64,000 nt of DNA from Allobranchiibius huperziae (GTDB lineage: Bacteria > Actinomycetota > Actinomycetes > Actinomycetales > Dermatophilaceae), in assembly GCF_013410455.1 (NCBI RefSeq), contig NZ_JACCFW010000001.1, forward strand, positions 2,000,929 to 2,064,928, in the 5' to 3' direction. The position numbers and the translations under genes were made by a program. Below are positions 1 to 64,000 of the stretch, piece by piece. Under the pieces are notes generated by a model. The model made no database searches. It saw only the letters and a program-made list of their open reading frames with translations, and was not told the origin of the DNA. Each line of letters begins with the position of its first letter. The stretch's first letter is position 1.

Positions 1-359
1 CCGGCGAGCAGCGCGGCTTCGGTCCCGCAGTGGACGAACCGCGGCACGCCCGCGTGGACGGCGGCTTCGAGAGCGGCGCGCGTGCCATGCACGGTCACGC
101 GCTCGTGGTCGGCACGGTCGGCGTCGACGTCGGTCTGAGCAGCCAGATGGAAGAAGACGTCGCTGTCCTCGACCTCATGGCGCCACATCGTGGAGTCGCT
201 CACGTCGCCGCGTACGGCCTTCGCCCCGGGCGATTCGACCCGCTCTGCGGATGAGTCGCTGCGGACGAGGGCCCGTACGTCGAGCCCGGCATCGACGAGT
301 CTTCGCACCAGCACCTGGCCGATGAACCCTGAACCGCCCGTCACGAATGCCTGTGCCAT
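1..359 (-). CDS. NAD-dependent epimerase/dehydratase family protein (partial, C-terminus outside window)
   Basis: This is the N-terminal part (about 119 residues) of an extended short-chain dehydrogenase that runs off the left edge of the window. A Rossmann nucleotide-binding motif GGSGFIG starts near residue 8. An acidic residue follows the second strand, an LAAQ stretch resembles the LAA motif of the NAD-dependent sugar epimerases, and a VHGTR segment matches the usual V.GT.. helix. The start is the ATG whose complement is at 357-359. The gene lies on the same strand as the polyol operon but about 200 bp downstream of it, so it may be a separate unit. The substrate cannot be told from the N-terminus; it could be a sugar-nucleotide epimerase or a general SDR reductase. 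Confidence 0.85.
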   Translation of the reverse strand, partial: MAQAFVTGGSGFIGQVLVRRLVDAGLDVRALVRSDSSAERVESPGAKAVRGDVSDSTMWRHEVEDSDVFFHLAAQTDVDADRADHERVTVHGTRAALEAAVHAGVPRFVHCGTEAALLA

Positions 360-560
360 GAGTCGTCCTTGCCTCGGATCTGGGATCGTGCGATGTCCCT
401 AGGTCCAACGAGCAGGATCGGACGCCGCTTCCCGTCGCCGCCTCGATAGATCGACGGGTGGCGATAACTTTCATGGATGGCAGAGCGCGCGTGGAGGTCG
501 GAGCCGGGTGCCCACGCGCCCCCGACAGCCGCGGATCGCACCGACACGGTCGCTGGTCAG

Positions 561-1094
561 CTACTCGAGATTGGCGTGGCGGCGCTGCATCGCGACTCGA
601 GCTGAGGCATCGTCGCTTTCGAGGGCCAGGGCGACCGTGTCCAGCATGATCAGGGCGGTCTGTTCGAAGAGGCTGCCGCCGAACTGACGGCTCGTGGCGG
701 CTGGGACCGTGACGACGATGTCCCCGAGTGCCGCCAACTCGCTGGACGCCGAGCAGGTGACGACGGCCAGTACAGCCTGCCGCTCTTTGATGGCCCGGGC
801 ATGAGCGATGCTGGTCGTGGTGCGACCTGATGCCGACAGGATCAGCGCGCCGTCACCACCTCTAATCGCCGGCGTAGTGGTGTCACCGATGACGTGGACC
901 GCTCGTCCCAGATGCATGAGCCGCATTGCGGTCATCCTGGCCACCAGGCCGGATCTGCCCTGTCCGCCGCAGAACCACGTGTCGGTCGAGCGGAACTGAT
1001 CGACCAACCGATCGATCTGGCCGGGGTCGATCTCCCTCAGGGCGGTGCCCACCTCGTTGAGGACGAGGTCACGTCTGTCCGCGAAAGCGCTCAC
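561..1094 (-). CDS. SIS-domain sugar isomerase, 6-phospho-3-hexuloisomerase (HxlB/PHI)-like
   Basis: A protein of 177 residues made of a single SIS (sugar isomerase) fold. It follows the pattern of 6-phospho-3-hexuloisomerases: a GGQGRSGLVARM phosphate-binding loop, then MRLMHLGR, GDTTTPAI, an SASGRTTT loop and a GSLFEQTALIMLD helix. PHI enzymes interconvert arabino-3-hexulose 6-phosphate and fructose 6-phosphate. The start is a GTG overlapping the stop of the upstream epimerase-like gene by a few bases, so translation is coupled. No hexulose-phosphate synthase gene is present; the partner looks like a ribulose-phosphate epimerase, so the role is probably isomerisation of a ketose phosphate from polyol breakdown rather than formaldehyde fixation. 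That role is inferred. Confidence 0.85.
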   Translation of the reverse strand: MSAFADRRDLVLNEVGTALREIDPGQIDRLVDQFRSTDTWFCGGQGRSGLVARMTAMRLMHLGRAVHVIGDTTTPAIRGGDGALILSASGRTTTSIAHARAIKERQAVLAVVTCSASSELAALGDIVVTVPAATSRQFGGSLFEQTALIMLDTVALALESDDASARVAMQRRHANLE

Positions 1095-1816
1095 AGCACC
1101 GAGTCTGCGACGTTGCCGGTCACCAGGCCCCGTCCGACCACGACATGCCGAGCGCCTGCGGCGGCGACCTGGTCGAAGTTGGCGAGTGTCACTCCCCCAT
1201 CGACACCGGCGCGCAGGCCGTGGCGGCACGCGCTCCGGACCGTGGCGAGGCGGCGAAGGTCGGCCACATGGCCCGGTTGACCTGGTGGTGTGAGCATGAC
1301 CAGGACACCGTCGATGGGCAGCCGACTGAGCCGAACCCAGTCGATGTGCGTCTCGGCGGTGTCCACGACGAGCCACACCCGCTGGGCACAACGACGGGCG
1401 TGCTCGACGAGTTCGGCGAGACCCGGCTGGCGGCTGCTGCACTGCAGGTCGATCTGGGCGACACGACGCGGCAGAGATGGCAGGTGAGCGGCGGGGTCGT
1501 CGACCATGAAATGCACGTCGAGGTGGTCGGGGTCGGACTCGGCGAGCTGATGCAACTCTCCCGGACCGACACCGCGTTGCCCGGCGTACGTGCCGCCGAT
1601 GACGTCGATGTGCAGCGACAGCTCGTGCGCGAGCACCGTTGAGATGAGCAGGTCTCGGCGCTCGGGGGCCACGGCGATCAGGCTCGCGCTCAGGTGGACG
1701 TCGGCTGCGGCCGCTCTGTCGAGCAGCTCGCGGGACACGGCGATGGGGGGCGCCGGCAGGGGTGGTAGCGGCCGATGCTTCTCGCGCGCCGGTCCGCAGG
1801 CATCAGGGATGTTCAC
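1091..1816 (-). CDS. Ribulose-phosphate 3-epimerase-like TIM-barrel protein
   Basis: The protein resembles the ribulose-phosphate 3-epimerase/allulose-6-phosphate 3-epimerase family. It has an SASLIA strand in place of SPSIL, an LHIDVIGG strand carrying the catalytic-Asp motif, HFMVDDP matching HLMV..P, a TPPGQPG loop where the family has NPG..GQ, and a C-terminal VDGGV followed by AGARHVVVGRGLV for phosphate binding. The start is uncertain: GTG at 1816 overlaps the kinase stop and suits an operon, while an ATG at 1870 would overlap the kinase by 68 nt. Several usual motif residues differ from canonical Rpe, so it may act on a different ketose phosphate. It is translationally coupled to the kinase upstream and the SIS protein downstream. 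Confidence 0.75.
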   Translation of the reverse strand: MNIPDACGPAREKHRPLPPLPAPPIAVSRELLDRAAAADVHLSASLIAVAPERRDLLISTVLAHELSLHIDVIGGTYAGQRGVGPGELHQLAESDPDHLDVHFMVDDPAAHLPSLPRRVAQIDLQCSSRQPGLAELVEHARRCAQRVWLVVDTAETHIDWVRLSRLPIDGVLVMLTPPGQPGHVADLRRLATVRSACRHGLRAGVDGGVTLANFDQVAAAGARHVVVGRGLVTGNVADSVL

Positions 1817-3269
1817 GAGTATCACCGCCGCGCCAGTTGCTGACGCTGAGATATCTGGCGTACGCGTCACGGCCGGTCACGCTGCGGGGTTCGAGGTCGG
1901 GTATCGGATCCGATGCCAGCTGGTTGCGCACCTCGGTGATCGAGCGCCCGGACCAGCAGGCGAGGGCTTGGAGAGCAGCACCGTCGGCGACGGGTTCGTG
2001 AGCCGGTGACACGTAGACCGTCCGACCGGTGAGGTCCGACAGCACCTGCCGGTAGGCCGGTGAGCGGCCGGCACCCCCGGTGACGATGGTGCGACCGCCG
2101 AGCGGCGCGCCGGCGGACTGCAGTGCTTCCTGACCTCGGAACAAGCCGAACACGACGCCCTCGACGGCGGCTCGGGCCAGGTCCTCGCGCGTGGTGGCGT
2201 TGCTGAGTCCGGTAAGCGTGCCGGTGGCGTGGGGAAGGTTGGGCTTGCGTTCACCATCGAGGTAGGGCACGAGAGTGGTGGCGTGTGCGCTGCCGGCCAG
2301 GGCGAGCCGTGCGAACTCGTCGTGGTCGACGCCCAGAAGTCGGGCGATGGTGTCGGTCACTTTGGCCGCGTTCAGAGTCGAGACGAGGGGGAGGTAGCCG
2401 CCGGCGGCGTCCGCTACTCCATCGACCATGCCGCTGCTGTCCCGAATCGGTTCGTCGGTCGTCGTGAAGACGACCCCGGAGGTGCCGAACACGTAGACGA
2501 CGTCGCCGGTGCGTGCGCCGAGCCCCAGGGCGCTGGCGTGTTGGTCGCCGGCGCCCGGGCCGACGACGGTGTCTTGCCCCAGGCCCAGGGCGCGGCTCGC
2601 TTCCGCACTGATATGGCCGGCGGGTGTCTGTGGATCCAGGACGGTGGGCACTCGCGGCGTCCAGTCGACGTCGTCGTCGATCAGGGCGAGGATCGCGGTG
2701 TCGTAGCGGCCCGTGGACGCGTCGAAATATCCGGTGCCGCTGGCTTCGGATCGATCGCTGACCTTGCGTCCGGTGAGACGCCATGTGAGCCAGTCGTGAG
2801 GCAGCAGCACGGTAGCCAGTGCCGCGAAGTGAGCAGGTTCGTGGCGACGCAGCCACAGCAGCTTGGAGACGGTGAAGGCTGCGGTCGGGACCGAACCGGT
2901 ACGGCGAGCCCACTCGGCGGGCGGTAGCTGTCGAAGGAGCCATGCCATCTCAGGAGCTGACGTGGTGTCGTTCCACAGCTTCGCCGGTCGGATCACCGCA
3001 CCGTCGGCGTCCATCGCGACCAGTCCGTGGCATTGGGCGGCGACGCTGATCGCTTTCACGTCGCGATGGTGGACGCCGCTGTCAGCAACCGCGGCGTGAA
3101 ATGCCTCGACGAGGGCATCCCACCAACGTCGCGGGTCATGTTCGCTGATCGGCGGATGCGTAGGGGGGTGAGGCGAACTTCCCGCACCGAGGGTGGCGAA
3201 CGTGTCGGCGTCGTGCAGCACGACTTTCGTGGACTGGGTGGACGAGTCGACTCCGGCGACGACGGGCAT
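1803..3269 (-). CDS. xylB: FGGY-family carbohydrate kinase, xylulokinase-like
   Basis: A full-length (488 residue) FGGY sugar kinase. The N-terminal phosphate loop GVDSSTQSTK, the substrate-contact segment AAQCHGLVA, a WNDTT stretch near residue 93, GDQHASALG around the catalytic Asp, FGTSG, and the C-terminal adenosine motif VTGGAGRSPAYRQV are all visible. The overall arrangement is most like D-xylulokinases. It probably phosphorylates the ketose produced by the dehydrogenase encoded 3 nt upstream. The stop codon lies inside the start region of the epimerase-like gene. Xylulose is the most likely substrate, but related ketoses cannot be excluded. Confidence 0.88.
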   Translation of the reverse strand: MPVVAGVDSSTQSTKVVLHDADTFATLGAGSSPHPPTHPPISEHDPRRWWDALVEAFHAAVADSGVHHRDVKAISVAAQCHGLVAMDADGAVIRPAKLWNDTTSAPEMAWLLRQLPPAEWARRTGSVPTAAFTVSKLLWLRRHEPAHFAALATVLLPHDWLTWRLTGRKVSDRSEASGTGYFDASTGRYDTAILALIDDDVDWTPRVPTVLDPQTPAGHISAEASRALGLGQDTVVGPGAGDQHASALGLGARTGDVVYVFGTSGVVFTTTDEPIRDSSGMVDGVADAAGGYLPLVSTLNAAKVTDTIARLLGVDHDEFARLALAGSAHATTLVPYLDGERKPNLPHATGTLTGLSNATTREDLARAAVEGVVFGLFRGQEALQSAGAPLGGRTIVTGGAGRSPAYRQVLSDLTGRTVYVSPAHEPVADGAALQALACWSGRSITEVRNQLASDPIPDLEPRSVTGRDAYARYLSVSNWRGGDTREHP

Positions 3270-3272
3270 GAG

Positions 3273-4778
3273 TCAGTCCTGGAATGCGGCCGCTGCTGCG
3301 CGCGCACCCTTGTCGACGAGCGTCGCGTAGGCCCCCTCGAAGGCGGACTTGAAGCGGTCGTCGGTTGCGAGCCGCCCGAAGAGTGAGGATTCGGCGATGA
3401 AGGCCGACGGGTCGGTGAGTTGCGCGGCGGCCAGTCGGGCGAGGAGATCGGCGCGGTGGTCCAGAATCGGCAAGACCTCGTCGGCGTCGGTACGTCCCTG
3501 GCAGGCGTGCGCCCAGGCGGCGCAGGCCAGTGAGCTGGCCACGATCGGTCCGCCCGTCCGCAGGTTGTCCTCGACGACCGGCAGCAGCCAGGTCGGAAGC
3601 CGGTCGCTGGAGTCGGTACGGATCCGGTCGAGGGTGTCGGCGATGGCCGCGTTCCGCCAGCGCGGGAGCAGGGCGTCTCGGAACGTCTCGGCGCCGAGGC
3701 CGGGAGCATCGGTCAGCGTCGGAAGGGCTTCCTCCAGATACGCCCCCAGGTAGGCGCCGATTGCCGGGTCGCCTGCCGCCTCGTGCGCGTACGTGTATCC
3801 GGCGAGCGCACCCAGGTGGCACAACGCTTGGTGACCGCCATTGGCCAGGCGCAGCTTCATCGTCTCCCAGGGCGACACGTCGTCCACGACCTGCACACCG
3901 GCACGTTCCCACGCCGGTCGGCCCAGGGTGAACGAGTCTTCGAGCACCCACTGAACGTACGGCTCGGTGACGACCGGCCACTCATCGTCGATGCCCAACG
4001 TTTCGACGGCAGCCCGATCTCCATCGGTGGTGACCGGGGTGATCCGATCAACCATCGAGTTGGGAAACCTGCCTTCGCCATCGATCCAGTCGGCCAGGTC
4101 CGGGTCGCGGCCTCGGGCGTAGCCGACCACGGCGGCGCGTGCGATCTGACCGTTGTGGGCGAGGTTGTCGCACGACATCACCGTGAAGGGGGCCTGCCCT
4201 CGCTCGTGCCGACGGCGCAGTGCTTCGACGATCAATCCGAACGCGGAAGGTACGAACGGCGACTGCCGTCCCGTCGGCCACCCGACGGCGGCATCGAGCG
4301 TCGCCGCTTTCTCGGCAAGATATGCGCGGGTCCGTGGATCGACCGGATAACCGCCCTCGGTGATGGTCAGAGAGACGGTCCTGGTCGTCGGGGCAGCCAT
4401 CTTCTCCACCACCTCCTGAGGGCCGTCGGGGGCGAACAGGTACTCGGTGATGCTGCCGATCACCTGCGGCTTGAGAGAACCGTCGGGGTGCTTGATGACC
4501 AGCGTGTACAGACAACCCTGCCGGGACATGACGTCGCGGATGTGGTCGTCGGAAGGCAGCACGCCGACACCGCAGATCGACTCTCGACCGATGCCCATCT
4601 CCAGCAGGCGGTTCAGGTACATCGCCTGGTGGGCTCGATGGAATCCGCCGACGCCCACGTGCACGATCGAGGTCGTGAGGCTCGCACGGTCATAGGTCGG
4701 GATGGCGACTCCACGTCGCGCGATCTCCTGCAGCGAGTCCGGCTGGAGCTTCACCGCACGCTCGATGCGCTCAGTCAT
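3273..4778 (-). CDS. Mannitol dehydrogenase-family polyol 2-dehydrogenase
   Basis: A long-chain, zinc-independent polyol dehydrogenase of 501 residues. The NAD-binding motif GVGGFHRAHQ is near residues 42-51, and the catalytic signature K-x4-N-x2-H is seen at about K308, N313 and H316. It would oxidise a polyol such as mannitol or arabinitol to a ketose, or reduce a hexuronate if it is a fructuronate reductase-type member. The start chosen is the ATG at 4778, with an AGAGAGG ribosome site 8 nt upstream; an ATG 30 nt further out lacks such a site. It is the first gene of the operon and faces the SorC-type regulator across a perfect inverted repeat. Confidence 0.9.
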   Translation of the reverse strand: MTERIERAVKLQPDSLQEIARRGVAIPTYDRASLTTSIVHVGVGGFHRAHQAMYLNRLLEMGIGRESICGVGVLPSDDHIRDVMSRQGCLYTLVIKHPDGSLKPQVIGSITEYLFAPDGPQEVVEKMAAPTTRTVSLTITEGGYPVDPRTRAYLAEKAATLDAAVGWPTGRQSPFVPSAFGLIVEALRRRHERGQAPFTVMSCDNLAHNGQIARAAVVGYARGRDPDLADWIDGEGRFPNSMVDRITPVTTDGDRAAVETLGIDDEWPVVTEPYVQWVLEDSFTLGRPAWERAGVQVVDDVSPWETMKLRLANGGHQALCHLGALAGYTYAHEAAGDPAIGAYLGAYLEEALPTLTDAPGLGAETFRDALLPRWRNAAIADTLDRIRTDSSDRLPTWLLPVVEDNLRTGGPIVASSLACAAWAHACQGRTDADEVLPILDHRADLLARLAAAQLTDPSAFIAESSLFGRLATDDRFKSAFEGAYATLVDKGARAAAAAFQD

Positions 4779-4883
4779 CGGAATCCTCTCTGGAGAGTGG
4801 GGGTTCATTCCCGGTACTGCACCGACCGCCGCCTGCGGACACGTTGGTGGCGGCGTTCGATGCGGCAGCGTAGGCTCCGAAAT

Positions 4884-4912
4884 CTCACCTGAGCAACCGT
4901 TGCTCAGGTGAG
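4884..4912. promoter_or_regulatory. Perfect 13-bp inverted repeat, probable operator of the divergent SorC-type regulator
   Basis: The intergenic region between the polyol operon and its regulator contains CTCACCTGAGCAA, a 3-nt spacer CCG, and the exact reverse complement TTGCTCAGGTGAG. It ends 27 nt before the regulator start and lies about 105 nt upstream of the dehydrogenase start. SorC/DeoR-type sugar regulators bind such dyads, so this is probably where the 4939-5904 product binds and may control both directions. Confidence 0.75.
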
Positions 4913-4938
4913 CACCAACGGGAAGAGGGGATGGCTCG

Positions 4939-5904
4939 ATGCCTGCCTCACCGGGACATCAGCGCACGCTGCTCGCCGAGGTGGCCCGTGCGTTCTACCT
5001 GCACGACCTGCCCAAGACCAAGATCGGCGAAGCGTTCGGCATCAGCAGGTTTCAGGTGGCACGACTGTTGGATCAGGCACGCGCAACGGGCGTCGTCACG
5101 ATCGAGATTCACGACTCGCGAGCAGACGCGCACGGGTCCGAGACCGACCTCGCGTCCCTTCTGGGAGTCGACTCGGTGAAGGTCATCGAGCTCGCCGACA
5201 CCTCCGCCGAGCAACGCATCGAGCAGTTCGGGGCGGCAGTGCTGACCGTGGCCGTTCAGACCATCCGGCCCCACACGACCGTCGGGTTGGCCTGGTCGCG
5301 CACGCTCGACCTCATCGCACCGTCCATGCCCGCGCTCCCGCCCTGCCACCTCGTCCAACTCACCGGGGCGGTCGAGACAGCGGGGGGAAGCCTCTTCGCC
5401 CGCATACTGACCCAGCTCGACCGGCAAGGGGGCGCCCGTACCTTCCCGCTGCACGCACCCCTCGTGGTCGATCGACGTGAGACCGCCGACGACCTCCGAC
5501 GACAGCCCGTGGTCGCGGAGACCTTGGCCATGGCGGACGCGCTCGACCTGGCGGTGGTCGCTATCGGCGGTTGGACGGCGGGCGAGTCAGCCGTCTACGA
5601 GAACATCCCGTCGGCGCTGCGCGCACAGTGCGCCGCCGCCGGGGTTATCAGTGAGTTCTCCGGGATCCTGCTCAACGGAGAGGGTCACGCCGTACCGACG
5701 CCGCTGGACGGGCGCGTCATGGCGATTCGCCTGCCGCAGCTGCGGGCAGCCAAACAGGTGATCGGCTTCGCACACGGCGCCGGACGCGCCGCGGCGGTGC
5801 GCGCAGCAGCGCGTAGCCGAACCTTCACCGACCTCATCATCGATCGGTCTCTGGCCTCAGCGCTCCTCGCCGCCAACGACATTCCGACCCATGCAGATCC
5901 CTAG
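4939..5904 (+). CDS. SorC/DeoR-family sugar-binding transcriptional regulator
   Basis: A 321-residue regulator with an N-terminal helix-turn-helix (residues about 20-50; the segment KIGEAFGISRFQVARLLDQA is typical). A C-terminal SorC-type effector-binding domain follows, with VGLAWSRTL and the VAIGGW segment that contacts phosphorylated sugars. Members act as tetrameric repressors or activators that sense a phosphorylated pathway intermediate. The gene is divergent from the polyol operon and a perfect dyad lies between them, so it almost certainly controls that operon and perhaps itself. The GAAGAGGGG ribosome site lies just upstream. An ATG at 4931 is out of frame and was not used. Confidence 0.9.
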   Translation: MPASPGHQRTLLAEVARAFYLHDLPKTKIGEAFGISRFQVARLLDQARATGVVTIEIHDSRADAHGSETDLASLLGVDSVKVIELADTSAEQRIEQFGAAVLTVAVQTIRPHTTVGLAWSRTLDLIAPSMPALPPCHLVQLTGAVETAGGSLFARILTQLDRQGGARTFPLHAPLVVDRRETADDLRRQPVVAETLAMADALDLAVVAIGGWTAGESAVYENIPSALRAQCAAAGVISEFSGILLNGEGHAVPTPLDGRVMAIRLPQLRAAKQVIGFAHGAGRAAAVRAAARSRTFTDLIIDRSLASALLAANDIPTHADP

Positions 5905-6220
5905 CGAGTCGGGTGCGACGAAGCGATCCGTCGACCGCATCACGCCGGTCGCGCGCCGCCGCACCTGAAGGCGATCGGGCCGCAGTGTTCACCGCCGGCC
6001 TGACCATGGCGCAACGAACCGATGTGCAGCGGGCTGCTGATGATGCGTCCGGTGATCGCCGACCCAGCACAGCGCCGCCCGGCGACGAGACCGCACCACG
6101 CTCGTCGAGTCGGACAACCGCATGAAGGTCGGTTCGTCTCTTGCCCCAATGCGGTGGTATCGCGGTCGCGCGACGATCGCCGGGTATCGCCCCCCAACAA
6201 ACGACCATGAGGTGACGACG
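5905..6220. other. Non-coding interval with no recognisable gene
   Basis: About 316 bp between the regulator and the secreted hydrolase. Open frames here are short or are extensions of frames from neighbouring genes and resemble no family known to me. The promoter and leader of the hydrolase gene must lie here. A GAGGTGA ribosome site at its right end (6209-6215) sets the hydrolase start. Confidence 0.5.
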
Positions 6221-7864
6221 GTGCGATTCCCATCCAAGGCGCTCGGTGGCTGTGCGGCCACCCTGCTGGTGGCAGGTGTCCTGCTTCCCGCCGGCAGCGC
6301 GCGGGCTGCAACGACAACGACTTCGACCATCAACTGGAAGGCCTGCACGGAGAGCACCGAGAGCGGGCTGCACTGCGCAGCCGTGCAGGTGCCATTGGAC
6401 TACAACCAGCCGAACGGACCCCAGATCAAGATCGCGGTCGTGGCTCACCCGGCCACTGATCCCGCGCAGCGCAAGGGTTCACTGTTCTGGAACCCGGGCG
6501 GCCCAGGCGGATCCGGGACACAAACGCTCAAGGCAGCACTGCCGGACTTCACCGGCTACGAGCAGGCCCACTTCGACATCATCAGCTTCGACCCGCGCGG
6601 GATCCAGGAGAGCGATGGTCTGAAGTGCTACGACAGCCCGGCGCAGGAGCAAGCGGCATTGGCTGACGTCCCGGCCGGACTTTTCCCCTCCAACCCGGCA
6701 CAGGAACGCGCCGAGATCAATGCCTGGACCCGGTTCGACAAGGCCTGCGCCACGCACGGCGGCCCGATCCAGAACCATATGGGCACCGCCGACGTGGCTC
6801 GAGACATGGACCGGATCCGCGCAGCGATCGGCGATCGGCAGATCACCTTCGACGGGACCTCCTACGGCACCTACCTCGGAGTCACTTACGCCAACCTGTT
6901 CCCCTCCCGTGTGGCGGCGATGGTGCTCGACGGCAACGTCGACCCGAACGCCTGGAACGATGCCCGCACAGGTACACAGATCAGCACCTTCGACAGGCTC
7001 AACTCGCCACTCGGATCCGAACTGGGCTTCCGAACCTTCATCCGCGACTGCGCCGAAGCCGGTACGGACAAGTGCGCGTTCGCCGCAGGCAGCGACGTGG
7101 CAACGCTCGCGAAGTGGCGCACCCTGAAGAAGCGCCTCGCAACGCAGACCGTCACCGTCGCCGGACAATCGTTCGACGCAGCCTTCCTGACCACGTACAC
7201 CGCCGCCGAGTTGGAGAGCGTGCAGCCCTCAAGCCTGGGTATGCCCGGCTGGGCGGGCCTGGCCCAGGTGTTGCAAGCGGTCTGGTCGGGCTCACTGCCC
7301 GGCTCCGACCACCACGTCGCGGCGCCACAGTTGCGCGGTGAGGTTCGCCCTGCGCAGCACTCGGCACTCGCTGCGGCCATGATGGGCACGGGCGCGGCAG
7401 TGGGACTCGCCGCCGATGTCCCGCAAGGAGCCGAGGGCACGGACGGCGTCCTGTGCGGGGAAACCCCGAACCCGCGCGATCCGTACAGCTACCAGCCGCA
7501 AGCCGCCCTCTACAACCGGGCCGAATCACCCGACGGATTCGGATCGACCTGGACCTGGGAAGCCGGTGCGTGCCCGAATTGGCAGGCCCGTGACCAAGAC
7601 GAGTACCGCGGGCCGTGGAACCGCCTACCGGCCAGCAAGTACCTGATCATCGGCACCCTCGCGGACTCCAACACCGCGTACACCTCATCGCTGGCGATGG
7701 CCGGCGAAGTCGGCGGCGCAAGACTCCTCACCGAAACCGGTGGCGGTCACACGTCATTCCTGAACCAGAGCACCTGCGTGAACAACGCGATCGACGCCTT
7801 CGTCGGACGAGGACAGCTCCCGCCCGTGGGCACGGTCTGCAACCAGGACGAACCGCCGTTCTGA
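6221..7864 (+). CDS. Secreted alpha/beta hydrolase, tripeptidyl-aminopeptidase-like (peptidase family S33 with TAP C-terminal domain)
   Basis: A 547-residue exported serine hydrolase. The N-terminus has a basic start, a hydrophobic core and an AGSARA-A cleavage site typical of Sec signal peptides. The oxyanion region NPGGPGGSG, the FDPRG strand, and the nucleophile elbow GTSYG with Ser at about residue 214 mark the S33 tripeptidyl-aminopeptidase group. The C-terminus carries a GGGHTSF catalytic-His segment and a paired-Cys tail, as in the TAP-like domain. These enzymes remove short peptides from extracellular protein N-termini or act on other ester and amide substrates. The start is the GTG at 6221 with GAGGTGA 5 nt upstream; longer in-frame starts would put 30 non-signal residues in front. 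The gene is the last one before the island's left repeat. Confidence 0.88.
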   Translation: MRFPSKALGGCAATLLVAGVLLPAGSARAATTTTSTINWKACTESTESGLHCAAVQVPLDYNQPNGPQIKIAVVAHPATDPAQRKGSLFWNPGGPGGSGTQTLKAALPDFTGYEQAHFDIISFDPRGIQESDGLKCYDSPAQEQAALADVPAGLFPSNPAQERAEINAWTRFDKACATHGGPIQNHMGTADVARDMDRIRAAIGDRQITFDGTSYGTYLGVTYANLFPSRVAAMVLDGNVDPNAWNDARTGTQISTFDRLNSPLGSELGFRTFIRDCAEAGTDKCAFAAGSDVATLAKWRTLKKRLATQTVTVAGQSFDAAFLTTYTAAELESVQPSSLGMPGWAGLAQVLQAVWSGSLPGSDHHVAAPQLRGEVRPAQHSALAAAMMGTGAAVGLAADVPQGAEGTDGVLCGETPNPRDPYSYQPQAALYNRAESPDGFGSTWTWEAGACPNWQARDQDEYRGPWNRLPASKYLIIGTLADSNTAYTSSLAMAGEVGGARLLTETGGGHTSFLNQSTCVNNAIDAFVGRGQLPPVGTVCNQDEPPF

Positions 7865-7919
7865 CCGACCTCCGCTGACACGCACCGACGAGAACGGACT
7901 GCAGAGTTCGACGAAGAAG

Positions 7920-7984
7920 CCCCTGACCTGGCGTTTCCGCAGGTCAGGGGCCGTTTCGTACTGGTGGGCGATACTGGGATCGAA
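7920..7984. repeat. Left attachment-site repeat (tRNA-Val 3' fragment plus terminator hairpin)
   Basis: This 65-bp segment matches 37601-37665 except at 7951 and 7963. It contains the hairpin CCCCTGACCTG...CAGGTCAGGGG and the acceptor/T-arm end of tRNA-Val, but no tRNA 5' half follows. In the pre-insertion chromosome this would be the true 3' end and terminator of the tRNA-Val gene, convergent with the secreted hydrolase. The hairpin may still terminate the hydrolase transcript. Confidence 0.85.
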
Positions 7985-8102
7985 TCCGATTTCAAAGGAC
8001 GCGCCGCGAGGCAGCTCATCAGCAGAAAACCGCCCTGCCCTGCAGCTTTGGGCAAATCGTGTTGTGGCACGAGATGACAGACGCGGGCTGAATTACACTC
8101 TG

Positions 8103-8123
8103 ATCCGATGCATATCCGATGCA
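8103..8123. repeat. Two direct copies of ATCCGATGCA before the integrase
   Basis: Identical 10-bp words begin at 8103 and 8114, spaced 11 bp apart, immediately upstream of the integrase ribosome site. Short direct repeats beside an attachment site and an integrase start are often integrase arm-type or excisionase sites. Here that role is inferred only from position. Confidence 0.4.
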
Positions 8124-8135
8124 GCAAAGGTGATG

Positions 8136-9287
8136 ATGACCGGACGCAAGCGTGGTTTTGGTCAGATCAGCAAACAGCGGAGCGGGCGGCTCCAGGCCCG
8201 CTACACCGGTCCTGATCTGCAGCTCCACACCGCCCCACACACCTTCGCGCTCCGCCTCGACGCGGAAGCTTGGCTCGCCGATGAACGCCGCTCGATCGTT
8301 GCCGACACCTGGACACCACCGGCCAATCGTCGGCTTGCGCAACTCGGTCCCGTGATCTTCGCAACGTATGCCCGTGCGTGGCTCATCGAACGCGATCTCA
8401 AGCCTCGCACCCGAGCGCACTACACGTCGCTCCTGCAGGTGCAGCTGCAGCCGCTCGCCAACACTCCGCTGACTGCGATCACTCCCCCGTTAGTTCGGCA
8501 TTGGTACAGCACTCTGGACCCCACGCGGCCAACTTTGCGCAGCCACGCATACGGCCTTCTACGCACGATCCTCAACACCGCTGTGCAAGACGAGGAGATC
8601 GCGGCCAACCCCTGCCACATCCGCGGCGCAGGGTCAGCACGACGGGTCAAACAGATCACACCAGCGACGCTTAACGAGCTAGAGGCCATCGCGCTAGCCA
8701 TGCCGGAGCACTATCGCCCACTGGTGCTTCTTGCAGCTTGGACCGGGCTTCGGTTCGGCGAGATCACCGAGCTCCGCCGCAAGGACATCGATGTTCCCAA
8801 CGGCACCCTGCACGTGCGGCGCGGAGTGGTCCGCTCTGCCGGACGGACGATTGTCGGAAGCCCTAAGAGCGCTGCCGGCGTCCGGGACGTCGCCATCCCT
8901 CCTCATCTCTTGCCCATGCTCGACGCACATCTGATGAGAATGGCGCCTGGCAGGGACAGGCTCGTGTTCCCGGCCGCTGACGGCAAGTCACACCTTGCAC
9001 CGAGCACGCTCTATCGCGTCTTCTATCCGGCGCGACAGGCTGCAGGTCGCACGGATCTGCGCTGGCACGATCTTCGGCACACAGGAGCGGTGCTGGCGGC
9101 CTAGACTGGGGCGACACTCGCAGAGCTCATGGCCCGGCTCGGTCACTCGACCCCGCATGCGGCCCTCAGATACCAACACGCAGCACACGGGAGAGACGCC
9201 CAGATCGCTATTGCACTCAGCCGAATTGCGTCGGAAGCAGCAGATGAGTCCATGTGGCGACAGATACGACCGGACGTGTCTCCGTGA
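8136..9287 (+). pseudogene. Tyrosine-type site-specific integrase, interrupted by an amber codon
   Basis: The frame encodes a phage/island integrase with an N-terminal Arm-type region, a core-binding domain (AYARAWLIERDLKPRTRAHY) and a catalytic domain. The domain has its first Arg in AAWTGLRFGEI and the H-x-x-R pair in WHDLRHTGAV. A TAG at 9102-9104 stops translation directly after LAA. Reading on in the same frame gives TGATLAELMARLGHST and ALRYQHA, the expected final His and the Tyr nucleophile, up to a TGA at 9285. The gene is otherwise intact, so one nonsense change (for example CAG to TAG) probably inactivated it. The likely start is the ATG at 8136 (or 8133), with AAAGG just upstream. 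Confidence 0.88.
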
Positions 9288-9513
9288 CTATCCGTGGCCT
9301 CATCTCCCATACGACCCGACGAACACAAGCCCCACAGGCTCATCGACGAGACGGCCACCGAGAAGTTCTGCCTCGTCCTGGTCGCGGCAGAAGGTCGCTT
9401 CGTCGCCAAAGAGGACATGGCAGCCTGCCTGAAGAAGTCTTCGCCAGCCCTAGCTGAGACCGCCGTATCGCCGCGCTGCAGCGGGAAGTGTAGCGGCGCG
9501 GAACGACCATGGA

Positions 9514-10824
9514 TTAGAAGTTCATCTCGATGTCAGTCCAGATCGAGTCACTGGTGATCGGCGTAACGGTGCCGGCCTGGTGCACGGCGTCCTGGATGAG
9601 CTCGACGATGCTGTCGACTGTGGCGCGCGGCCCTTCGCTAGCGATGACGGTGCCCTCTACGTTCTCGTACCCGAGCACCCGCTGGTGATCCCAGGCGGTG
9701 AAATCGGACGTCAGATGGTCGTCAAACCGGAAAATTGAGGTCCCGGGAACAACCCCGATACGAAGGCTGTAATCGCCTGTAGCGCCGAAGAGGGGCTGAG
9801 TGGCGCGTAGAAGAGCGAGCAAATCGAGTCCCACCTGCTCAATGTCGCGGACGGCTACGTCAGTGCCGCTGCCACTCACGCCCGATCTCATAAATCCTCC
9901 GTCTGTTCGGTGGACCCCTACCGCGAGGGTGCCGTCGCCGTGAATCTCCACCCGCCCTTGTGCGTTCATGGCTCGCGGTGTTTGACGGTAGTAGCGCTGC
10001 AGTCCACGGCGCATATCTTCGCCGCGAGTGACGTCGATCGAACTAATGCCTCCCCTTACACCCCTGTTGCGAAGCGCGGGCTCACAGTTGGTCAACACAC
10101 GCCAAGCTGCCCCGATGCTGAGCCGGCGGGGCTGCGCGTGGGGCCGCTCAGGTTGCAACACCCCCAACACCCACTGGTCCTGGGCTCCCTGGGTGCACGC
10201 GACTGACAGAGATTTCCACGTCTGCGCCATGTTCTTCTCGCGCTGACGACGACCCTCTTGCCGCTCTCGATAGGCGTTTGCGAGCTGCCTTTCGCTCATC
10301 CAGTGCGTGTCGGGCCCGTTGCGCCAGGGAGCCATGAACCAGTCCGAGCTCGCAGGGCCCCCCTTGGGTGGGTGAATCAGGTGTGGGGTGTCAGGACTGT
10401 CATGAACTATCGCAAGCAACACGCGATCGCCTGAGCTGGGGTCGATGAGTTCGACCAGTGCGAGACCGCTGATTGCCGGGTAGATGAGGTTGCCGGCCAC
10501 CTGCCGGATGGTCTTGGTGATGGTGTCGTTGATGGGTCCAACGGACACCACGCTCGCCGCCGTTGACACGTCGGAGCCCCTGACCTCATCGACTCCGTAC
10601 ACAATGAGACCGCCCCCGCTGTTAGCCATCGCAGCGAGATCCTTGGCTAGTTCCAGCTGCTGGGCTTGTTTGCCCACTGGGTCCACAGCCTTGAGTGGCA
10701 GTTCCTTCTTCCAATCCAGCTGCGTTGACTCAGCAACCTTCTGGGCGCAGGCTTCCGCGACCAGTTGGAAGGTCAGATCGGAGTCTGAGACGCCGAGCGC
10801 CGCGTGCAGTGGAGTCCAGGGCAT
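9514..10824 (-). CDS. AlbA_2 (Schlafen-type) DNA-binding/ATPase-domain protein
   Basis: A 436-residue protein. The N-terminal third has an AlbA_2/Schlafen-core signature: STQLDWKKEL around residue 33, then ELAKDLAAMANSGGGLIVYG, the N-[ST]-x-GG strand-loop that defines the fold. The remaining 300 residues match nothing I recognise; they are predicted soluble and contain no clear winged-helix or HTH. AlbA_2 proteins occur as transcription regulators, in phage-defence genes and as accessory genes on integrated elements. This one is alone, convergent with the integrase remnant, and has no obvious operon partner. The start codon lacks a strong ribosome site. The specific function is unknown. Confidence 0.75.
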   Translation of the reverse strand: MPWTPLHAALGVSDSDLTFQLVAEACAQKVAESTQLDWKKELPLKAVDPVGKQAQQLELAKDLAAMANSGGGLIVYGVDEVRGSDVSTAASVVSVGPINDTITKTIRQVAGNLIYPAISGLALVELIDPSSGDRVLLAIVHDSPDTPHLIHPPKGGPASSDWFMAPWRNGPDTHWMSERQLANAYRERQEGRRQREKNMAQTWKSLSVACTQGAQDQWVLGVLQPERPHAQPRRLSIGAAWRVLTNCEPALRNRGVRGGISSIDVTRGEDMRRGLQRYYRQTPRAMNAQGRVEIHGDGTLAVGVHRTDGGFMRSGVSGSGTDVAVRDIEQVGLDLLALLRATQPLFGATGDYSLRIGVVPGTSIFRFDDHLTSDFTAWDHQRVLGYENVEGTVIASEGPRATVDSIVELIQDAVHQAGTVTPITSDSIWTDIEMNF

Positions 10825-10835
10825 AGCTCAACCTA

Positions 10836-10937
10836 GATGTCATTGACTTCCTCCACGCCCTGGCCACCACCAGCGTGGAGGTCCTGGACGCAGACGCTGC
10901 GGGTCTGATGCTGGCCGACCAGCGCGGCCAGTTGCAC
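10836..10937 (+). pseudogene. Fragment of a GAF-ANTAR regulator gene
   Basis: About 34 codons read DVIDFLHALATTSVEVLDAD and then AAGLMLADQRGQL. This is nearly the same protein segment as residues 23-56 of the intact GAF-ANTAR regulator at 35908-36630. There is no start, no DNA- or RNA-binding part, and the match ends abruptly at QLH, so it is a relic of a paralogous gene. Its presence at the other end of the island suggests an older duplication or recombination. Confidence 0.75.
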
Positions 10938-10947
10938 CGTAAGCAGT

Positions 10948-11142
10948 CGAGAGCGTGACCAACCCCAACAACGCCGATGGGCGCAGGGCCGCACACGCGT
11001 GTGCGGCACGCGCGCCCCAGTCGTGTCCAACCGAAGTGACGTCGCGTAGTTCAAGGTGCGCCATCAAATCCAGGACATCACTGGCGAGGGCGGCCACCTG
11101 TCCTGACTGAGCGTCGCGCGTCAGAGCGCGGGTGCCACCAAC
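10948..11142 (-). pseudogene. Fragment of an alpha/beta-hydrolase (epoxide hydrolase/dehalogenase-like)
   Basis: About 65 codons read GGTRALTRDAQSG, then a helix, then DVTSVGHDWGARAAHACAA. This is the acidic nucleophile elbow G-H-D-W-G of alpha/beta hydrolases. Both the N-terminal oxyanion region and the C-terminal catalytic His are missing, and the frame is lost upstream. It abuts the GAF fragment, forming a junction of two gene relics. Confidence 0.65.
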
Positions 11143-11349
11143 CCCCCAACTCGACGAAGAAATGCAGGTGGTAGTTCTGGCGTGTTCCCAGTTGCGACCC
11201 AGGGACCTGGTCACTCGTAGCCTGGACCCCCCGGGCACCGGACAGGCCCGACGACACAGCACCGAAGGCTTCGCGTCATCGTTACCAACCGGCGAAGTCT
11301 CTGAAGATGGAGTGCCGGAGACACGATTCGTGGGGCGGGCGCTGCGAGA
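11143..11349. other. Degraded interval between gene relics and the sortase
   Basis: No intact frame is recognisable. Parts could be decayed upstream sequence of the hydrolase fragment, since the reading frame of its N-terminal side appears shifted here. Confidence 0.4.
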
Positions 11350-12159
11350 TCAGGACCGGGTCAGTGAGGCGAACACCACGGTGTTGGATTCGTAGTGGTG
11401 AGTGGTGGTGTTGAACCGGCCCCCGCAGGTGATCAATCGCAGGCCGGCGTAGTCGATGGGGCCGTACACGGCCTGGGAGGGAAACTGATCTTTGAGGTAG
11501 CTATCGACTGCATCGACGCGGAAGTACGCCAGGCTTCCATCGGCGCGGGTGACCTCTATTCTCTGGCCCGGGCGCAGAGCACCCAGTTTGTAGAACACCC
11601 CGGGGCCGGAGGTGGAGTCGACGTGGCCGAGAATCACAGCCGGGCCGAGCGCACCGGGTGTCGGTCCGAGGCGGTACCACGCCGCCTCGGCTGCGGTGGT
11701 GGGAACTTCGATCGTCTGGTTTGTGTTCAGCCCCACCGTCAGCAGGTGGGACTTGATGCCGACCGAGGGCACGCGTATCGACACCGGTGCCGAAGCGCTC
11801 AGATGGAAGGCCGATGGTGCGGCTGCCGAGGTGGCCGGCTTCTTGCCCGCCGCCTTCGTGGCAGGAGCAGCGGGGATCGTCACGGCCTGCTGGACCGGGC
11901 TCGCCATGGCTGCAGGAATGGTGCCTAGGTCGCCGGCAGCAGGCGGGGCTGGAGACATCGTCAGGTAGCGACCGATCAGGCCGACGGCAATCACGGCCAG
12001 CATCACGCTCAACACCAACGGGACATGCCGTTGCGCGCGTCGTCCTCGAGGTTCCTGGACCGTCCACAACGGGTGGCATCCAGCGACGCGCCTCGTCCGC
12101 CCGTTCCGTCGTCCTACGGGTTCCTGGAACAACGGGTGGCATCCGGCGACACGCTTCAT
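11350..12159 (-). CDS. Class E/F-type sortase (transpeptidase)
   Basis: A 269-residue protein with an N-terminal cytoplasmic part, one membrane segment (LVLSVMLAVIAVGLIGRYL), an Ala/Pro-rich linker and a sortase domain. Catalytic residues are visible: His at about 179 in VILGHVDS, Cys at about 245 in LRLITCGG and Arg at about 248. This spacing is that of actinobacterial class F/E housekeeping sortases, which anchor surface proteins through LPxTG- or LAxTG-like signals. The first 45 residues contain a duplicated segment (RVAGCHPLFQEP and RVAGCHPLWTVQEP), so the true start may be internal. The closest candidate substrate on the island is the DUF4331 protein 1.4 kb away. Confidence 0.82.
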   Translation of the reverse strand: MKRVAGCHPLFQEPVGRRNGRTRRVAGCHPLWTVQEPRGRRAQRHVPLVLSVMLAVIAVGLIGRYLTMSPAPPAAGDLGTIPAAMASPVQQAVTIPAAPATKAAGKKPATSAAAPSAFHLSASAPVSIRVPSVGIKSHLLTVGLNTNQTIEVPTTAAEAAWYRLGPTPGALGPAVILGHVDSTSGPGVFYKLGALRPGQRIEVTRADGSLAYFRVDAVDSYLKDQFPSQAVYGPIDYAGLRLITCGGRFNTTTHHYESNTVVFASLTRS

Positions 12160-12188
12160 GTACTCAACTCTTCTTCGCGAACCGCCCT

Positions 12189-12208
12189 GACACGTCCGCG
12201 GACGTGTC
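12189..12208. promoter_or_regulatory. Perfect 20-bp palindrome upstream of the sortase gene
   Basis: GACACGTCCG followed directly by CGGACGTGTC forms an uninterrupted palindrome 30 nt before the sortase start. It has the form of a dimeric repressor operator or a very short hairpin. The binding protein is unknown. Confidence 0.5.
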
Positions 12209-12297
12209 TCGAACGGTCAAACCCGGCCGGTTACTGAATCTCGTGCATCAACAACGCATTCCGGTGCTTCGCATCTGTCGCACCGGTACGCGCAACA

Positions 12298-12700
12298 TCC
12301 CTATCGTACGTCGGCGAGGCGGTCCGCCACCCGTGCTCGGAAAGCGCCCTGCAGATCGACTCGACACCCCACCGGGCTCACACCTGTGGCGTAGGTAACG
12401 ACGGAGCCCACGATCAGCCCGTGGCTGGTCGAGCTTGGCGGCGAGGAAAGCCGATACCGCTCAAAGCTCTCGTCGGCCCTCACGAAGTCAGCGTTCTCCC
12501 GCCGCAACCGGCGTACTTCCTGCGTTTTCCGCCGTCGTGGTCCCGTCCCGAGCGCCGGCACCGGTCTGCGCCTGACGCACCCACGTGCGCTGCATTTCTG
12601 CGGCAGTGACCCCGAGCAACGGCGCGATGCGCTGCATGACCGCCCACTGCGACTCGCTCGATAGTCGTCCCGCGACCGTCTGGACCGCTCGAACCGTCAA
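12298..12700 (-). mobile_element. Degenerate IS3-family transposase remnant (orfA and start of orfB)
   Basis: Three frames pieced together give a typical IS3 orfA: SSESQWAVMQRIAPLLGV, then RTWVRQAQTGAGARDGTTT, EVRRLRRENADF, and, after a shift, VSAFLAAKLDQPR. A further stretch, ICRALSEHGWRTASPTYD, is the beginning of the orfB integrase. Frameshifts separate the pieces, most of orfB is missing, and no terminal inverted repeats were recognised. It is an inactive relic within the island. Confidence 0.8.
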
Positions 12701-13183
12701 CCCGGCCGAACACCGCCTCGAGGTGCCCCTGGATCGTGGTTGGCACCAGGCGGATATCGACGATCGCTGGTCGGGGTTGAAATTGGGACCGGGCCGAAGG
12801 CATGTGCTCGCCGGCGCGGGTCGCGGCGCGCCTGGATCGGCACCGGCCGGTCGTGCCGCGAGACCGCCCGCACACCGCCCAACGTACGAGGGCGTGTCCG
12901 CCCAGGCTGCTCCCCCCGCGATGCGGGCCGTGGGCACCTCTGGGCGGCTGTCGATGACCAGGCAAAGCCCCGCGTCCGCCCCACCCGCAGAGCGTGTCTT
13001 CTCCAGATTTACGGAGCGACAACCTCGGTTGTATCCAAACGGCGCGCAGCGACGTAGCGTGTCTAGCAGAGCGACGGCAAGTGCTGCACAAGGGGTTTTG
13101 GGGTTGAATCTCGACCCGTTCGATCCGGCTCTCGGGTGTGCCCCGCTCACGATCCTCCACGTCCGCATCCGAAAGGTTTCACC
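12701..13183. other. Interval without a recognisable gene
   Basis: Long overlapping frames exist on both strands because of high GC, but none shows a known domain. The right-hand part (13000-13180) is less GC-biased and probably carries the promoter of the Tat-signal gene that starts at 13184, preceded by GAAAGG. Confidence 0.45.
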
Positions 13184-13465
13184 ATGGCTGGTAGTAATCG
13201 TCGCAATTTCCTCAAGAGTGCCTCCCTGGGGGCGGTCGGGGTAGCGGCGGTCGCTGCCCCGGAATTGCTGTTCGGTGGGGCGGCGCAGGCGGGCACCCCC
13301 GCCTTGGAGACGCCCATCCCCGCGAAGGGGGTGAACGGACCGATCGTGGTGTTCCTGCGCGACGCCGGCAGTGGAGAGTTCACCGTGATGCACGGTGAAC
13401 GGTCTTCAACATTTGTCGACAAGGGGCTCGCCGCGCGCCTGACTCATGAGGTACCCAAGGCCTGA
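13184..13465 (+). CDS. Small Tat-signal protein next to DUF4331
   Basis: A 93-residue protein that begins with a twin-arginine signal (NRRNFLKSASLG) and a long hydrophobic stretch ending GGAAQAG, an AxA-type cleavage site. The mature part is only about 60 residues and contains PIVVFLRDAGSGEFTVMHGE, a short strand-rich module without cofactor motifs. The ATG at 13184 has GAAAGG 7 nt upstream. It lies 108 nt before the DUF4331 gene on the same strand. Export through Tat of such a small mature domain suggests that it folds with a partner. The function is not known. Confidence 0.75.
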   Translation: MAGSNRRNFLKSASLGAVGVAAVAAPELLFGGAAQAGTPALETPIPAKGVNGPIVVFLRDAGSGEFTVMHGERSSTFVDKGLAARLTHEVPKA

Positions 13466-13573
13466 GCTGGCAGCTCGACTGTTTTCACTCCTGCCGCACC
13501 TGGCGGGCACAGACACCCATTTCTGGTTTGGCGCGAACGCGCCGGACTTACTTTGCCGATAAAGAGGTAGTTC

Positions 13574-15187
13574 ATGTCGTCTCACAAGGAAGCCCCGTCG
13601 ATCAGCAACGATGCGGCCGCGGACAACACCGACGTTTATGTCTTCGTCAGCCCAGACAATCCGGACACCGTCACGATGATCGCCAACTTCGTGCCGTTCG
13701 AGGATCCGGCCGGTGGGCCGAACTTCGATGAGTTCGGTGACGACGTGCTGTATGAGATCCACATCGACAACAACGGCGACGGCCTGGCCGAGATCGTCTA
13801 CCAGTTCACGTTCAACACCGAATACACCATTCCGAACACGTTCTTGTACAACGTGGGGCCGATCGAGTCGCTGACCAGCAAGAACTGGAACAGGCGGCAG
13901 TACGTGTCCGTGAATCGGCGGGACGTCGCCGCCGGCAAGGACCTGCGCCTGGCAGACAAACTTCCCTGCCCGCCCTGCAACATCGGCCCCTTCTCCACCC
14001 CGGACTACGTGAAGCTGGCCAACGCGGCCATCCACCACCTCGACGGCGGTCGCACCCTGTTCGCAGGGCAGCGGGCCGAGGGGTTCTACGTCGACCTCGG
14101 AGCGATCTTCGACCTCGGTGATCTACGGCCGTTCCAGAACCTGCATGTGGGCTCGCAGATGCCGGCCGCCGGAGGCATCAGCGGCACGAACGCCAAGAAC
14201 GTGCACTCCATCACCCTGCAAGTCCCCAAAACCGACCTGAGCGCGGGCGGGCACGCGCCGACCGATCCCACCAACCCCCGTTCCACGATCGGGGTGTGGG
14301 CCACCGCCAGCCGGCAGCAAACCCGCATGTACGACACGCAACGCCCAGGCACCACCATCAACACCGGGCCCTGGGTGCAGGTCTCCCGACAGGCGAACCC
14401 GCTGTTCAACGAGGTACTCATCCCCATCACCAAGAAAGACCTCTTCAATTCCCAGCAGCCCGGTAATGACAAGCAGTTCGCTCAATATGTCACCAGTCCC
14501 GAACTGGGCAAGCTGCTCCCCAACCTCTACCCCGGTGAGTTCCCCCACCTCGCGGCGTTGAACGCCTCCGGCAAGCCGCGGGCGGACCTGGCAGCCATCT
14601 TGCTCACTGGCATTCCGGCGGGGATCGTCCCCGGTTTCCAGAACAACACCGGCACGGTGATGGCCGATCAGCTACGACTGAACATGGCCATCCCGCCCAC
14701 CACCAAATCGCCCAGCAACCTCGGCCTGATCGGGATGGATCCGGCCGGGTTCCCCAACGGGCGCCGCGTGTTCGACGACGTGACCACCATCGAGCTGCGC
14801 GCTATCGCCGGGGTGACCTACGCCCTGGTCGACAAATCCTTCACCCCCGACAAGGCAGCCGGGGCAATCACCCAAGGCCTGACCTCCTCCAACACCGACG
14901 TCCATGCCAAGAACACCCAGCACTACCTGCCCGGCTTCCCCTACCTGGGCACCCCGCACAACGGTCACGACAACCCCGCCAACAACGACCCGGCACCCTA
15001 CCCGGGTACCAGTGCCGGCCCGACCGTGCCAATCGGTGGCCCCAGCACGGGTGCCGGCGGCACCAGCGGTGGGCGGGACACCGGGCTGCTCGTCGGGGGC
15101 GCCGTAGCGGCGGCAGGGGCCGCCGCCGCCGCCGTCGCACACCAACACCGCTCAGGCAACGACATCACACCCGAGACCCCGGCATGA
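13574..15187 (+). CDS. DUF4331 domain protein with C-terminal hydrophobic tail
   Basis: A 537-residue DUF4331 protein: SSHKEAPSISNDAAADNTDV at the N-terminus, then VLYEIHIDNNGDG and GFYVDLGAIFDLG, all typical. DUF4331 proteins are normally exported, but this one begins at the domain with no signal peptide of its own; AAAGAGGTAG just before the ATG supports the start. The C-terminal 60 residues are low-complexity Gly/Pro/Thr, then a hydrophobic GLLVGGAVAAAGAAAAAVA segment followed by HQHR. This looks like a membrane or sorting anchor. The preceding gene is a Tat-signal mini-protein and a sortase gene is nearby, so the three may form an export and anchoring unit (inference). The biochemical role of the family is unknown. 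Confidence 0.85.
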   Translation: MSSHKEAPSISNDAAADNTDVYVFVSPDNPDTVTMIANFVPFEDPAGGPNFDEFGDDVLYEIHIDNNGDGLAEIVYQFTFNTEYTIPNTFLYNVGPIESLTSKNWNRRQYVSVNRRDVAAGKDLRLADKLPCPPCNIGPFSTPDYVKLANAAIHHLDGGRTLFAGQRAEGFYVDLGAIFDLGDLRPFQNLHVGSQMPAAGGISGTNAKNVHSITLQVPKTDLSAGGHAPTDPTNPRSTIGVWATASRQQTRMYDTQRPGTTINTGPWVQVSRQANPLFNEVLIPITKKDLFNSQQPGNDKQFAQYVTSPELGKLLPNLYPGEFPHLAALNASGKPRADLAAILLTGIPAGIVPGFQNNTGTVMADQLRLNMAIPPTTKSPSNLGLIGMDPAGFPNGRRVFDDVTTIELRAIAGVTYALVDKSFTPDKAAGAITQGLTSSNTDVHAKNTQHYLPGFPYLGTPHNGHDNPANNDPAPYPGTSAGPTVPIGGPSTGAGGTSGGRDTGLLVGGAVAAAGAAAAAVAHQHRSGNDITPETPA

Positions 15188-15228
15188 CCGCCGCCACGCT
15201 CGGCGTACCGAAATGGCGGGCCGGGTAG

Positions 15229-15546
15229 ATGACCGAACAGCCCTACGGGCCGACGGACGCCGGCGCAGTGGTGCTCGACATCGGTGGGGACATCGGCGCC
15301 CTGGTCCTGCACACCACCCCTGAGCTCGTCGGCGCAGAGATCGAGGTCAGCCGCGTCGGGTCCGGAACCCCCCGCACACACACCGCGGTCCGGCAACGCC
15401 GCGACGGACCAAGCGTGCAGTACGCGGCAATCTTTGCCGCACTGCATGCCGGTGACTATGTCGTCCACGACCTCGATGGCACCCCCACCGACACCGTCAC
15501 CATCATTGGTGGCCACGTCGCTACCCTCGACTGGTCCCAGCACTGA
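15229..15546 (+). CDS. Small conserved hypothetical protein
   Basis: A 105-residue soluble protein starting 41 nt after the DUF4331 gene and probably cotranscribed with it. It reads as a beta-rich domain (GAVVLDIGGDIGALVLHT, EIEVSR, HTAVRQR, GDYVVHD). I recall similar short actinobacterial proteins of unknown function, sometimes labelled phospholipase without clear basis; no catalytic motif is visible. No membrane segment or signal is seen. Confidence 0.65.
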   Translation: MTEQPYGPTDAGAVVLDIGGDIGALVLHTTPELVGAEIEVSRVGSGTPRTHTAVRQRRDGPSVQYAAIFAALHAGDYVVHDLDGTPTDTVTIIGGHVATLDWSQH

Positions 15547-15747
15547 CCCACCCACAACAGCCGCTCCGGGTGCCACCGCCGTCGCCGGGGTGAGGCCGCA
15601 CCAACCCACCCAAGCTGTCCATGCCGGCGTCTCGAGCCGCGGCAGCGAGGACCAGCTCAGTCGTTGACCTAGTGCAGGCTCGCTGCAACGTTCGTAGGTG
15701 AGTTGGATGATGTGGCCTCACCGCCCCAGCCCTGGTGGTACTTCCTA

Positions 15748-15843
15748 AAGGAAGCGCTGGCCACAGTGGCCGACGAAGCTGGGCTGTCACTCATCTACCT
15801 GGCGCTCGGATTCGTTCTTGCCCACCCAGGGGTGGCCACCGCA
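15748..15843 (+). pseudogene. Fragment of an aldo/keto reductase gene
   Basis: About 32 codons read ATVADEAGLSLIYLALGFVL and then AHPGVATAI. This is the C-terminal helix-strand region of aldo/keto reductases that precedes the IIG.RT NADP-binding loop. Everything before and after is missing. The fragment runs directly into a HAD hydrolase fragment in another frame. Confidence 0.65.
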
Positions 15844-16265
15844 ATCTACTTGACGGGTGCCGCAATGCGGGCCTCACGGTTGTCCTTGCGACGAGCGGGG
15901 CCAAGTCTGATCTTGACTGGATGTTGCCCCGGATCGGCGCGCATGACGTAGTGATGGGCGCGATCACCTCCGATGACGTCGTTGCTTCCAAACCAGCACC
16001 GGACCTGCTGACCGCGGCGCTGAAGGAGCACAGGTTGGACTCGGCACGCACAGCCGTCGTCGGAGACACCGTGTGGGATGTAGAGGCAGCGCAACGGGCC
16101 GGATTGCCCTGCATCGCGCTGCTGTCTGGCGGGATTGCCGAGGCAAAGCTGCGTGACGCGGGCGCGATAGAGGTCTACGAAGATCCGGCCGACCTACTCG
16201 CCAAGCTGGAGTCATCCCTCCTAAGAACGCTGGTCCGGCGGGTCCCCCGTAACACGCGTCGATGA
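15844..16265 (+). pseudogene. N-terminally truncated HAD-superfamily phosphatase
   Basis: About 140 codons contain the HAD motif II strand (LTVVLATSGAK), motif III Lys and the conserved SKPAPDLL, motif IV GDTVWDVEAAQRAG, and the family tail. The motif I DxDxT region and the cap are absent; in their place is the aldo/keto reductase relic. The end of the gene is intact, so the loss was at the 5' side. A short product from an internal start cannot be excluded but would lack the nucleophile. Confidence 0.75.
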
Positions 16266-16308
16266 TTGACCCACTACTGGCTGGCTCGTTGGTCGGACTC
16301 CGCCATTC

Positions 16309-17586
16309 TCAGCTGCTGCCGTCGGCCTTCCGGCCGGTCTGGGTCGTGGCTAGATGAGATCGAACGCGCACGGTGGGAGCGTTGGGGTCATGTAGCTGAG
16401 GGATCGCGGCAAGGTTGAAGGCCTTGATGACTCCGGGGCCAAAGATCAGGCAGTGGGTGGACCCACCGAACTGGAAGTACCCCAGCTCGTCGCCCTTGCC
16501 TACATGCTGACCGGGTGTCAGACCCGCGCCGATCACGCAGGAGGAGACCTCGTTCATTCCGACGGGCATGAACGCCACCAGGCCGATGGCCGGGTTGTCA
16601 GCTTGGATGAGAAAAATGGCCCGGGCGGCGACGTGCGCCTGGTAGCCCTGGGAGTTGCGTGGGTCCACAGCGTCGGCGCCTTCTGCGTCGGCTTCGGAGT
16701 AGTAGGTGCCCTGTTGGACCGAGGCGCGCACGATGGTGCCGGCAATGGGGCTGTGCCAGCGGTGGTAGTCCGTGGCGCTGAGGAACGCCTGGTAGACGGT
16801 CCCGCCGACGAACTGGTCCACGGCCTCATCGCCGGCGAGCATGTCGTGTAGGGAGTAGGGCTGGTTCTTGATCCAGAAGCGGTCGTTGCGCTGCACATCG
16901 GTCTTGATGCTGTACGGAGTGGACTCGCACGCATTGGCGATGATCGCGTCGTCGTCAGGCTCGGCAACGGGACGTTGCCCGTCTTTAAAAGTGCGGGTGA
17001 AGTAGTCGTTCCAGGATGCGAATCCCCAGTACGGGTCTTGCGGGTCGTGCTGGAACTGCTCGATGCCGACGGCCTTGCAGGCCTGCTCGCTCTTCCAACC
17101 GGTGGGGGTGTCGTTCAGGACGTAGCGGGACTCGTTGCTGCTGAGGAATTGGCACCACGCGTTCAGGATTTTCTGCAGCATGGCGTTGAGCTGGGGGTTG
17201 CGGTAGGCGGCGAACCCGGCGGTGGTGCCCATCGTCCAGTCCAGGATCCCGGCCAGTGGCAAGGTCACGGCCTGGTCCCCGAATTCCGGTGCCACCGTCA
17301 GCACCTCGTTGATCAGCAGCAGCATCTGATCGACGCTGGTCAGGTGCTGCCGGCTGTAGGACCTGCTGCGGGGCACCTCGGTAATCATCCGATCCAGGTA
17401 CATCCGCACCACCGGGTCCCCAGCGATGAGTTCTTTGAACTCCACGATGACCGGGTGCAGCACTACCTGGTCGCCCTTGGCCTCAGCACGCTGCTGGTGA
17501 CCCTTCAACCACTCCTCCAGAGCGTCTTGGTCAGGTAACCATCCAGCCCGGCGCCGAAGATCCGTATTCGGAGAGGTATCGCTCAT
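16309..17586 (-). CDS. Phosphatidylserine decarboxylase-like pyruvoyl enzyme
   Basis: A 425-residue protein with an N-terminal PSD-associated domain (residues about 20-180) and a C-terminal phosphatidylserine decarboxylase domain. The domain has DYHRWHSPIAG for the catalytic His region and a GGST self-cleavage motif, with Ser at about residue 376 as the pyruvoyl precursor. It is longer and more soluble-looking than housekeeping Psd. It belongs to the PSD-related group with an N-terminal extension whose substrates are often amino-acid-derived rather than membrane phosphatidylserine. No phosphatidylserine synthase gene lies nearby. The start at 17586 has no strong ribosome site, so the N-terminus is tentative. 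Confidence 0.82.
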   Translation of the reverse strand: MSDTSPNTDLRRRAGWLPDQDALEEWLKGHQQRAEAKGDQVVLHPVIVEFKELIAGDPVVRMYLDRMITEVPRSRSYSRQHLTSVDQMLLLINEVLTVAPEFGDQAVTLPLAGILDWTMGTTAGFAAYRNPQLNAMLQKILNAWCQFLSSNESRYVLNDTPTGWKSEQACKAVGIEQFQHDPQDPYWGFASWNDYFTRTFKDGQRPVAEPDDDAIIANACESTPYSIKTDVQRNDRFWIKNQPYSLHDMLAGDEAVDQFVGGTVYQAFLSATDYHRWHSPIAGTIVRASVQQGTYYSEADAEGADAVDPRNSQGYQAHVAARAIFLIQADNPAIGLVAFMPVGMNEVSSCVIGAGLTPGQHVGKGDELGYFQFGGSTHCLIFGPGVIKAFNLAAIPQLHDPNAPTVRVRSHLATTQTGRKADGSS

Positions 17587-18119
17587 CCGGCAACTTAAGC
17601 ACCTTTCGAGACCGGCACCCTCACCGGTCTAGAACGCTGTCTGCGGTGACCCACGTGCAACGCGGCGCTCCCACTTCCCAGCTGGCGTGGGTACGAGTCA
17701 CGGCGTGCATGGGCGAACCAGATCTCGCGCGCTATCGCGTGTCAGCAAGAGGCGGTGCGACCACCGTTGCCGATTCATCAGGGCCTGTGGTCACGTGTTC
17801 AGGCAGCCCCGATCTGGCGGCGGCGGCAGTTGCGTGATGAACCGGTCTTCAGTTTCCGGACCCGCTTCGGCGGACCAGCTTCCCTCATGCGCAACCCCGG
17901 CGACGGCCATCGGCGGGGTCATCGCCGCATCGGGCGCAAGAAGCGCCGCCCGGCCCGCACTAGGAAAACGACCCACAACACCACGGGGACTGGCTATGGT
18001 CGCGCCGGGCGCCACCGCACCCGTGAGCTGCTCCTCCAGGACGTCGTGACGAGACGGCCGCGAATGGTTGACACCTGCTGCTGACCCCCAGCGGCACCCA
18101 TCTCTGTCGAAGGGGTTTC
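17587..18119. other. Interval with no convincing gene
   Basis: About 530 bp between the divergent PSD-like and HGN-type genes. Frames of 60-120 codons exist on both strands but overlap one another and show no family resemblance. The last 20 bp hold GAAGGGG, the ribosome site of the small membrane protein that follows. Confidence 0.5.
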
Positions 18120-18380
18120 ATGAATGAGATGAAGCCAGATAGCCACGGGAACAGCATCGCGGCTTGGACCGGAGTCGTAGTGATACTTCTGGGGTCCGTT
18201 TTGATCGGTTGTGGCGTGGCATTCGGTCGCCACGCTCTCGACATTGCAGGTGTGGTCGCCTGCGCCGTCGGGGCTGGCTCCGCAAACATCCTGAGTAGGG
18301 CAGGTTTTGGTGCGCCTCACCTGCAGCCACCACCACGGGCCAGCATTGGCGAAAGCAGGCGCCGGTCCTCGAGTTCTTGA
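18120..18380 (+). CDS. Small HGN-type membrane protein (DUF6704-like)
   Basis: An 86-residue protein with two hydrophobic helices. It begins with the HGNSIAAWTGV motif and ends the conserved part with a VGAGSANILSRAGFG segment. This family is usually found beside tryptophan biosynthesis genes in actinobacteria. Here it is an orphan on an island, with no trp genes around. The C-terminal 25 residues are low-complexity and unlike the family, possibly a frame-altered tail. GAAGGGG precedes the ATG. Confidence 0.7.
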   Translation: MNEMKPDSHGNSIAAWTGVVVILLGSVLIGCGVAFGRHALDIAGVVACAVGAGSANILSRAGFGAPHLQPPPRASIGESRRRSSSS

Positions 18381-18667
18381 TAAGCGACCCCCTGGTGACA
18401 GCTGGGATTGTTCGACAACCCACAGGACGGTCGCCGTGGCGAGGACGCCACCCACGGGCACAATGACGGCGACGACCAGCAAGGCCACTCCCGGCATTCG
18501 CACATGGAGGTGCCAGGACTGAACGTTGTGAGCCCACCCCATCTGCTGAGCCGTCGTTGTAGCGTGACCGCAACGGCGTTACGCCGCATCACTTGTTGAG
18601 CTGCGACCCCCTGCGGGCGGGCTGTCGATGATGAGAGGTCTTGATGGCATCGAGACCCTAGAAGATT

Positions 18668-18862
18668 CCGACGTCGCAGCAGATCGCGCAGATCGGGCTC
18701 GCCGCAGGAATGATGTTCGCGGACGTAGGCCACTGGACGTTCGCGCGCAAACCGTTCCAGGCGCAGGTACCCAAGTGGTTCTTCTCGACAAGGACGCGGT
18801 CGTCTTGGCCTCGGGCGTGGTGGAGCTTGCGCTGGGTGCCATCGGTGCCCCGCAGCGTCAGG
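18668..18862 (+). pseudogene. Frameshifted DoxX-family membrane protein relic
   Basis: One frame gives QIAQIGLAAGMMFADVGHWT followed by FARKPFQAQVPKW. The next frame continues LDKDAVVLASGVVELALGA. Together they form the first half of a DoxX-like membrane protein (helix 1, the FQ.QVP.W loop, helix 2). The shift occurs around 18780, and no further helices are recognisable. It is a relic upstream of the formate dehydrogenase operon. Confidence 0.7.
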
Positions 18863-19144
18863 CGGATTCCGCTCGCGGGCTCCACGAGGCGGGTCGGCGC
18901 GGGCTCGGTGACCGAGGATTACGGGTGCCAGAGGTGGTCACGGTCGTAGGACACAGCTGCGACGGGTTGGACTCCCCCGCATCTAACCAGCCGGTCCCGG
19001 TCCGGTCCAGCTCGTCGAGCGGTGGTTCCAACAGGTCGGCGCACACCCTGCGCAGAGGACCCTCCGGGTGCAACGATGAGGAACCCCCGGTCAGCCGGGC
19101 GGTCCGCTCGCCCGTCGTATGAGGTAGCCGATCGGAGAAGATTC

Positions 19145-22100
19145 ATGGTGACGCCCCTGCGCTGGCCGGTCCTGCGCCAACTCACGTCCGGAGACCCGAG
19201 CGGACGCTATCGAGCGGCGACCTCCCGAGCCACCGAGGAGCTCACGGCCCGGACCGCGACGGCCGACAGGGTGGTCGGCTCGATCTGCCCGTTCTGCGCG
19301 GTGGGGTGCGCTCAGAAGGTCTACGTCAAGGACGACCGAGTCATCCAGATCGAGGGCGACAAGGATTCTCCGATCAGCCGAGGACGCTTGTGCCCCAAAG
19401 GATCTGCGACTCTGGAGCTGACGACCGGCAACGCCCGGGAGCGTCACGTCCTCTACCGTCGCCCGTACGGTACCGACTGGGAACGGCTCGATCTGGACAC
19501 GGCCATGGAGATGGTCGTCGACCGGGTGCTGAGCGCACGGGAGGAGGGGTGGCAGCAGGAGGACGACGAGGGGCGCACCACCCGCCGCACGATGGGCCTG
19601 GCGAGCCTCGGTGGTGCCACCCTGGACAACGAGGAGAACTACCTCATCAAGAAGCTGCTGACCTCGCTCGGGGTGGTGCAGGTCGAGAACCAGGCACGGG
19701 TCTGCCACAGTTCGACGGTCGCGGCGCTCGGTACGTCGTTCGGTCGGGGCGGCTCCACGACGTATCTGCAGGATCTGGCGAACTCCGACTGCATCGTGAT
19801 CGAGGGGTCCAACTTCGCCGAGGCACACCCGGTCGGTTTCCAATGGGTGATGGAGGCCAAGGCGCGAGGCGCCAAGATCATCCACGTCGACCCGCGCTTC
19901 TCGCGGACCAGCGCCATGGCCGACCTGTACGTCCCCATCCGTGCGGGCACCGACATCGCGTGGCTCGGCGGCCTGATCAACCACGTGCTGAGCACCGAGT
20001 CGTACTTCCACGAGTACGTCCTGAACTACACCAACGCGGCAACGATCCTGAACGAGGACTTTCAGGACACCGAGGACCTGGACGGAGTCTTCTCGGGCCT
20101 GGACCGCGACGGCTCCACGTACGACCCCTCGTCATGGCAGTACGACGGGGTGCAGGTCGCGGCAGCGTCCGGCGCCCGCGACAGCGGGTACGACGAGAAG
20201 GTCCAGAAGAGCTCCAGCACCGACGAGTCGGGGCACGCGCACTCGTTCGGGTCCGGTGGTCCATCGCTGCGCGGCACCTGGCACCGCGACGAGACCCTGC
20301 AGGACCCGCGGTGCGTCTTCCAGGTGCTGCGTCGGCACTACGCGCGCTATACCCCCGAGATGGTGCACGAGGTGTGCGGCGTACCCCCGGAGCTGTTCCA
20401 CCAGGTCGCCGACGCGCTGATCGCCAACTCCGGTCGGGAGCGCACCTCGGCGTTCGCATACGCGGTGGGCTGGACCCAGCACACGGTCGGGACGCAGTAC
20501 ATCCGCACCGCCAGCATCCTGCAGCTGCTGCTGGGCAACATTGGTCGACCAGGCGGCGGGGTAATGGCGTTGCGGGGGCACGCGAGCATTCAAGGCTCTA
20601 GCGACATCCCCACGCTGTTCGACCTGCTGCCGGGGTACATCCCGACCCCTCACGCGCACCGCCACGAGACCCTCGACGACTTCATCAAGGCCGACGAAGC
20701 GGAGGTCGGGTTCTGGTCCGGGATGCGCTCGTACATGGTGAGTCTGCTGAAGGCCTGGTGGGGTGACGCCGCGACCGAGGACAACGACTTCTGCTTCGAC
20801 TACCTCCCGCGGATCACCGGCAGCCACGGCACCTACGACACGGTGCAGGAGCAGCTCGCCGGGCGGTGCAAGGGGTACTTCCTGATCGGGGAGAACCCGG
20901 CGGTGGGGTCGGCGAACGCCGGCTTGCAGCGCCGCGGGATGGCCGAGCTCGAATGGCTCGTGGTGCGCGACTTCTCGCTCATCGAGAGTGCCACCTGGTG
21001 GAAGGACGGCCCGGAGATCGCGACCGGTGAGCTGAGCACCGAGCAGATTGCCACCGAGGTGTTCTTCTTCCCGGCCGCCGCGCACACCGAGAAGAGCGGC
21101 ACCTTCACCAACACCAACCGGCTGCTGCAGTGGCACAACGCCGCGATCGAGCCGTCGGACGACCGGCGTAGCGACCTGTGGTTCATGTGGCACCTGGGAC
21201 GGATGATCCGCGAACGACTCGCCGGGTCCACCGACTCCCGAGACCGGCCGGTGCTCGACCTGACCTGGGACTACCCGACCGAGGGCCGATATGACGAGCC
21301 GAGCGCCGAAGCCGTCCTGGCCGAGATCAACGGCACCGGCGCCGACGGTGCACCGCTGTCGGCGTACACGCAGTTGCGTCCCGACGGCTCGACCTCGTGC
21401 GGGTGCTGGATCTACGCCGGCTGCTACGCCGACGGCGTCAACCAGCCGGCACGGCGCCGCCCACACCACGAGCAGGGGCAGGCCGCACTGGAGTGGGGAT
21501 GGGCCTGGCCCGCCAACCGGCGCGAGCTCTACAACCGCGCGTCGGCCGATCCGCAGGGCCGGCCGTGGAGCGAGCGCAAGAAGTTGATCTGGTGGGACGA
21601 GGACGAGAAGAAGTGGGTCGGCGACGACGTGCCGGACGTGCAGCCGGACAAACCGCCGTCCTACCGGCCGGCCGAGGACGCGACGGGTGTCGACGCCCTG
21701 TCCGGGATCGACCCGTTCATCATGCAGTCCGACGGCAAGGGCTGGCTGTACGCGCCCGCGGGTCTGGTCGACGGCCCGCTCCCGACGCACTACGAGCCCC
21801 AGGAATCGCCGTTCGAGAATGCGATCTACCCCGACCAGCGCCAGAACCCCGTACGCAAGCTGGTGATCCGTCGAGGGAACAGGTACCACCCGAGCGGGAA
21901 GGAACCCGGGGCGGACGTCTACCCCTTCGTGCTCACGACCTACCGGCTGACCGAGCACTTCACCGCCGGGGGCATGACGCGGTGGCTCTCCCGGCTGGCC
22001 GAGCTGCAGCCGGCGATGTTCGCCGAGGTGTCCCACGAGCTCGCCGCGGAGCGCGGCCTGCACAACGGCGGATGGGCCACCGTGGTGTCGGCTCGGAGCG

Positions 22101-22408
22101 CCATCGAGGTGCGGGTGCTCGTCACCCACCGGATGCGGCCGCTCACGGTGGCGGGCACCCAGCTGCATCAGATCGGTATGCCCTACCACTGGGGCGGCAA
22201 CGGCCTCACCACAGGAGACGCGATGAACAACCTGAGCTCGATCGCGATGGACCCCAACGCCCACATCCAGGAGGTGAAGGCGCTGACCGTCGACATCAGA
22301 CCCGGGCGACGACCGCGCGGGGCCGATCTGCCGCGCTTCGTGGCGGAGTACCGGCGTCGGGCCGGCATCGATGAGCACACCGGCGTCGAGCACGGGGTGA
22401 TGTCGTGA
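19145..22408 (+). CDS. fdhA: Formate dehydrogenase alpha (molybdopterin) subunit, cysteine form
   Basis: A 1087-residue bis-MGD oxidoreductase of the formate dehydrogenase-N/O type. The [4Fe-4S] motif has Cys at about 48, 51, 55 and 83. The Mo-ligand position is Cys187 in NQARVCHSSTV (codon TGC at 19703), where many relatives have selenocysteine, followed by the His needed for catalysis. The C-terminal MopB domain ends with HIQEVKALT. No twin-arginine signal is present, so the catalytic subunit is probably cytoplasmic. The ATG at 19145 has GGAGAAG 7 nt upstream. It is the first gene of a three-gene operon whose downstream genes overlap by 4 nt. No fdhD sulfurtransferase is present in the window, so maturation would depend on a gene elsewhere. 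Confidence 0.93.
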   Translation: MVTPLRWPVLRQLTSGDPSGRYRAATSRATEELTARTATADRVVGSICPFCAVGCAQKVYVKDDRVIQIEGDKDSPISRGRLCPKGSATLELTTGNARERHVLYRRPYGTDWERLDLDTAMEMVVDRVLSAREEGWQQEDDEGRTTRRTMGLASLGGATLDNEENYLIKKLLTSLGVVQVENQARVCHSSTVAALGTSFGRGGSTTYLQDLANSDCIVIEGSNFAEAHPVGFQWVMEAKARGAKIIHVDPRFSRTSAMADLYVPIRAGTDIAWLGGLINHVLSTESYFHEYVLNYTNAATILNEDFQDTEDLDGVFSGLDRDGSTYDPSSWQYDGVQVAAASGARDSGYDEKVQKSSSTDESGHAHSFGSGGPSLRGTWHRDETLQDPRCVFQVLRRHYARYTPEMVHEVCGVPPELFHQVADALIANSGRERTSAFAYAVGWTQHTVGTQYIRTASILQLLLGNIGRPGGGVMALRGHASIQGSSDIPTLFDLLPGYIPTPHAHRHETLDDFIKADEAEVGFWSGMRSYMVSLLKAWWGDAATEDNDFCFDYLPRITGSHGTYDTVQEQLAGRCKGYFLIGENPAVGSANAGLQRRGMAELEWLVVRDFSLIESATWWKDGPEIATGELSTEQIATEVFFFPAAAHTEKSGTFTNTNRLLQWHNAAIEPSDDRRSDLWFMWHLGRMIRERLAGSTDSRDRPVLDLTWDYPTEGRYDEPSAEAVLAEINGTGADGAPLSAYTQLRPDGSTSCGCWIYAGCYADGVNQPARRRPHHEQGQAALEWGWAWPANRRELYNRASADPQGRPWSERKKLIWWDEDEKKWVGDDVPDVQPDKPPSYRPAEDATGVDALSGIDPFIMQSDGKGWLYAPAGLVDGPLPTHYEPQESPFENAIYPDQRQNPVRKLVIRRGNRYHPSGKEPGADVYPFVLTTYRLTEHFTAGGMTRWLSRLAELQPAMFAEVSHELAAERGLHNGGWATVVSARSAIEVRVLVTHRMRPLTVAGTQLHQIGMPYHWGGNGLTTGDAMNNLSSIAMDPNAHIQEVKALTVDIRPGRRPRGADLPRFVAEYRRRAGIDEHTGVEHGVMS

Positions 22409-23211
22409 GCACGGTGGACCTCGGGATGCCCCGGGTCGGATTCTTCACCGACACCAGCGTCTGCATCGGGTGCAAGGCCTGCGAGGTGGCCTGCAAGGAG
22501 TGGAACGCCGTCCCCACCAAGGGTGCACTGGAGCTGACCGGGGAGTCGTTCGACAACACCTCCGAGCTGTCGGCCGACTCGTGGCGGCACGTGGCGTTCA
22601 TCGAGCAGCAGGTGCAGACCCCTTCCGAGAACGGGCCGCAGGAGGGGGTGCGATGGCTGATGTCCTCGGACGTGTGCAAGCACTGCACCCATTCCGCCTG
22701 CCTGGACGTCTGCCCGACCGGGTCGCTCTTCCGCACCGAGTTCGGCACCGTCGTGGTCCAGCAGGACATCTGCAACGGGTGCGGCTACTGCGTGTCCGCG
22801 TGTCCGTACGGCGTCATCGCCCAGCGCGAGGACGACGGCCGGGTGTTCAAGTGCACGATGTGCTACGACCGGCTCAAGGTCGGGTCCGAGCCGGCATGCG
22901 CCCAGGCGTGCCCGACCCAGTCCATCCAGTTCGGCGACCTGGACGAGCTGCGCGAGCGCGCGCAGACCCGGGTGGAGGAGCTGCACGCCGCCGGGCAGGA
23001 CAAGGCCCGGTTGTACGGCGAGTCCCCCGACGACGGCGTCGGGGGAGCTGGCGCGTTCTTCCTGCTGCTCGACGAACCCGAGGTCTACGGGCTGCCGCCA
23101 GACCCGATCGTGACCACCCGCGACCTGGGCGCCATGTGGCGACGCGTCGGCGCGGCCGGAGCCGCCCTGCTGGCCGGAGTGGCCGCGGCGTACCTGTCGG
23201 ACCGCGGATGA
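22405..23211 (+). CDS. fdhB: Formate dehydrogenase beta (iron-sulfur) subunit
   Basis: A 268-residue electron-transfer subunit with four cysteine clusters: CIGCKACEVAC near residue 19, CKHCTHSACLDVCP, CNGCGYCVSACP and CTMC...CAQACP. Together they should bind four [4Fe-4S] centres. The C-terminal GAAGAALLAGVAAAYL is a single membrane helix, as in E. coli FdnH/FdoH, and would hold the dehydrogenase at the membrane. The GTG start overlaps the alpha-subunit stop by 4 nt. It passes electrons from the alpha subunit to the membrane subunit encoded next. Confidence 0.93.
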   Translation: MSTVDLGMPRVGFFTDTSVCIGCKACEVACKEWNAVPTKGALELTGESFDNTSELSADSWRHVAFIEQQVQTPSENGPQEGVRWLMSSDVCKHCTHSACLDVCPTGSLFRTEFGTVVVQQDICNGCGYCVSACPYGVIAQREDDGRVFKCTMCYDRLKVGSEPACAQACPTQSIQFGDLDELRERAQTRVEELHAAGQDKARLYGESPDDGVGGAGAFFLLLDEPEVYGLPPDPIVTTRDLGAMWRRVGAAGAALLAGVAAAYLSDRG

Positions 23212-24173
23212 GCCCGCGCCGCGGGCCCGAGGAGGAGTTCACCTCCTACTACGGCAGACCCATCCTCAAGGCGCCGACCTGGGAGCCCCTCGATATCGCC
23301 GGCTACCTCTTCGCCGGGGGACTCGCAGGCGCCTCGTCGGCACTCGCCGCCGGTGCCGAGCTCACCGGCCGCCCGGCGTTGGCCCGATCGACGCGGCTCA
23401 CCGCTCTCGGTGCGATCGGGGTGTCCCTGGCGGCGCTGGTGCACGACCTCGGGCGACCGGCCCGGTTCGTCAACATGCTGCGCGTCGCCAAACCGACCTC
23501 CCCGATGAGCATGGGGTCGTGGCTGCTGGCGGCCTACAGTCCGCTGGTCGGTCTGGCCGCCGGCGCCGAACTCGTGTCGCTGCCGATGCTGCGTCGGGTC
23601 GCCCCGATCGCCGGGCGCGGTGCCGCCGTGCTCGGGGCGGGGGTCGCGACCTACACCGCCGCGCTCATCGGCGACACCGCCGTGCCGACCTGGCACGACG
23701 GGCACCGCCACCTGCCGTTCGTCTTCGCCGGATCGGCCGCGGCGAGCGCCGGTGGTGTCGCCAGCGCGCTCACGCCCCTCGCGCAGTCGGGGCCCGCGCG
23801 GCGGGTCGCTGTCGGTGCTGCCGTCGCGGAGTTGGCGGCCACAACAGCGATGGAACGCAGCGGCCACCTGTCCACCCAGACACTGCGGGAGGGTCGCGCA
23901 CACACGCTAATGGCCTCCGCGAAGGTCCTCACCGGGGTCGGCGCGGGGGTGCTGGGCGCCCTCGGCGGTCGGTCCCGGGTAGCGGCCGCGGCCGGTGGTC
24001 TGGCGCTGGCTGCTGGTTCGGTCTGCCTGCGATTCGGGATTTTCGAGGCGGGCCGCGCATCCACGCTCGACCCCCGATACGTCATCGAACCGCAACGCCG
24101 GTCCTCCCGTTCCCCGTCGGCCGCCGATTCGGCGCCCTCCGAGACTGCCGCGGACGCACCCACCGGCGGGTGA
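23208..24173 (+). CDS. NrfD/PsrC-type membrane subunit of formate dehydrogenase
   Basis: A 321-residue polytopic protein starting at the ATG overlapping the fdhB stop (ATGA). It begins SYYGRPILKAPTWEPLDI, the typical NrfD N-terminus, followed by about eight hydrophobic segments. A conserved LGRPARFVNMLRVAKPTSPM loop marks the quinone-site region of this family. It would replace the cytochrome b gamma subunit and pass electrons from formate to menaquinone. The C-terminal 35 residues are polar and low-complexity. The longer open frame reaching upstream is only the shadow of fdhB. Confidence 0.9.
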   Translation: MSPRRGPEEEFTSYYGRPILKAPTWEPLDIAGYLFAGGLAGASSALAAGAELTGRPALARSTRLTALGAIGVSLAALVHDLGRPARFVNMLRVAKPTSPMSMGSWLLAAYSPLVGLAAGAELVSLPMLRRVAPIAGRGAAVLGAGVATYTAALIGDTAVPTWHDGHRHLPFVFAGSAAASAGGVASALTPLAQSGPARRVAVGAAVAELAATTAMERSGHLSTQTLREGRAHTLMASAKVLTGVGAGVLGALGGRSRVAAAAGGLALAAGSVCLRFGIFEAGRASTLDPRYVIEPQRRSSRSPSAADSAPSETAADAPTGG

Positions 24174-24313
24174 CCTCAGCGCGGATGGCACCGCAGCCAC
24201 ACACCTGACCCCGCTCCCCCGCCTCGAGGCGCACCAACCGGCGCTGAGAAGTCCGATTCAGCACGAAGCCAACGAGGGTCGCCCAGTTGCGTCCTGGTTT
24301 CGCGCGCCGCTCC

Positions 24314-24586
24314 TCAACGCTCGCGCAACGCGTTGATCAGCTCGTCTTTGGTCATTGTGGAGCGGCCCTCCACCCCAATGTCCCGGGCGCGGTCCAAGAG
24401 TTGCTGCTTAGTCCGTTCGTCGTAGGAAGGATGCCTGCCGCCCTTGCGGCCAACACTCGAACGGGAGGAGTTTGCAGCAGCGTTGGCGATGCGCGCTGAC
24501 TTCTCCTTGCTGTTTCCCTCATCGCGCAGCTTTTCGTACAGCTCGTCATCCTTGACCGAAGGGCCAGGATCTTCGCGTGGAGTCAC
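24314..24586 (-). CDS. Small Rho N-terminal-like/SAP-like stress protein (DUF7218-like)
   Basis: A 90-residue charged protein. The N-terminal half reads DDELYEKLRDEGNSKEKSAR, and the C-terminal half has TKQQLLDRARDIGVEGRSTM and KDELINALRE, the helix-extended-helix found at Rho N-termini and in SAP-like domains. Such small proteins are common in actinobacteria and are thought to bind nucleic acid. It is a single gene convergent with the formate dehydrogenase operon. Confidence 0.8.
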   Translation of the reverse strand: MTPREDPGPSVKDDELYEKLRDEGNSKEKSARIANAAANSSRSSVGRKGGRHPSYDERTKQQLLDRARDIGVEGRSTMTKDELINALRER

Positions 24587-24806
24587 GATGTCTCATCCCC
24601 ATCACCTAGTTGACGTCATCCCGCCCGCGCCGGCCGAGGGCATCCGCAGCGGCCTCGCCCAATTTACCGCCGCACGTGTCAGCTCGAGCCAAAAATCCTG
24701 CGGCACGGGCACGCGCCGGCCGGTACGGCGCACCACGTGCAGCACGCGCTCAGCGCAGCCTCCAGCACAGGGCCCACGCGGTGCTGCCTCCGGTCGCCCG
24801 ACGCCT

Positions 24807-24835
24807 GCCTGACGTGCGGGTTGCGCACGTCAGGC
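24807..24835 (-). terminator. 12-bp inverted repeat after the formaldehyde dehydrogenase gene
   Basis: GCCTGACGTGCG, a 5-nt loop, and CGCACGTCAGGC lie 18 nt beyond the stop of the minus-strand dehydrogenase. No T-run follows, as is common in high-GC actinobacteria. Confidence 0.65.
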
Positions 24836-24852
24836 ACGTGCCGGCGTTGCGC

Positions 24853-25989
24853 TCAGGGGTGCAGGAGCACCTTGGTCCACCCATCGAGTCGGTCGTCGAA
24901 GTTCTTGTAGCCCTCGGCGGCCTGGTCCAGGTTCAGTTCGTGGGACACGATCAGGCCCGGGTTCAGCTTGCCGCGGTGGATCAGGTTGCGCAGCTGGCGG
25001 TTGTACTGCTTGGTGTTGCACTGCCCGGTGCCCATGGCCTGGCCCTTGAAGAAGAACGTGCCGAAATCGAACCCGAACTTGCCCTCCTTGGCGAGGTCAT
25101 CTTCGGCCTCGGGGTCCTCGGGCACGAAAACGCCAACAACCCCAATGCGCCCGGTGGGTCGCACGGCCTGGATCAGGCTGTTGATCGTCAGACCCGGTCG
25201 CTCCTGCCCTTCGTGGTCATGCGCCTGGTAGCCCACGGCCTCCACGCCCTTGTCAGCGCCCTCACCACGGGTCGCATCCAGGATTTGCTGCACAGCGTCA
25301 CCCTTGCTGTCGTCAATGGGGGTGGCGTCCAGTTGCTCCGCCAGCTTCAACCGGTCGGACTGGCGGTCGACCACGAACACCTGGTCCGCGCCGCGCAACC
25401 GGGCCGACATCGCCGCCATGAGCCCCACCGGGCCGGCGCCCCAGATCACCACGGACTCCCCGATCCCGACCTGCGCGAGCTCAGTGCCGTGATACCCCGT
25501 CGGCAGGATGTCGGACAACATGACGTAGTCCTTCTCCTTCTCCCGCGCGTCCTCGGGCAGGACCAAGGCGTTCCAGTCCGCGTACGGCACCCGCAGCAAC
25601 TCCGCCTGTCCCCCGTTGTAGGGGCCCATGTCGGCGTACCCGTACGCAGCCCCGGCGTTTCCGGGGTTGGCGGTCAGGCAGAAACCGGTCCGGCCCGCCT
25701 CGCAGTTCTTACAGAACCCGCAGCCGATGTTGAACGGCAGACAGACCATGTCACCGACTTTCACCCGGTCGACCCCGTCGCCGACCTCGATGACCTCACC
25801 CATGTTCTCGTGACCGAGGACCTTGCCCTCCTCCACGTCGGTACGGCCTTCGTACATGTGCAGGTCGCTGCCACAAATGTTGGTGGTGGTGATCTTGATC
25901 AGAGCATCCGTCGGCTTCTCGATCTTCGCGTCGGGGACTTCGTCGACCGAGACGTTCTTCGGGCCGTGGTAGACCAATGCGCGCATCAT
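24853..25989 (-). CDS. Glutathione-independent formaldehyde dehydrogenase (zinc-dependent MDR family)
   Basis: A 378-residue zinc-dependent alcohol dehydrogenase of the formaldehyde dehydrogenase/dismutase subgroup. Catalytic zinc ligands are Cys39 and His60-Glu61. Structural zinc Cys are at about 90, 93, 96 and 104, and the NAD-binding loop is GAGPVGLMAA. The MRALVYHGPKNVSVDEVPD start and the C-terminal DFGTFFFKGQAMGTGQC are characteristic. It would oxidise formaldehyde to formate, the substrate of the nearby membrane formate dehydrogenase. Two adjacent ATGs (25989 and 25986) are possible; AAAGGA lies just upstream. Confidence 0.9.
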   Translation of the reverse strand: MMRALVYHGPKNVSVDEVPDAKIEKPTDALIKITTTNICGSDLHMYEGRTDVEEGKVLGHENMGEVIEVGDGVDRVKVGDMVCLPFNIGCGFCKNCEAGRTGFCLTANPGNAGAAYGYADMGPYNGGQAELLRVPYADWNALVLPEDAREKEKDYVMLSDILPTGYHGTELAQVGIGESVVIWGAGPVGLMAAMSARLRGADQVFVVDRQSDRLKLAEQLDATPIDDSKGDAVQQILDATRGEGADKGVEAVGYQAHDHEGQERPGLTINSLIQAVRPTGRIGVVGVFVPEDPEAEDDLAKEGKFGFDFGTFFFKGQAMGTGQCNTKQYNRQLRNLIHRGKLNPGLIVSHELNLDQAAEGYKNFDDRLDGWTKVLLHP

Positions 25990-26603
25990 GCGTCCTTTGC
26001 TGTGAAGGGGGTTCCACGTTGCAGGTTGTGGACTGACTGGGTTGCTCGGCGGCCGTCACGCCGAGGTAGCGGCCCCCTTCATTTGTACCCTTTACAGCGT
26101 CTTGGTGCTGGCCCTCATCGTGGTCACCCCACCTACCTCAGAGCTTCCTCGTGAACCTGGTGATGGTCCTGGGAGTGGCCCCTTGTACCGGCGCCGGGCA
26201 ACCAGCTGCCTGAGGCCTAACCAGTGAGGTGGCTGATCGGTCCGCCGCAAACGAGCGATCAGTGATCTCGGTGGCCCTATAGGCGGGGCCGGCCGGCACC
26301 AGTCGTCGCACCCATAGCCCCGTTGATGGGACCCAAGCGTGAACGGGTGGTGGTGTGCGCAGATCTTCCGCAAGGCCGTCTCTTGCCGGTCGATGCGCTC
26401 AACGGGGATGGACGCGGCTGCTCGAGGTGTGGCGCCGTTCCCAATCTCCGTGGTAGGTCGTCGACGCCCGCAACGGCTATTGCGCAGGGGGTCATCCTCG
26501 GCGCAAGCTATGTGCACGAGTCGACGGACGTTGCGATAGCCGCCTATTCGCTTGGCCCCAGACCCTGGCCTCGTTGACATCACCGCGAGCCGAGGGCCAA
26601 CCC
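25990..26603. other. Interval without a convincing gene
   Basis: About 610 bp. Overlapping frames on both strands (up to 163 codons on the minus strand) show no domain and have mixed codon usage. The left end must hold the promoter of the formaldehyde dehydrogenase gene. Confidence 0.45.
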
Positions 26604-26852
26604 ATGAGTCAATACTCCAGCACTACTTCGACGCCGACCAACCATCGCACGACGCGGGAGGATTGCATCGCGCGACTTTCGCCAGTCCATCAGGCCCGGG
26701 TTCGCGCGGCTCTGAGCGGTGTCGACCTGGAGCAGCTCGACGTGGAGGAGGTCGTTGACCTGTGCGACCGAGTTGCAGGAGTGATTAGTTTCACCGAGTA
26801 CCAAGCACGTGGCCGCGCACGGCGAAGGCGCGCCACGATGCACCTGGCGTAG
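26604..26852 (+). CDS. Small hypothetical protein
   Basis: An 82-residue, soluble, helical protein starting MSQYSSTTSTPTNHRTTRED. The central part, RLSPVHQARVRAALSGVDLE, is followed by an acidic helix and a very basic RGRARRRRA tail. It resembles no family I know. Codon usage is acceptable, and no strong ribosome site is visible. It could be a small nucleic-acid-binding protein or a chance frame. Confidence 0.4.
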   Translation: MSQYSSTTSTPTNHRTTREDCIARLSPVHQARVRAALSGVDLEQLDVEEVVDLCDRVAGVISFTEYQARGRARRRRATMHLA

Positions 26853-27090
26853 CCACAGCGCCCGTTGCCCTAAGACGTGCTGTTTTCAAGCTGCGCGCCG
26901 GGCCGTCGGGATGGTGGCTGAGGATTCGTGCCTTTGGATCCTGCAATGGCGGATGGCAGTTGTCGCCACGGGCACTTCGGAAATCCTTAGGTCCCGAAAT
27001 CGTAAGGTCCCCCTTCGAGCCGTGGGCCCGTGCGGCCTTGGCGACGGCTCGGCACTCTCAACGCGGGCACCCTGCAGCCATCCGTGGCTC

Positions 27091-27312
27091 CTATGAGCAG
27101 GTGCCGGTCATTGAGACGGTGGGAGTGTTCGGGCCGGCAGGGAGCACGGAAGACAGCGGGTGGCCGTCTTCGTCGGTTGTGGGGCCGGGTCCGGTGGTGG
27201 CGGCGCAGCCGGTGATGAGGACGGTGCAGCCTAGGGCCAGGCACAAGCGCCACCCATGGGAAGGGTGGCGCTTGTGCCTGGACCGTGCTTGGTGAGCACG
27301 AAGGGAGGGCAT
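27091..27312 (-). CDS. Possible small lipoprotein whose signal region overlaps a large hairpin
   Basis: A 73-residue frame with a basic N-terminus, the hydrophobic stretch CLALGCTVLITGC ending in a lipobox-like LITGC, and a mature part AATTGPGPTTDEDGHPLSS of lipoprotein type. Against it, the signal-coding part lies on a perfect 19-bp inverted repeat that looks like a terminator. The frame starts right after the stop of the upstream membrane gene. Confidence 0.4.
   Translation of the reverse strand: MPSLRAHQARSRHKRHPSHGWRLCLALGCTVLITGCAATTGPGPTTDEDGHPLSSVLPAGPNTPTVSMTGTCS
27237..27281. terminator. Perfect 19-bp stem hairpin
   Basis: CCAGGCACAAGCGCCACCC and its exact reverse complement are separated by 7 nt (ATGGGAA). 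It lies 35 nt beyond the stop of the minus-strand membrane gene, the place for a terminator of the envelope gene set. No T-run is seen, and the sequence is also part of the possible lipoprotein frame. Confidence 0.6.
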
Positions 27313-27315
27313 GGG

Positions 27316-28062
27316 TCAGTTGCGGTAGGCCTGTACTGAGGTCTTGTCGATCTTGCGGTGGTAGTGCATTCCGGCCAGGCCGCCGAGGATCGCTCCGACG
27401 AGGCTGGCGACCGCAACCGCGATCAGGGCGATGACGCCGGTGGTCGTGAGGGTGCCCTCCTTGACCGGGATCCGCGGGAAAGCGTTCAGCTTGGACAGGA
27501 CGTTGTACTTGTCACCGGCCACGGCCGCGACGATGGCGAGCACGATCGCAATGACCAGGGCCCACACCCAGACCGCGATGCCCTGGCGGATTCCGTTGAA
27601 CCGGGCCATCCGACCCGCGACGTAACCACCGCAGTAGTACGCGACGAGCACGATGACCAGCAGCGCGATCGCGCCCACGATGCCCACCGTGGTGGAGTTG
27701 TTGCTGGCGGCGTTGGTGGCCTTGGTGACGTCGGTCTTGTTTGCCAGCCCGACGCCTGCGCCGATGGCGGCCAGCAGCGCGGTCAGCAGTACCGCCATAC
27801 CGGTCGCGGTCAGCCAGCCGAAGAAGGCTGACCCGATCTTGATGCCGCCGTGCTCCTCCTTCTGCGCTGTGGTGATCGACTCGTGGTCGATGTTTCGAGG
27901 TCGGCGATGATCTCGATGGTCGCGCTCATCACTGCCTCGGCCCTGATGCGTGTCCTGGTCATCGGCCGGCCACTGGCCCCGTGTAGTACGAGGATTGGTT
28001 GAGTCAGCTGATCCTTGTGCGTTGGAGTCGAAGGTGTGGGCGCCGCCGCGGTCGTTGGCCAT
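27316..28062 (-). CDS. Four-helix membrane protein with charged N-terminus
   Basis: A 248-residue protein. The first 85 residues are polar, His/Asp/Arg-rich and disordered. Four membrane helices follow (about 88-112, 128-150, 165-185 and 215-240) with Gly/Ala-rich faces, and a CGGYVAGRMARFNG loop joins helices 2 and 3. The pattern resembles YrzE-type or TIGR04086-like membrane proteins often found with PRC-barrel/DUF2382 genes. It belongs to the run of minus-strand envelope genes. No enzymatic motif is seen. Confidence 0.7.
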   Translation of the reverse strand: MANDRGGAHTFDSNAQGSADSTNPRTTRGQWPADDQDTHQGRGSDERDHRDHRRPRNIDHESITTAQKEEHGGIKIGSAFFGWLTATGMAVLLTALLAAIGAGVGLANKTDVTKATNAASNNSTTVGIVGAIALLVIVLVAYYCGGYVAGRMARFNGIRQGIAVWVWALVIAIVLAIVAAVAGDKYNVLSKLNAFPRIPVKEGTLTTTGVIALIAVAVASLVGAILGGLAGMHYHRKIDKTSVQAYRN

Positions 28063-28178
28063 GGGTCATCTCTCTTTGGGATTGTGCGTTGGTAGGCCAG
28101 CGCACACGTGACCCGTGGCCTGGGGTGGAGCAAGACCACGCCGCCCCTCCATTTCAGGAAGCGCGGCGTGGTGGGACC

Positions 28179-29066
28179 TCAACGGTTGTTGATGTCTCGG
28201 CGGGGTTCGTTGCCCTCGCCGGTGTCAGTCTCGATCTGCTCCTTGCGGACCTGCTCGGTGACTTCCTGCTCACCGGAGACGGTCTCGGTGTCAAGCTTCA
28301 CGCGCTCCACCGGGACGGTCTCCTTCTGCACGACGGGCTGCTCGGCATGCAGCGTCACCTCGTGCTCCTCCTCGGTCAGGTCGCCACCAGACAGGGCGTC
28401 ACCGCGGTTGGCCTCGGTGATCGGTTCACGGACGACGCGGACCTCTTCGTGGCTGACGGGGACCGTGGTGGTCACATTCTCGGTGACCACGTACTTGCGC
28501 AGACGCGCGCGTCCGGTCTCCACCTTCTCGGTGCCCACATTCAACCGCTCCTCCGAGCGGGTCATGGCGTCGTCAGTCGTGGGACCGGAGGAGTCCCGAC
28601 CCACGACACCGGGCTCACCAGCGCGGTCGCGACGGTCGTCGTGCTCGCGCTCGCGCTCGTGCTCATGGTCGCTGTCCTGGACGCCGTCCTGCACCGTTCC
28701 CCGGCCGCCGACCACGTCGTCGTGTCCGTTGCCGCCCGTAGACGATGTGCCATAGGCGAGGCCGTAGTACTCGTACAGCTTCTGCTCCTGCTCGACGTCG
28801 AGGTGCTCGTCGGCATCGCTGACCCGGGGGGCGTCCTTGACCTTGTCCTTGCTGTACGGCAGCCGCAGGTCGTTGCCGTCGACTTCGGCGTCCCGGACGG
28901 GGATGAACGTCTCTGAGGTGCCGAACAGACCGGTCTTGACGGTGACCCACTCGGGCTGACCGGACTGGTCGTCCAGGTAGATCTGCCCGATTGATCCGAT
29001 CTTGGCGCCTTCGGAGTCGACGGCGTTGCCGCCGGAGATGGTCTGGATCTGCTCTGTGGAAATCAT
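28179..29066 (-). CDS. PRC-barrel plus DUF2382 stress protein
   Basis: A 295-residue soluble protein. The N-terminal PRC-barrel (residues about 5-80: GAKIGSIGQIYLDDQSGQPE, then PVRDAEVDGNDLRLPYSKD) is linked by a charged His/Asp/Glu/Arg region to a C-terminal DUF2382 domain (RSEERLNVGTEKVETGRARL). This architecture is common in desiccation- and radiation-tolerant bacteria as a general stress protein. The start is the ATG at 29066 with GAGGG 9 nt upstream. It stands between the YihY gene and the four-helix membrane gene on the same strand. Confidence 0.9.
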   Translation of the reverse strand: MISTEQIQTISGGNAVDSEGAKIGSIGQIYLDDQSGQPEWVTVKTGLFGTSETFIPVRDAEVDGNDLRLPYSKDKVKDAPRVSDADEHLDVEQEQKLYEYYGLAYGTSSTGGNGHDDVVGGRGTVQDGVQDSDHEHEREREHDDRRDRAGEPGVVGRDSSGPTTDDAMTRSEERLNVGTEKVETGRARLRKYVVTENVTTTVPVSHEEVRVVREPITEANRGDALSGGDLTEEEHEVTLHAEQPVVQKETVPVERVKLDTETVSGEQEVTEQVRKEQIETDTGEGNEPRRDINNR

Positions 29067-29188
29067 GTGTAGTCCCTCACATAGAGATGGTGGTGCGGTC
29101 GGATCACCGGACTGGGCCGGCATCCGTGGGTTCCCGATCCGCCTACTAGGGGTCGGAGTTGAAGCAGTAAGAACAGGTCGCGCCGGTT

Positions 29189-30268
29189 CTACTGGTCGGT
29201 GGTTCGTTCCCTGATCCGGGCTGCTTCCTCGGCCTCGCGTTGCTGAGGCTCATCCAGCTTGCGGGTGTCGCGCAGCTCCGCGAAGGGCTCCACGTCGTGC
29301 GGGAAGCCGGCGCGGATCGCCCGTTCGCGTTGAGTCTCGGCGTTGAACTCCGCGCCCAGCAGCACGCAGATGTTGCTGATCCACAACCAGACCAGGAACA
29401 CGATCACGGTCGCGAACGAGCCGTAGGTCTTGTTGTAGGACCCGGAGAAGGAGACGTAGAGCGCGAACAACGCTGAGGCGATGATCCAGATCACGACGGC
29501 GATGACGCCGCCGAGGCTGATCCACCGCAGACCGGGTTGTTTGACATTCGGGCACGCTTTGTACAGCAGCGAGAACATCAGGCTGACCACGATCACCAGC
29601 ACCGGCCATTTGGCGATCTCCCACACGAGCACCGCGGAGTGGCCGACGCCGAAGACCTTGCCCAGTTGAGAGGCCACCGGACCGGTGGCGATGACCATCA
29701 CCGCACTGGCGGCCAGCAAAACCACCAGCACCAGCGTCACCAGCAGACGCACCGGTGCGGTCTTCCAGATGGGTCGGCCTTCGTCGACGTTGTAGATCGC
29801 GTTGGAAGCGCGCATGAACGCTGAGACGTACCCCGAGGCCGACCACAACGCCAGCGCCAGGCTCACGATCAGCGCGATACCGGCGGCGCCGGCCTTGCCC
29901 TGCACCTGGGTGATGATGGACTTCAAGACACTCGTGACCCCACTGGGGGCAATCGAGGAGATGTTGGACAGCAGTGAGTCGGTCTGGTGTTTTCCGAGCA
30001 GTCCCAGCACTGACACCAATGCCAGCATGGCCGGGAAGATGGCCAGGATCCCGAAGTAGGTCAACGCGGCGGCGTAGTCGGTGACGTTGTCGTGTTTGAA
30101 CTGTTTCATCGATCGCCGCAGGATCGCGAACCACCCGGCTTTGGGCAGGTCGGTGGGCCGGTCCGGGGCGTGATCGGCACTGTCGGCGGCGCTACCGCCG
30201 CGGCCCGCGTCAAAGTTCTGTCGGCCTCGCTCAGGTTGGCCCGGCTGGGCGACCGCGTCAGCCGGCAT
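29189..30268 (-). CDS. YihY/virulence factor BrkB-family membrane protein
   Basis: A 359-residue protein with about six membrane helices. The family hallmark DNVTDYAAALTYFGILAIFP is near residue 60, and a KTYGSFATVIVFLVWLWIS helix region and an LLGAEFNAETQRER tail follow. The N-terminal 45 residues are polar. Function in the family is unsettled (earlier called RNase BN, now regarded as membrane transporters or envelope proteins). Its start overlaps the end of the DUF3618 gene by 11 nt, so the two are cotranslated. A second YihY-type gene lies outside the island at 39680-40801. Confidence 0.88.
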   Translation of the reverse strand: MPADAVAQPGQPERGRQNFDAGRGGSAADSADHAPDRPTDLPKAGWFAILRRSMKQFKHDNVTDYAAALTYFGILAIFPAMLALVSVLGLLGKHQTDSLLSNISSIAPSGVTSVLKSIITQVQGKAGAAGIALIVSLALALWSASGYVSAFMRASNAIYNVDEGRPIWKTAPVRLLVTLVLVVLLAASAVMVIATGPVASQLGKVFGVGHSAVLVWEIAKWPVLVIVVSLMFSLLYKACPNVKQPGLRWISLGGVIAVVIWIIASALFALYVSFSGSYNKTYGSFATVIVFLVWLWISNICVLLGAEFNAETQRERAIRAGFPHDVEPFAELRDTRKLDEPQQREAEEAARIRERTTDQ

Positions 30269-30914
30269 AGTGCCCGCCGATAGAGCCTGAGCCTCTGCCT
30301 TGGCCTGACCCGTTGTCCGTGACGTCTTGGGAGGCGTCTTGGGCGTGTTCCTTCACGTCGGAGGTCGCGCTCTTGGCGTGCTCGGCAGTCCGGTTCGCTG
30401 CCTCGGTCGCGGTTTGCTGCACCGATTGGGCGGCATCACGTGCTGGCTGTTTGAGGTTGGAGGCCACGTCCTGTGCGGACTGCTTCACCGAATCAGTGAG
30501 CCCGCTGGCGCGGTCTTCGACCGTGGCGGCGGCCTTCTGCTCGGTATCGCTGGCGGGTAGGAGCGAGGAAAGCAACCAGCCGGCGCCGAACGCGATCACG
30601 CCTGCGGCGATGGGGTTGCCCGACGCCCGGTCGCGGACCGCGTCCGGCGCGGAGCCGGCTGCGCCCTGTGCGGACCCGCCCGCGTTCTGCGCGGAGTCAG
30701 CGGCCGACTGCGCCGTCTCCTTCGCGGCCTGCGCGGCACTGGTGCCCACGCCCATCACCCGATCCTTGATCGAGCTCAGGCCGCGGGAGACCTTCTCGCG
30801 GCGGGTACCCACGAACTGCTGTGGGTTGACCCGGTTGGTCAACCGGGTCACGTCCTGGGACAGGGCGTCCTGGGTACGGCGGGTGTCGGCTGCGAGCTGG
30901 TCGGGGTCACTCAT
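30258..30914 (-). CDS. DUF3618 domain protein with Ala-rich coiled tail
   Basis: A 218-residue protein. The N-terminus DQLAADTRRTQDALSQDVTR matches DUF3618 (about 40 residues). A hydrophobic helix in the middle (AAGVIAFGAGWLLSSLLP) is flanked by long Ala/Gln/Asp-rich helices with heptad-like repeats reminiscent of LEA or apolipophorin-type proteins. The ATG at 30914 overlaps the end of the holin-like gene. It probably binds or shields the membrane surface under stress (inference). Confidence 0.85.
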   Translation of the reverse strand: MSDPDQLAADTRRTQDALSQDVTRLTNRVNPQQFVGTRREKVSRGLSSIKDRVMGVGTSAAQAAKETAQSAADSAQNAGGSAQGAAGSAPDAVRDRASGNPIAAGVIAFGAGWLLSSLLPASDTEQKAAATVEDRASGLTDSVKQSAQDVASNLKQPARDAAQSVQQTATEAANRTAEHAKSATSDVKEHAQDASQDVTDNGSGQGRGSGSIGGHYAG

Positions 30915-31377
30915 GCTGGTCTCCTTGGCGTGGCTTGATCGCACTGGGGATGCGCTTGATGGAATCGATGGTGCGTTGCGGGGTGAGGCTGATGGATCGC
31001 AGGACACCGCGGCCCACGATGAACAGCACCGCGGCGATCACGGCCCACACCAGGGCCACAATCAGCGCGGCCCAGGCAATCCCCACGAGGTGACCCAAGC
31101 CCCACCACGCTGCGGTCGAGGCGAAGATGACCGCCATCAGCGCCGCGAAGCCCGCGCCGCCCAACATGCCGGCGCCCTTGCCGGCCTTGCCTGCCTCGGC
31201 ACCGATCTCGGCCTTCGCGAGCTCGACCTCCTGGCTCATCAACGCTTTGAGGTCCCGCGTGACGTCGGACATGAAGTCGCGGACCGCGGCCTTCTCATCG
31301 GTGCTGGGCGGCAGTTGGCTGCCCAGGTCGGTCACGTCGTCGCGTAAACCGCCGACCTCTTCGCGCAGGTCACTCAC
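30907..31377 (-). CDS. Phage holin family/DUF1469-type membrane protein
   Basis: A 156-residue protein with an amphipathic N-terminal helix (LMSQEVELAKAEIGAEA) and two hydrophobic hairpin helices (about 75-95 and 100-125), the arrangement of the Actinobacterial Holin-X/DUF1469 family. Despite the name, these are envelope-stress proteins found beside DUF3618 genes and are not linked to phage lysis. It overlaps both neighbours by 8 nt. Confidence 0.87.
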   Translation of the reverse strand: MSDLREEVGGLRDDVTDLGSQLPPSTDEKAAVRDFMSDVTRDLKALMSQEVELAKAEIGAEAGKAGKGAGMLGGAGFAALMAVIFASTAAWWGLGHLVGIAWAALIVALVWAVIAAVLFIVGRGVLRSISLTPQRTIDSIKRIPSAIKPRQGDQHE

Positions 31378-32002
31378 GGCCGGCCCGCCCCTCAGACGTC
31401 ACACCGGTCTCCGAAGGAGCCGGTGTGACGGTGGACTGATCGTCATCGGAGTCCGTGTTCGTGTCTATGTGCTGAGCAACGACCCCGCGGGTGAGGCGGC
31501 CGGCTGCCACCCCGGCCAATGCAGCAGACAGCAGAAACGCACCGGGGCGCTGCCGACCAAACTTCCTGACGTCATTCAGCACCTGATCGGTGTCGCGCCG
31601 CTCGAGCCACTCCGTAGCGGCACTCACCCGGTCACGGGCCGTGGTCACCGCGTCGATGGCGGCACCTTGAGCGTCGTTTGACGACGCGTTGTCTGTCATG
31701 GCCGACAACTGCCGACCCAGATCCTGCAGAGCCTGCACCGCGGTGGTGCGCTGGGTCTCTGCCTGCTCGCGCAGCTGGGTGCGGGTCTGACCCAGCAAGT
31801 CGCTAGCCCGTTCTTTGGCTTCACCCGCGACCTGAGCGGCGGCCTGCTGGCCGGTGCGGGCCACGTCGGCTGCGGCCTGTTGGCCGTGGCTGGCGACATC
31901 GGCGGCCGCGTCCTTGGCCTGCCCTGCCGTGGACTCCTGCGAGCCATCGCCCGCTGGGCGCTCTGCTCGCCGCGAGAATGACTCGTTCGTTGGACTATTC
32001 AT
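31370..32002 (-). CDS. Ala/Gln-rich helical protein, first gene of the envelope operon
   Basis: A 210-residue protein with long amphipathic helices (QQAAADVARTGQQAAAQVAG, then LLGQTRTQLREQAETQRTTA) and a C-terminal hydrophobic segment (GAFLLSAALAGVAAGRL). The start is the ATG at 32002 with a perfect AGGAGG 5 nt upstream, the strongest ribosome site of the cluster. It leads the overlapping minus-strand series holin-like, DUF3618, YihY. No catalytic motif is seen; it is a membrane-associated coiled protein of unknown role. Confidence 0.78.
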   Translation of the reverse strand: MNSPTNESFSRRAERPAGDGSQESTAGQAKDAAADVASHGQQAAADVARTGQQAAAQVAGEAKERASDLLGQTRTQLREQAETQRTTAVQALQDLGRQLSAMTDNASSNDAQGAAIDAVTTARDRVSAATEWLERRDTDQVLNDVRKFGRQRPGAFLLSAALAGVAAGRLTRGVVAQHIDTNTDSDDDQSTVTPAPSETGVTSEGRAGRE

Positions 32003-32083
32003 CGTTGCCTCCTGGTGCGTCGCACCCTGTTGCTTCACATCGGTCGCCCCTGTAGGCCGGCCGCAAGCTGTGGCCCGTCGAGC

Positions 32084-32100
32084 CGTCTACACCGTAGACG
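32084..32100. promoter_or_regulatory. 7-bp inverted repeat between the envelope operon and the TetR gene
   Basis: CGTCTAC, spacer ACC, GTAGACG. It lies 82 nt upstream of the envelope operon start and 152 nt before the TetR gene. A second, imperfect dyad around GCGTACGGCGTATAC follows immediately. TetR proteins commonly bind such dyads in divergent regions, so one of these is the likely operator. Confidence 0.5.
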
Positions 32101-32251
32101 CAATATGCGTACGGCGTATACAACCGCGTCCGAACAGGCCGCTTCGCAGCAGATTCACCTAGAGTGCACAACACCCCACGGTGGGTTTCGAGTGGCTCGA
32201 CAGGGGGTCGATTCGAGTCGTACAGCCAAGACGTGAAGGCCAGGTGACGGG

Positions 32252-33073
32252 ATGCGCGAGCTAGAGGCGCAACGCGCTGAAAGTAGGCGGCGGCTGAGTC
32301 TGGATCAGATCGTCTCCGCCACGGTGGACCTCATCGACGAGCAGGGGATTGCCGCGGCCTCGATGCGCACTGTCGCCCGCCAACTGGGTGTACAAGTGAT
32401 GGCGCTCTACCGCTACGTTGCCAACCGAGAAGATCTCTTCGACGCGGTCGTGGACCATATTGTCGGCGAACTGGACGATGACCCGACCATTCAGCAAGAC
32501 GTCGGCGATGACGGGTGGCAGTCCTACCTGACCGACCTCGCATGGGGTGTGCGTCGGTACGCCCGAGCCCACCCTCACGCCTTCCCCCTGGTGGCCACCC
32601 GCCCCCCCAGCGCTCCGTGGATCAATCCGCCCCTGCGTTCGCTGCGCTGGATCGAGACCATGTTAGCCAACCTTTCTCAGGCCGGGTTCAACGACGAACA
32701 GGTGCTGTTCACCTACCGGTCCTTCAACAGTTTCCTGCTGGGACACCTTCTCCTAGAGACCAGCGCCATGGTCATCGACGACCCCAAACCCGGCGATGGC
32801 TCCTTTCAGGCTGGCGACGACACCGGAGCCCACGATCCAGTGGACCCGGCAGACCCCGTCCCCGGTTCCATCAGCCCCACCCGCACCACCGCCAAACGAA
32901 AAGCACTGGCCAACGCTGAGACCACCAGCGAACTACTCGGCGTCAAACCCAGCGACTATCCCGTGATCCATCGACTGCGCGCCGGTCTCACCGAGGACCA
33001 TTTCGAGCAAGAATTCGGGGCCGGACTCGACATCCTGTTCGGTCGCATTGCCAACAAAATGGACCACGTTTGA
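32252..33073 (+). CDS. TetR-family transcriptional regulator
   Basis: A 273-residue regulator. The N-terminal HTH is clear: RLSLDQIVSATVDLIDEQG, then AASMRTVARQLGV and MALYRYVANREDLFDAV. A TetR_C effector domain contains an insertion of about 35 polar residues (Asp/Pro/Thr-rich, around 178-215), which is unusual. It is divergent from the envelope operon and most likely represses it. The ligand is unknown. Confidence 0.9.
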   Translation: MRELEAQRAESRRRLSLDQIVSATVDLIDEQGIAAASMRTVARQLGVQVMALYRYVANREDLFDAVVDHIVGELDDDPTIQQDVGDDGWQSYLTDLAWGVRRYARAHPHAFPLVATRPPSAPWINPPLRSLRWIETMLANLSQAGFNDEQVLFTYRSFNSFLLGHLLLETSAMVIDDPKPGDGSFQAGDDTGAHDPVDPADPVPGSISPTRTTAKRKALANAETTSELLGVKPSDYPVIHRLRAGLTEDHFEQEFGAGLDILFGRIANKMDHV

Positions 33074-33213
33074 CGACCCGGATTGCTCACAAGGCCTGGG
33101 ATTCTCACACGATAGGTTCCGCGCGTCACCGCAGGATGCGCACTCTAACGTGGGCTCACTCGCACGTCAGGTCCACGGTCGAATCGCCGGGCAACAGATC
33201 TTGCCCGGGTTGT

Positions 33214-33519
33214 TCAGCCGGCGGAGGACCGCTGCTCGCGTGGCCTGGTCGGTCGTTGCGGCTCTTCTTCGCGTTGATCGTCGGTGATGATCAGCACGTG
33301 CCGGTGGTCAGTCGTCAGCCCGCGGGTGGCGGCCCAGCGCGTAGTTGTGGGCCGCAGTTGCGGAGGTACCTGACGCGTCGGGATCGGGCTCAGCTGGTAG
33401 ATGTGCAAGGCGCGCATCAACCAGACGCGCATTGCGTCGGGCCCCCTGCGAGGCACGAGATCAATGCGCACCCACGGGCCGGCTTCGCGACCTTCACTGC
33501 GGTAAATCTTCATGCTCAT
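33214..33519 (-). CDS. Hypothetical protein
   Basis: A 101-residue frame with high-GC third positions starting MSMKIYRSEGREAGPWVRID. The central segment, MRALHIYQLSPIPTRQVPP, is followed by a polar, Arg/Pro-rich end. A longer in-frame extension upstream contains a 24-nt tandem repeat (plus strand about 33575-33622) and is less convincing. It resembles no family known to me. Confidence 0.4.
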   Translation of the reverse strand: MSMKIYRSEGREAGPWVRIDLVPRRGPDAMRVWLMRALHIYQLSPIPTRQVPPQLRPTTTRWAATRGLTTDHRHVLIITDDQREEEPQRPTRPREQRSSAG

Positions 33520-33704
33520 CGCGACCCCGCCGGCTGGGTAGCTCGAACCCTCGAGCGTGGGGCTACCGGATTGCCGAAGACACGTCGTGCGCGGTATCCG
33601 AAGATACGTCGTGCGCGGTAGCGGGAGATCAAGGTCATTGCTGGCATGAGGGTCACTTTCCGTGAGATGGCGCAGGCTCGGCATGCACTGGGCGGCGTGG
33701 TCAG

Positions 33705-34583
33705 TCAGGACGCCGCTTCAGCGGTGTCATTGGTCAGAGTGGCGCGCAACCGGGCAATGACCGAGGACAGCTGACGGGAGACCTGCATCTGGCTGATTCC
33801 CAGGCGCACACCGATCTGCTGTTGGGTCAGGTCCTCGGCGAATCGCAGGTGCAGCATCAGTTGCTCCCGTGGTGGGAGCAGCCGGATGCTCTGGCGTAGG
33901 TCCAGACCTGCGAGCTGGGCATCGACGCTGCGCACCCGGCCGACGTTCACCGGCTCACCCCACGGAATGTCGTCGCCACCGGGCCAGGCGTCCAAGGATG
34001 CGGCGGCATAGGACCCGCTGACGTTCTGGGCTTCTCGTACTTGCTGCGAGGTCACGCCCAAGGCTTGGGCAATTTGCCCCGTGCTGGGCACAGCCTGCAG
34101 CGACTGGGCCAGATCATCACCAATGCGGACGATTTGCAGGTATGTGTCGTGCAAGGCCCGCGGTGGTCGAACTGCCCACGCATGATCGCGCAGGTGTCGT
34201 TTGAGCTCACCGTGCATGGTCACCTGCGCGAATGCGCCGAACCCTCGTCCCTGTTCCGGCTCGAAGCGGCGGGCGGCCAGCACCAACGCCATCCCGGCGA
34301 CCTGCTGCAGATCTTCCAGCTCCACCCCGCGGCCGGCATAGCGCCGGGCGACCCCACGGACCAGTCTCAGGTTCAAAGCGACCGCCTCGCCACGCAACTG
34401 GCTAGCGATACCGGGATCGTCGACGCGGCCGGCCCGGATCAGCAACGCCACCGTGCGTGCTTCGCGTTCCTTGCCGCTTGTCTGCTGCTCAGCGTCGTGA
34501 TCCTCGGTGGCCGACACCGCAGCTGGCGGGGTCTTTTCGGCAACCCACGGGCGCGGGTGGACTCGTGCGGTCACATTCATCAC
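33705..34583 (-). CDS. SigB/SigF-like RNA polymerase sigma factor
   Basis: A 292-residue sigma-70 factor of the group 3 (SigB/SigF/SigG) type. Region 2 reads RLVRGVARRYAGRGVELEDL and RRFEPEQGRGFGAFAQVTMH. Region 3 has PSTGQIAQALGV. Region 4 has LLPPREQLMLHLRFAEDLTQ and GISQMQVSRQLSSVIARLR. The first 40 residues are polar. Such factors control general stress or envelope responses and usually have an anti-sigma partner, but no anti-sigma gene lies beside it. Its ATG overlaps the stop of the small region-4-like gene (ATGA), so the two are translated together. Confidence 0.88.
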   Translation of the reverse strand: MMNVTARVHPRPWVAEKTPPAAVSATEDHDAEQQTSGKEREARTVALLIRAGRVDDPGIASQLRGEAVALNLRLVRGVARRYAGRGVELEDLQQVAGMALVLAARRFEPEQGRGFGAFAQVTMHGELKRHLRDHAWAVRPPRALHDTYLQIVRIGDDLAQSLQAVPSTGQIAQALGVTSQQVREAQNVSGSYAAASLDAWPGGDDIPWGEPVNVGRVRSVDAQLAGLDLRQSIRLLPPREQLMLHLRFAEDLTQQQIGVRLGISQMQVSRQLSSVIARLRATLTNDTAEAAS

Positions 34584-34831
34584 GACGAGTGAGAATCGTC
34601 GCTGCTGCCGGTACCGGTTTGCGCACGGTCAGCCAGGGCGGCCAGCCGCTGCGCGACCCTTGCTTGGGACATCCCCAGGGCTTGAGCGATCTCCGCGGGC
34701 CTCAAGCCGTGGACGAAGCGCAATGTCAGCAGCTGCTGATCAGACCCGGAAAGGGGGTGTGGGGCGCCGGTGCCAGGTTTATCGGCGTCGGGCTTACCGA
34801 ACGCGGCCCCGGTAGGGGAATCGGTGATCAT
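34580..34831 (-). CDS. Stand-alone sigma region 4-like helix-turn-helix mini-protein
   Basis: An 83-residue protein whose central part, LSGSDQQLLTLRFVHGLRPA, is followed by EIAQALGMSQARVAQRLAAL. This matches sigma region 4 and nothing else: region 2 is absent. The ATG at 34831 has GGAGGG 8 nt upstream. It precedes the full sigma factor with a 4-nt overlap. Possible roles are a co-sigma factor, a competitor for the RNA polymerase beta flap, or a DNA-binding regulator. This is inferred from structure and coupling. Confidence 0.75.
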   Translation of the reverse strand: MITDSPTGAAFGKPDADKPGTGAPHPLSGSDQQLLTLRFVHGLRPAEIAQALGMSQARVAQRLAALADRAQTGTGSSDDSHSS

Positions 34832-35022
34832 GAGCAGCGCCCTCCGCTCACGATCAGGACAGCAGCGCGCATAAGTAAAACCCCGCCCCAATGCTTCCTC
34901 ATTGAAAAGAAGTCGCACCGGGTCCGGGGTGCACAGCCACCTGCGGCGGCCAGGTTCAATATTGCTCCGCCGGGGGGTGGTGTCAAGCATCTCTCAACAG
35001 CGATAGCGGGGGACGGCAGGGC

Positions 35023-35856
35023 GTGCTGGACGACGAGCTGAGCGGGTCGGGCTGCGCTACGGTGATTGAGGTCGCGGTCGCCCCGGACCTGGCGTCGGAT
35101 TCACCAGAACGGATGATCCCTGGTCGAAAGAAGTGGGGTGACGTGGACAGGGCGCAACAGATCCTCCAGCAGGTACAGGCCACCGATGCCGCTGATGAAA
35201 CCTTGCCCCAGGTTCTGTGCCAGGCGTGTGCGGCGGCGTTGCCGGTGACCGGTGTCGCCATGGCACTGATGAGTGCGCAAGGTCCTGAGGGGCTGATCGC
35301 AGCCAGCAACGATACAGCTGGTGCGCTCGAAGAGCTGCAGTTCGCTCTCGGGGATGGACCTAGCGTGGATGCTTCCCGCCATCACCGTCCAGTCCTTGAA
35401 CCGCATTTCAGGGCCACCGCGATGGCGCGATGGCCTGGGTTGGGGCAGCCAGCGCTGATCGTTGGGGTCGAAGCGGTCTTCGCGTTTCCGTTGCAGGTCG
35501 GCGCGATACGACTGGGAGTGTTGACGTTGTACTGCGACCGCCCGGGGCACCTGTCCTCGAATGCGTTGACCGAGGCCTGGTCGTTCAGCGATGCCGCCAC
35601 CAAGCTGATGTTGCACCTGCAGGGTCAAATGCCGGCCGGTGCCCTGCACCCGGCCCTGGCTCTGCCGGGCCATTCCCGCCCCGAGGTGCACCAGGCCACC
35701 GGCATGATCTCGGTCCAGGCCGCCGTCGGGCTCGCCGAAGCCCTGTTGCTATTGCGTGCCCGCGCCTTCACCGAGGACAGGGACATCCTGGCCGTGGCCC
35801 GTGACGTGATCGCCCGGACATTACGGTTCACACCCCCCACGGAGGATCATGACTAG
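35023..35856 (+). CDS. GAF-ANTAR regulator 1
   Basis: A protein of up to 277 residues with a GAF sensor domain (about 60-200: LPQVLCQACAAALPVTGVAM, FALGDGPS, FPLQVGAIRLGVLTLYCDRP). A C-terminal ANTAR RNA-binding domain follows (HQATGMISVQAAVGLAEALL). ANTAR proteins bind paired hexaloop hairpins in leader RNAs and prevent termination. The start is uncertain: GTG 35023, ATG 35113 and GTG 35143 are in frame, and the last gives a normal family N-terminus (VDRAQQILQQVQ). It is followed by a second GAF-ANTAR gene. Confidence 0.82.
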   Translation: MLDDELSGSGCATVIEVAVAPDLASDSPERMIPGRKKWGDVDRAQQILQQVQATDAADETLPQVLCQACAAALPVTGVAMALMSAQGPEGLIAASNDTAGALEELQFALGDGPSVDASRHHRPVLEPHFRATAMARWPGLGQPALIVGVEAVFAFPLQVGAIRLGVLTLYCDRPGHLSSNALTEAWSFSDAATKLMLHLQGQMPAGALHPALALPGHSRPEVHQATGMISVQAAVGLAEALLLLRARAFTEDRDILAVARDVIARTLRFTPPTEDHD

Positions 35857-35907
35857 CAGGCACCCCACACCTTCCCAATGCCCCACCCAGTACGGAAGCG
35901 ACTCACC

Positions 35908-36630
35908 ATGGTCACCCAGCAACGCCTGATCCAGATCTTCGTCGAGCTCGCCGACACCCTCGTTGACGAGTTCGACGTCGTCGACTTTCTGCACACCTTG
36001 GCCTCTACCAGCGTCGAGGTACTAGATGCAGACGCCGCGGGTCTGATGCTGGCCGATCAGCGAGGGCAGCTGCAGTTGATCGCGGCCTCGTCGGAGGAGA
36101 TGCGCACCCTGGAGCTGTTCGAGCTGCAAGGGGACGATGGCCCCTGTGTGGACGCCTACCGCCACGGACACGCGATCACCAACGTCGATCAGGACACCGC
36201 CGAGCAGCGCTGGCCGTCCTTTGGTGCTGCCGTGCGCGCCGGAAACTTCACCTCGGTCCACGCGGTGCCGCTACGGCTGCGCGACCAAACCATCGGCGCG
36301 ATGAATCTGTTCATGGTCCGCGCCGGGCAACTATCCGACAGCGACTTGGACCTGGCACGCGGGCTAGCCGACATGGCCACCATCGGCCTGCTGCAAGAAC
36401 GCGCGGTTCGCGAACAACACATCCTGGCCGAACAGCTGCAAGGCGCCCTGAACAGCCGTGTCGTCATCGAACAAGCCAAAGGCATCCTTGCCGAACGCCA
36501 CAACCTCCCGCTGCCTCAGGCATTCAGCGTGATGCGCACCTACGCCCGCCGCACCGGCCAACCCTTGTCTCAGATCGCCATCGCGGTCATCGACGGGACC
36601 CTGGACCAAGCAACACTGACCGCGACCTAA
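35908..36630 (+). CDS. GAF-ANTAR regulator 2
   Basis: A 240-residue protein from the ATG at 35908. The GAF domain (FVELADTLVDEFDVVDFLHT, AAGLMLADQRGQL, GPCVDAYRHG, SVHAVPLRLRDQTIGAMNLF) is followed by a clear ANTAR domain (SRVVIEQAKGILAERHNLPL and a short helix bundle). It probably acts as an antiterminator in response to a small ligand or redox signal sensed by the GAF domain. A relic of a close paralog is found at 10836-10937. The gene is the last intact one before the island's right end. Confidence 0.87.
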   Translation: MVTQQRLIQIFVELADTLVDEFDVVDFLHTLASTSVEVLDADAAGLMLADQRGQLQLIAASSEEMRTLELFELQGDDGPCVDAYRHGHAITNVDQDTAEQRWPSFGAAVRAGNFTSVHAVPLRLRDQTIGAMNLFMVRAGQLSDSDLDLARGLADMATIGLLQERAVREQHILAEQLQGALNSRVVIEQAKGILAERHNLPLPQAFSVMRTYARRTGQPLSQIAIAVIDGTLDQATLTAT

Positions 36631-36769
36631 GACGCGCACATCAGAACGGTATGGCTACCGCGAGCGACGCTCGGTATCTCAACCTGACCAATGGCCGACG
36701 CACATCCGCAGCCCACAACTCCCACCAGATCACCACGCTCCCCGACGTGGACCCGGCACGAACCAGCCA

Positions 36770-37259
36770 TCAGTCAGGTGCGCTTGGGTGGCCCGCCGCG
36801 GCCAACACCCGACGTAGCGGTCGTTCCGCCAGCAGCAGGACCATCGGCCACAGATACATCCGTGGCGCGCACAGCACCACGACGAACGCGACCAGCGACA
36901 GCGCCGGAAGCAGAGCCCGGGACAGGATCTCCGCTCGGCCGTCCGCGTCTTCTGGATCGGTCGGCGTCAGCCGATGCCGCCGCGGCTGCCACCCCATCAC
37001 CTCGGCGCTACCAATGGCGGATGGTGACAACCGCGACGTAGATCCCTGAACTGACCCGGTCCTGGCCGCCGGAGGAGATGTTGAGGACGGTGGCGATGGG
37101 TAGGAACGTGATGCACGCTAACCACAGTGAATTGATCCACATCACCGCGTCGGTGTAACCGTGGGCCTGAAGGAACAGGCGGTGGTGCCCCCGCCACAGG
37201 GCGAACAGCGCCACGAAGCTGACGCCTGCTGCCAGGAGCGCGAAGGCGTTGTGCTGCAG
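36770..37259 (-). pseudogene. Frameshifted TMEM175 (DUF1211)-type membrane protein relic
   Basis: On the minus strand one frame gives FALLAAGVSFVALFALWRGH, HRLFLQAHGYTDAVMWINSL and a FLPIATVL helix, as in bacterial TMEM175-like K+ channels. The frame then ends at IRHW, and the next frame supplies a plausible last helix (ALSLVAFVVVLCAPRMYLWP). The first helix with the SDGVFAI filter motif is absent. It is therefore truncated and frameshifted. Confidence 0.65.
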
Positions 37260-37600
37260 CTGCCCGTCAGCTGAACGCATTAGCGAGGAGGCGTTCGCAC
37301 CCGGTCTGCGGCAGGACGACAGCACGAGGCTGTCTGGCCGGAGGTCAAATCGAACGTCAATTAGGCGAAGCGTGGCACGTGTGCCAGTCGGACTGCATAT
37401 TCGCAGGTCAGAACCCTGCAACGGGGTGGACCTGAAGGGCCTCAAACCCCTGCGTGCTCGGTCACCGAGAACCCAACACGGCCGGCGGCCCGGCTCGCGC
37501 AACTTCGTGAGGCAGCGATGACGTTGGTAGTGCCTCGCGAGCTGACGGCTTGAGGTCACAGACGGGCCCTGCAATCCGACACGAACCGCAAAAACTACGT
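37260..37600. other. Interval without a recognisable gene, next to the right att repeat
   Basis: About 340 bp. The open frame entering from the TMEM175 relic shows no homology here; no other gene is seen. An attachment-arm region could be expected, but no clear repeats were found. Confidence 0.4.
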
Positions 37601-37665
37601 CCCCTGACCTGGCGTTTCCGCAGGTCAGGGGACGTTTCGTACTCGTGGGCGATACTGGGATCGAA
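37601..37665. repeat. Right attachment-site repeat, overlapping tRNA-Val
   Basis: The 65-bp partner of 7920-7984, with two mismatches (37632 and 37644). It contains the terminator hairpin of tRNA-Val and the acceptor/T-arm end of the intact tRNA gene. The stem flanks differ between the two copies but are self-complementary in each (ACGT-type extension here, G-C pair at the left). Confidence 0.85.
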
Positions 37666-37717
37666 CCAGTGACCTCTTCCGTGTCAGGGAAGCGCGCTAC
37701 CGCTGCGCCAATCGCCC
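37646..37717 (-). tRNA. tRNA-Val (anticodon GAC)
   Basis: The 72-nt cloverleaf has acceptor GGGCGAT/ATCGCCC, anticodon stem CTTCC/GGAAG with loop CTGACAC, and T-arm ACTGG-TTCGATC-CCAGT. Discriminator A is present and CCA is not encoded. It is the integration target of the island; the gene is intact because the island supplies its 3' end. Confidence 0.95.
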
Positions 37718-37728
37718 AAAATCATGGG

Positions 37729-37804
37729 TGGAGCGGACAACCGGGCTCGAACCGGCGACCTCAACCTTGGCAAGGTTGCGCTCTACCAACTGAGCTATGT
37801 CCGC
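37729..37804 (-). tRNA. tRNA-Gly (anticodon GCC)
   Basis: The cloverleaf has acceptor GCGGACA/TGTCCGC, anticodon stem CAACC/GGTTG with loop TTGCCAA, and T-arm CCGGTTCGAGCCCGG. CCA is encoded at 37729-37731. It lies 12 bp from tRNA-Val on the same strand. Confidence 0.95.
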
Positions 37805-37934
37805 CTGCTGCACTCCCCGGCGTACGCCCGGGTGAACAACGAGGGGAACTGTAGCCGAGGTGGTGCCCGGCACCCAAAACGGCACCGATCACGGCGCGTT
37901 CCTGGCGCGATCGCGTCCGTCGTACGGCGACCGC

Positions 37935-38777
37935 TCAGGCCCAGAACTCCGCTACCCGAGCGGCTCTGGCCCGGCCCACCGCACGGCCCGCCTCGGCGGA
38001 CGGAGCACGGGTCGCCGGGGACAGCGGGTTGCGCCCGAACGCTGCCATCGAGCGCACGTTGGCCGGTACGACGAGCACCTGAGCGTCCGCCGGCGGGACC
38101 ACGTCGGCGTCCAGATCGCCGAGCAGCGATGGCGCACCGGGCAGTGTCGGCGACAGCACCAGGATCCGGTCGCAGCCTGCCGCCAAATCGACGTTCGTGC
38201 CCGAGCGCATCCCCCCGTCCATGTAGAGGCGCCCGCCGATCGTCACGGGCGGCCATACGCCGGGCACCGCGCAGCTCGCGGCCACGGCGTCGGTCAGGCT
38301 CGTAAGCCCTTGCGGCGTGAAGATCTCCAACTCGCCGGTCGCGGTGTCGATGGCCGTGATGAGCAGCCGGCGGTCGGGCCAGTCGAGCGAGGGCAACCTG
38401 GCCTCGATCGCCGTACGCCGGTCGGCCTCGGACACCGTGCGGGCGGCGAGCGCCAGCTCACCGAACCGGCGACGCGCATCGACCGCGGAGGTCGCGCCAC
38501 GAGCCGCTGCCTCGTACGACGCGGCCAACGCCTCGGCGTCCAGGTCCACCTCGATCTCGGCGCTCGCAGGATCCAACTGCGCGGCGTAGAGCTCCTCGAG
38601 ATCGACACCGGACGTGATCTGAGCGCCCACGGCGGCGCCGGCGGACGTCCCGACGACGACGTCGGCGTCCACCAGAGCGGGCAGCAGATCGGGCGCGCCG
38701 TCGCGCAGCCCGAGGAGCACCCCGAGCTCCCACGCGATGCCGGCGACCCCTCCGCCGGCCAGGACCAGGGCTCTCAT
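37935..38777 (-). CDS. Patatin-like phospholipase family protein
   Basis: A 280-residue lipid acyl hydrolase. The oxyanion glycine motif LAGGGVAG is at residues 5-12, the nucleophile elbow GTSAG near residue 43, and the catalytic Asp in MDGGMRSGTN. It probably hydrolyses acyl chains from membrane lipids; related actinobacterial proteins are cytoplasmic. The ATG at 38777 places the first strand directly at the start; a longer frame upstream has no homology. Confidence 0.9.
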   Translation of the reverse strand: MRALVLAGGGVAGIAWELGVLLGLRDGAPDLLPALVDADVVVGTSAGAAVGAQITSGVDLEELYAAQLDPASAEIEVDLDAEALAASYEAAARGATSAVDARRRFGELALAARTVSEADRRTAIEARLPSLDWPDRRLLITAIDTATGELEIFTPQGLTSLTDAVAASCAVPGVWPPVTIGGRLYMDGGMRSGTNVDLAAGCDRILVLSPTLPGAPSLLGDLDADVVPPADAQVLVVPANVRSMAAFGRNPLSPATRAPSAEAGRAVGRARAARVAEFWA

Positions 38778-38883
38778 CGTCGTTCCCGTCCGCGGGTCAT
38801 GCCCCGAACCCTGCCAGTTGTCGGTGACACCGGGCATGCTGGGCGCGACCCACCCACCCAGCGACACTCAGGAGACCCCACCC

Positions 38884-39270
38884 ATGGACATGCGCCTCGA
38901 GCTCGTCCCGCTGCCCGTCACGGACGTCGACCGCAGCAAGGCGTTCTACGTCGACCGGGTGGGTTTCGTGCTCGACCACGACATCGAGCCGGGCAACGGG
39001 ATGCGCATCGTGCAGCTGACTCCCCCGGGGTCGGCGTGCTCGGTGGTCGTCGGCGTCGGGATCAGCGATCCGGATGCGGGTCGGGTCAACGGCCTGCACC
39101 TGGTCGTCGACGACATCGCCTCGGCGCGCGAGGAGCTGCGCAGTCGGGAGGTCGACATCTCCGATGTGCAGGACATGGGAGGGGTGAAGTACGCCTACTT
39201 CTCGGACCCGGACGGGAATTCGTGGGCGCTGCAGGAGATCTCCAGCCGCAGCCCTGAGCCCCCGGCGTAG
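38884..39270 (+). CDS. Glyoxalase/VOC superfamily protein
   Basis: A 128-residue vicinal-oxygen-chelate protein. The first half starts LVPLPVTDVDRSKAFYVDRV. The second half has NGLHLVVDDI and ends YFSDPDGNSWALQEI, with the His and Glu metal-ligand positions of the fold. The ATG has AGGAG about 10 nt upstream. Substrate unknown; many such proteins are thiol-conjugate or antibiotic-resistance enzymes. It is divergent from the patatin gene. Confidence 0.88.
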   Translation: MDMRLELVPLPVTDVDRSKAFYVDRVGFVLDHDIEPGNGMRIVQLTPPGSACSVVVGVGISDPDAGRVNGLHLVVDDIASAREELRSREVDISDVQDMGGVKYAYFSDPDGNSWALQEISSRSPEPPA

Positions 39271-39277
39271 GACGTGA

Positions 39278-39351
39278 TGGAGGTGGCGACGGGATTTGAA
39301 CCCGTGTAGACGGCTTTGCAGGCCGTTGCCTCGCCTCTCGGCCACGCCACC
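39278..39351 (-). tRNA. tRNA-Cys (anticodon GCA)
   Basis: The cloverleaf has acceptor GGTGGCG/CGCCACC, anticodon stem ACGGC/GCCGT with loop CTGCAAA, and T-loop TTCAAAT. CCA is encoded at 39278-39280. Confidence 0.95.
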
Positions 39352-39397
39352 ACGTCCGGGCCGGTGCGCCCGAGGGCGCCGACCGGTCCCGGAGCAG

Positions 39398-39470
39398 AGC
39401 GGACAACCGGGCTCGAACCGGCGACCTCAACCTTGGCAAGGTTGCGCTCTACCAACTGAGCTATGTCCGC
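39398..39470 (-). tRNA. tRNA-Gly (anticodon GCC), second copy
   Basis: The body is identical to the tRNA-Gly at 37729-37804, but CCA is not encoded here. The two copies flank the patatin, VOC and tRNA-Cys segment in the same orientation. Confidence 0.95.
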
Positions 39471-39679
39471 ATCTACACGTCGACGGAAAGGGCCGTCGAA
39501 CGCTCCGCGAGGTTATCCGATCGCCCACAGCGAGTCCAACCGCGCTGCTCCAAACCCGTAGCGCCGTACGCCGAGTCGCGGGATGAGCGACCGGTCGGCC
39601 CAGCGATTGTCCGCAGATTCGGGCCGCGGGCGCCACGAAACCGCGGACAACCGGAGCACAGCAGGCAGGGAGCGCGCCG

Positions 39680-40801
39680 CTAGGAGCGGGAAGGCTGCGA
39701 GGCCCGCGCGTCTTCCTCGACGGCGGCCGCCGGTGCGGGCTTGGGCGCGGGCGCGGTCACCGTCGGTATCCCGGGCGGGGGCTGCTCCACGGGCGTCTCC
39801 CGGCGGGCGCGGATCCACGCGGCGCGCCGGCCCGGCAGCCGCGCGGCGACCGGCTGCTCGTCGTCGCGCGACCGTGCGTCCATCCAGCCGCGGGCCCGGT
39901 CGCGCACGGTCTGCACCTCGCGCATCGGCCAGATGCGGGAGGCGGCGGCGTTGAACGCGGCGCCGATCAACACCCCGATCCCGAGGAAGTACAGCCAGAT
40001 GAGCACCACGATGGTGGCCGCCAGCGGCCCGTAGATGCTCACGCCGTTGATCGACGCGCCGAGGAACCAGCGCAACGCCATCGAGGTGACCACCCAGATC
40101 GCAAGCGTCAGCGTGGCCCCCGGCAGCGCGCGTACCCACGGCGTACGTCGCGGCGTGGCGATGTAGTAAAGCGTCGCGAAGCCCAGGATCGTCAGACCCC
40201 CGACAAGGGGCCAGTAGAAGTTCATCAGGAAGAGGAACTTCGCCGGCAGTCGCTGCTCGAGCAGTCCCGGGCCCACCACGATGAGCGGCACGACCAGTGC
40301 GCCGAAGACCAGCGTCACGAAGTAGAGCGACAGGCTGAGCACGCGGGTGCGCACGATCCCGCGACGCCCGCCCTGCCCGTACATGATCGAGATCGTGTCG
40401 AGCAGCACGTTCAGGGCACGTGATCCTGACCACAGGGAGAGCACGAAACCGACCGATACGACGTCCGGCCGTCCGCCGTTCAGGGCCTGTCGCAGCGTCG
40501 GGACGAGCACCTCCTGCAGGCTGTCCTCGGTCAGGAAGCGCGCGGCGTACCGCACGATGCTGTTGGTCACGTCCTGCCGCACGCCGGCGCCGAGCCAGTT
40601 GCCGACATACCCCACCAGACCCAGCAGCCCGTAGAGCAGTGGCGGAAAGGAGAGGAGGGCGAAGAAGCCTGCTTCGGCGGCCAGTCCGGTCACGCGGTAG
40701 CGCATGCAGATGCGCACGGTGCCGAGCACGAGCCGTACGAACGAAACCAGCCCGGGCACCCGCCCGAGCTTCTCGCGGAGGGCCGATCTGTCCAGGCTCA
40801 C
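39680..40801 (-). CDS. YihY/BrkB-family membrane protein (chromosomal)
   Basis: A 373-residue membrane protein with about six helices and the YihY pattern: a first helix pair after GLAAEAGFFALLSFPPLLYG, LSLWSGSRALNVL, and the last helices with FLGIGVLIGAAFNAAASR. A Pro/Ala-rich, charged tail of about 70 residues follows. The start is the GTG at 40801; the open frame extends far upstream but is there the shadow of glgX. It is divergent from glgX. Confidence 0.85.
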   Translation of the reverse strand: MSLDRSALREKLGRVPGLVSFVRLVLGTVRICMRYRVTGLAAEAGFFALLSFPPLLYGLLGLVGYVGNWLGAGVRQDVTNSIVRYAARFLTEDSLQEVLVPTLRQALNGGRPDVVSVGFVLSLWSGSRALNVLLDTISIMYGQGGRRGIVRTRVLSLSLYFVTLVFGALVVPLIVVGPGLLEQRLPAKFLFLMNFYWPLVGGLTILGFATLYYIATPRRTPWVRALPGATLTLAIWVVTSMALRWFLGASINGVSIYGPLAATIVVLIWLYFLGIGVLIGAAFNAAASRIWPMREVQTVRDRARGWMDARSRDDEQPVAARLPGRRAAWIRARRETPVEQPPPGIPTVTAPAPKPAPAAAVEEDARASQPSRS

Positions 40802-40885
40802 GGGGTGCAGTGGGCCTGCGTGCGATTGGTCACGACAGCCACGGTAGCTGTCAGGAGCCCCAACTCCATGCACCATGATGGTCCG

Positions 40886-43009
<2,124 letters not shown>

Positions 43010-43040
43010 TTTCGGCCGAGGACGGCGCAGGCGCGCCGGT

Positions 43041-43134
43041 TGGGTTATCGGCGGTGCGGCCACTTTCCTGCGCCGGCTGACACTGACCGGGTGGGTTATA
43101 GGCGGTGCGGTCATTTTCCTGCACCGGCTGACCT
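43041..43134. repeat. Two copies of a 51-bp intergenic tandem repeat
   Basis: GGGTTATCGGCGGTGCGGCC at 43042 and GGGTTATAGGCGGTGCGGTC at 43093, each followed by an AC/AT-TTTCCTGC(G/A)CCGGCTGAC tail. The period is 51 bp with a few substitutions. It lies between the convergent glgX and PPK2 genes. Confidence 0.75.
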
Positions 43135-43156
43135 GCGAACGAGAGTCGGGGGCTGA

Positions 43157-44020
43157 TCAGCTGGACGCGAGCCGCGCCTTCTGCTCCGACACGTCGTACG
43201 ACGGCGCCGGCCACTGGGGGTCCATCGCCCGCAGGTGGTGCAGCAGCAGGTGGTGCACCGCGAGGCGCGCGTACCACTTGTGGTCCGCCGGCACGACGTA
43301 CCACGGCGCGGCGTCGGTCGAGGTCTTGTCCATGACGAGCTGGTAGGCCTCCTGGTACGCCGGCCAGAAGCCGCGCTCGTCGACATCGTTCGGGTTGAAC
43401 TTCCACTGCTTGTCGACCCGGTCGAGTCGCCCGGCGAGACGCTCACCCTGCTCCTCGCGCGAGACGTGCAGCATCACCTTGATCACGGTGGTGCCGTTGT
43501 CGACGAGGGTCTGCTCGAAGCCGTCGATCTGCCCGTATCGACGACTGATCGTCGCGGGCGGCACGAGGTTGTGCACCCGTGCCACCAGGACGTCCTCGTA
43601 GTGGGACCGGTCGAAGACACCCACGCTGCCCGCCGGCGGGAGCGCGTTGCGCACGCGCCACAGGAAGGGGTGACTCAGCTCCTCGCGCGTCGGCTTCTTG
43701 AACGCGTGGTGCGTGACGCCCTGCGGGTCGAGGGACCCGACGACGTGCCGCATGATGCCGCCCTTGCCGGACGTGTCCATCCCCTGCACGACCAGCAGCA
43801 CGTTGCGCCGGCCGCCCTGGGTGCTCTCGGCGTACATCCGCTCCTGGAGGTCGTCGAGCTCGGCCGCCGTGGTTTCCTGTGCCGCGACCGCGGTCTTCTT
43901 TCCCTTCGTGAAGCCCGGTGTCGATGCAGGCGCACGGTCGGCCAGGACGAACCCCTGGTGCACCCGCAGCGCCTTCTCCAACGTCGTCGCGAGGTCCTTG
44001 GCGGCTGCCTTCTTACCCAT
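43157..44020 (-). CDS. ppk2: Polyphosphate kinase 2 family protein
   Basis: A 287-residue PPK2. The Walker A segment GMDTSGKGG is at 80-88, the lid region contains RRYGQIDGFE, and Walker B is DRSHYEDVL with Asp137. These enzymes transfer phosphate between polyphosphate and nucleoside mono- or diphosphates. The single-domain length suits class I or III. The ATG at 44020 was chosen over longer in-frame starts. It is divergent from the reductase gene, 40 bp apart. Confidence 0.93.
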   Translation of the reverse strand: MGKKAAAKDLATTLEKALRVHQGFVLADRAPASTPGFTKGKKTAVAAQETTAAELDDLQERMYAESTQGGRRNVLLVVQGMDTSGKGGIMRHVVGSLDPQGVTHHAFKKPTREELSHPFLWRVRNALPPAGSVGVFDRSHYEDVLVARVHNLVPPATISRRYGQIDGFEQTLVDNGTTVIKVMLHVSREEQGERLAGRLDRVDKQWKFNPNDVDERGFWPAYQEAYQLVMDKTSTDAAPWYVVPADHKWYARLAVHHLLLHHLRAMDPQWPAPSYDVSEQKARLASS

Positions 44021-44060
44021 GCGGGTCTCCCTGATCGCTCCCGGTTGCTTGGATGGCACA

Positions 44061-44723
44061 GTGCGCCAACTCATTCCAAGCCCTTCCGCCGAGCTTAGCG
44101 ATGCCGAGCTGGTGCGGCTCTACTCCACGGAACCCGCCCAGGACGAGCCGCGGACGCACGTGCGGCTCAACATGGTCTCCACCGTCGACGGCGCCGCTGC
44201 CGGTCCGGACGGCCTGTCCGGGTCGATCGGCTCCCCCGCCGACCGACGGGTCTTCGACGTGCTGCGCGCCTGGGCGGACGTCGTCCTCATCGGGCGCGGA
44301 ACGTATGCAGCAGAGCAGTATTCGGCGCTGACCACCCCGGAACACCTGGCGTCCTTCCGCACCGGCCCCGCACCCCACCCGGACCTTGCCGTGCTGACGT
44401 CCACTCAGCTGCTGGCGCAGCCCACGACGCCGGAGCGCGGAGCCGTCTACTCCGTGGCGGGCGCGCTCGAGGAGGTGCTCGCCCGGTTCCGACGGGGCCG
44501 GATGACACGGGTGCTCTGCGAAGGCGGTCCGCACCTGGCGAGCTCGATGCTCGAGCACGGGCTCGTCGATGAGATCTGCACGACGACGACGCCGATGACG
44601 CTGTCCGGCACCGCGATCCGCACGCTGTCCGGCCCCACTCACCGATCCGACCTGCAACTGCTGTCGCTGGTGGAGCAGGACTCCACGCTCATCGCCCGCT
44701 GGGGGGTCGGGAGCGCAGGGTGA
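44061..44723 (+). CDS. RibD C-terminal/dihydrofolate reductase-like protein
   Basis: A 220-residue reductase domain. RLNMVSTVDGAAAGPDGLSG is the substrate/NADPH strand, VLIGRGTYAAEQY the cofactor loop, and RVLCEGGPHLASSMLEHGLVD the C-terminal G-G-P motif of the RibD C-terminal family. It is a stand-alone reductase without a deaminase domain, so it may be a pyrimidine reductase-like or flavin-related enzyme rather than the riboflavin pathway enzyme. The GTG start at 44061 matches the family N-terminus. Confidence 0.88.
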   Translation: MRQLIPSPSAELSDAELVRLYSTEPAQDEPRTHVRLNMVSTVDGAAAGPDGLSGSIGSPADRRVFDVLRAWADVVLIGRGTYAAEQYSALTTPEHLASFRTGPAPHPDLAVLTSTQLLAQPTTPERGAVYSVAGALEEVLARFRRGRMTRVLCEGGPHLASSMLEHGLVDEICTTTTPMTLSGTAIRTLSGPTHRSDLQLLSLVEQDSTLIARWGVGSAG

Positions 44724-44746
44724 CGCGTCGCCGTACACACGACGAA

Positions 44747-44769
44747 GCCCGCGGCCGATGGCCGCGGGC
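44747..44769. terminator. Bidirectional hairpin between convergent genes
   Basis: GCCCGCGGCC, loop GAT, GGCCGCGGGC, flanked by an outer ACACACG/CGTGTGT pair. It lies between the reductase gene (+) and the small membrane gene (-). Confidence 0.8.
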
Positions 44770-44791
44770 AACGTGTGTCAGTTGGGGACGA

Positions 44792-45202
44792 TCAGCCGAT
44801 CGACTCCGGTTCGTTGCTGAGGTCGACCTTGGCGACCGCCTGCTGGCCCTTGTCGGCCAGGTAGGACTCCGCGGCGACGTAGGCGCCACCGAGGGCGAGC
44901 GCGGCGGGCACCCGGCCGAGCGGCAGGAGCCGCGCGAGACCGATGACCGGCACCGACGCGAGGCCGACGATCAGGCTGGGCAGAGCGATCTTGGCGAGCT
45001 GCTCCTGCGCGGGCGGGATCGGCAGCCCCTTGGTCGAGACCGTGAACGCACGGGGGCTCGACGGGTCCTGCACGATCGTCGCGGCGTAGGCGCCGCCGAC
45101 CAGCGCCACGGACAGCAGCCGCCGCTTGGGGAGCGCGCTCGGCAGCAGAACACCGAGGGCGAGTGCTGCGGCGGGGCCGGCGGAGAACGGGTTGACCTTC
45201 AC
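44792..45202 (-). CDS. Small conserved hypothetical membrane-associated protein
   Basis: A 136-residue protein with three Ala/Leu-rich hydrophobic stretches (ALALGVLLPSAL, LSVALVGGAYAA, PSLIVGLASVPVIGLARLL) and a polar C-terminus. No domain is recognised. It resembles short actinobacterial membrane proteins of unknown function. Confidence 0.7.
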   Translation of the reverse strand: MKVNPFSAGPAAALALGVLLPSALPKRRLLSVALVGGAYAATIVQDPSSPRAFTVSTKGLPIPPAQEQLAKIALPSLIVGLASVPVIGLARLLPLGRVPAALALGGAYVAAESYLADKGQQAVAKVDLSNEPESIG

Positions 45203-45299
45203 GTGGCTTCACTCCTGGTGCTCGGGGTCATGCGAGATGAACCGACTCTACTCACAGACGCGAGACCCCGGCCCGGGTCGACCGTCAAGAGCAGCCGCG

Positions 45300-46478
45300 C
45301 TATTCGTCGTCGGCGCCTCGCCCGGACTCGGCCACCCGCGTCCGCACGAAGGTCTCGACCACGGAGCGCCACCGCTGCGGGTCGACGTTCCACTCCCGAC
45401 AGTGCAGCGCGGTGTGCCAGGTCTCGAGCTGGATGACGTCGGGTCGGGCCTCGGCCAGGTCGCGCGAGGGCTCGTAGGGCACGAAGTCGTCGTCCACGGA
45501 GTGGATCAGCAGGGTCGGCACCCTCAGTTCGTCGGCCCGCGCGATCCAGTCGGTGTGCGGGATCGACAGCGGCATGCTGACCCCACCGAACGACTTGCTC
45601 CACGACTGACCGACGAGGCGCTGGGCGGCATGGCTGAGCGCGAGCGGCAGCCGGTGCGCGGCCGCATGGGAGTCGATGACCTGCCGCCAGCTCACCACCG
45701 GGGCGTCGAGGACGACCCCGACCACTTTGTCGGCGTACGCCGAGTGGTCCAGCAGCTGCAGCACGATCGCGCCGCCCATCGACCACCCGAAGAGCACGAT
45801 GCGCTGCGCGCCGCGCTCGACGGCGTACGCGAGCGAAGCTTCGATGTCGCGCCATTCGGACAGTCCCAGGTGGTAGCGACCGTCGGCGTTGGGCGGGGTG
45901 TCGACGTCGTTGCGGTAGCCGGGCACCAGGATCGCGAGACCGAGGTCGTGCAGCAGGGGTACGGCGCGCAGCGCCTCGGCGCGGAACGCCCCGCGACCGT
46001 GCACGAGGACCGCCCACACGTCGTCCTGCGGCTGCGCCGGCTCGCTCACCCACCCGGGCATGGTGCCCAGCGGGCCGTCGTACGTCATCTCCTGCAGCTT
46101 CGTGCCGTCCTCTACCGACGGCGCGGGGTAGAAGTAGCTGCTGAACCGGGCCGGGCCGGGGGTCAGCCGTCCGAAGTCGACCGCCAGCACCTCGCGAGTG
46201 ACCGATTCGTCGTCCTCGTGGAGGATCTCCCCGATCCGCGCATGGCCTGAGAACGACTGCCAATACAGGCTGTAGCGCCCCGGTGACGCCGACGCCGGCG
46301 TGCGTCGGAGGGTGACGGTGTCGGCGTCGACGGCAAGCACCGTCTCGTCCTCGGCCACCGTCTTGGCAGGTGTCAGGATCTGGCGGACGAAGTAGCCGCC
46401 GAGCCCGACGAGTGAGGCTCCGGCGACGGTGACCCCCACGGCTCCGGCGGTCGCTGTCCTTCGGATGACGTGGCTCAC
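45300..46478 (-). CDS. Alpha/beta hydrolase with N-terminal membrane anchor
   Basis: A 392-residue protein. Residues 10-33 form a signal/anchor helix (TAGAVGVTVAGASLVGLGGY). The hydrolase domain has VHGRGAFR (oxyanion), the nucleophile elbow GWSMGGAIV, LIHSVDDDFVP with the catalytic Asp, and WHTALH with the catalytic His. It is probably a membrane-tethered, outward-facing serine esterase. Substrate unknown. Confidence 0.9.
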   Translation of the reverse strand: MSHVIRRTATAGAVGVTVAGASLVGLGGYFVRQILTPAKTVAEDETVLAVDADTVTLRRTPASASPGRYSLYWQSFSGHARIGEILHEDDESVTREVLAVDFGRLTPGPARFSSYFYPAPSVEDGTKLQEMTYDGPLGTMPGWVSEPAQPQDDVWAVLVHGRGAFRAEALRAVPLLHDLGLAILVPGYRNDVDTPPNADGRYHLGLSEWRDIEASLAYAVERGAQRIVLFGWSMGGAIVLQLLDHSAYADKVVGVVLDAPVVSWRQVIDSHAAAHRLPLALSHAAQRLVGQSWSKSFGGVSMPLSIPHTDWIARADELRVPTLLIHSVDDDFVPYEPSRDLAEARPDVIQLETWHTALHCREWNVDPQRWRSVVETFVRTRVAESGRGADDE

Positions 46479-46522
46479 GGCGTCATCGTGTCAGGTCGGA
46501 CCGGCCGGCAGGGCGCGGCATG

Positions 46523-46590
46523 ACCCTGACGGCGTTCACGTTCGTTGACGGTGTTCAAAGACCGTCAACCGACGCGAACGCCGTCAGGGT
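46523..46590. terminator. Long inverted repeat after the DNA ligase gene
   Basis: Outer arms ACCCTGACGGCGTTC and GAACGCCGTCAGGGT (15 bp, perfect), inner arms TTGACGGT and ACCGTCAA, with an 8-nt loop. It lies 54 nt past the ligase stop on the minus strand and before the hydrolase start, so it probably ends the repair operon. Confidence 0.75.
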
Positions 46591-46643
46591 GGGGAGCGGC
46601 CCGCAGAGCCCGGGCGGACGGCGGAGCTGAAACGCAGTGCGGG

Positions 46644-47732
46644 TCAGTCCGCTGCCACCCCGAGCCCCGGCACGATGTCGGTGAGGCGGAAGTTGACCGG
46701 CTCCTCGAGCTGCTCGTAGGTGCACGACTCCGGCGTGCGGTCATCCCGCCAGCGGATGAAGTGCGCGAGATGCCGGAAGCGTGTGCCCTCCATGTGCTCG
46801 TACTTCACCTCGAGCACCCGCTCGGGACGCAGGGGGACGAACGACAGATCTTTCGTCGCGTTCCAGCGGCTCACGTTGCCCGGCAGCCGCTGACCCTCGT
46901 GCGCGGCGGGGCTGGACCACTCCTGCCAAGGGTGGTCCTCCCCGTCGCCGAGCAGCAGGGGTTCCAACTCCTCGACCAGCTCCGCACGCCGTTTCGCTGT
47001 GAACGCTCCGACGACGCCGACGTTCTGCAGGCGACCGTCCTCGTACAACCCGAGCAGCAGCGAACCGATGAGCGGCTTCTCCTGCGTCGAGGTCTTGTGC
47101 CAGCGATATCCGGCGAGCACGCAGTCGGCGGTCCGCGTGTGCTTGATCTTGAACATCACCCGCTTGTCCTGCTGATACGTGCCGTCCAGCGGCTTCGCGA
47201 CGACCCCGTCCAGCCCGGCGCCCTCGAACTCGGTGAACCAGCGCTGCGCGACCTTCGGATCGGTCGTCGCCGGCGTGACGTGCACCGACGGCCCGGCACC
47301 GGACAGCGCCTCGACGAGCATCGCCCGGCGATCCTCGAAGGGGCGGCCGCTCAGGTCCTCGTCACCCAGCGCCAGCAGGTCGAACGCCACGAACGACGCC
47401 GGCGTCTTCTCGCTCAACATCGTCACTCGCGACACCGCCGGATGGATGCGCTGCTGCAGCGCCTCGAAGTCCAGGCCGTGGTCGGTCGCGATCACGATCT
47501 CGCCGTCGACCACGCAGCGCTCCGGCAACTCCTTCAGCACCGCTGCCACCAGCTCCGGGAAGTACCGCGTCATCGGCCGCTCGTTGCGGCTGCCGAGCTC
47601 GACCTCGTCGCCGTCCCGGAAGACCAGCGAGCGGAACCCGTCCCACTTCGGTTCGTACGACGCGCCGTCCGGGATGCCGGGCACCGACTTGGCCAGCATC
47701 GGCTTGACGGGTGGGTTCACGGGAAGTCGCAC
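46644..47732 (-). CDS. ligC: ATP-dependent DNA ligase (LigC-like)
   Basis: A 362-residue ATP-dependent ligase with the adenylation domain (motif I EPKWDGFR, Lys29; motif III FVAFDLLALGDEDL; motif IV DGVVAKPLD; motif V FKIKHTRTADCVLAGYRW) and a C-terminal OB fold. The length and lack of nuclease or polymerase domains match LigC of mycobacteria, an excision/end-repair ligase. It is 3 nt downstream of the PrimPol gene, so the two form an operon. No Ku gene is nearby. Confidence 0.92.
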   Translation of the reverse strand: MRLPVNPPVKPMLAKSVPGIPDGASYEPKWDGFRSLVFRDGDEVELGSRNERPMTRYFPELVAAVLKELPERCVVDGEIVIATDHGLDFEALQQRIHPAVSRVTMLSEKTPASFVAFDLLALGDEDLSGRPFEDRRAMLVEALSGAGPSVHVTPATTDPKVAQRWFTEFEGAGLDGVVAKPLDGTYQQDKRVMFKIKHTRTADCVLAGYRWHKTSTQEKPLIGSLLLGLYEDGRLQNVGVVGAFTAKRRAELVEELEPLLLGDGEDHPWQEWSSPAAHEGQRLPGNVSRWNATKDLSFVPLRPERVLEVKYEHMEGTRFRHLAHFIRWRDDRTPESCTYEQLEEPVNFRLTDIVPGLGVAAD

Positions 47733-47735
47733 GAC

Positions 47736-48764
47736 TCAGCCCTCCATCTTCTTGCGCGACGGCTGCACGCGCGGTGGCTCGCCCGGCATCTTCGGATAGT
47801 CCGGCGGGAAGGGCATCTCCCCCAGGCCTCGTTCGTCGACGTCCCTGTCCCACAACGCGACCGCGCCGCGTACGTCGCCCACGGCACCTCGCTGCGCCCA
47901 CGCGTCACCACGGTCGTCCAGCAGCTTCGGCACCGTCGCGATGGTGAAATCCTTCGTGGCGATGTCGCCCAACTCCTCCCAGCGCACCGGCATTGACACG
48001 GGCGCCCCGGGCAACGGCCGCGGGCTGTACGCGCCCGCGATGGTGCGGTCCCGGCATGCCTGGTTGAAGTCGACGAAGATCTTCTCCCCGCGCTCCTCCT
48101 TCCACCAGGCGGTGGTGACCAGCTCCGGCATCCGGCGCTCCAGCTCGCGGGCGACGCCGATGACGCCGTGACGGACGTCGAGGAACTCGTGTGTCGGCTC
48201 GATGCTCGCGTAGATGTGCAGGCCCCGGTTGCCGGACGTCTTCACCCGCGGATCGAAACCCGCCTCCCGCAGCACGTCCCGCAGCTCGGTGGCCGCCTCG
48301 ACGACGTCGGCGAACGACCGCTCGGGCTGCGGGTCCAGGTCGATGCGCAATTCGTCCGGGTGGTCGTTGTCGTCGGCACGGACCGGCCACGGGTGGAAGG
48401 TGACGGTGTTCATCTGGATCGCCCACACGGCCGTGGCGACCTCGTCGAGCACCAACTGCGGGTGCGAGCGACCGGAGGGATAGGTGCAGGTGACCGATCG
48501 TGCGTACTCAGGAACCCCGCGCGGCGGGTTCTTGGAGAAGAACCGCTCCCCGTCGACCCCGTCCGGGAAACGTTCGAGGGCGACCGGCCGGTCGCCGTTC
48601 GCGCGCAGGAACGACTCCCCCACGGCGATCAGATACTGCGCCAGATCCAACTTCGTGTAGCCGTCGTCCGGCCACATCACCCGGTCCGGGCTGGAGAGCC
48701 GGACGGTACGCGGCTCGCCGCCCGGCGACTCGATCTCGAGCATGACCGGCTTGCTGGCGCTCAT
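47736..48764 (-). CDS. LigD-polymerase-domain-type primase-polymerase (PrimPol)
   Basis: A 342-residue stand-alone polymerase of the archaeo-eukaryotic primase type. The metal-binding Asp pair is in RIDLDPQP, and KTSGNRGLHIYASI and a RRMPELVTTAWWKEERG-type helix follow. The C-terminus has FTIATVPKLL. Standing next to LigC, it corresponds to Prim-PolC, which fills short gaps (often with ribonucleotides) in base excision repair. Its gene is first in the operon. Confidence 0.9.
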   Translation of the reverse strand: MSASKPVMLEIESPGGEPRTVRLSSPDRVMWPDDGYTKLDLAQYLIAVGESFLRANGDRPVALERFPDGVDGERFFSKNPPRGVPEYARSVTCTYPSGRSHPQLVLDEVATAVWAIQMNTVTFHPWPVRADDNDHPDELRIDLDPQPERSFADVVEAATELRDVLREAGFDPRVKTSGNRGLHIYASIEPTHEFLDVRHGVIGVARELERRMPELVTTAWWKEERGEKIFVDFNQACRDRTIAGAYSPRPLPGAPVSMPVRWEELGDIATKDFTIATVPKLLDDRGDAWAQRGAVGDVRGAVALWDRDVDERGLGEMPFPPDYPKMPGEPPRVQPSRKKMEG

Positions 48765-48980
48765 GCTGCCCGACCCTAGCCGCGTGCACCCCCAGCACTG
48801 CGGGATCCGCCGGGCGAGCGCCCGTCCGACGCCGAAGAGGGCAGCTCCGCGTTCACCGAATGGTCATCCGCGCCCCTCCCGCGGGCCCTCTCAGGATGCA
48901 TACAGTCGAACGACCGACTCCACCCGCGATCCACCGTCGCGCCGCGGAGAACCGCACCGTCACAGATAGGAAAGCTCACC

Positions 48981-50840
48981 ATGCCCCGCATCTCGACCAG
49001 CAGACGCACCCTCAGCGCCTTCGGCACCGTCACCCTCTGCGCCACGGCAGGCCTCGCCCTGTGGCAGCCGGCCGCCCACGCCGCATCCGGCACGACCATC
49101 GACCAGATCCAGGGCGCGGCGCATGTCTCGCCGCTGAAGGGTCAGACCGTGCAGGGCGTCGCCGGCCGCGTCACGGCCACCAGCCGCACCGGCTTCTGGA
49201 TGCAGTCGATGACGCCCGACTCCGACCCCGCGACCAGCGAGGGGATCTTCGTCTACACCAAATCCGTGCCCACGGTCAGCGCCGGCGACGACGTCACCGT
49301 CGCGGGCACTGTCGTGGAGTTCCGCCCCGGCGGCAGCGGCGGCGTCGGCAACCTCAGCACCACCGAGCTGAGCGGGGTCACCGTCACCGTCGTCAGCACG
49401 GGCAACCCGCTGCCCGCCCCCGTCGTCATCGGCCGCGACCGGATCGCGCCGCAGCAGACCGTCGAGCAGGGCAATCCCGGCAACGTCGAGACGGCCGGGA
49501 CCCCGTTCGACCCGTCCCGCAACGCCCTCGACTTCGATGAGTCCCTGGAGGGCATGCGCGTCGCCGAGCTGAACGCGAAGGCCGTCGGCCCGACCGCCGT
49601 GTCGTACGGCGAGACGCCCATCGTCCCCGGGCAGAACGTCCGCGCCATCTCCACCCCGCGCGGCGGAGTCCTCTACTCCGGATACGACCACCCCAACTCG
49701 ATGCGGCTGATCCTCGACACCGCGCTGCTGCCGACGGCGAGTGTGCCCAGCGCTGCGAACGTCGGCGACCGGTACGCCGGCCTCACCACCGGCGTCATGG
49801 ACTACACCTTCGGCAACTTCCACCTGATGGCGACCTCGGTGGGCCAGCGGCGCTCCGCCGGCCTCACCCGCGAGGTGACGGCACGCGCCTCCCGCTCCCA
49901 GCTCGCGGTCGCGACATTCAACGTGGAGAACCTCGCGCCGCAGGACCCCGCGACCAAGTTCAGCCGGCTCGCCGGCCAGATCGTCACCAACCTGCGCGCC
50001 CCCGATCTGGTCGCGCTGGAGGAGATCCAGGACAACAGCGGCGCCACCGACGACGGGACCACCGACTCCTCCGCGACCGTCGCGAAGCTCGTCGCCGCGA
50101 TCAGCGCTGCGGGCGGCCCGTCGTACCAGGCGCGGTGGATCAACCCGCAGGACAAGACCGACGGCGGCCAGCCGGGCGGCAACATCCGGCAGGTCTTCCT
50201 CTTCCGCACCGACCGCGGGCTGTCCTTCGTGGACAAGAGCGGCGGTTCGGCGACCTCGTCGACGACCGTGACCGGGAAGGGCTCTCGCACCTCGATCAGC
50301 GCCTCGCCCGGGCGCATCGACCCGACGAATGCCGCGTGGGACGACTCCCGCAAGCCGCTGGTCGGAGAGTTCCGCTGGCAGGGCGCCCCGGTCTTCGTCA
50401 TCGCCAACCACTTCGATTCCAAGGGTGGCGACGACCCGCTGATGGGCCGCTGGCAGCAGCCGGTCCGCAGCTCGGAGAACCAGCGGCACCAGCAGGCCAC
50501 CCTCGTCCGTGGTTTCGTCGACAGCCTGTTGTCGGCGAACAAGAAGGCGAACGTCGTCGTGCTGGGCGACCTCAACGACTTCGAGTTCAGCGCGACCGCC
50601 GACATCCTGGCCGGTCACGGTGGCACCCGCCTCACGGACCTGCCGCGCACGCTCCCGAAGAACCAGCGCTACACCTACGACTTCGAGGGCAACAGCCAGG
50701 TGCTCGACCACATCCTGCTGAGCCCGGCGCTGTCCGAGGGCTCGGCGTACAGCTACGACATCGTGCACACGAACGCGGAGTTCAGCGACCAGGACTCCGA
50801 CCACGACCCGCAGATCGTCCGGCTGCACATCGGCGGCTGA
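48981..50840 (+). CDS. Secreted endonuclease/exonuclease/phosphatase-family nuclease
   Basis: A 619-residue exported protein. The signal peptide has a TSRRTLSAFG basic region and ends AAHA-ASG. The N-terminal domain (residues about 35-150) is an OB-like module as in ExeM-type extracellular nucleases (IDQIQGAAHVSPLKGQTVQG). The EEP nuclease domain follows: VATFNVENLAP, LVALEEIQDN, VIANHFDSKGGDD, VVLGDLNDFEFS, and a final DSDHDPQIV. It probably degrades extracellular DNA or RNA for phosphate or nucleoside use. Confidence 0.9.
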   Translation: MPRISTSRRTLSAFGTVTLCATAGLALWQPAAHAASGTTIDQIQGAAHVSPLKGQTVQGVAGRVTATSRTGFWMQSMTPDSDPATSEGIFVYTKSVPTVSAGDDVTVAGTVVEFRPGGSGGVGNLSTTELSGVTVTVVSTGNPLPAPVVIGRDRIAPQQTVEQGNPGNVETAGTPFDPSRNALDFDESLEGMRVAELNAKAVGPTAVSYGETPIVPGQNVRAISTPRGGVLYSGYDHPNSMRLILDTALLPTASVPSAANVGDRYAGLTTGVMDYTFGNFHLMATSVGQRRSAGLTREVTARASRSQLAVATFNVENLAPQDPATKFSRLAGQIVTNLRAPDLVALEEIQDNSGATDDGTTDSSATVAKLVAAISAAGGPSYQARWINPQDKTDGGQPGGNIRQVFLFRTDRGLSFVDKSGGSATSSTTVTGKGSRTSISASPGRIDPTNAAWDDSRKPLVGEFRWQGAPVFVIANHFDSKGGDDPLMGRWQQPVRSSENQRHQQATLVRGFVDSLLSANKKANVVVLGDLNDFEFSATADILAGHGGTRLTDLPRTLPKNQRYTYDFEGNSQVLDHILLSPALSEGSAYSYDIVHTNAEFSDQDSDHDPQIVRLHIGG

Positions 50841-50867
50841 GCACCAGCTGACGCGCCGCGACCCGTA

Positions 50868-50907
50868 CGCCGCCGAGCTGCCGGAAACAACCGGCCGCTC
50901 GGCGGCG
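50868..50907 (+). terminator. Hairpin after the secreted nuclease gene
   Basis: CGCCGCCGAGC and GCTCGGCGGCG (11 bp, perfect), with an inner GCCGG/CCGGC pair, lie 28 nt after the nuclease stop and before msrB. Confidence 0.75.
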
Positions 50908-50941
50908 TTGGTCTAGGTAGTCCACCCGAGAGGAATACGCC

Positions 50942-51388
50942 ATGTTCGGTCGCACCACCGACAAGTCCGAAGGCACCAACGAGAAGACCTACCCCGTCAC
51001 CAAGTCCGACGCGGAATGGCGCGAGCAGCTGTCTCCGGAGGAGTACCAGGTGCTGCGCAAGTCGGGCACCGAGCGCGCGTTCACCGGCGAGTACACCGAC
51101 ACCGAGACGACCGGCATCTACAACTGTCGGGCGTGCGGCATCGAGCTCTTCCGCAGCACGGGCAAGTTCCACAGTCACTGCGGGTGGCCGTCCTTCTACG
51201 AGCCGTCCGAGGGCGACAACGTCGAGCTCATCACCGACCGCTCGATGGGCATGAAGCGCACCGAGGTGCGCTGCGCCAACTGCGGTTCGCACCTGGGCCA
51301 CGTCTTCGAGGGCGAGGGGTACGACACCCCGACCGACCAGCGCTACTGCATCAACTCGGTCAGCATCACCCTGCAGCCGACGTCCTGA
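50942..51388 (+). CDS. msrB: Peptide-methionine (R)-S-oxide reductase MsrB
   Basis: A 148-residue MsrB. The catalytic Cys136 is in RYCINSVS, and zinc is held by C62/C65 and C111/C114. HCGWPSFY is the substrate pocket. It repairs methionine-R-sulfoxide in proteins. It is convergent with hemQ across a strong terminator. Confidence 0.96.
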   Translation: MFGRTTDKSEGTNEKTYPVTKSDAEWREQLSPEEYQVLRKSGTERAFTGEYTDTETTGIYNCRACGIELFRSTGKFHSHCGWPSFYEPSEGDNVELITDRSMGMKRTEVRCANCGSHLGHVFEGEGYDTPTDQRYCINSVSITLQPTS

Positions 51389-51407
51389 CGTCTTCCGCAC
51401 GACGACG

Positions 51408-51448
51408 AGGGTCGCGGCGCGCTCCATGGAGCGCGCCGCGACCCTTTT
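51408..51448 (+). terminator. Strong 18-bp stem terminator between msrB and hemQ
   Basis: AGGGTCGCGGCGCGCTCC, two bases AT, and the exact reverse complement, followed by TTTT. The T-run favours the plus strand (msrB), but the stem may also serve hemQ from the other side. Confidence 0.88.
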
Positions 51449-51468
51449 CGCCGTGTTGGAGGCCCGGC

Positions 51469-52182
51469 TCAGCGTAGGGCGGTCGCGAAGTCGGCGACGC
51501 TCGTCTGCGGGCCGGTGAAGAACGGCAGCTCCTCGCGCACGTGCCGGCGCGCCTCGGTCTCGCGAAGGGCACGCATGAGGTCCACGATCCGGTGCAGCTC
51601 GTCCGCCTCGAACGCCAGCAACCACTCGTAGTCGCCGAGCGCGAACGACGCGACGGTGTTCGCGCGCACGTCGGCGAAGTCGCGGGCGGCCAGACCGTGA
51701 TCGCGCAGCATCGTGCGGCGCTCGTCCTCCGGCAGCAGGTACCAGTCGTAGGAACGCACGAACGGGTAGACGCACAGGTACCGCTTGGGCGGCTCGCCCG
51801 CCAGGAACGCCGGCACGTGCCCCCGGTTGAACTCCGCGGGCCGGTGCAGCCCGACATTGGACCAGAACCCGTCCAGGTGCCGCCCGAGCGGCGTCGCGAG
51901 GAAGCCCTTGTACGCCGCCTGCAGCGCCTCGATGGTCTCGGCGTGCCACCACACCAGCAGGTCGGCGTCGGCGCGCAGCCCGGACACGTCGTACATGCCG
52001 CGGACGACCACTCCCTCGGCGTCCAGCCCCTTGATGAACTGCTCGGTCTCGCCGACCAGCTCGTCCCGGTCCGCGGGCAGCTCGCGGGCGACCGTGAAGA
52101 CCGAGTACATCGTGTAGCGGATCGAGGCGTTGATCTGCTCGGCGTGCTCGGTCGTCGGCTGCGGGTTGTCGTGGTGCGTCAT
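51469..52182 (-). CDS. hemQ: Coproheme decarboxylase HemQ
   Basis: A 237-residue chlorite-dismutase-fold protein of the HemQ (ChdC) group. Tyr139 in [11 protein letters not shown] is the redox tyrosine used for propionate decarboxylation, and His at about 162 in LRDHGLA is the heme ligand. It performs the last step of the coproporphyrin-dependent heme pathway (coproheme to heme b with H2O2). The ATG at 52182 was chosen; upstream in-frame codons belong to the hemY shadow. It lies 31 nt after hemY on the same strand. Confidence 0.95.
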
Positions 52183-52213
52183 GGCTCCATCGTCCCAACG
52201 TCGCCTGACCGCC

Positions 52214-53617
52214 TCACAGCCGGGTGACCAGCTCCTCGGCCGCCCTGCGCCCGGACGCGATGCAGGCCGGGATCCCGACCCCGTCGTACGCCGCACCCGC
52301 CAGTGCGAGCGTCGGGTGCGCCGCCGTGGCCGCGCGGATCGAGGCGACCGTGTCGAGGTGACCGACCGCGTACTGGGGCAGGCCGCCGCCCCAGCGGCGC
52401 ACCTGCGCATCGACGGGCTCCGGCATCGCGCCGACCGCCTTCCGAAGGTCCGCCAGGCCGATCCGGATGAGGTCGGCGTCGTCTTTCTGCAGCACGCGTT
52501 CCTCGCCGTGCCGCCCCAGGGACACCCGCACGAACCGCAGATCCGGCACCGCGTCCGTGAGCCACGGCCACTTGCTGCTGCTGAAGGTGGACGCCTTGAT
52601 CTGCGCTCCGTCGACCGGGGGCACCAGGAAGCCCGTCGTTCCCTCGAACGCTGCGCTATCGGACGCGCGGAAGGCGAACGTCACCAACGCCATCGACGCG
52701 TACTCGATGGTCCGCAGCGCCGCCGCCGCGTCGGGTGCCGGGTCGCTCAACAAGCGCGCGGTCGGCGCCGCCGGGGTGGCGAGCAGCACCGCGTCGGCAT
52801 GCATCGTGGTGGCGGGCGCGGCGTCCCCGGTGCCGGCGCCGGACTCCGAGCCGGTCAACCGCAGCCGCCATGCCGGACCTTCCGCGGTCAGGCCGGAGAC
52901 GACCGCACCGGTCCGGATCGTCACCCCCGCACCGCGTGCCGCCTCGGCCAGACGGGCCGGCAGGGTGCCCAGACCCCCGTCGACGGCGGCGAACACCGGC
53001 TCGTCCCGGCGGGCGGCGCCGACCTCGGCCGCGCGCGCCGCGGTCTGCAGCAGGGAGCGACCGGCGGCAGCTGCCTCCCACAGGGCCGGCATGCAGGCAC
53101 GCGCGGACAGCGCGCGGGCGTGCCCGGCGTACACCCCGCCGAGCAACGGTTCGACCAGGCGGTCGACGACCGCACTGCCGCAGGCGCGTTCGACCAGGTC
53201 ACCGATGCCGATGTCGGCACCGTCGAGGTCCACGGAATGCTCATCGCGCACCCGCGCCACCTCGTCGTCGGTCAGCAGGCCGCGCAGCGACGACGGGTCG
53301 GAAGGCACACCCATCAACGTGCCCGCGGGCATCGGAGTCATGGCGCCTCGGCTCCACAGGCTTGCGGGGAATCGCTCCGGATGCACCAGTGGAGCGTCGA
53401 TCTCGGCCATCAGCTCCAGGGCCTCGGGTCGTCGTGCCAGCACCGACTCGGCACCTCCGTCGACCACGTGGCCGGCCACCCGGATGGAGTCGAGCTTGCC
53501 GCCGAGCCGCGACGTGCTTTCCACCAGCACGACCTCGTGACCCGGACGCCGGGTCGCCAGGTGCCAGGCGGCGGCCAGCCCGGTGATGCCCCCGCCGACG
53601 ATCGCGATCGTGCTCAT
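52214..53617 (-). CDS. hemY: Coproporphyrinogen/protoporphyrinogen III oxidase (HemY/CgoX)
   Basis: A 467-residue flavoprotein. The FAD motif is [14 protein letters not shown] at residues 7-20, an [10 protein letters not shown] segment follows, and the C-terminal FAD-binding part is [19 protein letters not shown]. With HemQ downstream, it should oxidise coproporphyrinogen III to coproporphyrin III. It directly precedes hemQ; hemE lies 4 kb upstream beyond three unrelated genes. Confidence 0.92.
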
Positions 53618-53654
53618 GGGAGCAAGCCTCGCAGCCCGCCGCCGGCGTTCGAGC

Positions 53655-53688
53655 GGCAGCCGCCGAAGGCAGCGCGTCCGCGGCTGCC
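53655..53688 (-). terminator. Hairpin after the GH43 gene
   Basis: GGCAGCCGC and GCGGCTGCC, with a 16-nt loop, lie 9-42 nt beyond the GH43 stop and just upstream of the hemY start. Confidence 0.6.
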
Positions 53689-53696
53689 AGTGAGGA

Positions 53697-55589
53697 TCAG
53701 TACACGTCGACGGCGTCGAGCTCCGCGTAGAACGTCGACTTCGTGAACGTGATGGTGTTACTGCCGCGGTGCAGTCGCACCGGGTAGTAGACGGTCGACC
53801 AGTTGTCCCACGTGGTGTTGGGGAAGATCACGTCCGGCGCTCGGCGCCCGTCGACGGTGATCAGGTCACTGGAGGACACCGGGTATCCGCTGCGGTCCAG
53901 CGACCCGTTGCCGAACCGGATGCCCAGGATGGCGCGGCCCGCACGGGCTCGCTGGACGGTGAGGGTCACCGAGCTGTCGGCGTTGTCCAGGCCGCCGACC
54001 TTCTCCCCGCCGGATGCACTGGGATCAGCGATGACTCGTGCATCGACGATCACCCCGCCCTCGGCCTCGTACCGCGTCGGCGTGCGACCCCGCGGCGGTG
54101 CGGTGGGCGTACGGTCCGGCGCGACAGGGCTGCGGTAGAGGTCGATCGCGTCGAGCTCGGCGTAGTACGTCGCCTTGGTCAGGGTCACGGTGTTCCAACC
54201 CCGGTGCAGGCGCACGTCGTACGCGGTCGTCGACCAGTTGCCCCACGCCGTGTTGCGCAGTGTGACCGTGCCGGCCGCGCGCCCGTTGACCGCGACCTTG
54301 TCCGTGGCTGCGACACCGTTGCCCGACGCATCACGCGAGCCGTTGTCGTAGCGGATGCCGAGCGTCGCCGGACCGCTGTGGTCCGCGGCGATCCGCACGG
54401 TGACAGAGCTGTCCGGGTTGTCCAGGTAGCCCACCTTGGCCTCTCCGGAGGCGGTCACGTCCTGCACGACGCGGGCGTCCGTGACGACCCCGTCCTCCGC
54501 CTGGTACCGGACGTCGGCGCTGTCGACGCTCGGCACCCCGCTGCGCGACCAGCTGAGCCCGCTGACGTACATCGCGCGGTAGCTGTACGTCGGGTCCCAT
54601 CCGTGGAAGACGATCTTCGTGCTGCCGTCGGCCGCGGTGATCACGTCCTGTCCACCCGGCCCGATCACGGTGCCGTGGAAGAGGTCGGTGGTCATCAACT
54701 CGGTGTGCGACTGCGTGAACGGTCCGGTGAGCGATGTCGCGGTCGCGTACCCGGTGCGGTAGTTGCCGCCGCCGAAGTCGTTGGCGGAGAAGAAGAGGTA
54801 GTAGGTGCCGGCGTGCTTGACCAGGGTCGGCGCCTCTACGACGTGCCCCTCGAACGGCAGGTCGTTCGAGATGAGTTTCGTCGGCGGCCCGGTGAGGGTG
54901 CGGCCGTCCGCGGACAACGGCTGCAGATAGATGGTCGCCGGCAGCGCGCAGCAGTTGCCGTCCGCCTTCCAGAGCAGGTAGCGGTGGCCGTTCTCCACGT
55001 ACGTCGACGGGTCGATGGCGCCGCCGAGATCGGTGGTGCCGCGCTGTCCGTCGGGACAGACCAGTGGCTCGGTGCCGACAGGGGTGAACGGGCCGTCCGG
55101 CGAGGTGGAGAACGCCATACCGATGCACTGACGGGGCGCCAGTGCGTCACGGGCCGTGTAGTACATCGCGTAACCGCCGGGCACGGCCGATACGTCGGGC
55201 GCCCAGACGCAGTGGTCGGTGGCGCCGCCAGGGGTGAAGCTGCACGGTCCGGTCCAGGCGCCCAGGGTCGGGAGCGCATCCGGGCGAGCGGTCCAGTGGA
55301 CGAGATCGGTCGAGGTCTCGTGCTGGATGTTCTTGCCACCGGAATTGGTCGCGTAGGCGTGGTAGACGCGCCCGACCCGCAGGATGTCCGGGTCGGCGAA
55401 GTTGGCGTCGATCACCGGCCTGGGTGCGGACCGCGCATGACCGGAGCCGGACGGACCGTGCTGCGGACTCGGCGGCGACGCGGTCGCCGGGCTCGCCGCG
55501 ACCACGGGCGTCCCGAGGGCCAGGGCGACCACGGCCATGATCGCGGCCGGGATCCATCCGAGGTGATGACGCTGACTCGATGACCTCAT
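53697..55589 (-). CDS. Secreted GH43-type glycosidase with two CBM35-like domains
   Basis: A 630-residue exported enzyme. A Sec signal (PAAIMAVVALALG...ATASP) precedes a five-blade GH43-like domain (about 55-360) with DANFADPDILRVG (catalytic base Asp), GAIDPSTY (Asp) and the acid Glu in HVVEAPTLV. Two similar beta-sandwich domains follow (about 370-500 and 515-630), each with YEAE/YQAED, a VGYLDN/VGGLDN segment and NTVTLTK/NTITFTK repeats, ending YAELDAIDLY and YAELDAVDVY. These resemble CBM6/35-type modules that bind terminal sugars. The probable role is degradation of an arabinose- or xylose-containing polysaccharide outside the cell. The start is the ATG at 55589 with AGAGG upstream. Confidence 0.88.
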   Translation of the reverse strand: MRSSSQRHHLGWIPAAIMAVVALALGTPVVAASPATASPPSPQHGPSGSGHARSAPRPVIDANFADPDILRVGRVYHAYATNSGGKNIQHETSTDLVHWTARPDALPTLGAWTGPCSFTPGGATDHCVWAPDVSAVPGGYAMYYTARDALAPRQCIGMAFSTSPDGPFTPVGTEPLVCPDGQRGTTDLGGAIDPSTYVENGHRYLLWKADGNCCALPATIYLQPLSADGRTLTGPPTKLISNDLPFEGHVVEAPTLVKHAGTYYLFFSANDFGGGNYRTGYATATSLTGPFTQSHTELMTTDLFHGTVIGPGGQDVITAADGSTKIVFHGWDPTYSYRAMYVSGLSWSRSGVPSVDSADVRYQAEDGVVTDARVVQDVTASGEAKVGYLDNPDSSVTVRIAADHSGPATLGIRYDNGSRDASGNGVAATDKVAVNGRAAGTVTLRNTAWGNWSTTAYDVRLHRGWNTVTLTKATYYAELDAIDLYRSPVAPDRTPTAPPRGRTPTRYEAEGGVIVDARVIADPSASGGEKVGGLDNADSSVTLTVQRARAGRAILGIRFGNGSLDRSGYPVSSSDLITVDGRRAPDVIFPNTTWDNWSTVYYPVRLHRGSNTITFTKSTFYAELDAVDVY

Positions 55590-55701
55590 GCTGTGCCTCT
55601 TCACGGTGACGACGCTGTCCCGTGGATCGCCGACGTGGGCGATCCAGCTGGTGTTGCCGAGCTGCACCCAAGCTACTCACGGTGTCGGGCCGATGCGCGG
55701 A

Positions 55702-57132
55702 TCAGCGCGACCTTCCTCCTCCGCGTGACCCCGCGTCCTCCTGGGCGATCTGCTCCCACGACCGCACCAGCGCCGGGACGGCCGCGCGTGCGGCGTCCGC
55801 GAGCGCGAACGGCGTACGCACGTAATGCTCCAGCCCGCTTCCCTGCACCGCCTGCGTCGATCCCGGATCGAGGAGTACGCCGTGCTGCCGTGCGATCGCC
55901 GCCAGACGGGTCGCTCGCGGCTTCGGCATCCGCCACCACAAGGACAAGCCGCCGGACGGCACACGTACCTCCCACTGCGGCAACGCATTTCGCAGTTGGA
56001 GCAGTGCGGCTCGGCTCTCGATGAGCCCGGCTCGAGCGTCCGGGTGCAACGTCGCACTCGTGCGCATCAATTCGGCGGTGATGAGCTGCTCGAGCACCGG
56101 CGCCCCCAGGTCGAGGGTCGCGCGTGCGGCGGCGATCGCGCCCACGAGCTCGCGAGGCGCGCGGATCCAGCCGATCCGCAGACCGCCCCAGAACGTCTTG
56201 CTCGCGCTCCCGACACTCACGCAGCCGCGACTGTGCGCCGCCATCGGCAGGACGTCGGGCGCCTCGTCGAGCCACACCTCGGTCAGCGTCTCGTCGACGA
56301 TCCCCACCACGCCGTGGCGCTGCCACACGCACGCCAGCCGGGCGCGGTCGTCGTCGTCCAGCGACAGCCCGGTCGGGTTGTGGAAGTCCGGGAGGGCGAG
56401 CATGGCGCCGGCTCCTGCGGCGAGGGCCTGGTCGCGCGCCTCGCGATCGATCTCCACGGGACCGATCGGCACCGGCACCAGACGCGCGCCCGTATGGCGC
56501 AGGGCGCCGACGGAGTGCGCGTAGGTCGGCGACTCGATGACCACCCGGTCGCCACGACCGATCACCGCACGGAACACCGTCACCAGCGCGGACAGGGCCC
56601 CCGAGGTCACGAAGATCTGCGAGGCATCGGTGGGCACGCCCCGTTCGGCGTACCGGGCGGCGATCGACTCACGCAGCTCCGGCACCCCGAGCGGGAAGTA
56701 GCCGGCACCACCGACGTACGCCGGCAACCGCGCCGTCGCGGCCTCCAGCGCCTCCCGCAGTCCCGGGGGCGCCGCCTGCGCGGCGCGCCGCAGATCGATC
56801 ACGTCGCCCCCGCCCTCGTCCTGCTCCCACCCGGGCAAGGGTTCGCCGCCGCCGGCGACCGGCCCGCCCGGCAACTGCACGACGGTGCCGGACCCGCGCC
56901 GCGCGACCGCGTACCCCCGCTCCCCCAGCACGGCGTACGCGCGGGTCACCGTCGTGCGGCTGGCGCCGACCGCGTCGACCAGTTCACGCTCACTCGGCAG
57001 CCTGGTGCCGTGCAGCAGACGACCGTCGGCCACCAGCCCGTGGATCCCGTCCGCCAGCCAGAGGTAGGCCGGCCGGCCCGGATCGGGCGCGCCCAGCAGC
57101 GTCGTGAGCCGTCGGCCGGTGATGTGCTGCAT
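55702..57132 (-). CDS. MocR/GntR-family PLP-dependent regulator (YczR-like)
   Basis: A 476-residue regulator with an N-terminal GntR winged helix (residues about 10-75: LHGTRLPSERELVDAVGASR) and a C-terminal fold-type I aminotransferase domain. The PLP Lys is in GSASKTFWGGLRIGW, and FHNPTG and the Asp for PLP N1 in VGIVDETLTEVW are also visible. MocR proteins next to yczE are called YczR and regulate that membrane protein. It is divergent from yczE, 62 bp apart. Confidence 0.9.
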   Translation of the reverse strand: MQHITGRRLTTLLGAPDPGRPAYLWLADGIHGLVADGRLLHGTRLPSERELVDAVGASRTTVTRAYAVLGERGYAVARRGSGTVVQLPGGPVAGGGEPLPGWEQDEGGGDVIDLRRAAQAAPPGLREALEAATARLPAYVGGAGYFPLGVPELRESIAARYAERGVPTDASQIFVTSGALSALVTVFRAVIGRGDRVVIESPTYAHSVGALRHTGARLVPVPIGPVEIDREARDQALAAGAGAMLALPDFHNPTGLSLDDDDRARLACVWQRHGVVGIVDETLTEVWLDEAPDVLPMAAHSRGCVSVGSASKTFWGGLRIGWIRAPRELVGAIAAARATLDLGAPVLEQLITAELMRTSATLHPDARAGLIESRAALLQLRNALPQWEVRVPSGGLSLWWRMPKPRATRLAAIARQHGVLLDPGSTQAVQGSGLEHYVRTPFALADAARAAVPALVRSWEQIAQEDAGSRGGGRSR

Positions 57133-57152
57133 AGGGATCCACCTCGTGCAGA

Positions 57153-57175
57153 TTGGCCCTTCTTCCTAAGGCCAC
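57153..57175. promoter_or_regulatory. Candidate YczR operator between yczR and yczE
   Basis: The segment TTGGCCCTTC...CTAAGGCCAC contains TGGCC and GGCCA halves. Read on the minus strand, it gives AAGTGGCC and AAGGGCC in the same direction. MocR proteins often bind paired direct repeats, so either reading is possible. The assignment rests on position between the divergent genes. Confidence 0.5.
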
Positions 57176-57194
57176 TTGCTGCGAAACTAGCACC

Positions 57195-57896
57195 ATGACC
57201 GCACCACCACGATCCCCACGAGCAGCCCTCGCCGCCCTGACCCCAATGGGCCAGCTGCGCGCCGGACGACTGCCGCGCCGCGTGGTGCAGCTCTTCGTCG
57301 GCCTCACGATGTACGGCGTCGCGATGGCGATGTTCGTGCGCGCCGGCCTCGGCCTGGACCCGTGGGACGTCTTCCACTACGGCGTCGCGCGGCTGACCGG
57401 GATGGACCTCGGCACCGCGGTCATCGCGGTCAGCATCCCGGTGCTGCTGCTGTGGATCCCGCTGCGTCAGTGGCCCGGTCTCGGCACCATCGCGAACGCG
57501 ATCTGGATCGGCGTCGCCACCAACATCGCGCTCGCGGTGATCCCCACGATGCACGGACTGCCCACTCAGATCGCAGTCTTCGCGCTCGGCCTCGTGATCA
57601 ACGGCGCAGGCGGCGCGCTCTACATCGGCGCCCAACTCGGGCCGGGTCCGCGCGACGGACTCATGACGGGGCTGCACCGGCGTACCGGCCTCAGCCTGCG
57701 GCTGGTGCGCACCGCGCTCGAGCTGACCGTCCTCGGCACCGGGTGGCTGATGGGCGGCGTGGTCGGTTTCGGGACGTTGGCCTACGCCGTCGCGATCGGT
57801 CCTCTGGTGCAGGCGTTCCTGCCGTGGTGCATCGTGCGGCTGGACGTCCCGCTCAACGCGCCGAGCGAGAGTGCACCCGCTGCACAACCCGTGTGA
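57195..57896 (+). CDS. yczE: YczE/YyaS/YitT-family membrane protein
   Basis: A 233-residue protein with about five membrane helices. The family motif [20 protein letters not shown] is near residue 42, and [15 protein letters not shown] near residue 150. The function is unproven; proteins of this family are linked to export or metabolite uptake and are regulated by YczR. Its 3' end overlaps the 3' end of hemE by 44 nt in convergent orientation. Confidence 0.87.
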
Positions 57897-58899
57897 TCAC
57901 GTCAGGGTCGGTGTCGGGGAGCACACCGTGCCCCAGGTTGAAGATGTGCCCGGGCGCGGCCCGGCCGGCGTCAAGGATCGCGTCGATGGACCGTTCGAGC
58001 GGCTCCCACGGAGCGAAGAGCAGCGCCGGATCGAGATTGCCCTGTAGCGGATAGCGGCCACTCAGGCGGGCGTTCGCCTCGTCCAACGGGACCCGGAAGT
58101 CCACGCCGACCACGTCGGCCCCCGCCTCCCCCATCACCGTCAGCAGCTCCCCCGTGCCGACGCCGAAGTGGATGCGGGGCACGCCGAGGTCCGCGACTCC
58201 GGCGAGCACGGCCGCGGAGTGCGGCTGCACGTAGCGCACGTAGTCCTCGCGCGACAGTGCGCCGACCCAGGAGTCGAAGAGCTGCACAGCACGTGCGCCC
58301 GCCTCGATCTGCACCCGCAGGTAGGTCGTGGCGATGGCGGCGAGCTTGCTGCACAACAGATCCCACGTCTGCGGGTCGCCGTGCATCAGCGCCTTGGTGT
58401 GCTCGTGGTTGCGCGACGGGCCGCCCTCGACCAGGTAGCTGGCCAGCGTGAACGGCGCTCCGGCGAAACCGATCAGCGGCACACCGTCCAGCTCCGCGAC
58501 CGTCTGCCGCACCGCCTGCGCGATGTCGGGCACCTGGTCGGCGGTCAGTGACGGCAGCGCTTCGACGGCCGCGCGGTCGCGGATCGGCGACGCGACGACC
58601 GGCCCGACGCCGGGCACGATGTCGAGGTCGACCCCGGCCGCGGCGAGCGGCACCACGATGTCGCTGAAAAAGATCGCTGCGTCCACACCGTGGCGGCGTA
58701 CCGGCTGCACGGTGATCTCGGTGACCAGGTCAGGGGTGCGGCAGGCCTGCAACATCGGGATGCCCTCGCGCAGCGCGCGGTACTCCGGCAGGGACCTCCC
58801 GGCCTGGCGCATGAACCAGACGGGGGTGCGCTCGACCTCCAGCCCGCGCGCGGCGCGAATGAGGAGTGGCAGCTCGGTGTCGGGGCCCTGGGAGGTCAC
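57853..58899 (-). CDS. hemE: Uroporphyrinogen decarboxylase HemE
   Basis: A 348-residue UroD. The substrate-binding [13 protein letters not shown] is near residue 30, the catalytic Asp lies in [17 protein letters not shown] in the middle, and the C-terminal GHGVLPDT carries the conserved His. It decarboxylates uroporphyrinogen III to coproporphyrinogen III, the substrate of HemY/CgoX. The GTG at 58899 has AAGGA 8 nt upstream; an ATG 57 nt further out is less likely. Confidence 0.95.
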
Positions 58900-59133
58900 G
58901 ACGCGATCCTTCCACGCGCGGCGACCTGCCCAGAACCACCGGTCCGCGTCCGCCATCCGCGGGTCGCGTGGGTTGTCGGCGCGGCGGTCTCTTTCCTACC
59001 CACGCACCGCTCGACACCGACCGCGCCGCGGTCGCTTCCTGTGTCGGCTGCCGGTCTTCAGGCGGCCTGGATCAGGAACGCTGCCGTCGCCTTGCGCTGC
59101 CCCGTGGCTTGTCAGCGCTGACACGTCGTTTCA

Positions 59134-59268
59134 GCCCGCTCGGTCCCGAACGCACGCGCGCCGCCCGTCCGCGTCCTCGTCTCGGCCCGCTCGGCCCCAA
59201 ACGCACGCGCGCCGCCCGTCCGTGCCGTCGTCTGGGCCCGCTCGGCTCGCAACGTGCGCCGCGTCGTT
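59134..59268. repeat. 51-bp tandem repeat, about two and a half copies
   Basis: GCCCGCTCGG begins at 59134, 59185 and 59236. Each of the first two is followed by ...AACGCACGCGCGCCGCCCGTCCG. The third copy is partial and ends in the stop region of the DMT transporter gene. No frame through the repeat looks coding. Confidence 0.75.
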
Positions 59269-60119
59269 CAGGACACGGTGAGTGCCACCCCGACGACGGC
59301 GCACATCACGCCTACAAGCTGCACCCGGCGCAGCCGTTCATGCAGGAACCCCCGCGCGAGCAGCAAGGTCATCACCGGATAAAGCGACCCCAACACGCTC
59401 ACCACGCCGACCGCTCCACTGGTCGAGGCGATCCCGAAGAGCGCGTTGGCGCTCAGATCGGCGCTACCGGCGAGCATCGCCAAGGGGATCAGGCGTCTGC
59501 TCAGGTGCGGGCCGGGGATGCCGCTCGGCCGGGTGCGCCACACCGTGAGCAGCAGCCCGAGCGCCACGATGCTCGTCACCCGCATCGCCCACAGACCACC
59601 GAGCACGCTGGTGGCGCTCGCCTGGTGCAGCAGGTAGAGCGCCAGTCCGAACCCCACGGCCGCGACCACGGCGAGCCCCAGCGGTCGACGGGAGACCTCG
59701 CCCGACAGCTCGGGCCCCGAGGCCAGGGCCGCGCCGGCGAGCGCCAGCGCCATCCCGGCACCGGTCAGCAGACCGATGTGCTCGCCGCCGAGCACCCCCA
59801 GGACCACCGGCACGATCGCGCCGAGCGCCGCGATCGGCGAGACGACTCCCATCGTCCCGGAGGACAGCGCGGCGTAGAACGCGCACAGGCCGACGCAGCC
59901 GCACAGCCCGGCGAAGGCGCCGTACACCGGCCAGAGACCGCTCTGCGGAGCGTGGCCCGAGCTCACCGCGACCGCCATCGCGACGCACGTGATGATCAGC
60001 CCGCCCACCTGCGACGCGAAGACCACCTGCACCGCGTGCGCACGGCGGGTGAACAGACCGCCGGCGAAGTCGGAGCTGCCCCACACCAGGCTGGACAGCA
60101 GAGCCAGCAGGTAGGTCAC
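59268..60119 (-). CDS. DMT superfamily (EamA) transporter
   Basis: A 283-residue protein with ten membrane helices in two EamA repeats (SSLVWGSSDFAGGL at the N-terminus; SGAVGVVSVLGSLYPVMTLL near the C-terminus). It probably exports a small metabolite. The GTG start at 60119 overlaps the stop of the upstream PEP mutase-family gene, so the two are coupled. Confidence 0.88.
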   Translation of the reverse strand: MTYLLALLSSLVWGSSDFAGGLFTRRAHAVQVVFASQVGGLIITCVAMAVAVSSGHAPQSGLWPVYGAFAGLCGCVGLCAFYAALSSGTMGVVSPIAALGAIVPVVLGVLGGEHIGLLTGAGMALALAGAALASGPELSGEVSRRPLGLAVVAAVGFGLALYLLHQASATSVLGGLWAMRVTSIVALGLLLTVWRTRPSGIPGPHLSRRLIPLAMLAGSADLSANALFGIASTSGAVGVVSVLGSLYPVMTLLLARGFLHERLRRVQLVGVMCAVVGVALTVS

Positions 60120-60925
60120 CGGCGACCGAACGCGTCCCGGTGTTCGCGCGAGACGGCGCGGTCGGCGTACGACATCGTCCCCTGCTCTGCGAATTCTCCT
60201 GCGGCCCGGACCATCTCGCCGTACGCCGCCCACGCGAGGGCGCCGCCCAGCGACACCCGGCGCACGCCCCACTCCCGCAACGACGACACGTGCGGTCCAC
60301 CAGGCAGCTGCAGGACGTTGACCGGTGCCCCGATGCCGACCACGGCGCGCACCTGCTCCTCCGAGGTGATCCCGGGCGCATAGAGGACGTCGCCACCGGC
60401 ATCCCGGTACGCCGTCAGCCGGGTGACGGTGTCGTGCACATCGCCCGCGTCGTAGAGGAAGTTCTCGCACCTGACCGTCAGCAGCATCCCGTGCTCGTGC
60501 GCGACGGCCGCCGCAGCGCGCACCCTGGTCGTCGCGTCGTCCAAGGGCAGCACGCGGCCGGCGGACTGGTCGTAGTCCTCCAGGGACACACCGGCGGCAC
60601 CCGCCTGCGCGAGCAGCTCGACGCTGCGCTCCACTCCGCCCGGATCCCGGGGGAAGAGATCCTCGGCATCGACCTGCACCGGCACGTCGACGGCAGCACA
60701 GACCGCGGCGACGTGCTCGACGAGCACCTCACGCGTCACCTGCTGGTCGTCCAGACCGAGGGTTGCCGCGAGCCCCGAGCTGGTCGTCGCCAGCGCCGGG
60801 AAGCCGAGCGGGCCGGCGAGCAGCACGGCCGACCCGACGTCGTACGGATTGGGGATGAGGAACGTCCCGCTCCGGTGCAGATCGGCGTAGCGACGGCGCA
60901 GGTCCTCGGTGATGACGGTGCTCAT
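60116..60925 (-). CDS. Isocitrate lyase/PEP mutase family protein
   Basis: A 269-residue TIM-barrel enzyme. FLIPNPYDVGSAVLL is the N-terminal strand, VPVQVDAEDLFPRD carries the Mg-binding Asp/Glu residues, and GAAGVSLEDYDQ is the next family strand. It lacks the KKCGH loop of isocitrate lyases, so it is more like the oxaloacetate hydrolase/2-methylisocitrate lyase-like or PEP mutase-like group. Reaction unknown. The ATG at 60925 starts directly before the domain. Confidence 0.85.
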   Translation of the reverse strand: MSTVITEDLRRRYADLHRSGTFLIPNPYDVGSAVLLAGPLGFPALATTSSGLAATLGLDDQQVTREVLVEHVAAVCAAVDVPVQVDAEDLFPRDPGGVERSVELLAQAGAAGVSLEDYDQSAGRVLPLDDATTRVRAAAAVAHEHGMLLTVRCENFLYDAGDVHDTVTRLTAYRDAGGDVLYAPGITSEEQVRAVVGIGAPVNVLQLPGGPHVSSLREWGVRRVSLGGALAWAAYGEMVRAAGEFAEQGTMSYADRAVSREHRDAFGRR

Positions 60926-60981
60926 CGCAGCATCGTGCCAGCCCAGAGCCGCGCGGTGCCTGCAGGTTTGCGTCGGCGCTG

Positions 60982-61033
60982 ACGGTTTGCGTTGGCGGCC
61001 AGCGCTGCGGTCCTGGCCGCGGACGCAAACCGT
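60982..61033. repeat. Inverted repeat in the divergent region before DUF3000
   Basis: ACGGTTTGCGT and ACGCAAACCGT (11 bp, perfect), with an inner GCGGCCA/TGGCCGC pair. It lies between two divergent genes and so is not an expected terminator position. A partial direct copy of the left arm (GGTTTGCGT) begins at 60965. Confidence 0.65.
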
Positions 61034-61147
61034 GCACATCCCCGATGCCGACCCACGCACACGTGGCCGACTGCCACTGGGCGGCATGACGCGGCGGAAC
61101 GGCGCGTCGCACGGGATTCGAGCGAATGTACGACCTACGCTGCACGA

Positions 61148-61741
61148 GTGGGTACCCGAAACCTTGGCGGTGACGCCGCGGCGGATTTCCAGCGCGCGAC
61201 ACGCGAGGTGGAGGCCGTCGGCCTGCGCCCCGAGGTGCGTCTGACCGAGGTCCCCGCGCCGACCCGCATCGCGCCGTACGCCGTGGCGCTGACGGCAGAG
61301 GTCGTGTCCAGCACGGAGGACGACGACGAACTGGCCAGTGGCCGGTTCGTGCTGCTGCACGACCCGTCCGAACCCGAGGCGTGGGGCGGCGCGTGGCGCG
61401 TGGTGAGCTTCGCGCGCGCCGAGCTGGAACCGGAGATGGCGACCGACCCAATGCTGGGTGACGTGGGATGGAGCTGGCTGACCGACAGCCTGCAGTCCTG
61501 CGACGCGCACGCCGTGGCGGAGGCCGGGACGGTCACCCGCGTTGTGTCGCAGGGCTACGGCGGGCTGGTCGACAACGGCACGAGCGTGGAGATGGAGGTC
61601 CGCGCATCGTGGACCCCGGTCGCGCCCGGCGGTGTCGGCCTGGGCGCGCACTTCGAGGCCTGGGGCACGCTGCTGTGCACGATCGCCGGCCTGCCGCCGC
61701 TGCCGGAGGGCGTGGTCGCGCTGCCGGGCCAGCGTCGATGA
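61148..61741 (+). CDS. DUF3000 family protein
   Basis: A 197-residue actinobacterial protein of unknown function. Typical segments are FQRATREVEAVGLRPEVRLT, ASGRFVLLHDPSEPEAWGGA, DPMLGDVGWSWL and SWTPVAPGG. It is nearly always encoded beside RNase D, as here, with a 4-nt overlap. The GTG at 61148 gives the family start. Confidence 0.92.
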   Translation: MGTRNLGGDAAADFQRATREVEAVGLRPEVRLTEVPAPTRIAPYAVALTAEVVSSTEDDDELASGRFVLLHDPSEPEAWGGAWRVVSFARAELEPEMATDPMLGDVGWSWLTDSLQSCDAHAVAEAGTVTRVVSQGYGGLVDNGTSVEMEVRASWTPVAPGGVGLGAHFEAWGTLLCTIAGLPPLPEGVVALPGQRR

Positions 61742-63048
61742 CCCCCACCGGAGACGAGGCGCCCGTCGAAACCGAGAGCGCAGCGGAGCAGGACGCTCCG
61801 TCGTACCCGATGCTGGACAGTCCTGCCGACGGCGTTCCCGACGTCATCGTCGACGAGCGGACCCTGACCGCCGCGGCGGACGCCATCGCCGCAGGTCACG
61901 GACCCGTCGCCCTGGACGCCGAACGCGCCTCGGGATTCCGCTACGGCAACCGTGCCTACCTGGTGCAGTTGCGCCGGGAGGGCGCCGGGCTCTTCCTCAT
62001 CGACCCGATCGCGTGCCCCGACCTGTCGCCCATCAACGACGCCATCGGGGACGCCGAGTGGGTGCTGCACGCGGCCACCCAGGACCTGGCCTGCCTGGCC
62101 GAGGTCGGCCTGCGCCCCCAGGCCCTCTTCGACACCGAGCTGGGCGGTCGCATCGCCGGCCTCAAACGCGTCGGGCTCGCAGCCGTCATCGAGCACTACC
62201 TGGGAGTGACTCTCGCCAAGGAGCATTCGGCAGCCGACTGGTCCACCCGCCCGCTGCCCGAGCCCTGGCTGCGCTACGCCGCGCTCGACGTCGAGGTGCT
62301 GACCCAGGTGCGTGACCTGATGTACGCCGACCTCGAAGCCAGCGGCAAGCTCGACTGGGCTCTGCAGGACTTCCAGGCGCTGCTGTCCTTCACCGGGCCG
62401 CCGGTGCGCACCGACCCGTGGCGCCGCACCTCCGGCATGCACAAGATCCGCGAACGCCGCGCCCTCGCTCGCGTGCGCGAGTTGTGGCAGACGCGCGATG
62501 CCCTCGCTCGCGACAAGGACATCGCACCGGGCCGGCTGCTGCCGGACGCCCTCATCGTCGCGATGGCCACCACCCCGCCGACCTCGGCCGAGGATCTGAG
62601 CGCCCTGGGCGCCGCGCCGCCCGCCCCCGGCGCTCCTCCACGCAGGTCCCGCAAGCCGCATCACGGATTGCTGCGCTACCAGCGCGAGTGGCTGGCGGCG
62701 CTGGAGCGCGTGCGCGTCATGCCCGAGCGCGCGCTGCCTCCCGCCTCGGTGCGCGGCGACGGTCCGCCGCCCGTGCGGGCGTGGGCCGACCGCAACCCCG
62801 TGGCCGCCGCCCGCCTGTCCCAGGTGCGCGACCGGCTCGGCACCTTCGGCGAGGAACACAGCGTCCCTCTGGAGAACCTCGTCACACCCGAGAGCCTGCG
62901 CCGCCTGATCTGGAACGCCCCGAAAGTGTGGGACGAGAGCATGATTCGCGAGCAGCTCGCGTCGTACGGCGCCCGCCCCTGGCAGGTCGACGCCGTGACG
63001 CCGCTGGTCGTGCAGGCCGTCGAGGATCACCCGGCTACTGACGAGTAA
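61738..63048 (+). CDS. rnd: Ribonuclease D
   Basis: A 436-residue DEDD-type 3'-5' exoribonuclease. Exo I VALDAERASGF (D and E), Exo II HAATQDLACL, and Exo III YAALDVEVL with Tyr and Asp are visible. HRDC-like domains follow. It trims 3' ends of tRNA precursors and other RNAs. Its ATG overlaps the DUF3000 stop. Confidence 0.94.
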   Translation: MTPTGDEAPVETESAAEQDAPSYPMLDSPADGVPDVIVDERTLTAAADAIAAGHGPVALDAERASGFRYGNRAYLVQLRREGAGLFLIDPIACPDLSPINDAIGDAEWVLHAATQDLACLAEVGLRPQALFDTELGGRIAGLKRVGLAAVIEHYLGVTLAKEHSAADWSTRPLPEPWLRYAALDVEVLTQVRDLMYADLEASGKLDWALQDFQALLSFTGPPVRTDPWRRTSGMHKIRERRALARVRELWQTRDALARDKDIAPGRLLPDALIVAMATTPPTSAEDLSALGAAPPAPGAPPRRSRKPHHGLLRYQREWLAALERVRVMPERALPPASVRGDGPPPVRAWADRNPVAAARLSQVRDRLGTFGEEHSVPLENLVTPESLRRLIWNAPKVWDESMIREQLASYGARPWQVDAVTPLVVQAVEDHPATDE

Positions 63049-63108
63049 CAATCCGGTCTAGAGTGGCGGAGTTCGACCAACCCACCACTGCAATCCTCTG
63101 GAGGCGCC

Positions 63109-64000
63109 GTGCCCCGCACGCTGTCAGAGGTCGTTTTCGTCGACGGCGTGCGTACGCCGTTCGGCAAGGCCGGCGAGAAGGGCATCTACGCCCAGACCCG
63201 CGCCGACGACCTGGTCATCAAATGCATCCGTGAGCTGCTGCGCCGTCAGCCGCAGCTGCCGCCGGAGAAGGTCGAGGAGGTCGCCATCGCGGCGACCACC
63301 CAGATCGGCGACCAGGGTCTGACCCTGGGCCGCATCGCCTCGCTGCTCGCCGGTCTGCCGAAGACCACGCCCGGCTACTCCGTGGACCGGATGTGCGCCG
63401 GCGCGATGACCGCCGTCACCAACGTCGCCTCGAGCATCGCGTTCGGCGCGTACGACATCGCCGTCGCCGGTGGCGTGGAGCACATGGGACGCCACCCGAT
63501 GGGTGAGGGCGTCGACCCCAACCCTCGCATCGTCGCCGAGAAGCTCGTCGACCCCAGCGCGCTGGTGATGGGCTCGACCGCGGAGAACCTGCACGACCGC
63601 TACCCCGAGGTCACCAAGGAGCGCTGCGACGCGTTCGCCGTCGGAAGCCAGACCAAGCTCGCCGCGGCGTACGACGACGGCAAGATCCAGCCCGACCTGG
63701 TCGACGTCGCCACCCGGCACGCAGAGCTGGGCTGGGGTCTCGCGACCGCCGACGAGCCGCCGCGCCCCGGCACCACGTTGGAGAGCCTCGCGAGCCTGAA
63801 GACGCCGTTCCGCCCGCACGGTCACGTCACCGCCGGCAACGCTGCGGGCCTGAACGACGGCGCCACCGCGTGTCTGCTCGCCTCCGAGCAGGCGGCCGCG
63901 GACCTCGGTCTGCCGGCTGCGATGCGGATGGTCAACTACTCCTTCGTCGGCGTGGAGCCGGAGGTGATGGGCATCGGTCCCGTCCCGGCTACCGAGAAGG
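63109..64000 (+). CDS. fadA: Acetyl-CoA acetyltransferase/thiolase (partial, C-terminus outside window)
   Basis: The first 297 residues of a thiolase. The nucleophile Cys96 is in DRMCAGAMTAV, and the GGVEHMGRHPMG and VTAGNAAGLNDGA (with the His region of the active site) segments are typical of FadA-type beta-oxidation thiolases. The GTG at 63109 has GGAGG about 5 nt upstream. It would cleave 3-ketoacyl-CoA. In actinobacteria it is usually followed by fadB, which is outside the window. Confidence 0.93.
   Translation, partial: MPRTLSEVVFVDGVRTPFGKAGEKGIYAQTRADDLVIKCIRELLRRQPQLPPEKVEEVAIAATTQIGDQGLTLGRIASLLAGLPKTTPGYSVDRMCAGAMTAVTNVASSIAFGAYDIAVAGGVEHMGRHPMGEGVDPNPRIVAEKLVDPSALVMGSTAENLHDRYPEVTKERCDAFAVGSQTKLAAAYDDGKIQPDLVDVATRHAELGWGLATADEPPRPGTTLESLASLKTPFRPHGHVTAGNAAGLNDGATACLLASEQAAADLGLPAAMRMVNYSFVGVEPEVMGIGPVPATEK

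What the first reader, a model, noticed from the sequence alone, without database searches (positions are those of the whole stretch)
11350..15187. Possible export-and-anchor unit: sortase, Tat mini-protein and signal-less DUF4331 protein
The DUF4331 protein lacks the expected signal peptide but has a C-terminal hydrophobic tail with basic residues. It is preceded by a tiny protein that is mostly a Tat signal, and a class E/F sortase is nearby. The DUF4331 protein might ride through Tat on the small protein and be anchored by the sortase. I know of no described system with this arrangement.
Basis: inference. Interest (0 to 1): 0.65.

Follow-up and report, generated by a model that had tools for sequence, protein, structure and literature searches.

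The report
Tat piggyback export of DUF4331 protein
A small protein carrying a Tat export signal is encoded, in many bacteria and some archaeal genomes, beside a larger protein that has no export signal of its own, so the large one probably leaves the cell by riding on the small one; in this genome it also carries a tail that a nearby sortase may use to fix it to the cell wall.

Summary
In detail: a 93-aa Tat-signal protein (13184-13465), a DUF4331 protein without signal peptide (13574-15187) and a class F sortase (11350-12159, minus). Among 149 DUF4331 genes of the core (S/T)SHREAP type, 73 start directly at that motif and all 73 lie beside a Tat mini-protein gene; 76 have a hydrophobic leader ending there, and none was seen with it. 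The two forms are two sides of one tree branch. Best reading: hitchhiker export through Tat, like MelC1/MelC2. Against it: 21 of 22 divergent DUF4331 genes lack a leader and have no mini-protein, so leaderless members may also be cytoplasmic. Sortase anchoring is specific to this copy: its tail scores at the cut-off of a family usually found beside class F sortases. PMC10924467 names signal-less tail-anchored Tat passengers as outside its search. New variant of a known kind; nothing shown experimentally.

The parts
13184..13465 (+). Tat mini-protein (93 aa): twin-arginine signal (residues 1 to about 36, SNRRNFLKS...AQA) plus a small folded domain (residues 54-89)
   Evidence: TIGR01409 above cut-off; AF2 b-b-b-a domain, block means of pLDDT 91-95 in residues 51-90; homologue beside each of 73 signal-less core DUF4331 genes
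13574..15187 (+). DUF4331 protein without signal peptide (537 aa), starting M-SSHKEAP
   Evidence: PF14224 449.7 bits; start codon directly before SSH, where 76 other DUF4331 proteins have a hydrophobic leader
15026..15187 (+). C-terminal sorting-signal-like tail: PIGGPSTGAGGTSGGRDTG, Ala/Val-rich stretch, HQHR, short hydrophilic end
   Evidence: NF058571 GVDTG_CTERM, residues 485-523, 24.6 bits, 28.6/29.2; the only hydrophobic tail in 70 complete signal-less proteins
15229..15546 (+). orf105: small protein without evident signal peptide or Pfam/NCBIfam family, third conserved gene of the unit
   Evidence: homologue next to 57 of 67 signal-less DUF4331 loci and 0 of 20 leader-bearing ones, two of which end at the DUF4331 gene; no family hit
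11350..12159 (-). class F sortase, divergently oriented, candidate processing enzyme for the DUF4331 tail
   Evidence: NF033748 189.4 bits, cut-off 166; His and Cys motifs aligned

Best explanation
The unit is a Tat hitchhiker export module. The DUF4331 protein folds in the cytoplasm and binds the small C-terminal domain of the Tat mini-protein; the mini-protein's twin-arginine signal takes the complex through the Tat translocase (inferred). This stands in for the N-terminal leader that the sister form of DUF4331 carries: the signal-less form begins at the very residue where that leader ends, so after Met removal (expected from general rules) both forms would have the same mature N-terminus. 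orf105, which has no evident signal, most likely acts in the cytoplasm on folding, loading or proofreading before export (inferred). In this genome the copy also has a class F-type sorting tail, and the neighbouring sortase probably cleaves it and links DUF4331 to the cell wall (inferred, weaker: about 0.5).
For: Shown by computation: 73 of 73 signal-less core DUF4331 genes lie beside a mini-protein gene (55 of 58 named loci directly upstream on the same strand; L130 and L131 have it convergent just downstream, L138 has it split over two frames; 11 places among the relatives including the window; 4 in the phylum sample). In 76 leader-bearing genes none was seen, though one of these (L202) shows only 107 bp upstream. 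Conversely all 7 full-length mini-protein matches in 396 genomes adjoin DUF4331. One split in the quick tree, SH-aLRT 100. The start codon directly precedes (S/T)SH in 73 of 73; residue -1 is Ala in 71 of 76 leaders. 51 of 53 minis have RR, against 29 of 77 leaders (L130 counted in) that match a loose RR pattern. The mini domain folds confidently. TatC in the own genome and 4 of 5 others. orf105 linkage. Sortase side: 22 of 24 GVDTG tails over the cut-off lie within 1 kb of a class F sortase; the window's pair is 3.2 kb apart.
Against: No experiment, no complex prediction and no Tat predictor. 22 divergent DUF4331 genes, which lack the SSHREAP start, were read separately: 21 have no leader, and neither a full-length mini nor orf105 was found beside any of the 22, so a leaderless DUF4331 need not have a carrier and may be cytoplasmic; three of them (L126, L127, L245) do lie near a frame with a Tat-like signal. 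Two minis (L135, L183) have RL instead of RR. One of six genomes, a Bathyarchaeota MAG, gave no TatC match. The PDB matches of the mini's signal half are weak (E about 0.001). Tail: below cut-off, weak basic end, sortase on the other strand 3.2 kb away; no other of 70 signal-less proteins has such a tail, nor has the second copy in the same genome. orf105 is missing in 10 of 67 loci, including all archaeal ones examined.
Confidence: 0.7

Rival explanations
1. The mini-protein and DUF4331 are functional partners but DUF4331 acts in the cytoplasm; the mini-protein is exported or membrane-anchored by itself and its link to DUF4331 is regulatory.
For: No localisation data. 21 of 22 divergent DUF4331 genes have neither leader nor mini-protein, so cytoplasmic members of the wider family are likely. 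Archaeal minis show, by eye, no obvious signal-peptidase site, so they may stay in the membrane. orf105 has no evident signal.
Against: The sister form is made with a leader that ends exactly where the signal-less core form starts (76 of 149 genes); keeping that exact N-terminus without the leader argues for a conserved exported protein. A known pair of this layout (MelC1/MelC2, PMC2758597) is exported together.
Confidence: 0.18
2. The mini-protein is a MelC1-like assembly factor that delivers a metal or cofactor; co-export is a side effect and the mini stays bound as a subunit.
For: [quoted passage not shown] orf105 homologues often have His clusters: 24 of 63 have 4 or more His in 12 residues, against 12 of 263 naively called small ORFs of the same loci, from which orf105 genes were not removed.
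Against: No invariant or nearly invariant His or Cys in the mini alignment. The window's own orf105 has no His cluster. No cofactor site is known in DUF4331, and no solved relative was found.
Confidence: 0.2
3. The sortase is a chance neighbour and the DUF4331 tail is only a membrane tail or a decaying relic.
For: Tail at or below the family cut-off, weak basic end, opposite strand, 3.2 kb away. The gap 12160-13183 gave no Pfam match. Another relative (G027) has a partial sortase frame near a tail-less copy. 10 of 70 leader-bearing DUF4331 proteins have a hydrophobic C-terminal tail, and I did not test those for sortase motifs.
Against: GVDTG tails over the cut-off are mostly paired with a class F sortase (22 of 24 within 1 kb); the own genome has two class F sortases over the cut-off, each with one such tail in its locus, though a third, partial tail match at 3102162 is near none.
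Confidence: 0.45

Closest known systems
MelC1/MelC2 tyrosinase operon of Streptomyces (PMC2758597, passages read; PMC4273604, passages)
   Same: Small Tat-signal protein encoded just upstream of a larger, signal-less extracellular protein that hitchhikes on it; two-gene operon.
   Different: No sequence or fold relation of the mini domain or DUF4331 to MelC1/MelC2 was found; only the Tat signal half matches MelC, weakly. Here a third gene is linked, the pair spans several phyla and archaeal MAGs, and a leader-bearing sister form of the passenger exists.
Multi-subunit Tat hitchhikers: HybO/HybC, PaoABC (PMC4273604, passages), FAD glucose dehydrogenase with its hitchhiker subunit (PMC6719666, abstract start in a search listing)
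   Same: One partner bears the only Tat signal.
   Different: Those are subunits of known enzymes; here the carrier is a Tat signal plus a domain of about 40 residues, and the passenger's function is unknown.
Tat-dependent tail-anchored sortase substrates of actinobacteria (PMC10924467; abstract and sections 14, 17, 19 read)
   Same: Sortase-type C-terminal tail on a Tat-exported actinobacterial protein.
   Different: Those carry their own Tat signal peptide. The paper states that tail-anchored substrates without a signal peptide, exported with a partner, were outside its search.
Class F sortase with GVDTG-tail substrate (NCBIfam NF033748 and NF058571)
   Same: Sortase class met; tail family at its cut-off.
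   Different: Usual pairs are same-strand neighbours a few hundred bases apart; here divergent, 3.2 kb apart, and the substrate lacks a signal peptide.
Formate-dehydrogenase-region TAT target family TIGR02811
   Same: Tiny Tat protein linked to one larger gene (family description recalled, from no call).
   Different: Matches only in the signal half and far below its cut-off (18.1 against 48.45 bits).

Membership tests
Tat hitchhiker pair | Carrier bears a twin-arginine signal | tested here: met
   TIGR01409 18.6 bits over cut-off 16.7; RR in 51 of 53 homologues
Tat hitchhiker pair | Passenger lacks any export signal | tested here: met
   stop codon just upstream of the start; no leader in 73 homologues of this form (L130 reassigned from its start codon and its sister L131)
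Tat hitchhiker pair | Carrier and passenger genes co-occur and are linked | tested here: met
   73 of 73 against 0 of 76 in the core family; not so in 21 divergent leaderless DUF4331 genes
Tat hitchhiker pair | Stable complex in the cytoplasm; export of passenger needs carrier and TatC | not testable with these tools
   needs pull-down and deletion experiments
Class F sortase (NF033748) | Score over curated cut-off and conserved His/Cys motifs | tested here: met
   189.4 bits against 166; alignment with 14 relatives plus one partial
GVDTG sorting-tail protein (NF058571) | Score over curated cut-off 29 | tested here: inconclusive
   24.6 bits; 28.6, or 29.2 with neighbours,
GVDTG sorting-tail protein (NF058571) | Motif, hydrophobic stretch, basic C-terminus | tested here: inconclusive
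   PIGGPSTGAGGTS and an Ala/Val-rich stretch present; only HQHR, then 11 non-basic residues
DUF4331 (PF14224) | Full-length match over cut-off | tested here: met
   449.7 bits, profile 1-421 of 421
MelC1/MelC2 | Sequence relation of carrier and passenger to MelC1 and MelC2 | tested here: inconclusive
   DUF4331 profile finds no PDB sequence at E up to 1; the mini matches MelC only in the signal half, E 0.0014; fold searches gave no confident match, and such lists do not exclude a family

The most novel reading that the evidence does not exclude
A widespread three-gene export-and-maturation module, not described in the papers searched: a cytoplasmic, often His-rich accessory protein (orf105) loads a metal or other cofactor into DUF4331, which is then exported folded on a dedicated Tat carrier; both export routes preserve the same mature N-terminus (S/T)-S-His, which fits an amino-terminal metal-binding motif of the ATCUN type (motif recalled). 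In this genome the module is wired to a class F sortase, making a sortase substrate that has no signal peptide of its own.
Probability: 0.2. Interest if true: 0.87.

Novelty: new variant of a known kind. Interest (0 to 1): 0.71.

Why it matters
The same protein family appears to exist in two export forms, one with its own leader and one that depends on a partner, with the difference exact to the residue and kept across phyla and into archaeal MAGs. That gives a natural test case for what makes a protein a Tat passenger. The window's copy is also a concrete candidate for the class that PMC10924467 says its search could not find: a tail-anchored, sortase-type Tat substrate exported with a partner. 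It also gives a first handle on DUF4331, a family for which one search found no paper in the library searched.

Tried and rejected
Missed upstream signal peptide for DUF4331: rejected (stop codon just upstream). Frameshift fusion of mini and DUF4331: rejected for the window, 108 bp apart; five of ten relatives have gaps of 38-102 bp, three of 4-6 bp, two overlap by one base. GRDTG as the sorting motif: my first reading, dropped after comparing other GVDTG tails. F420 cofactor: CofD and FO-synthase genes lie near the module in Micromonosporaceae and CofC/CofD in Bathyarchaeota loci, but CofD is over its cut-off in 42 of 58 relatives, among them all 8 that have a mini-protein, so it does not discriminate. 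Fold relatives: Foldseek best E 0.033 with probability 0.06 for DUF4331, E 1.3 for the mini; the VIA second look gave at most Z 7.4 (CBM74 chain 7uwv_A, 192 residues, rmsd 4.5) and Z 2.0, both within what unrelated folds give. PDB sequence search with DUF4331: none at E up to 1. Pfam on two frames of the gap between sortase and mini: nothing of note; by eye it looks like a decayed IS3-type transposase, unproven. Plasmids: 33 records with DUF4331 relatives, all under 60% identity; in all 20 listed the match starts at residue 2, as in leader-bearing forms. Paper searches for DUF4331, hitchhiker, MelC1, sortase substrate with twin-arginine and GVDTG (unrelated titles only) showed no description of this arrangement; (class F sortase) was seen as a listing only.

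Rows and limits. The 149 genes are those with full or N-terminally complete strong PF14224 matches; the weaker, divergent matches were left out of that count. Not read: fragments lacking the N-terminus (for example G064:C165, G259, G423, G278:C163) and G034. In one search the script put L130 among leader-bearing genes by hydropathy; I moved it because its start codon directly precedes SSH and its sister L131 has a stop upstream, giving 73 and 76. At least three contigs were fetched twice under two ids (judged by equal contig lengths: L160/L043, L166/L037, L184/L097). L137 and L189 were left out as cut at contig ends. Of the 20 named leader-bearing loci, L193 and L197 end at the DUF4331 gene and L202 shows 107 bp upstream, so a neighbour could be unseen there; L206 has a weak match to the mini's signal half on the other strand, E 2e-4. 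Two leader-bearing genes (L123, second gene, and L125) have an upstream frame that met my crude RR filter but does not look like a mini. The tree used 97 of the genes, by the quick method. In one search I entered the 39 highest-scoring class F rows and all 32 rows; 24 of 32 lie within 2 kb. One search scored at most 13 candidates a genome, so mini-proteins may be missed. One search read minus-strand loci on the wrong strand and was replaced. The distance correlations between mini and DUF4331 (r 0.66) and DUF4331 and orf105 (r 0.84) over 45 loci have no control for shared ancestry, so I give them no weight. Thirteen positions, Met1 among them, differ consistently between the two forms, mostly around residues 316-326, 350-357 and 420-428: a guess at an interface only.
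Full report
What is there. The DUF4331 start has a stop codon just upstream, so no signal peptide was missed. Mini and DUF4331 are 108 bp apart.

The pair is conserved. In 58 genomes (the own one and relatives), 12 strong full-length DUF4331 places were found. Eleven start M-SSH(R/K)EAP without leader, and each has a mini gene directly upstream; of the ten besides the window, two overlap it by a base, three lie 4-6 bp and five 38-102 bp away. The twelfth (G007:C225) has its own leader and no mini. One more mini (G032) ends at a contig edge, with what reads by eye as the DUF4331 start after it. In 396 genomes of the phylum, 7 full-length mini matches (two of them in the own genome, one next to a DUF4331 gene cut by a contig end) all adjoin DUF4331; the weaker matches mostly cover only the signal half. 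Of 59 further N-terminally complete strong DUF4331 genes read there, 4 lack a leader and are ones with a mini; 55 have a leader.

Named loci tell the same. Of 80 loci, 58 complete ones are signal-less: 55 have the mini directly upstream; in L130 and L131 it is convergent, just downstream; in L138 it is split over two frames. The 20 leader-bearing loci show none, and the remaining two are cut at contig ends. Over all sets: 73 of 73 against 0 of 76 (duplicates, one reassigned row and loci with short flanks are told under Tried and rejected).

A limit of the rule. It holds for the core family with the SSHREAP start. Of 22 more divergent PF14224 genes, 21 have no leader and none has a full-length mini or orf105 beside it. 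So absence of a leader in this wider family does not by itself imply a carrier; those genes may encode cytoplasmic proteins. Three of them (L126, L127, L245) lie near a frame with a Tat-like signal.

The switch is exact. In the signal-less core form the start codon stands directly before (S/T)SH in 73 of 73; in the leader form the residue before SSH is Ala in 71 of 76, as after a signal peptidase site. A quick tree of 97 genes separates the two forms by one branch with SH-aLRT 100; the signal-less side holds Actinomycetota, Chloroflexota, Thermomicrobiota, Dormibacterota, Acidobacteriota, Aminicenantes and Bathyarchaeota, many of them MAGs, so contamination could affect some assignments. The tree cannot tell gain from loss.

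A third gene. The 105-aa frame 15229-15546 has homologues adjacent to 57 of 67 signal-less DUF4331 loci and to none of 20 leader-bearing ones, two of which end at DUF4331. A blind comparison of neighbouring genes recovered these three families as the widely shared ones (70, 46 and 44 loci; the next had 11). It has no Pfam or NCBIfam match over cut-off and no evident signal peptide; 24 of 63 homologues have His clusters, the window's own not. In L138, L152 and L156 it is longer, with an extra C-terminal part of unknown family (L138 tested). It was not found in the archaeal and Aminicenantes loci, in L176, or at two of the three G027 copies.

Structure. AF2 gives DUF4331 a confident core (mean pLDDT 83.7; residues 471-537 under 50) and the mini a confident b-b-b-a domain at residues 54-89. 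No confident relative of known structure was found. The signal half of the mini profile has weak matches (best E 0.0009) to PDB sequences such as arsenite oxidase small subunit, MelC and a periplasmic nitrate reductase precursor, and PaoA at E 0.22; that these are Tat exports is recalled except for MelC and PaoA.

Sortase side. GVDTG tails over the cut-off lie within 1 kb of a class F sortase in 22 of 24 cases. The window's tail is at the cut-off and 3.2 kb from its sortase, on the other strand. The own genome has two class F sortases over the cut-off, each with one such tail in its locus; a third, partial tail match at 3102162 is near none. No other complete signal-less DUF4331 (of 70) has a hydrophobic tail; 10 of 70 leader-bearing ones do, five of them from one genus, g58. 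So anchoring at the C-terminus is not foreign to the family, but the sortase link here is one case.

Origin of this copy. The own genome holds a second module 22 kb before the window (G000:C1:1976819-1978593), which groups with same-genus copies (support 100), while the window's copy groups with an Actinomycetota MAG (99). The window copy lies in a stretch, about 8 to 38 kb, with mostly lower GC (0.63-0.69, one block 0.72) than the part to its right (0.67-0.73), with an integrase gene at 8064-9104 and tRNA genes at 37.6-39.5 kb: perhaps acquired as a block (inference).

Known systems. MelC2 lacks a signal peptide and is secreted by hitchhiking on MelC1 (PMC2758597, passages); HybO/HybC and PaoABC are further hitchhikers (PMC4273604, passages). 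Tat-dependent sortase substrates with their own signal exist in actinobacteria, and the authors state that signal-less, tail-anchored passengers were outside their search (PMC10924467, sections 17 and 19). I found no paper on DUF4331 in the library.

Verdict. Hitchhiker export of the signal-less core DUF4331 on the mini-protein is the best-supported reading (about 0.70, lowered from 0.74). Sortase anchoring of this copy is about even. The role of orf105 and of DUF4331 itself is open.

Noticed in passing
   Followed up: yes
L245-L264, L126, L127: Divergent DUF4331 genes (starts such as SHHLD, SDHIS, DHLDA) mostly have no leader and no mini-protein: a separate, possibly cytoplasmic, branch of the family.
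   Followed up: partly
L130, L131: Acidimicrobiaceae loci keep all three genes but with mini and orf105 on the opposite strand, flanking DUF4331: linkage survives rearrangement.
   Followed up: partly
L135:993-1319, L183:5688-6014: Two related mini-proteins have RL in place of the twin arginine (TRLSFIK).
   Followed up: no
L138, L152, L156 (orf105 homologues): orf105 carries an extra C-terminal part of roughly 190 residues; the L138 one has no Pfam or NCBIfam match over cut-off.
   Followed up: partly
L141 and other Micromonosporaceae loci; L165 and other Bathyarchaeota loci: F420 biosynthesis genes (CofD, FO synthase; CofC) lie close to the module in two unrelated lineages.
   Followed up: partly
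L128, L130, L131, L135, L139, L142, L155: A sigma-70 family (ECF-like) factor gene lies within a few kb of the module in seven diverse loci (Pfam run on the L128 one).
   Followed up: no
G171:C42:1541-2647 (L126), G093:C108 (L127): A divergent DUF4331 gene is followed by a 170-aa frame that starts with a Tat-like signal.
   Followed up: partly
window 12160-13183: Gap between sortase and mini holds no recognisable gene; by eye it resembles a decayed IS3-type transposase, Pfam finds nothing over cut-off.
   Followed up: partly
window 8064-9104, 9514-10824, 10840-11262, 15735-16265: Integrase and AlbA_2 (Schlafen-type) genes and what look by eye like fragments of an alpha/beta hydrolase and a HAD phosphatase: signs of a mobile, decaying region.
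   Followed up: no
window 16309-17586: Phosphatidylserine decarboxylase-type gene (PF12588 plus PF02666) next to the unit.
   Followed up: no
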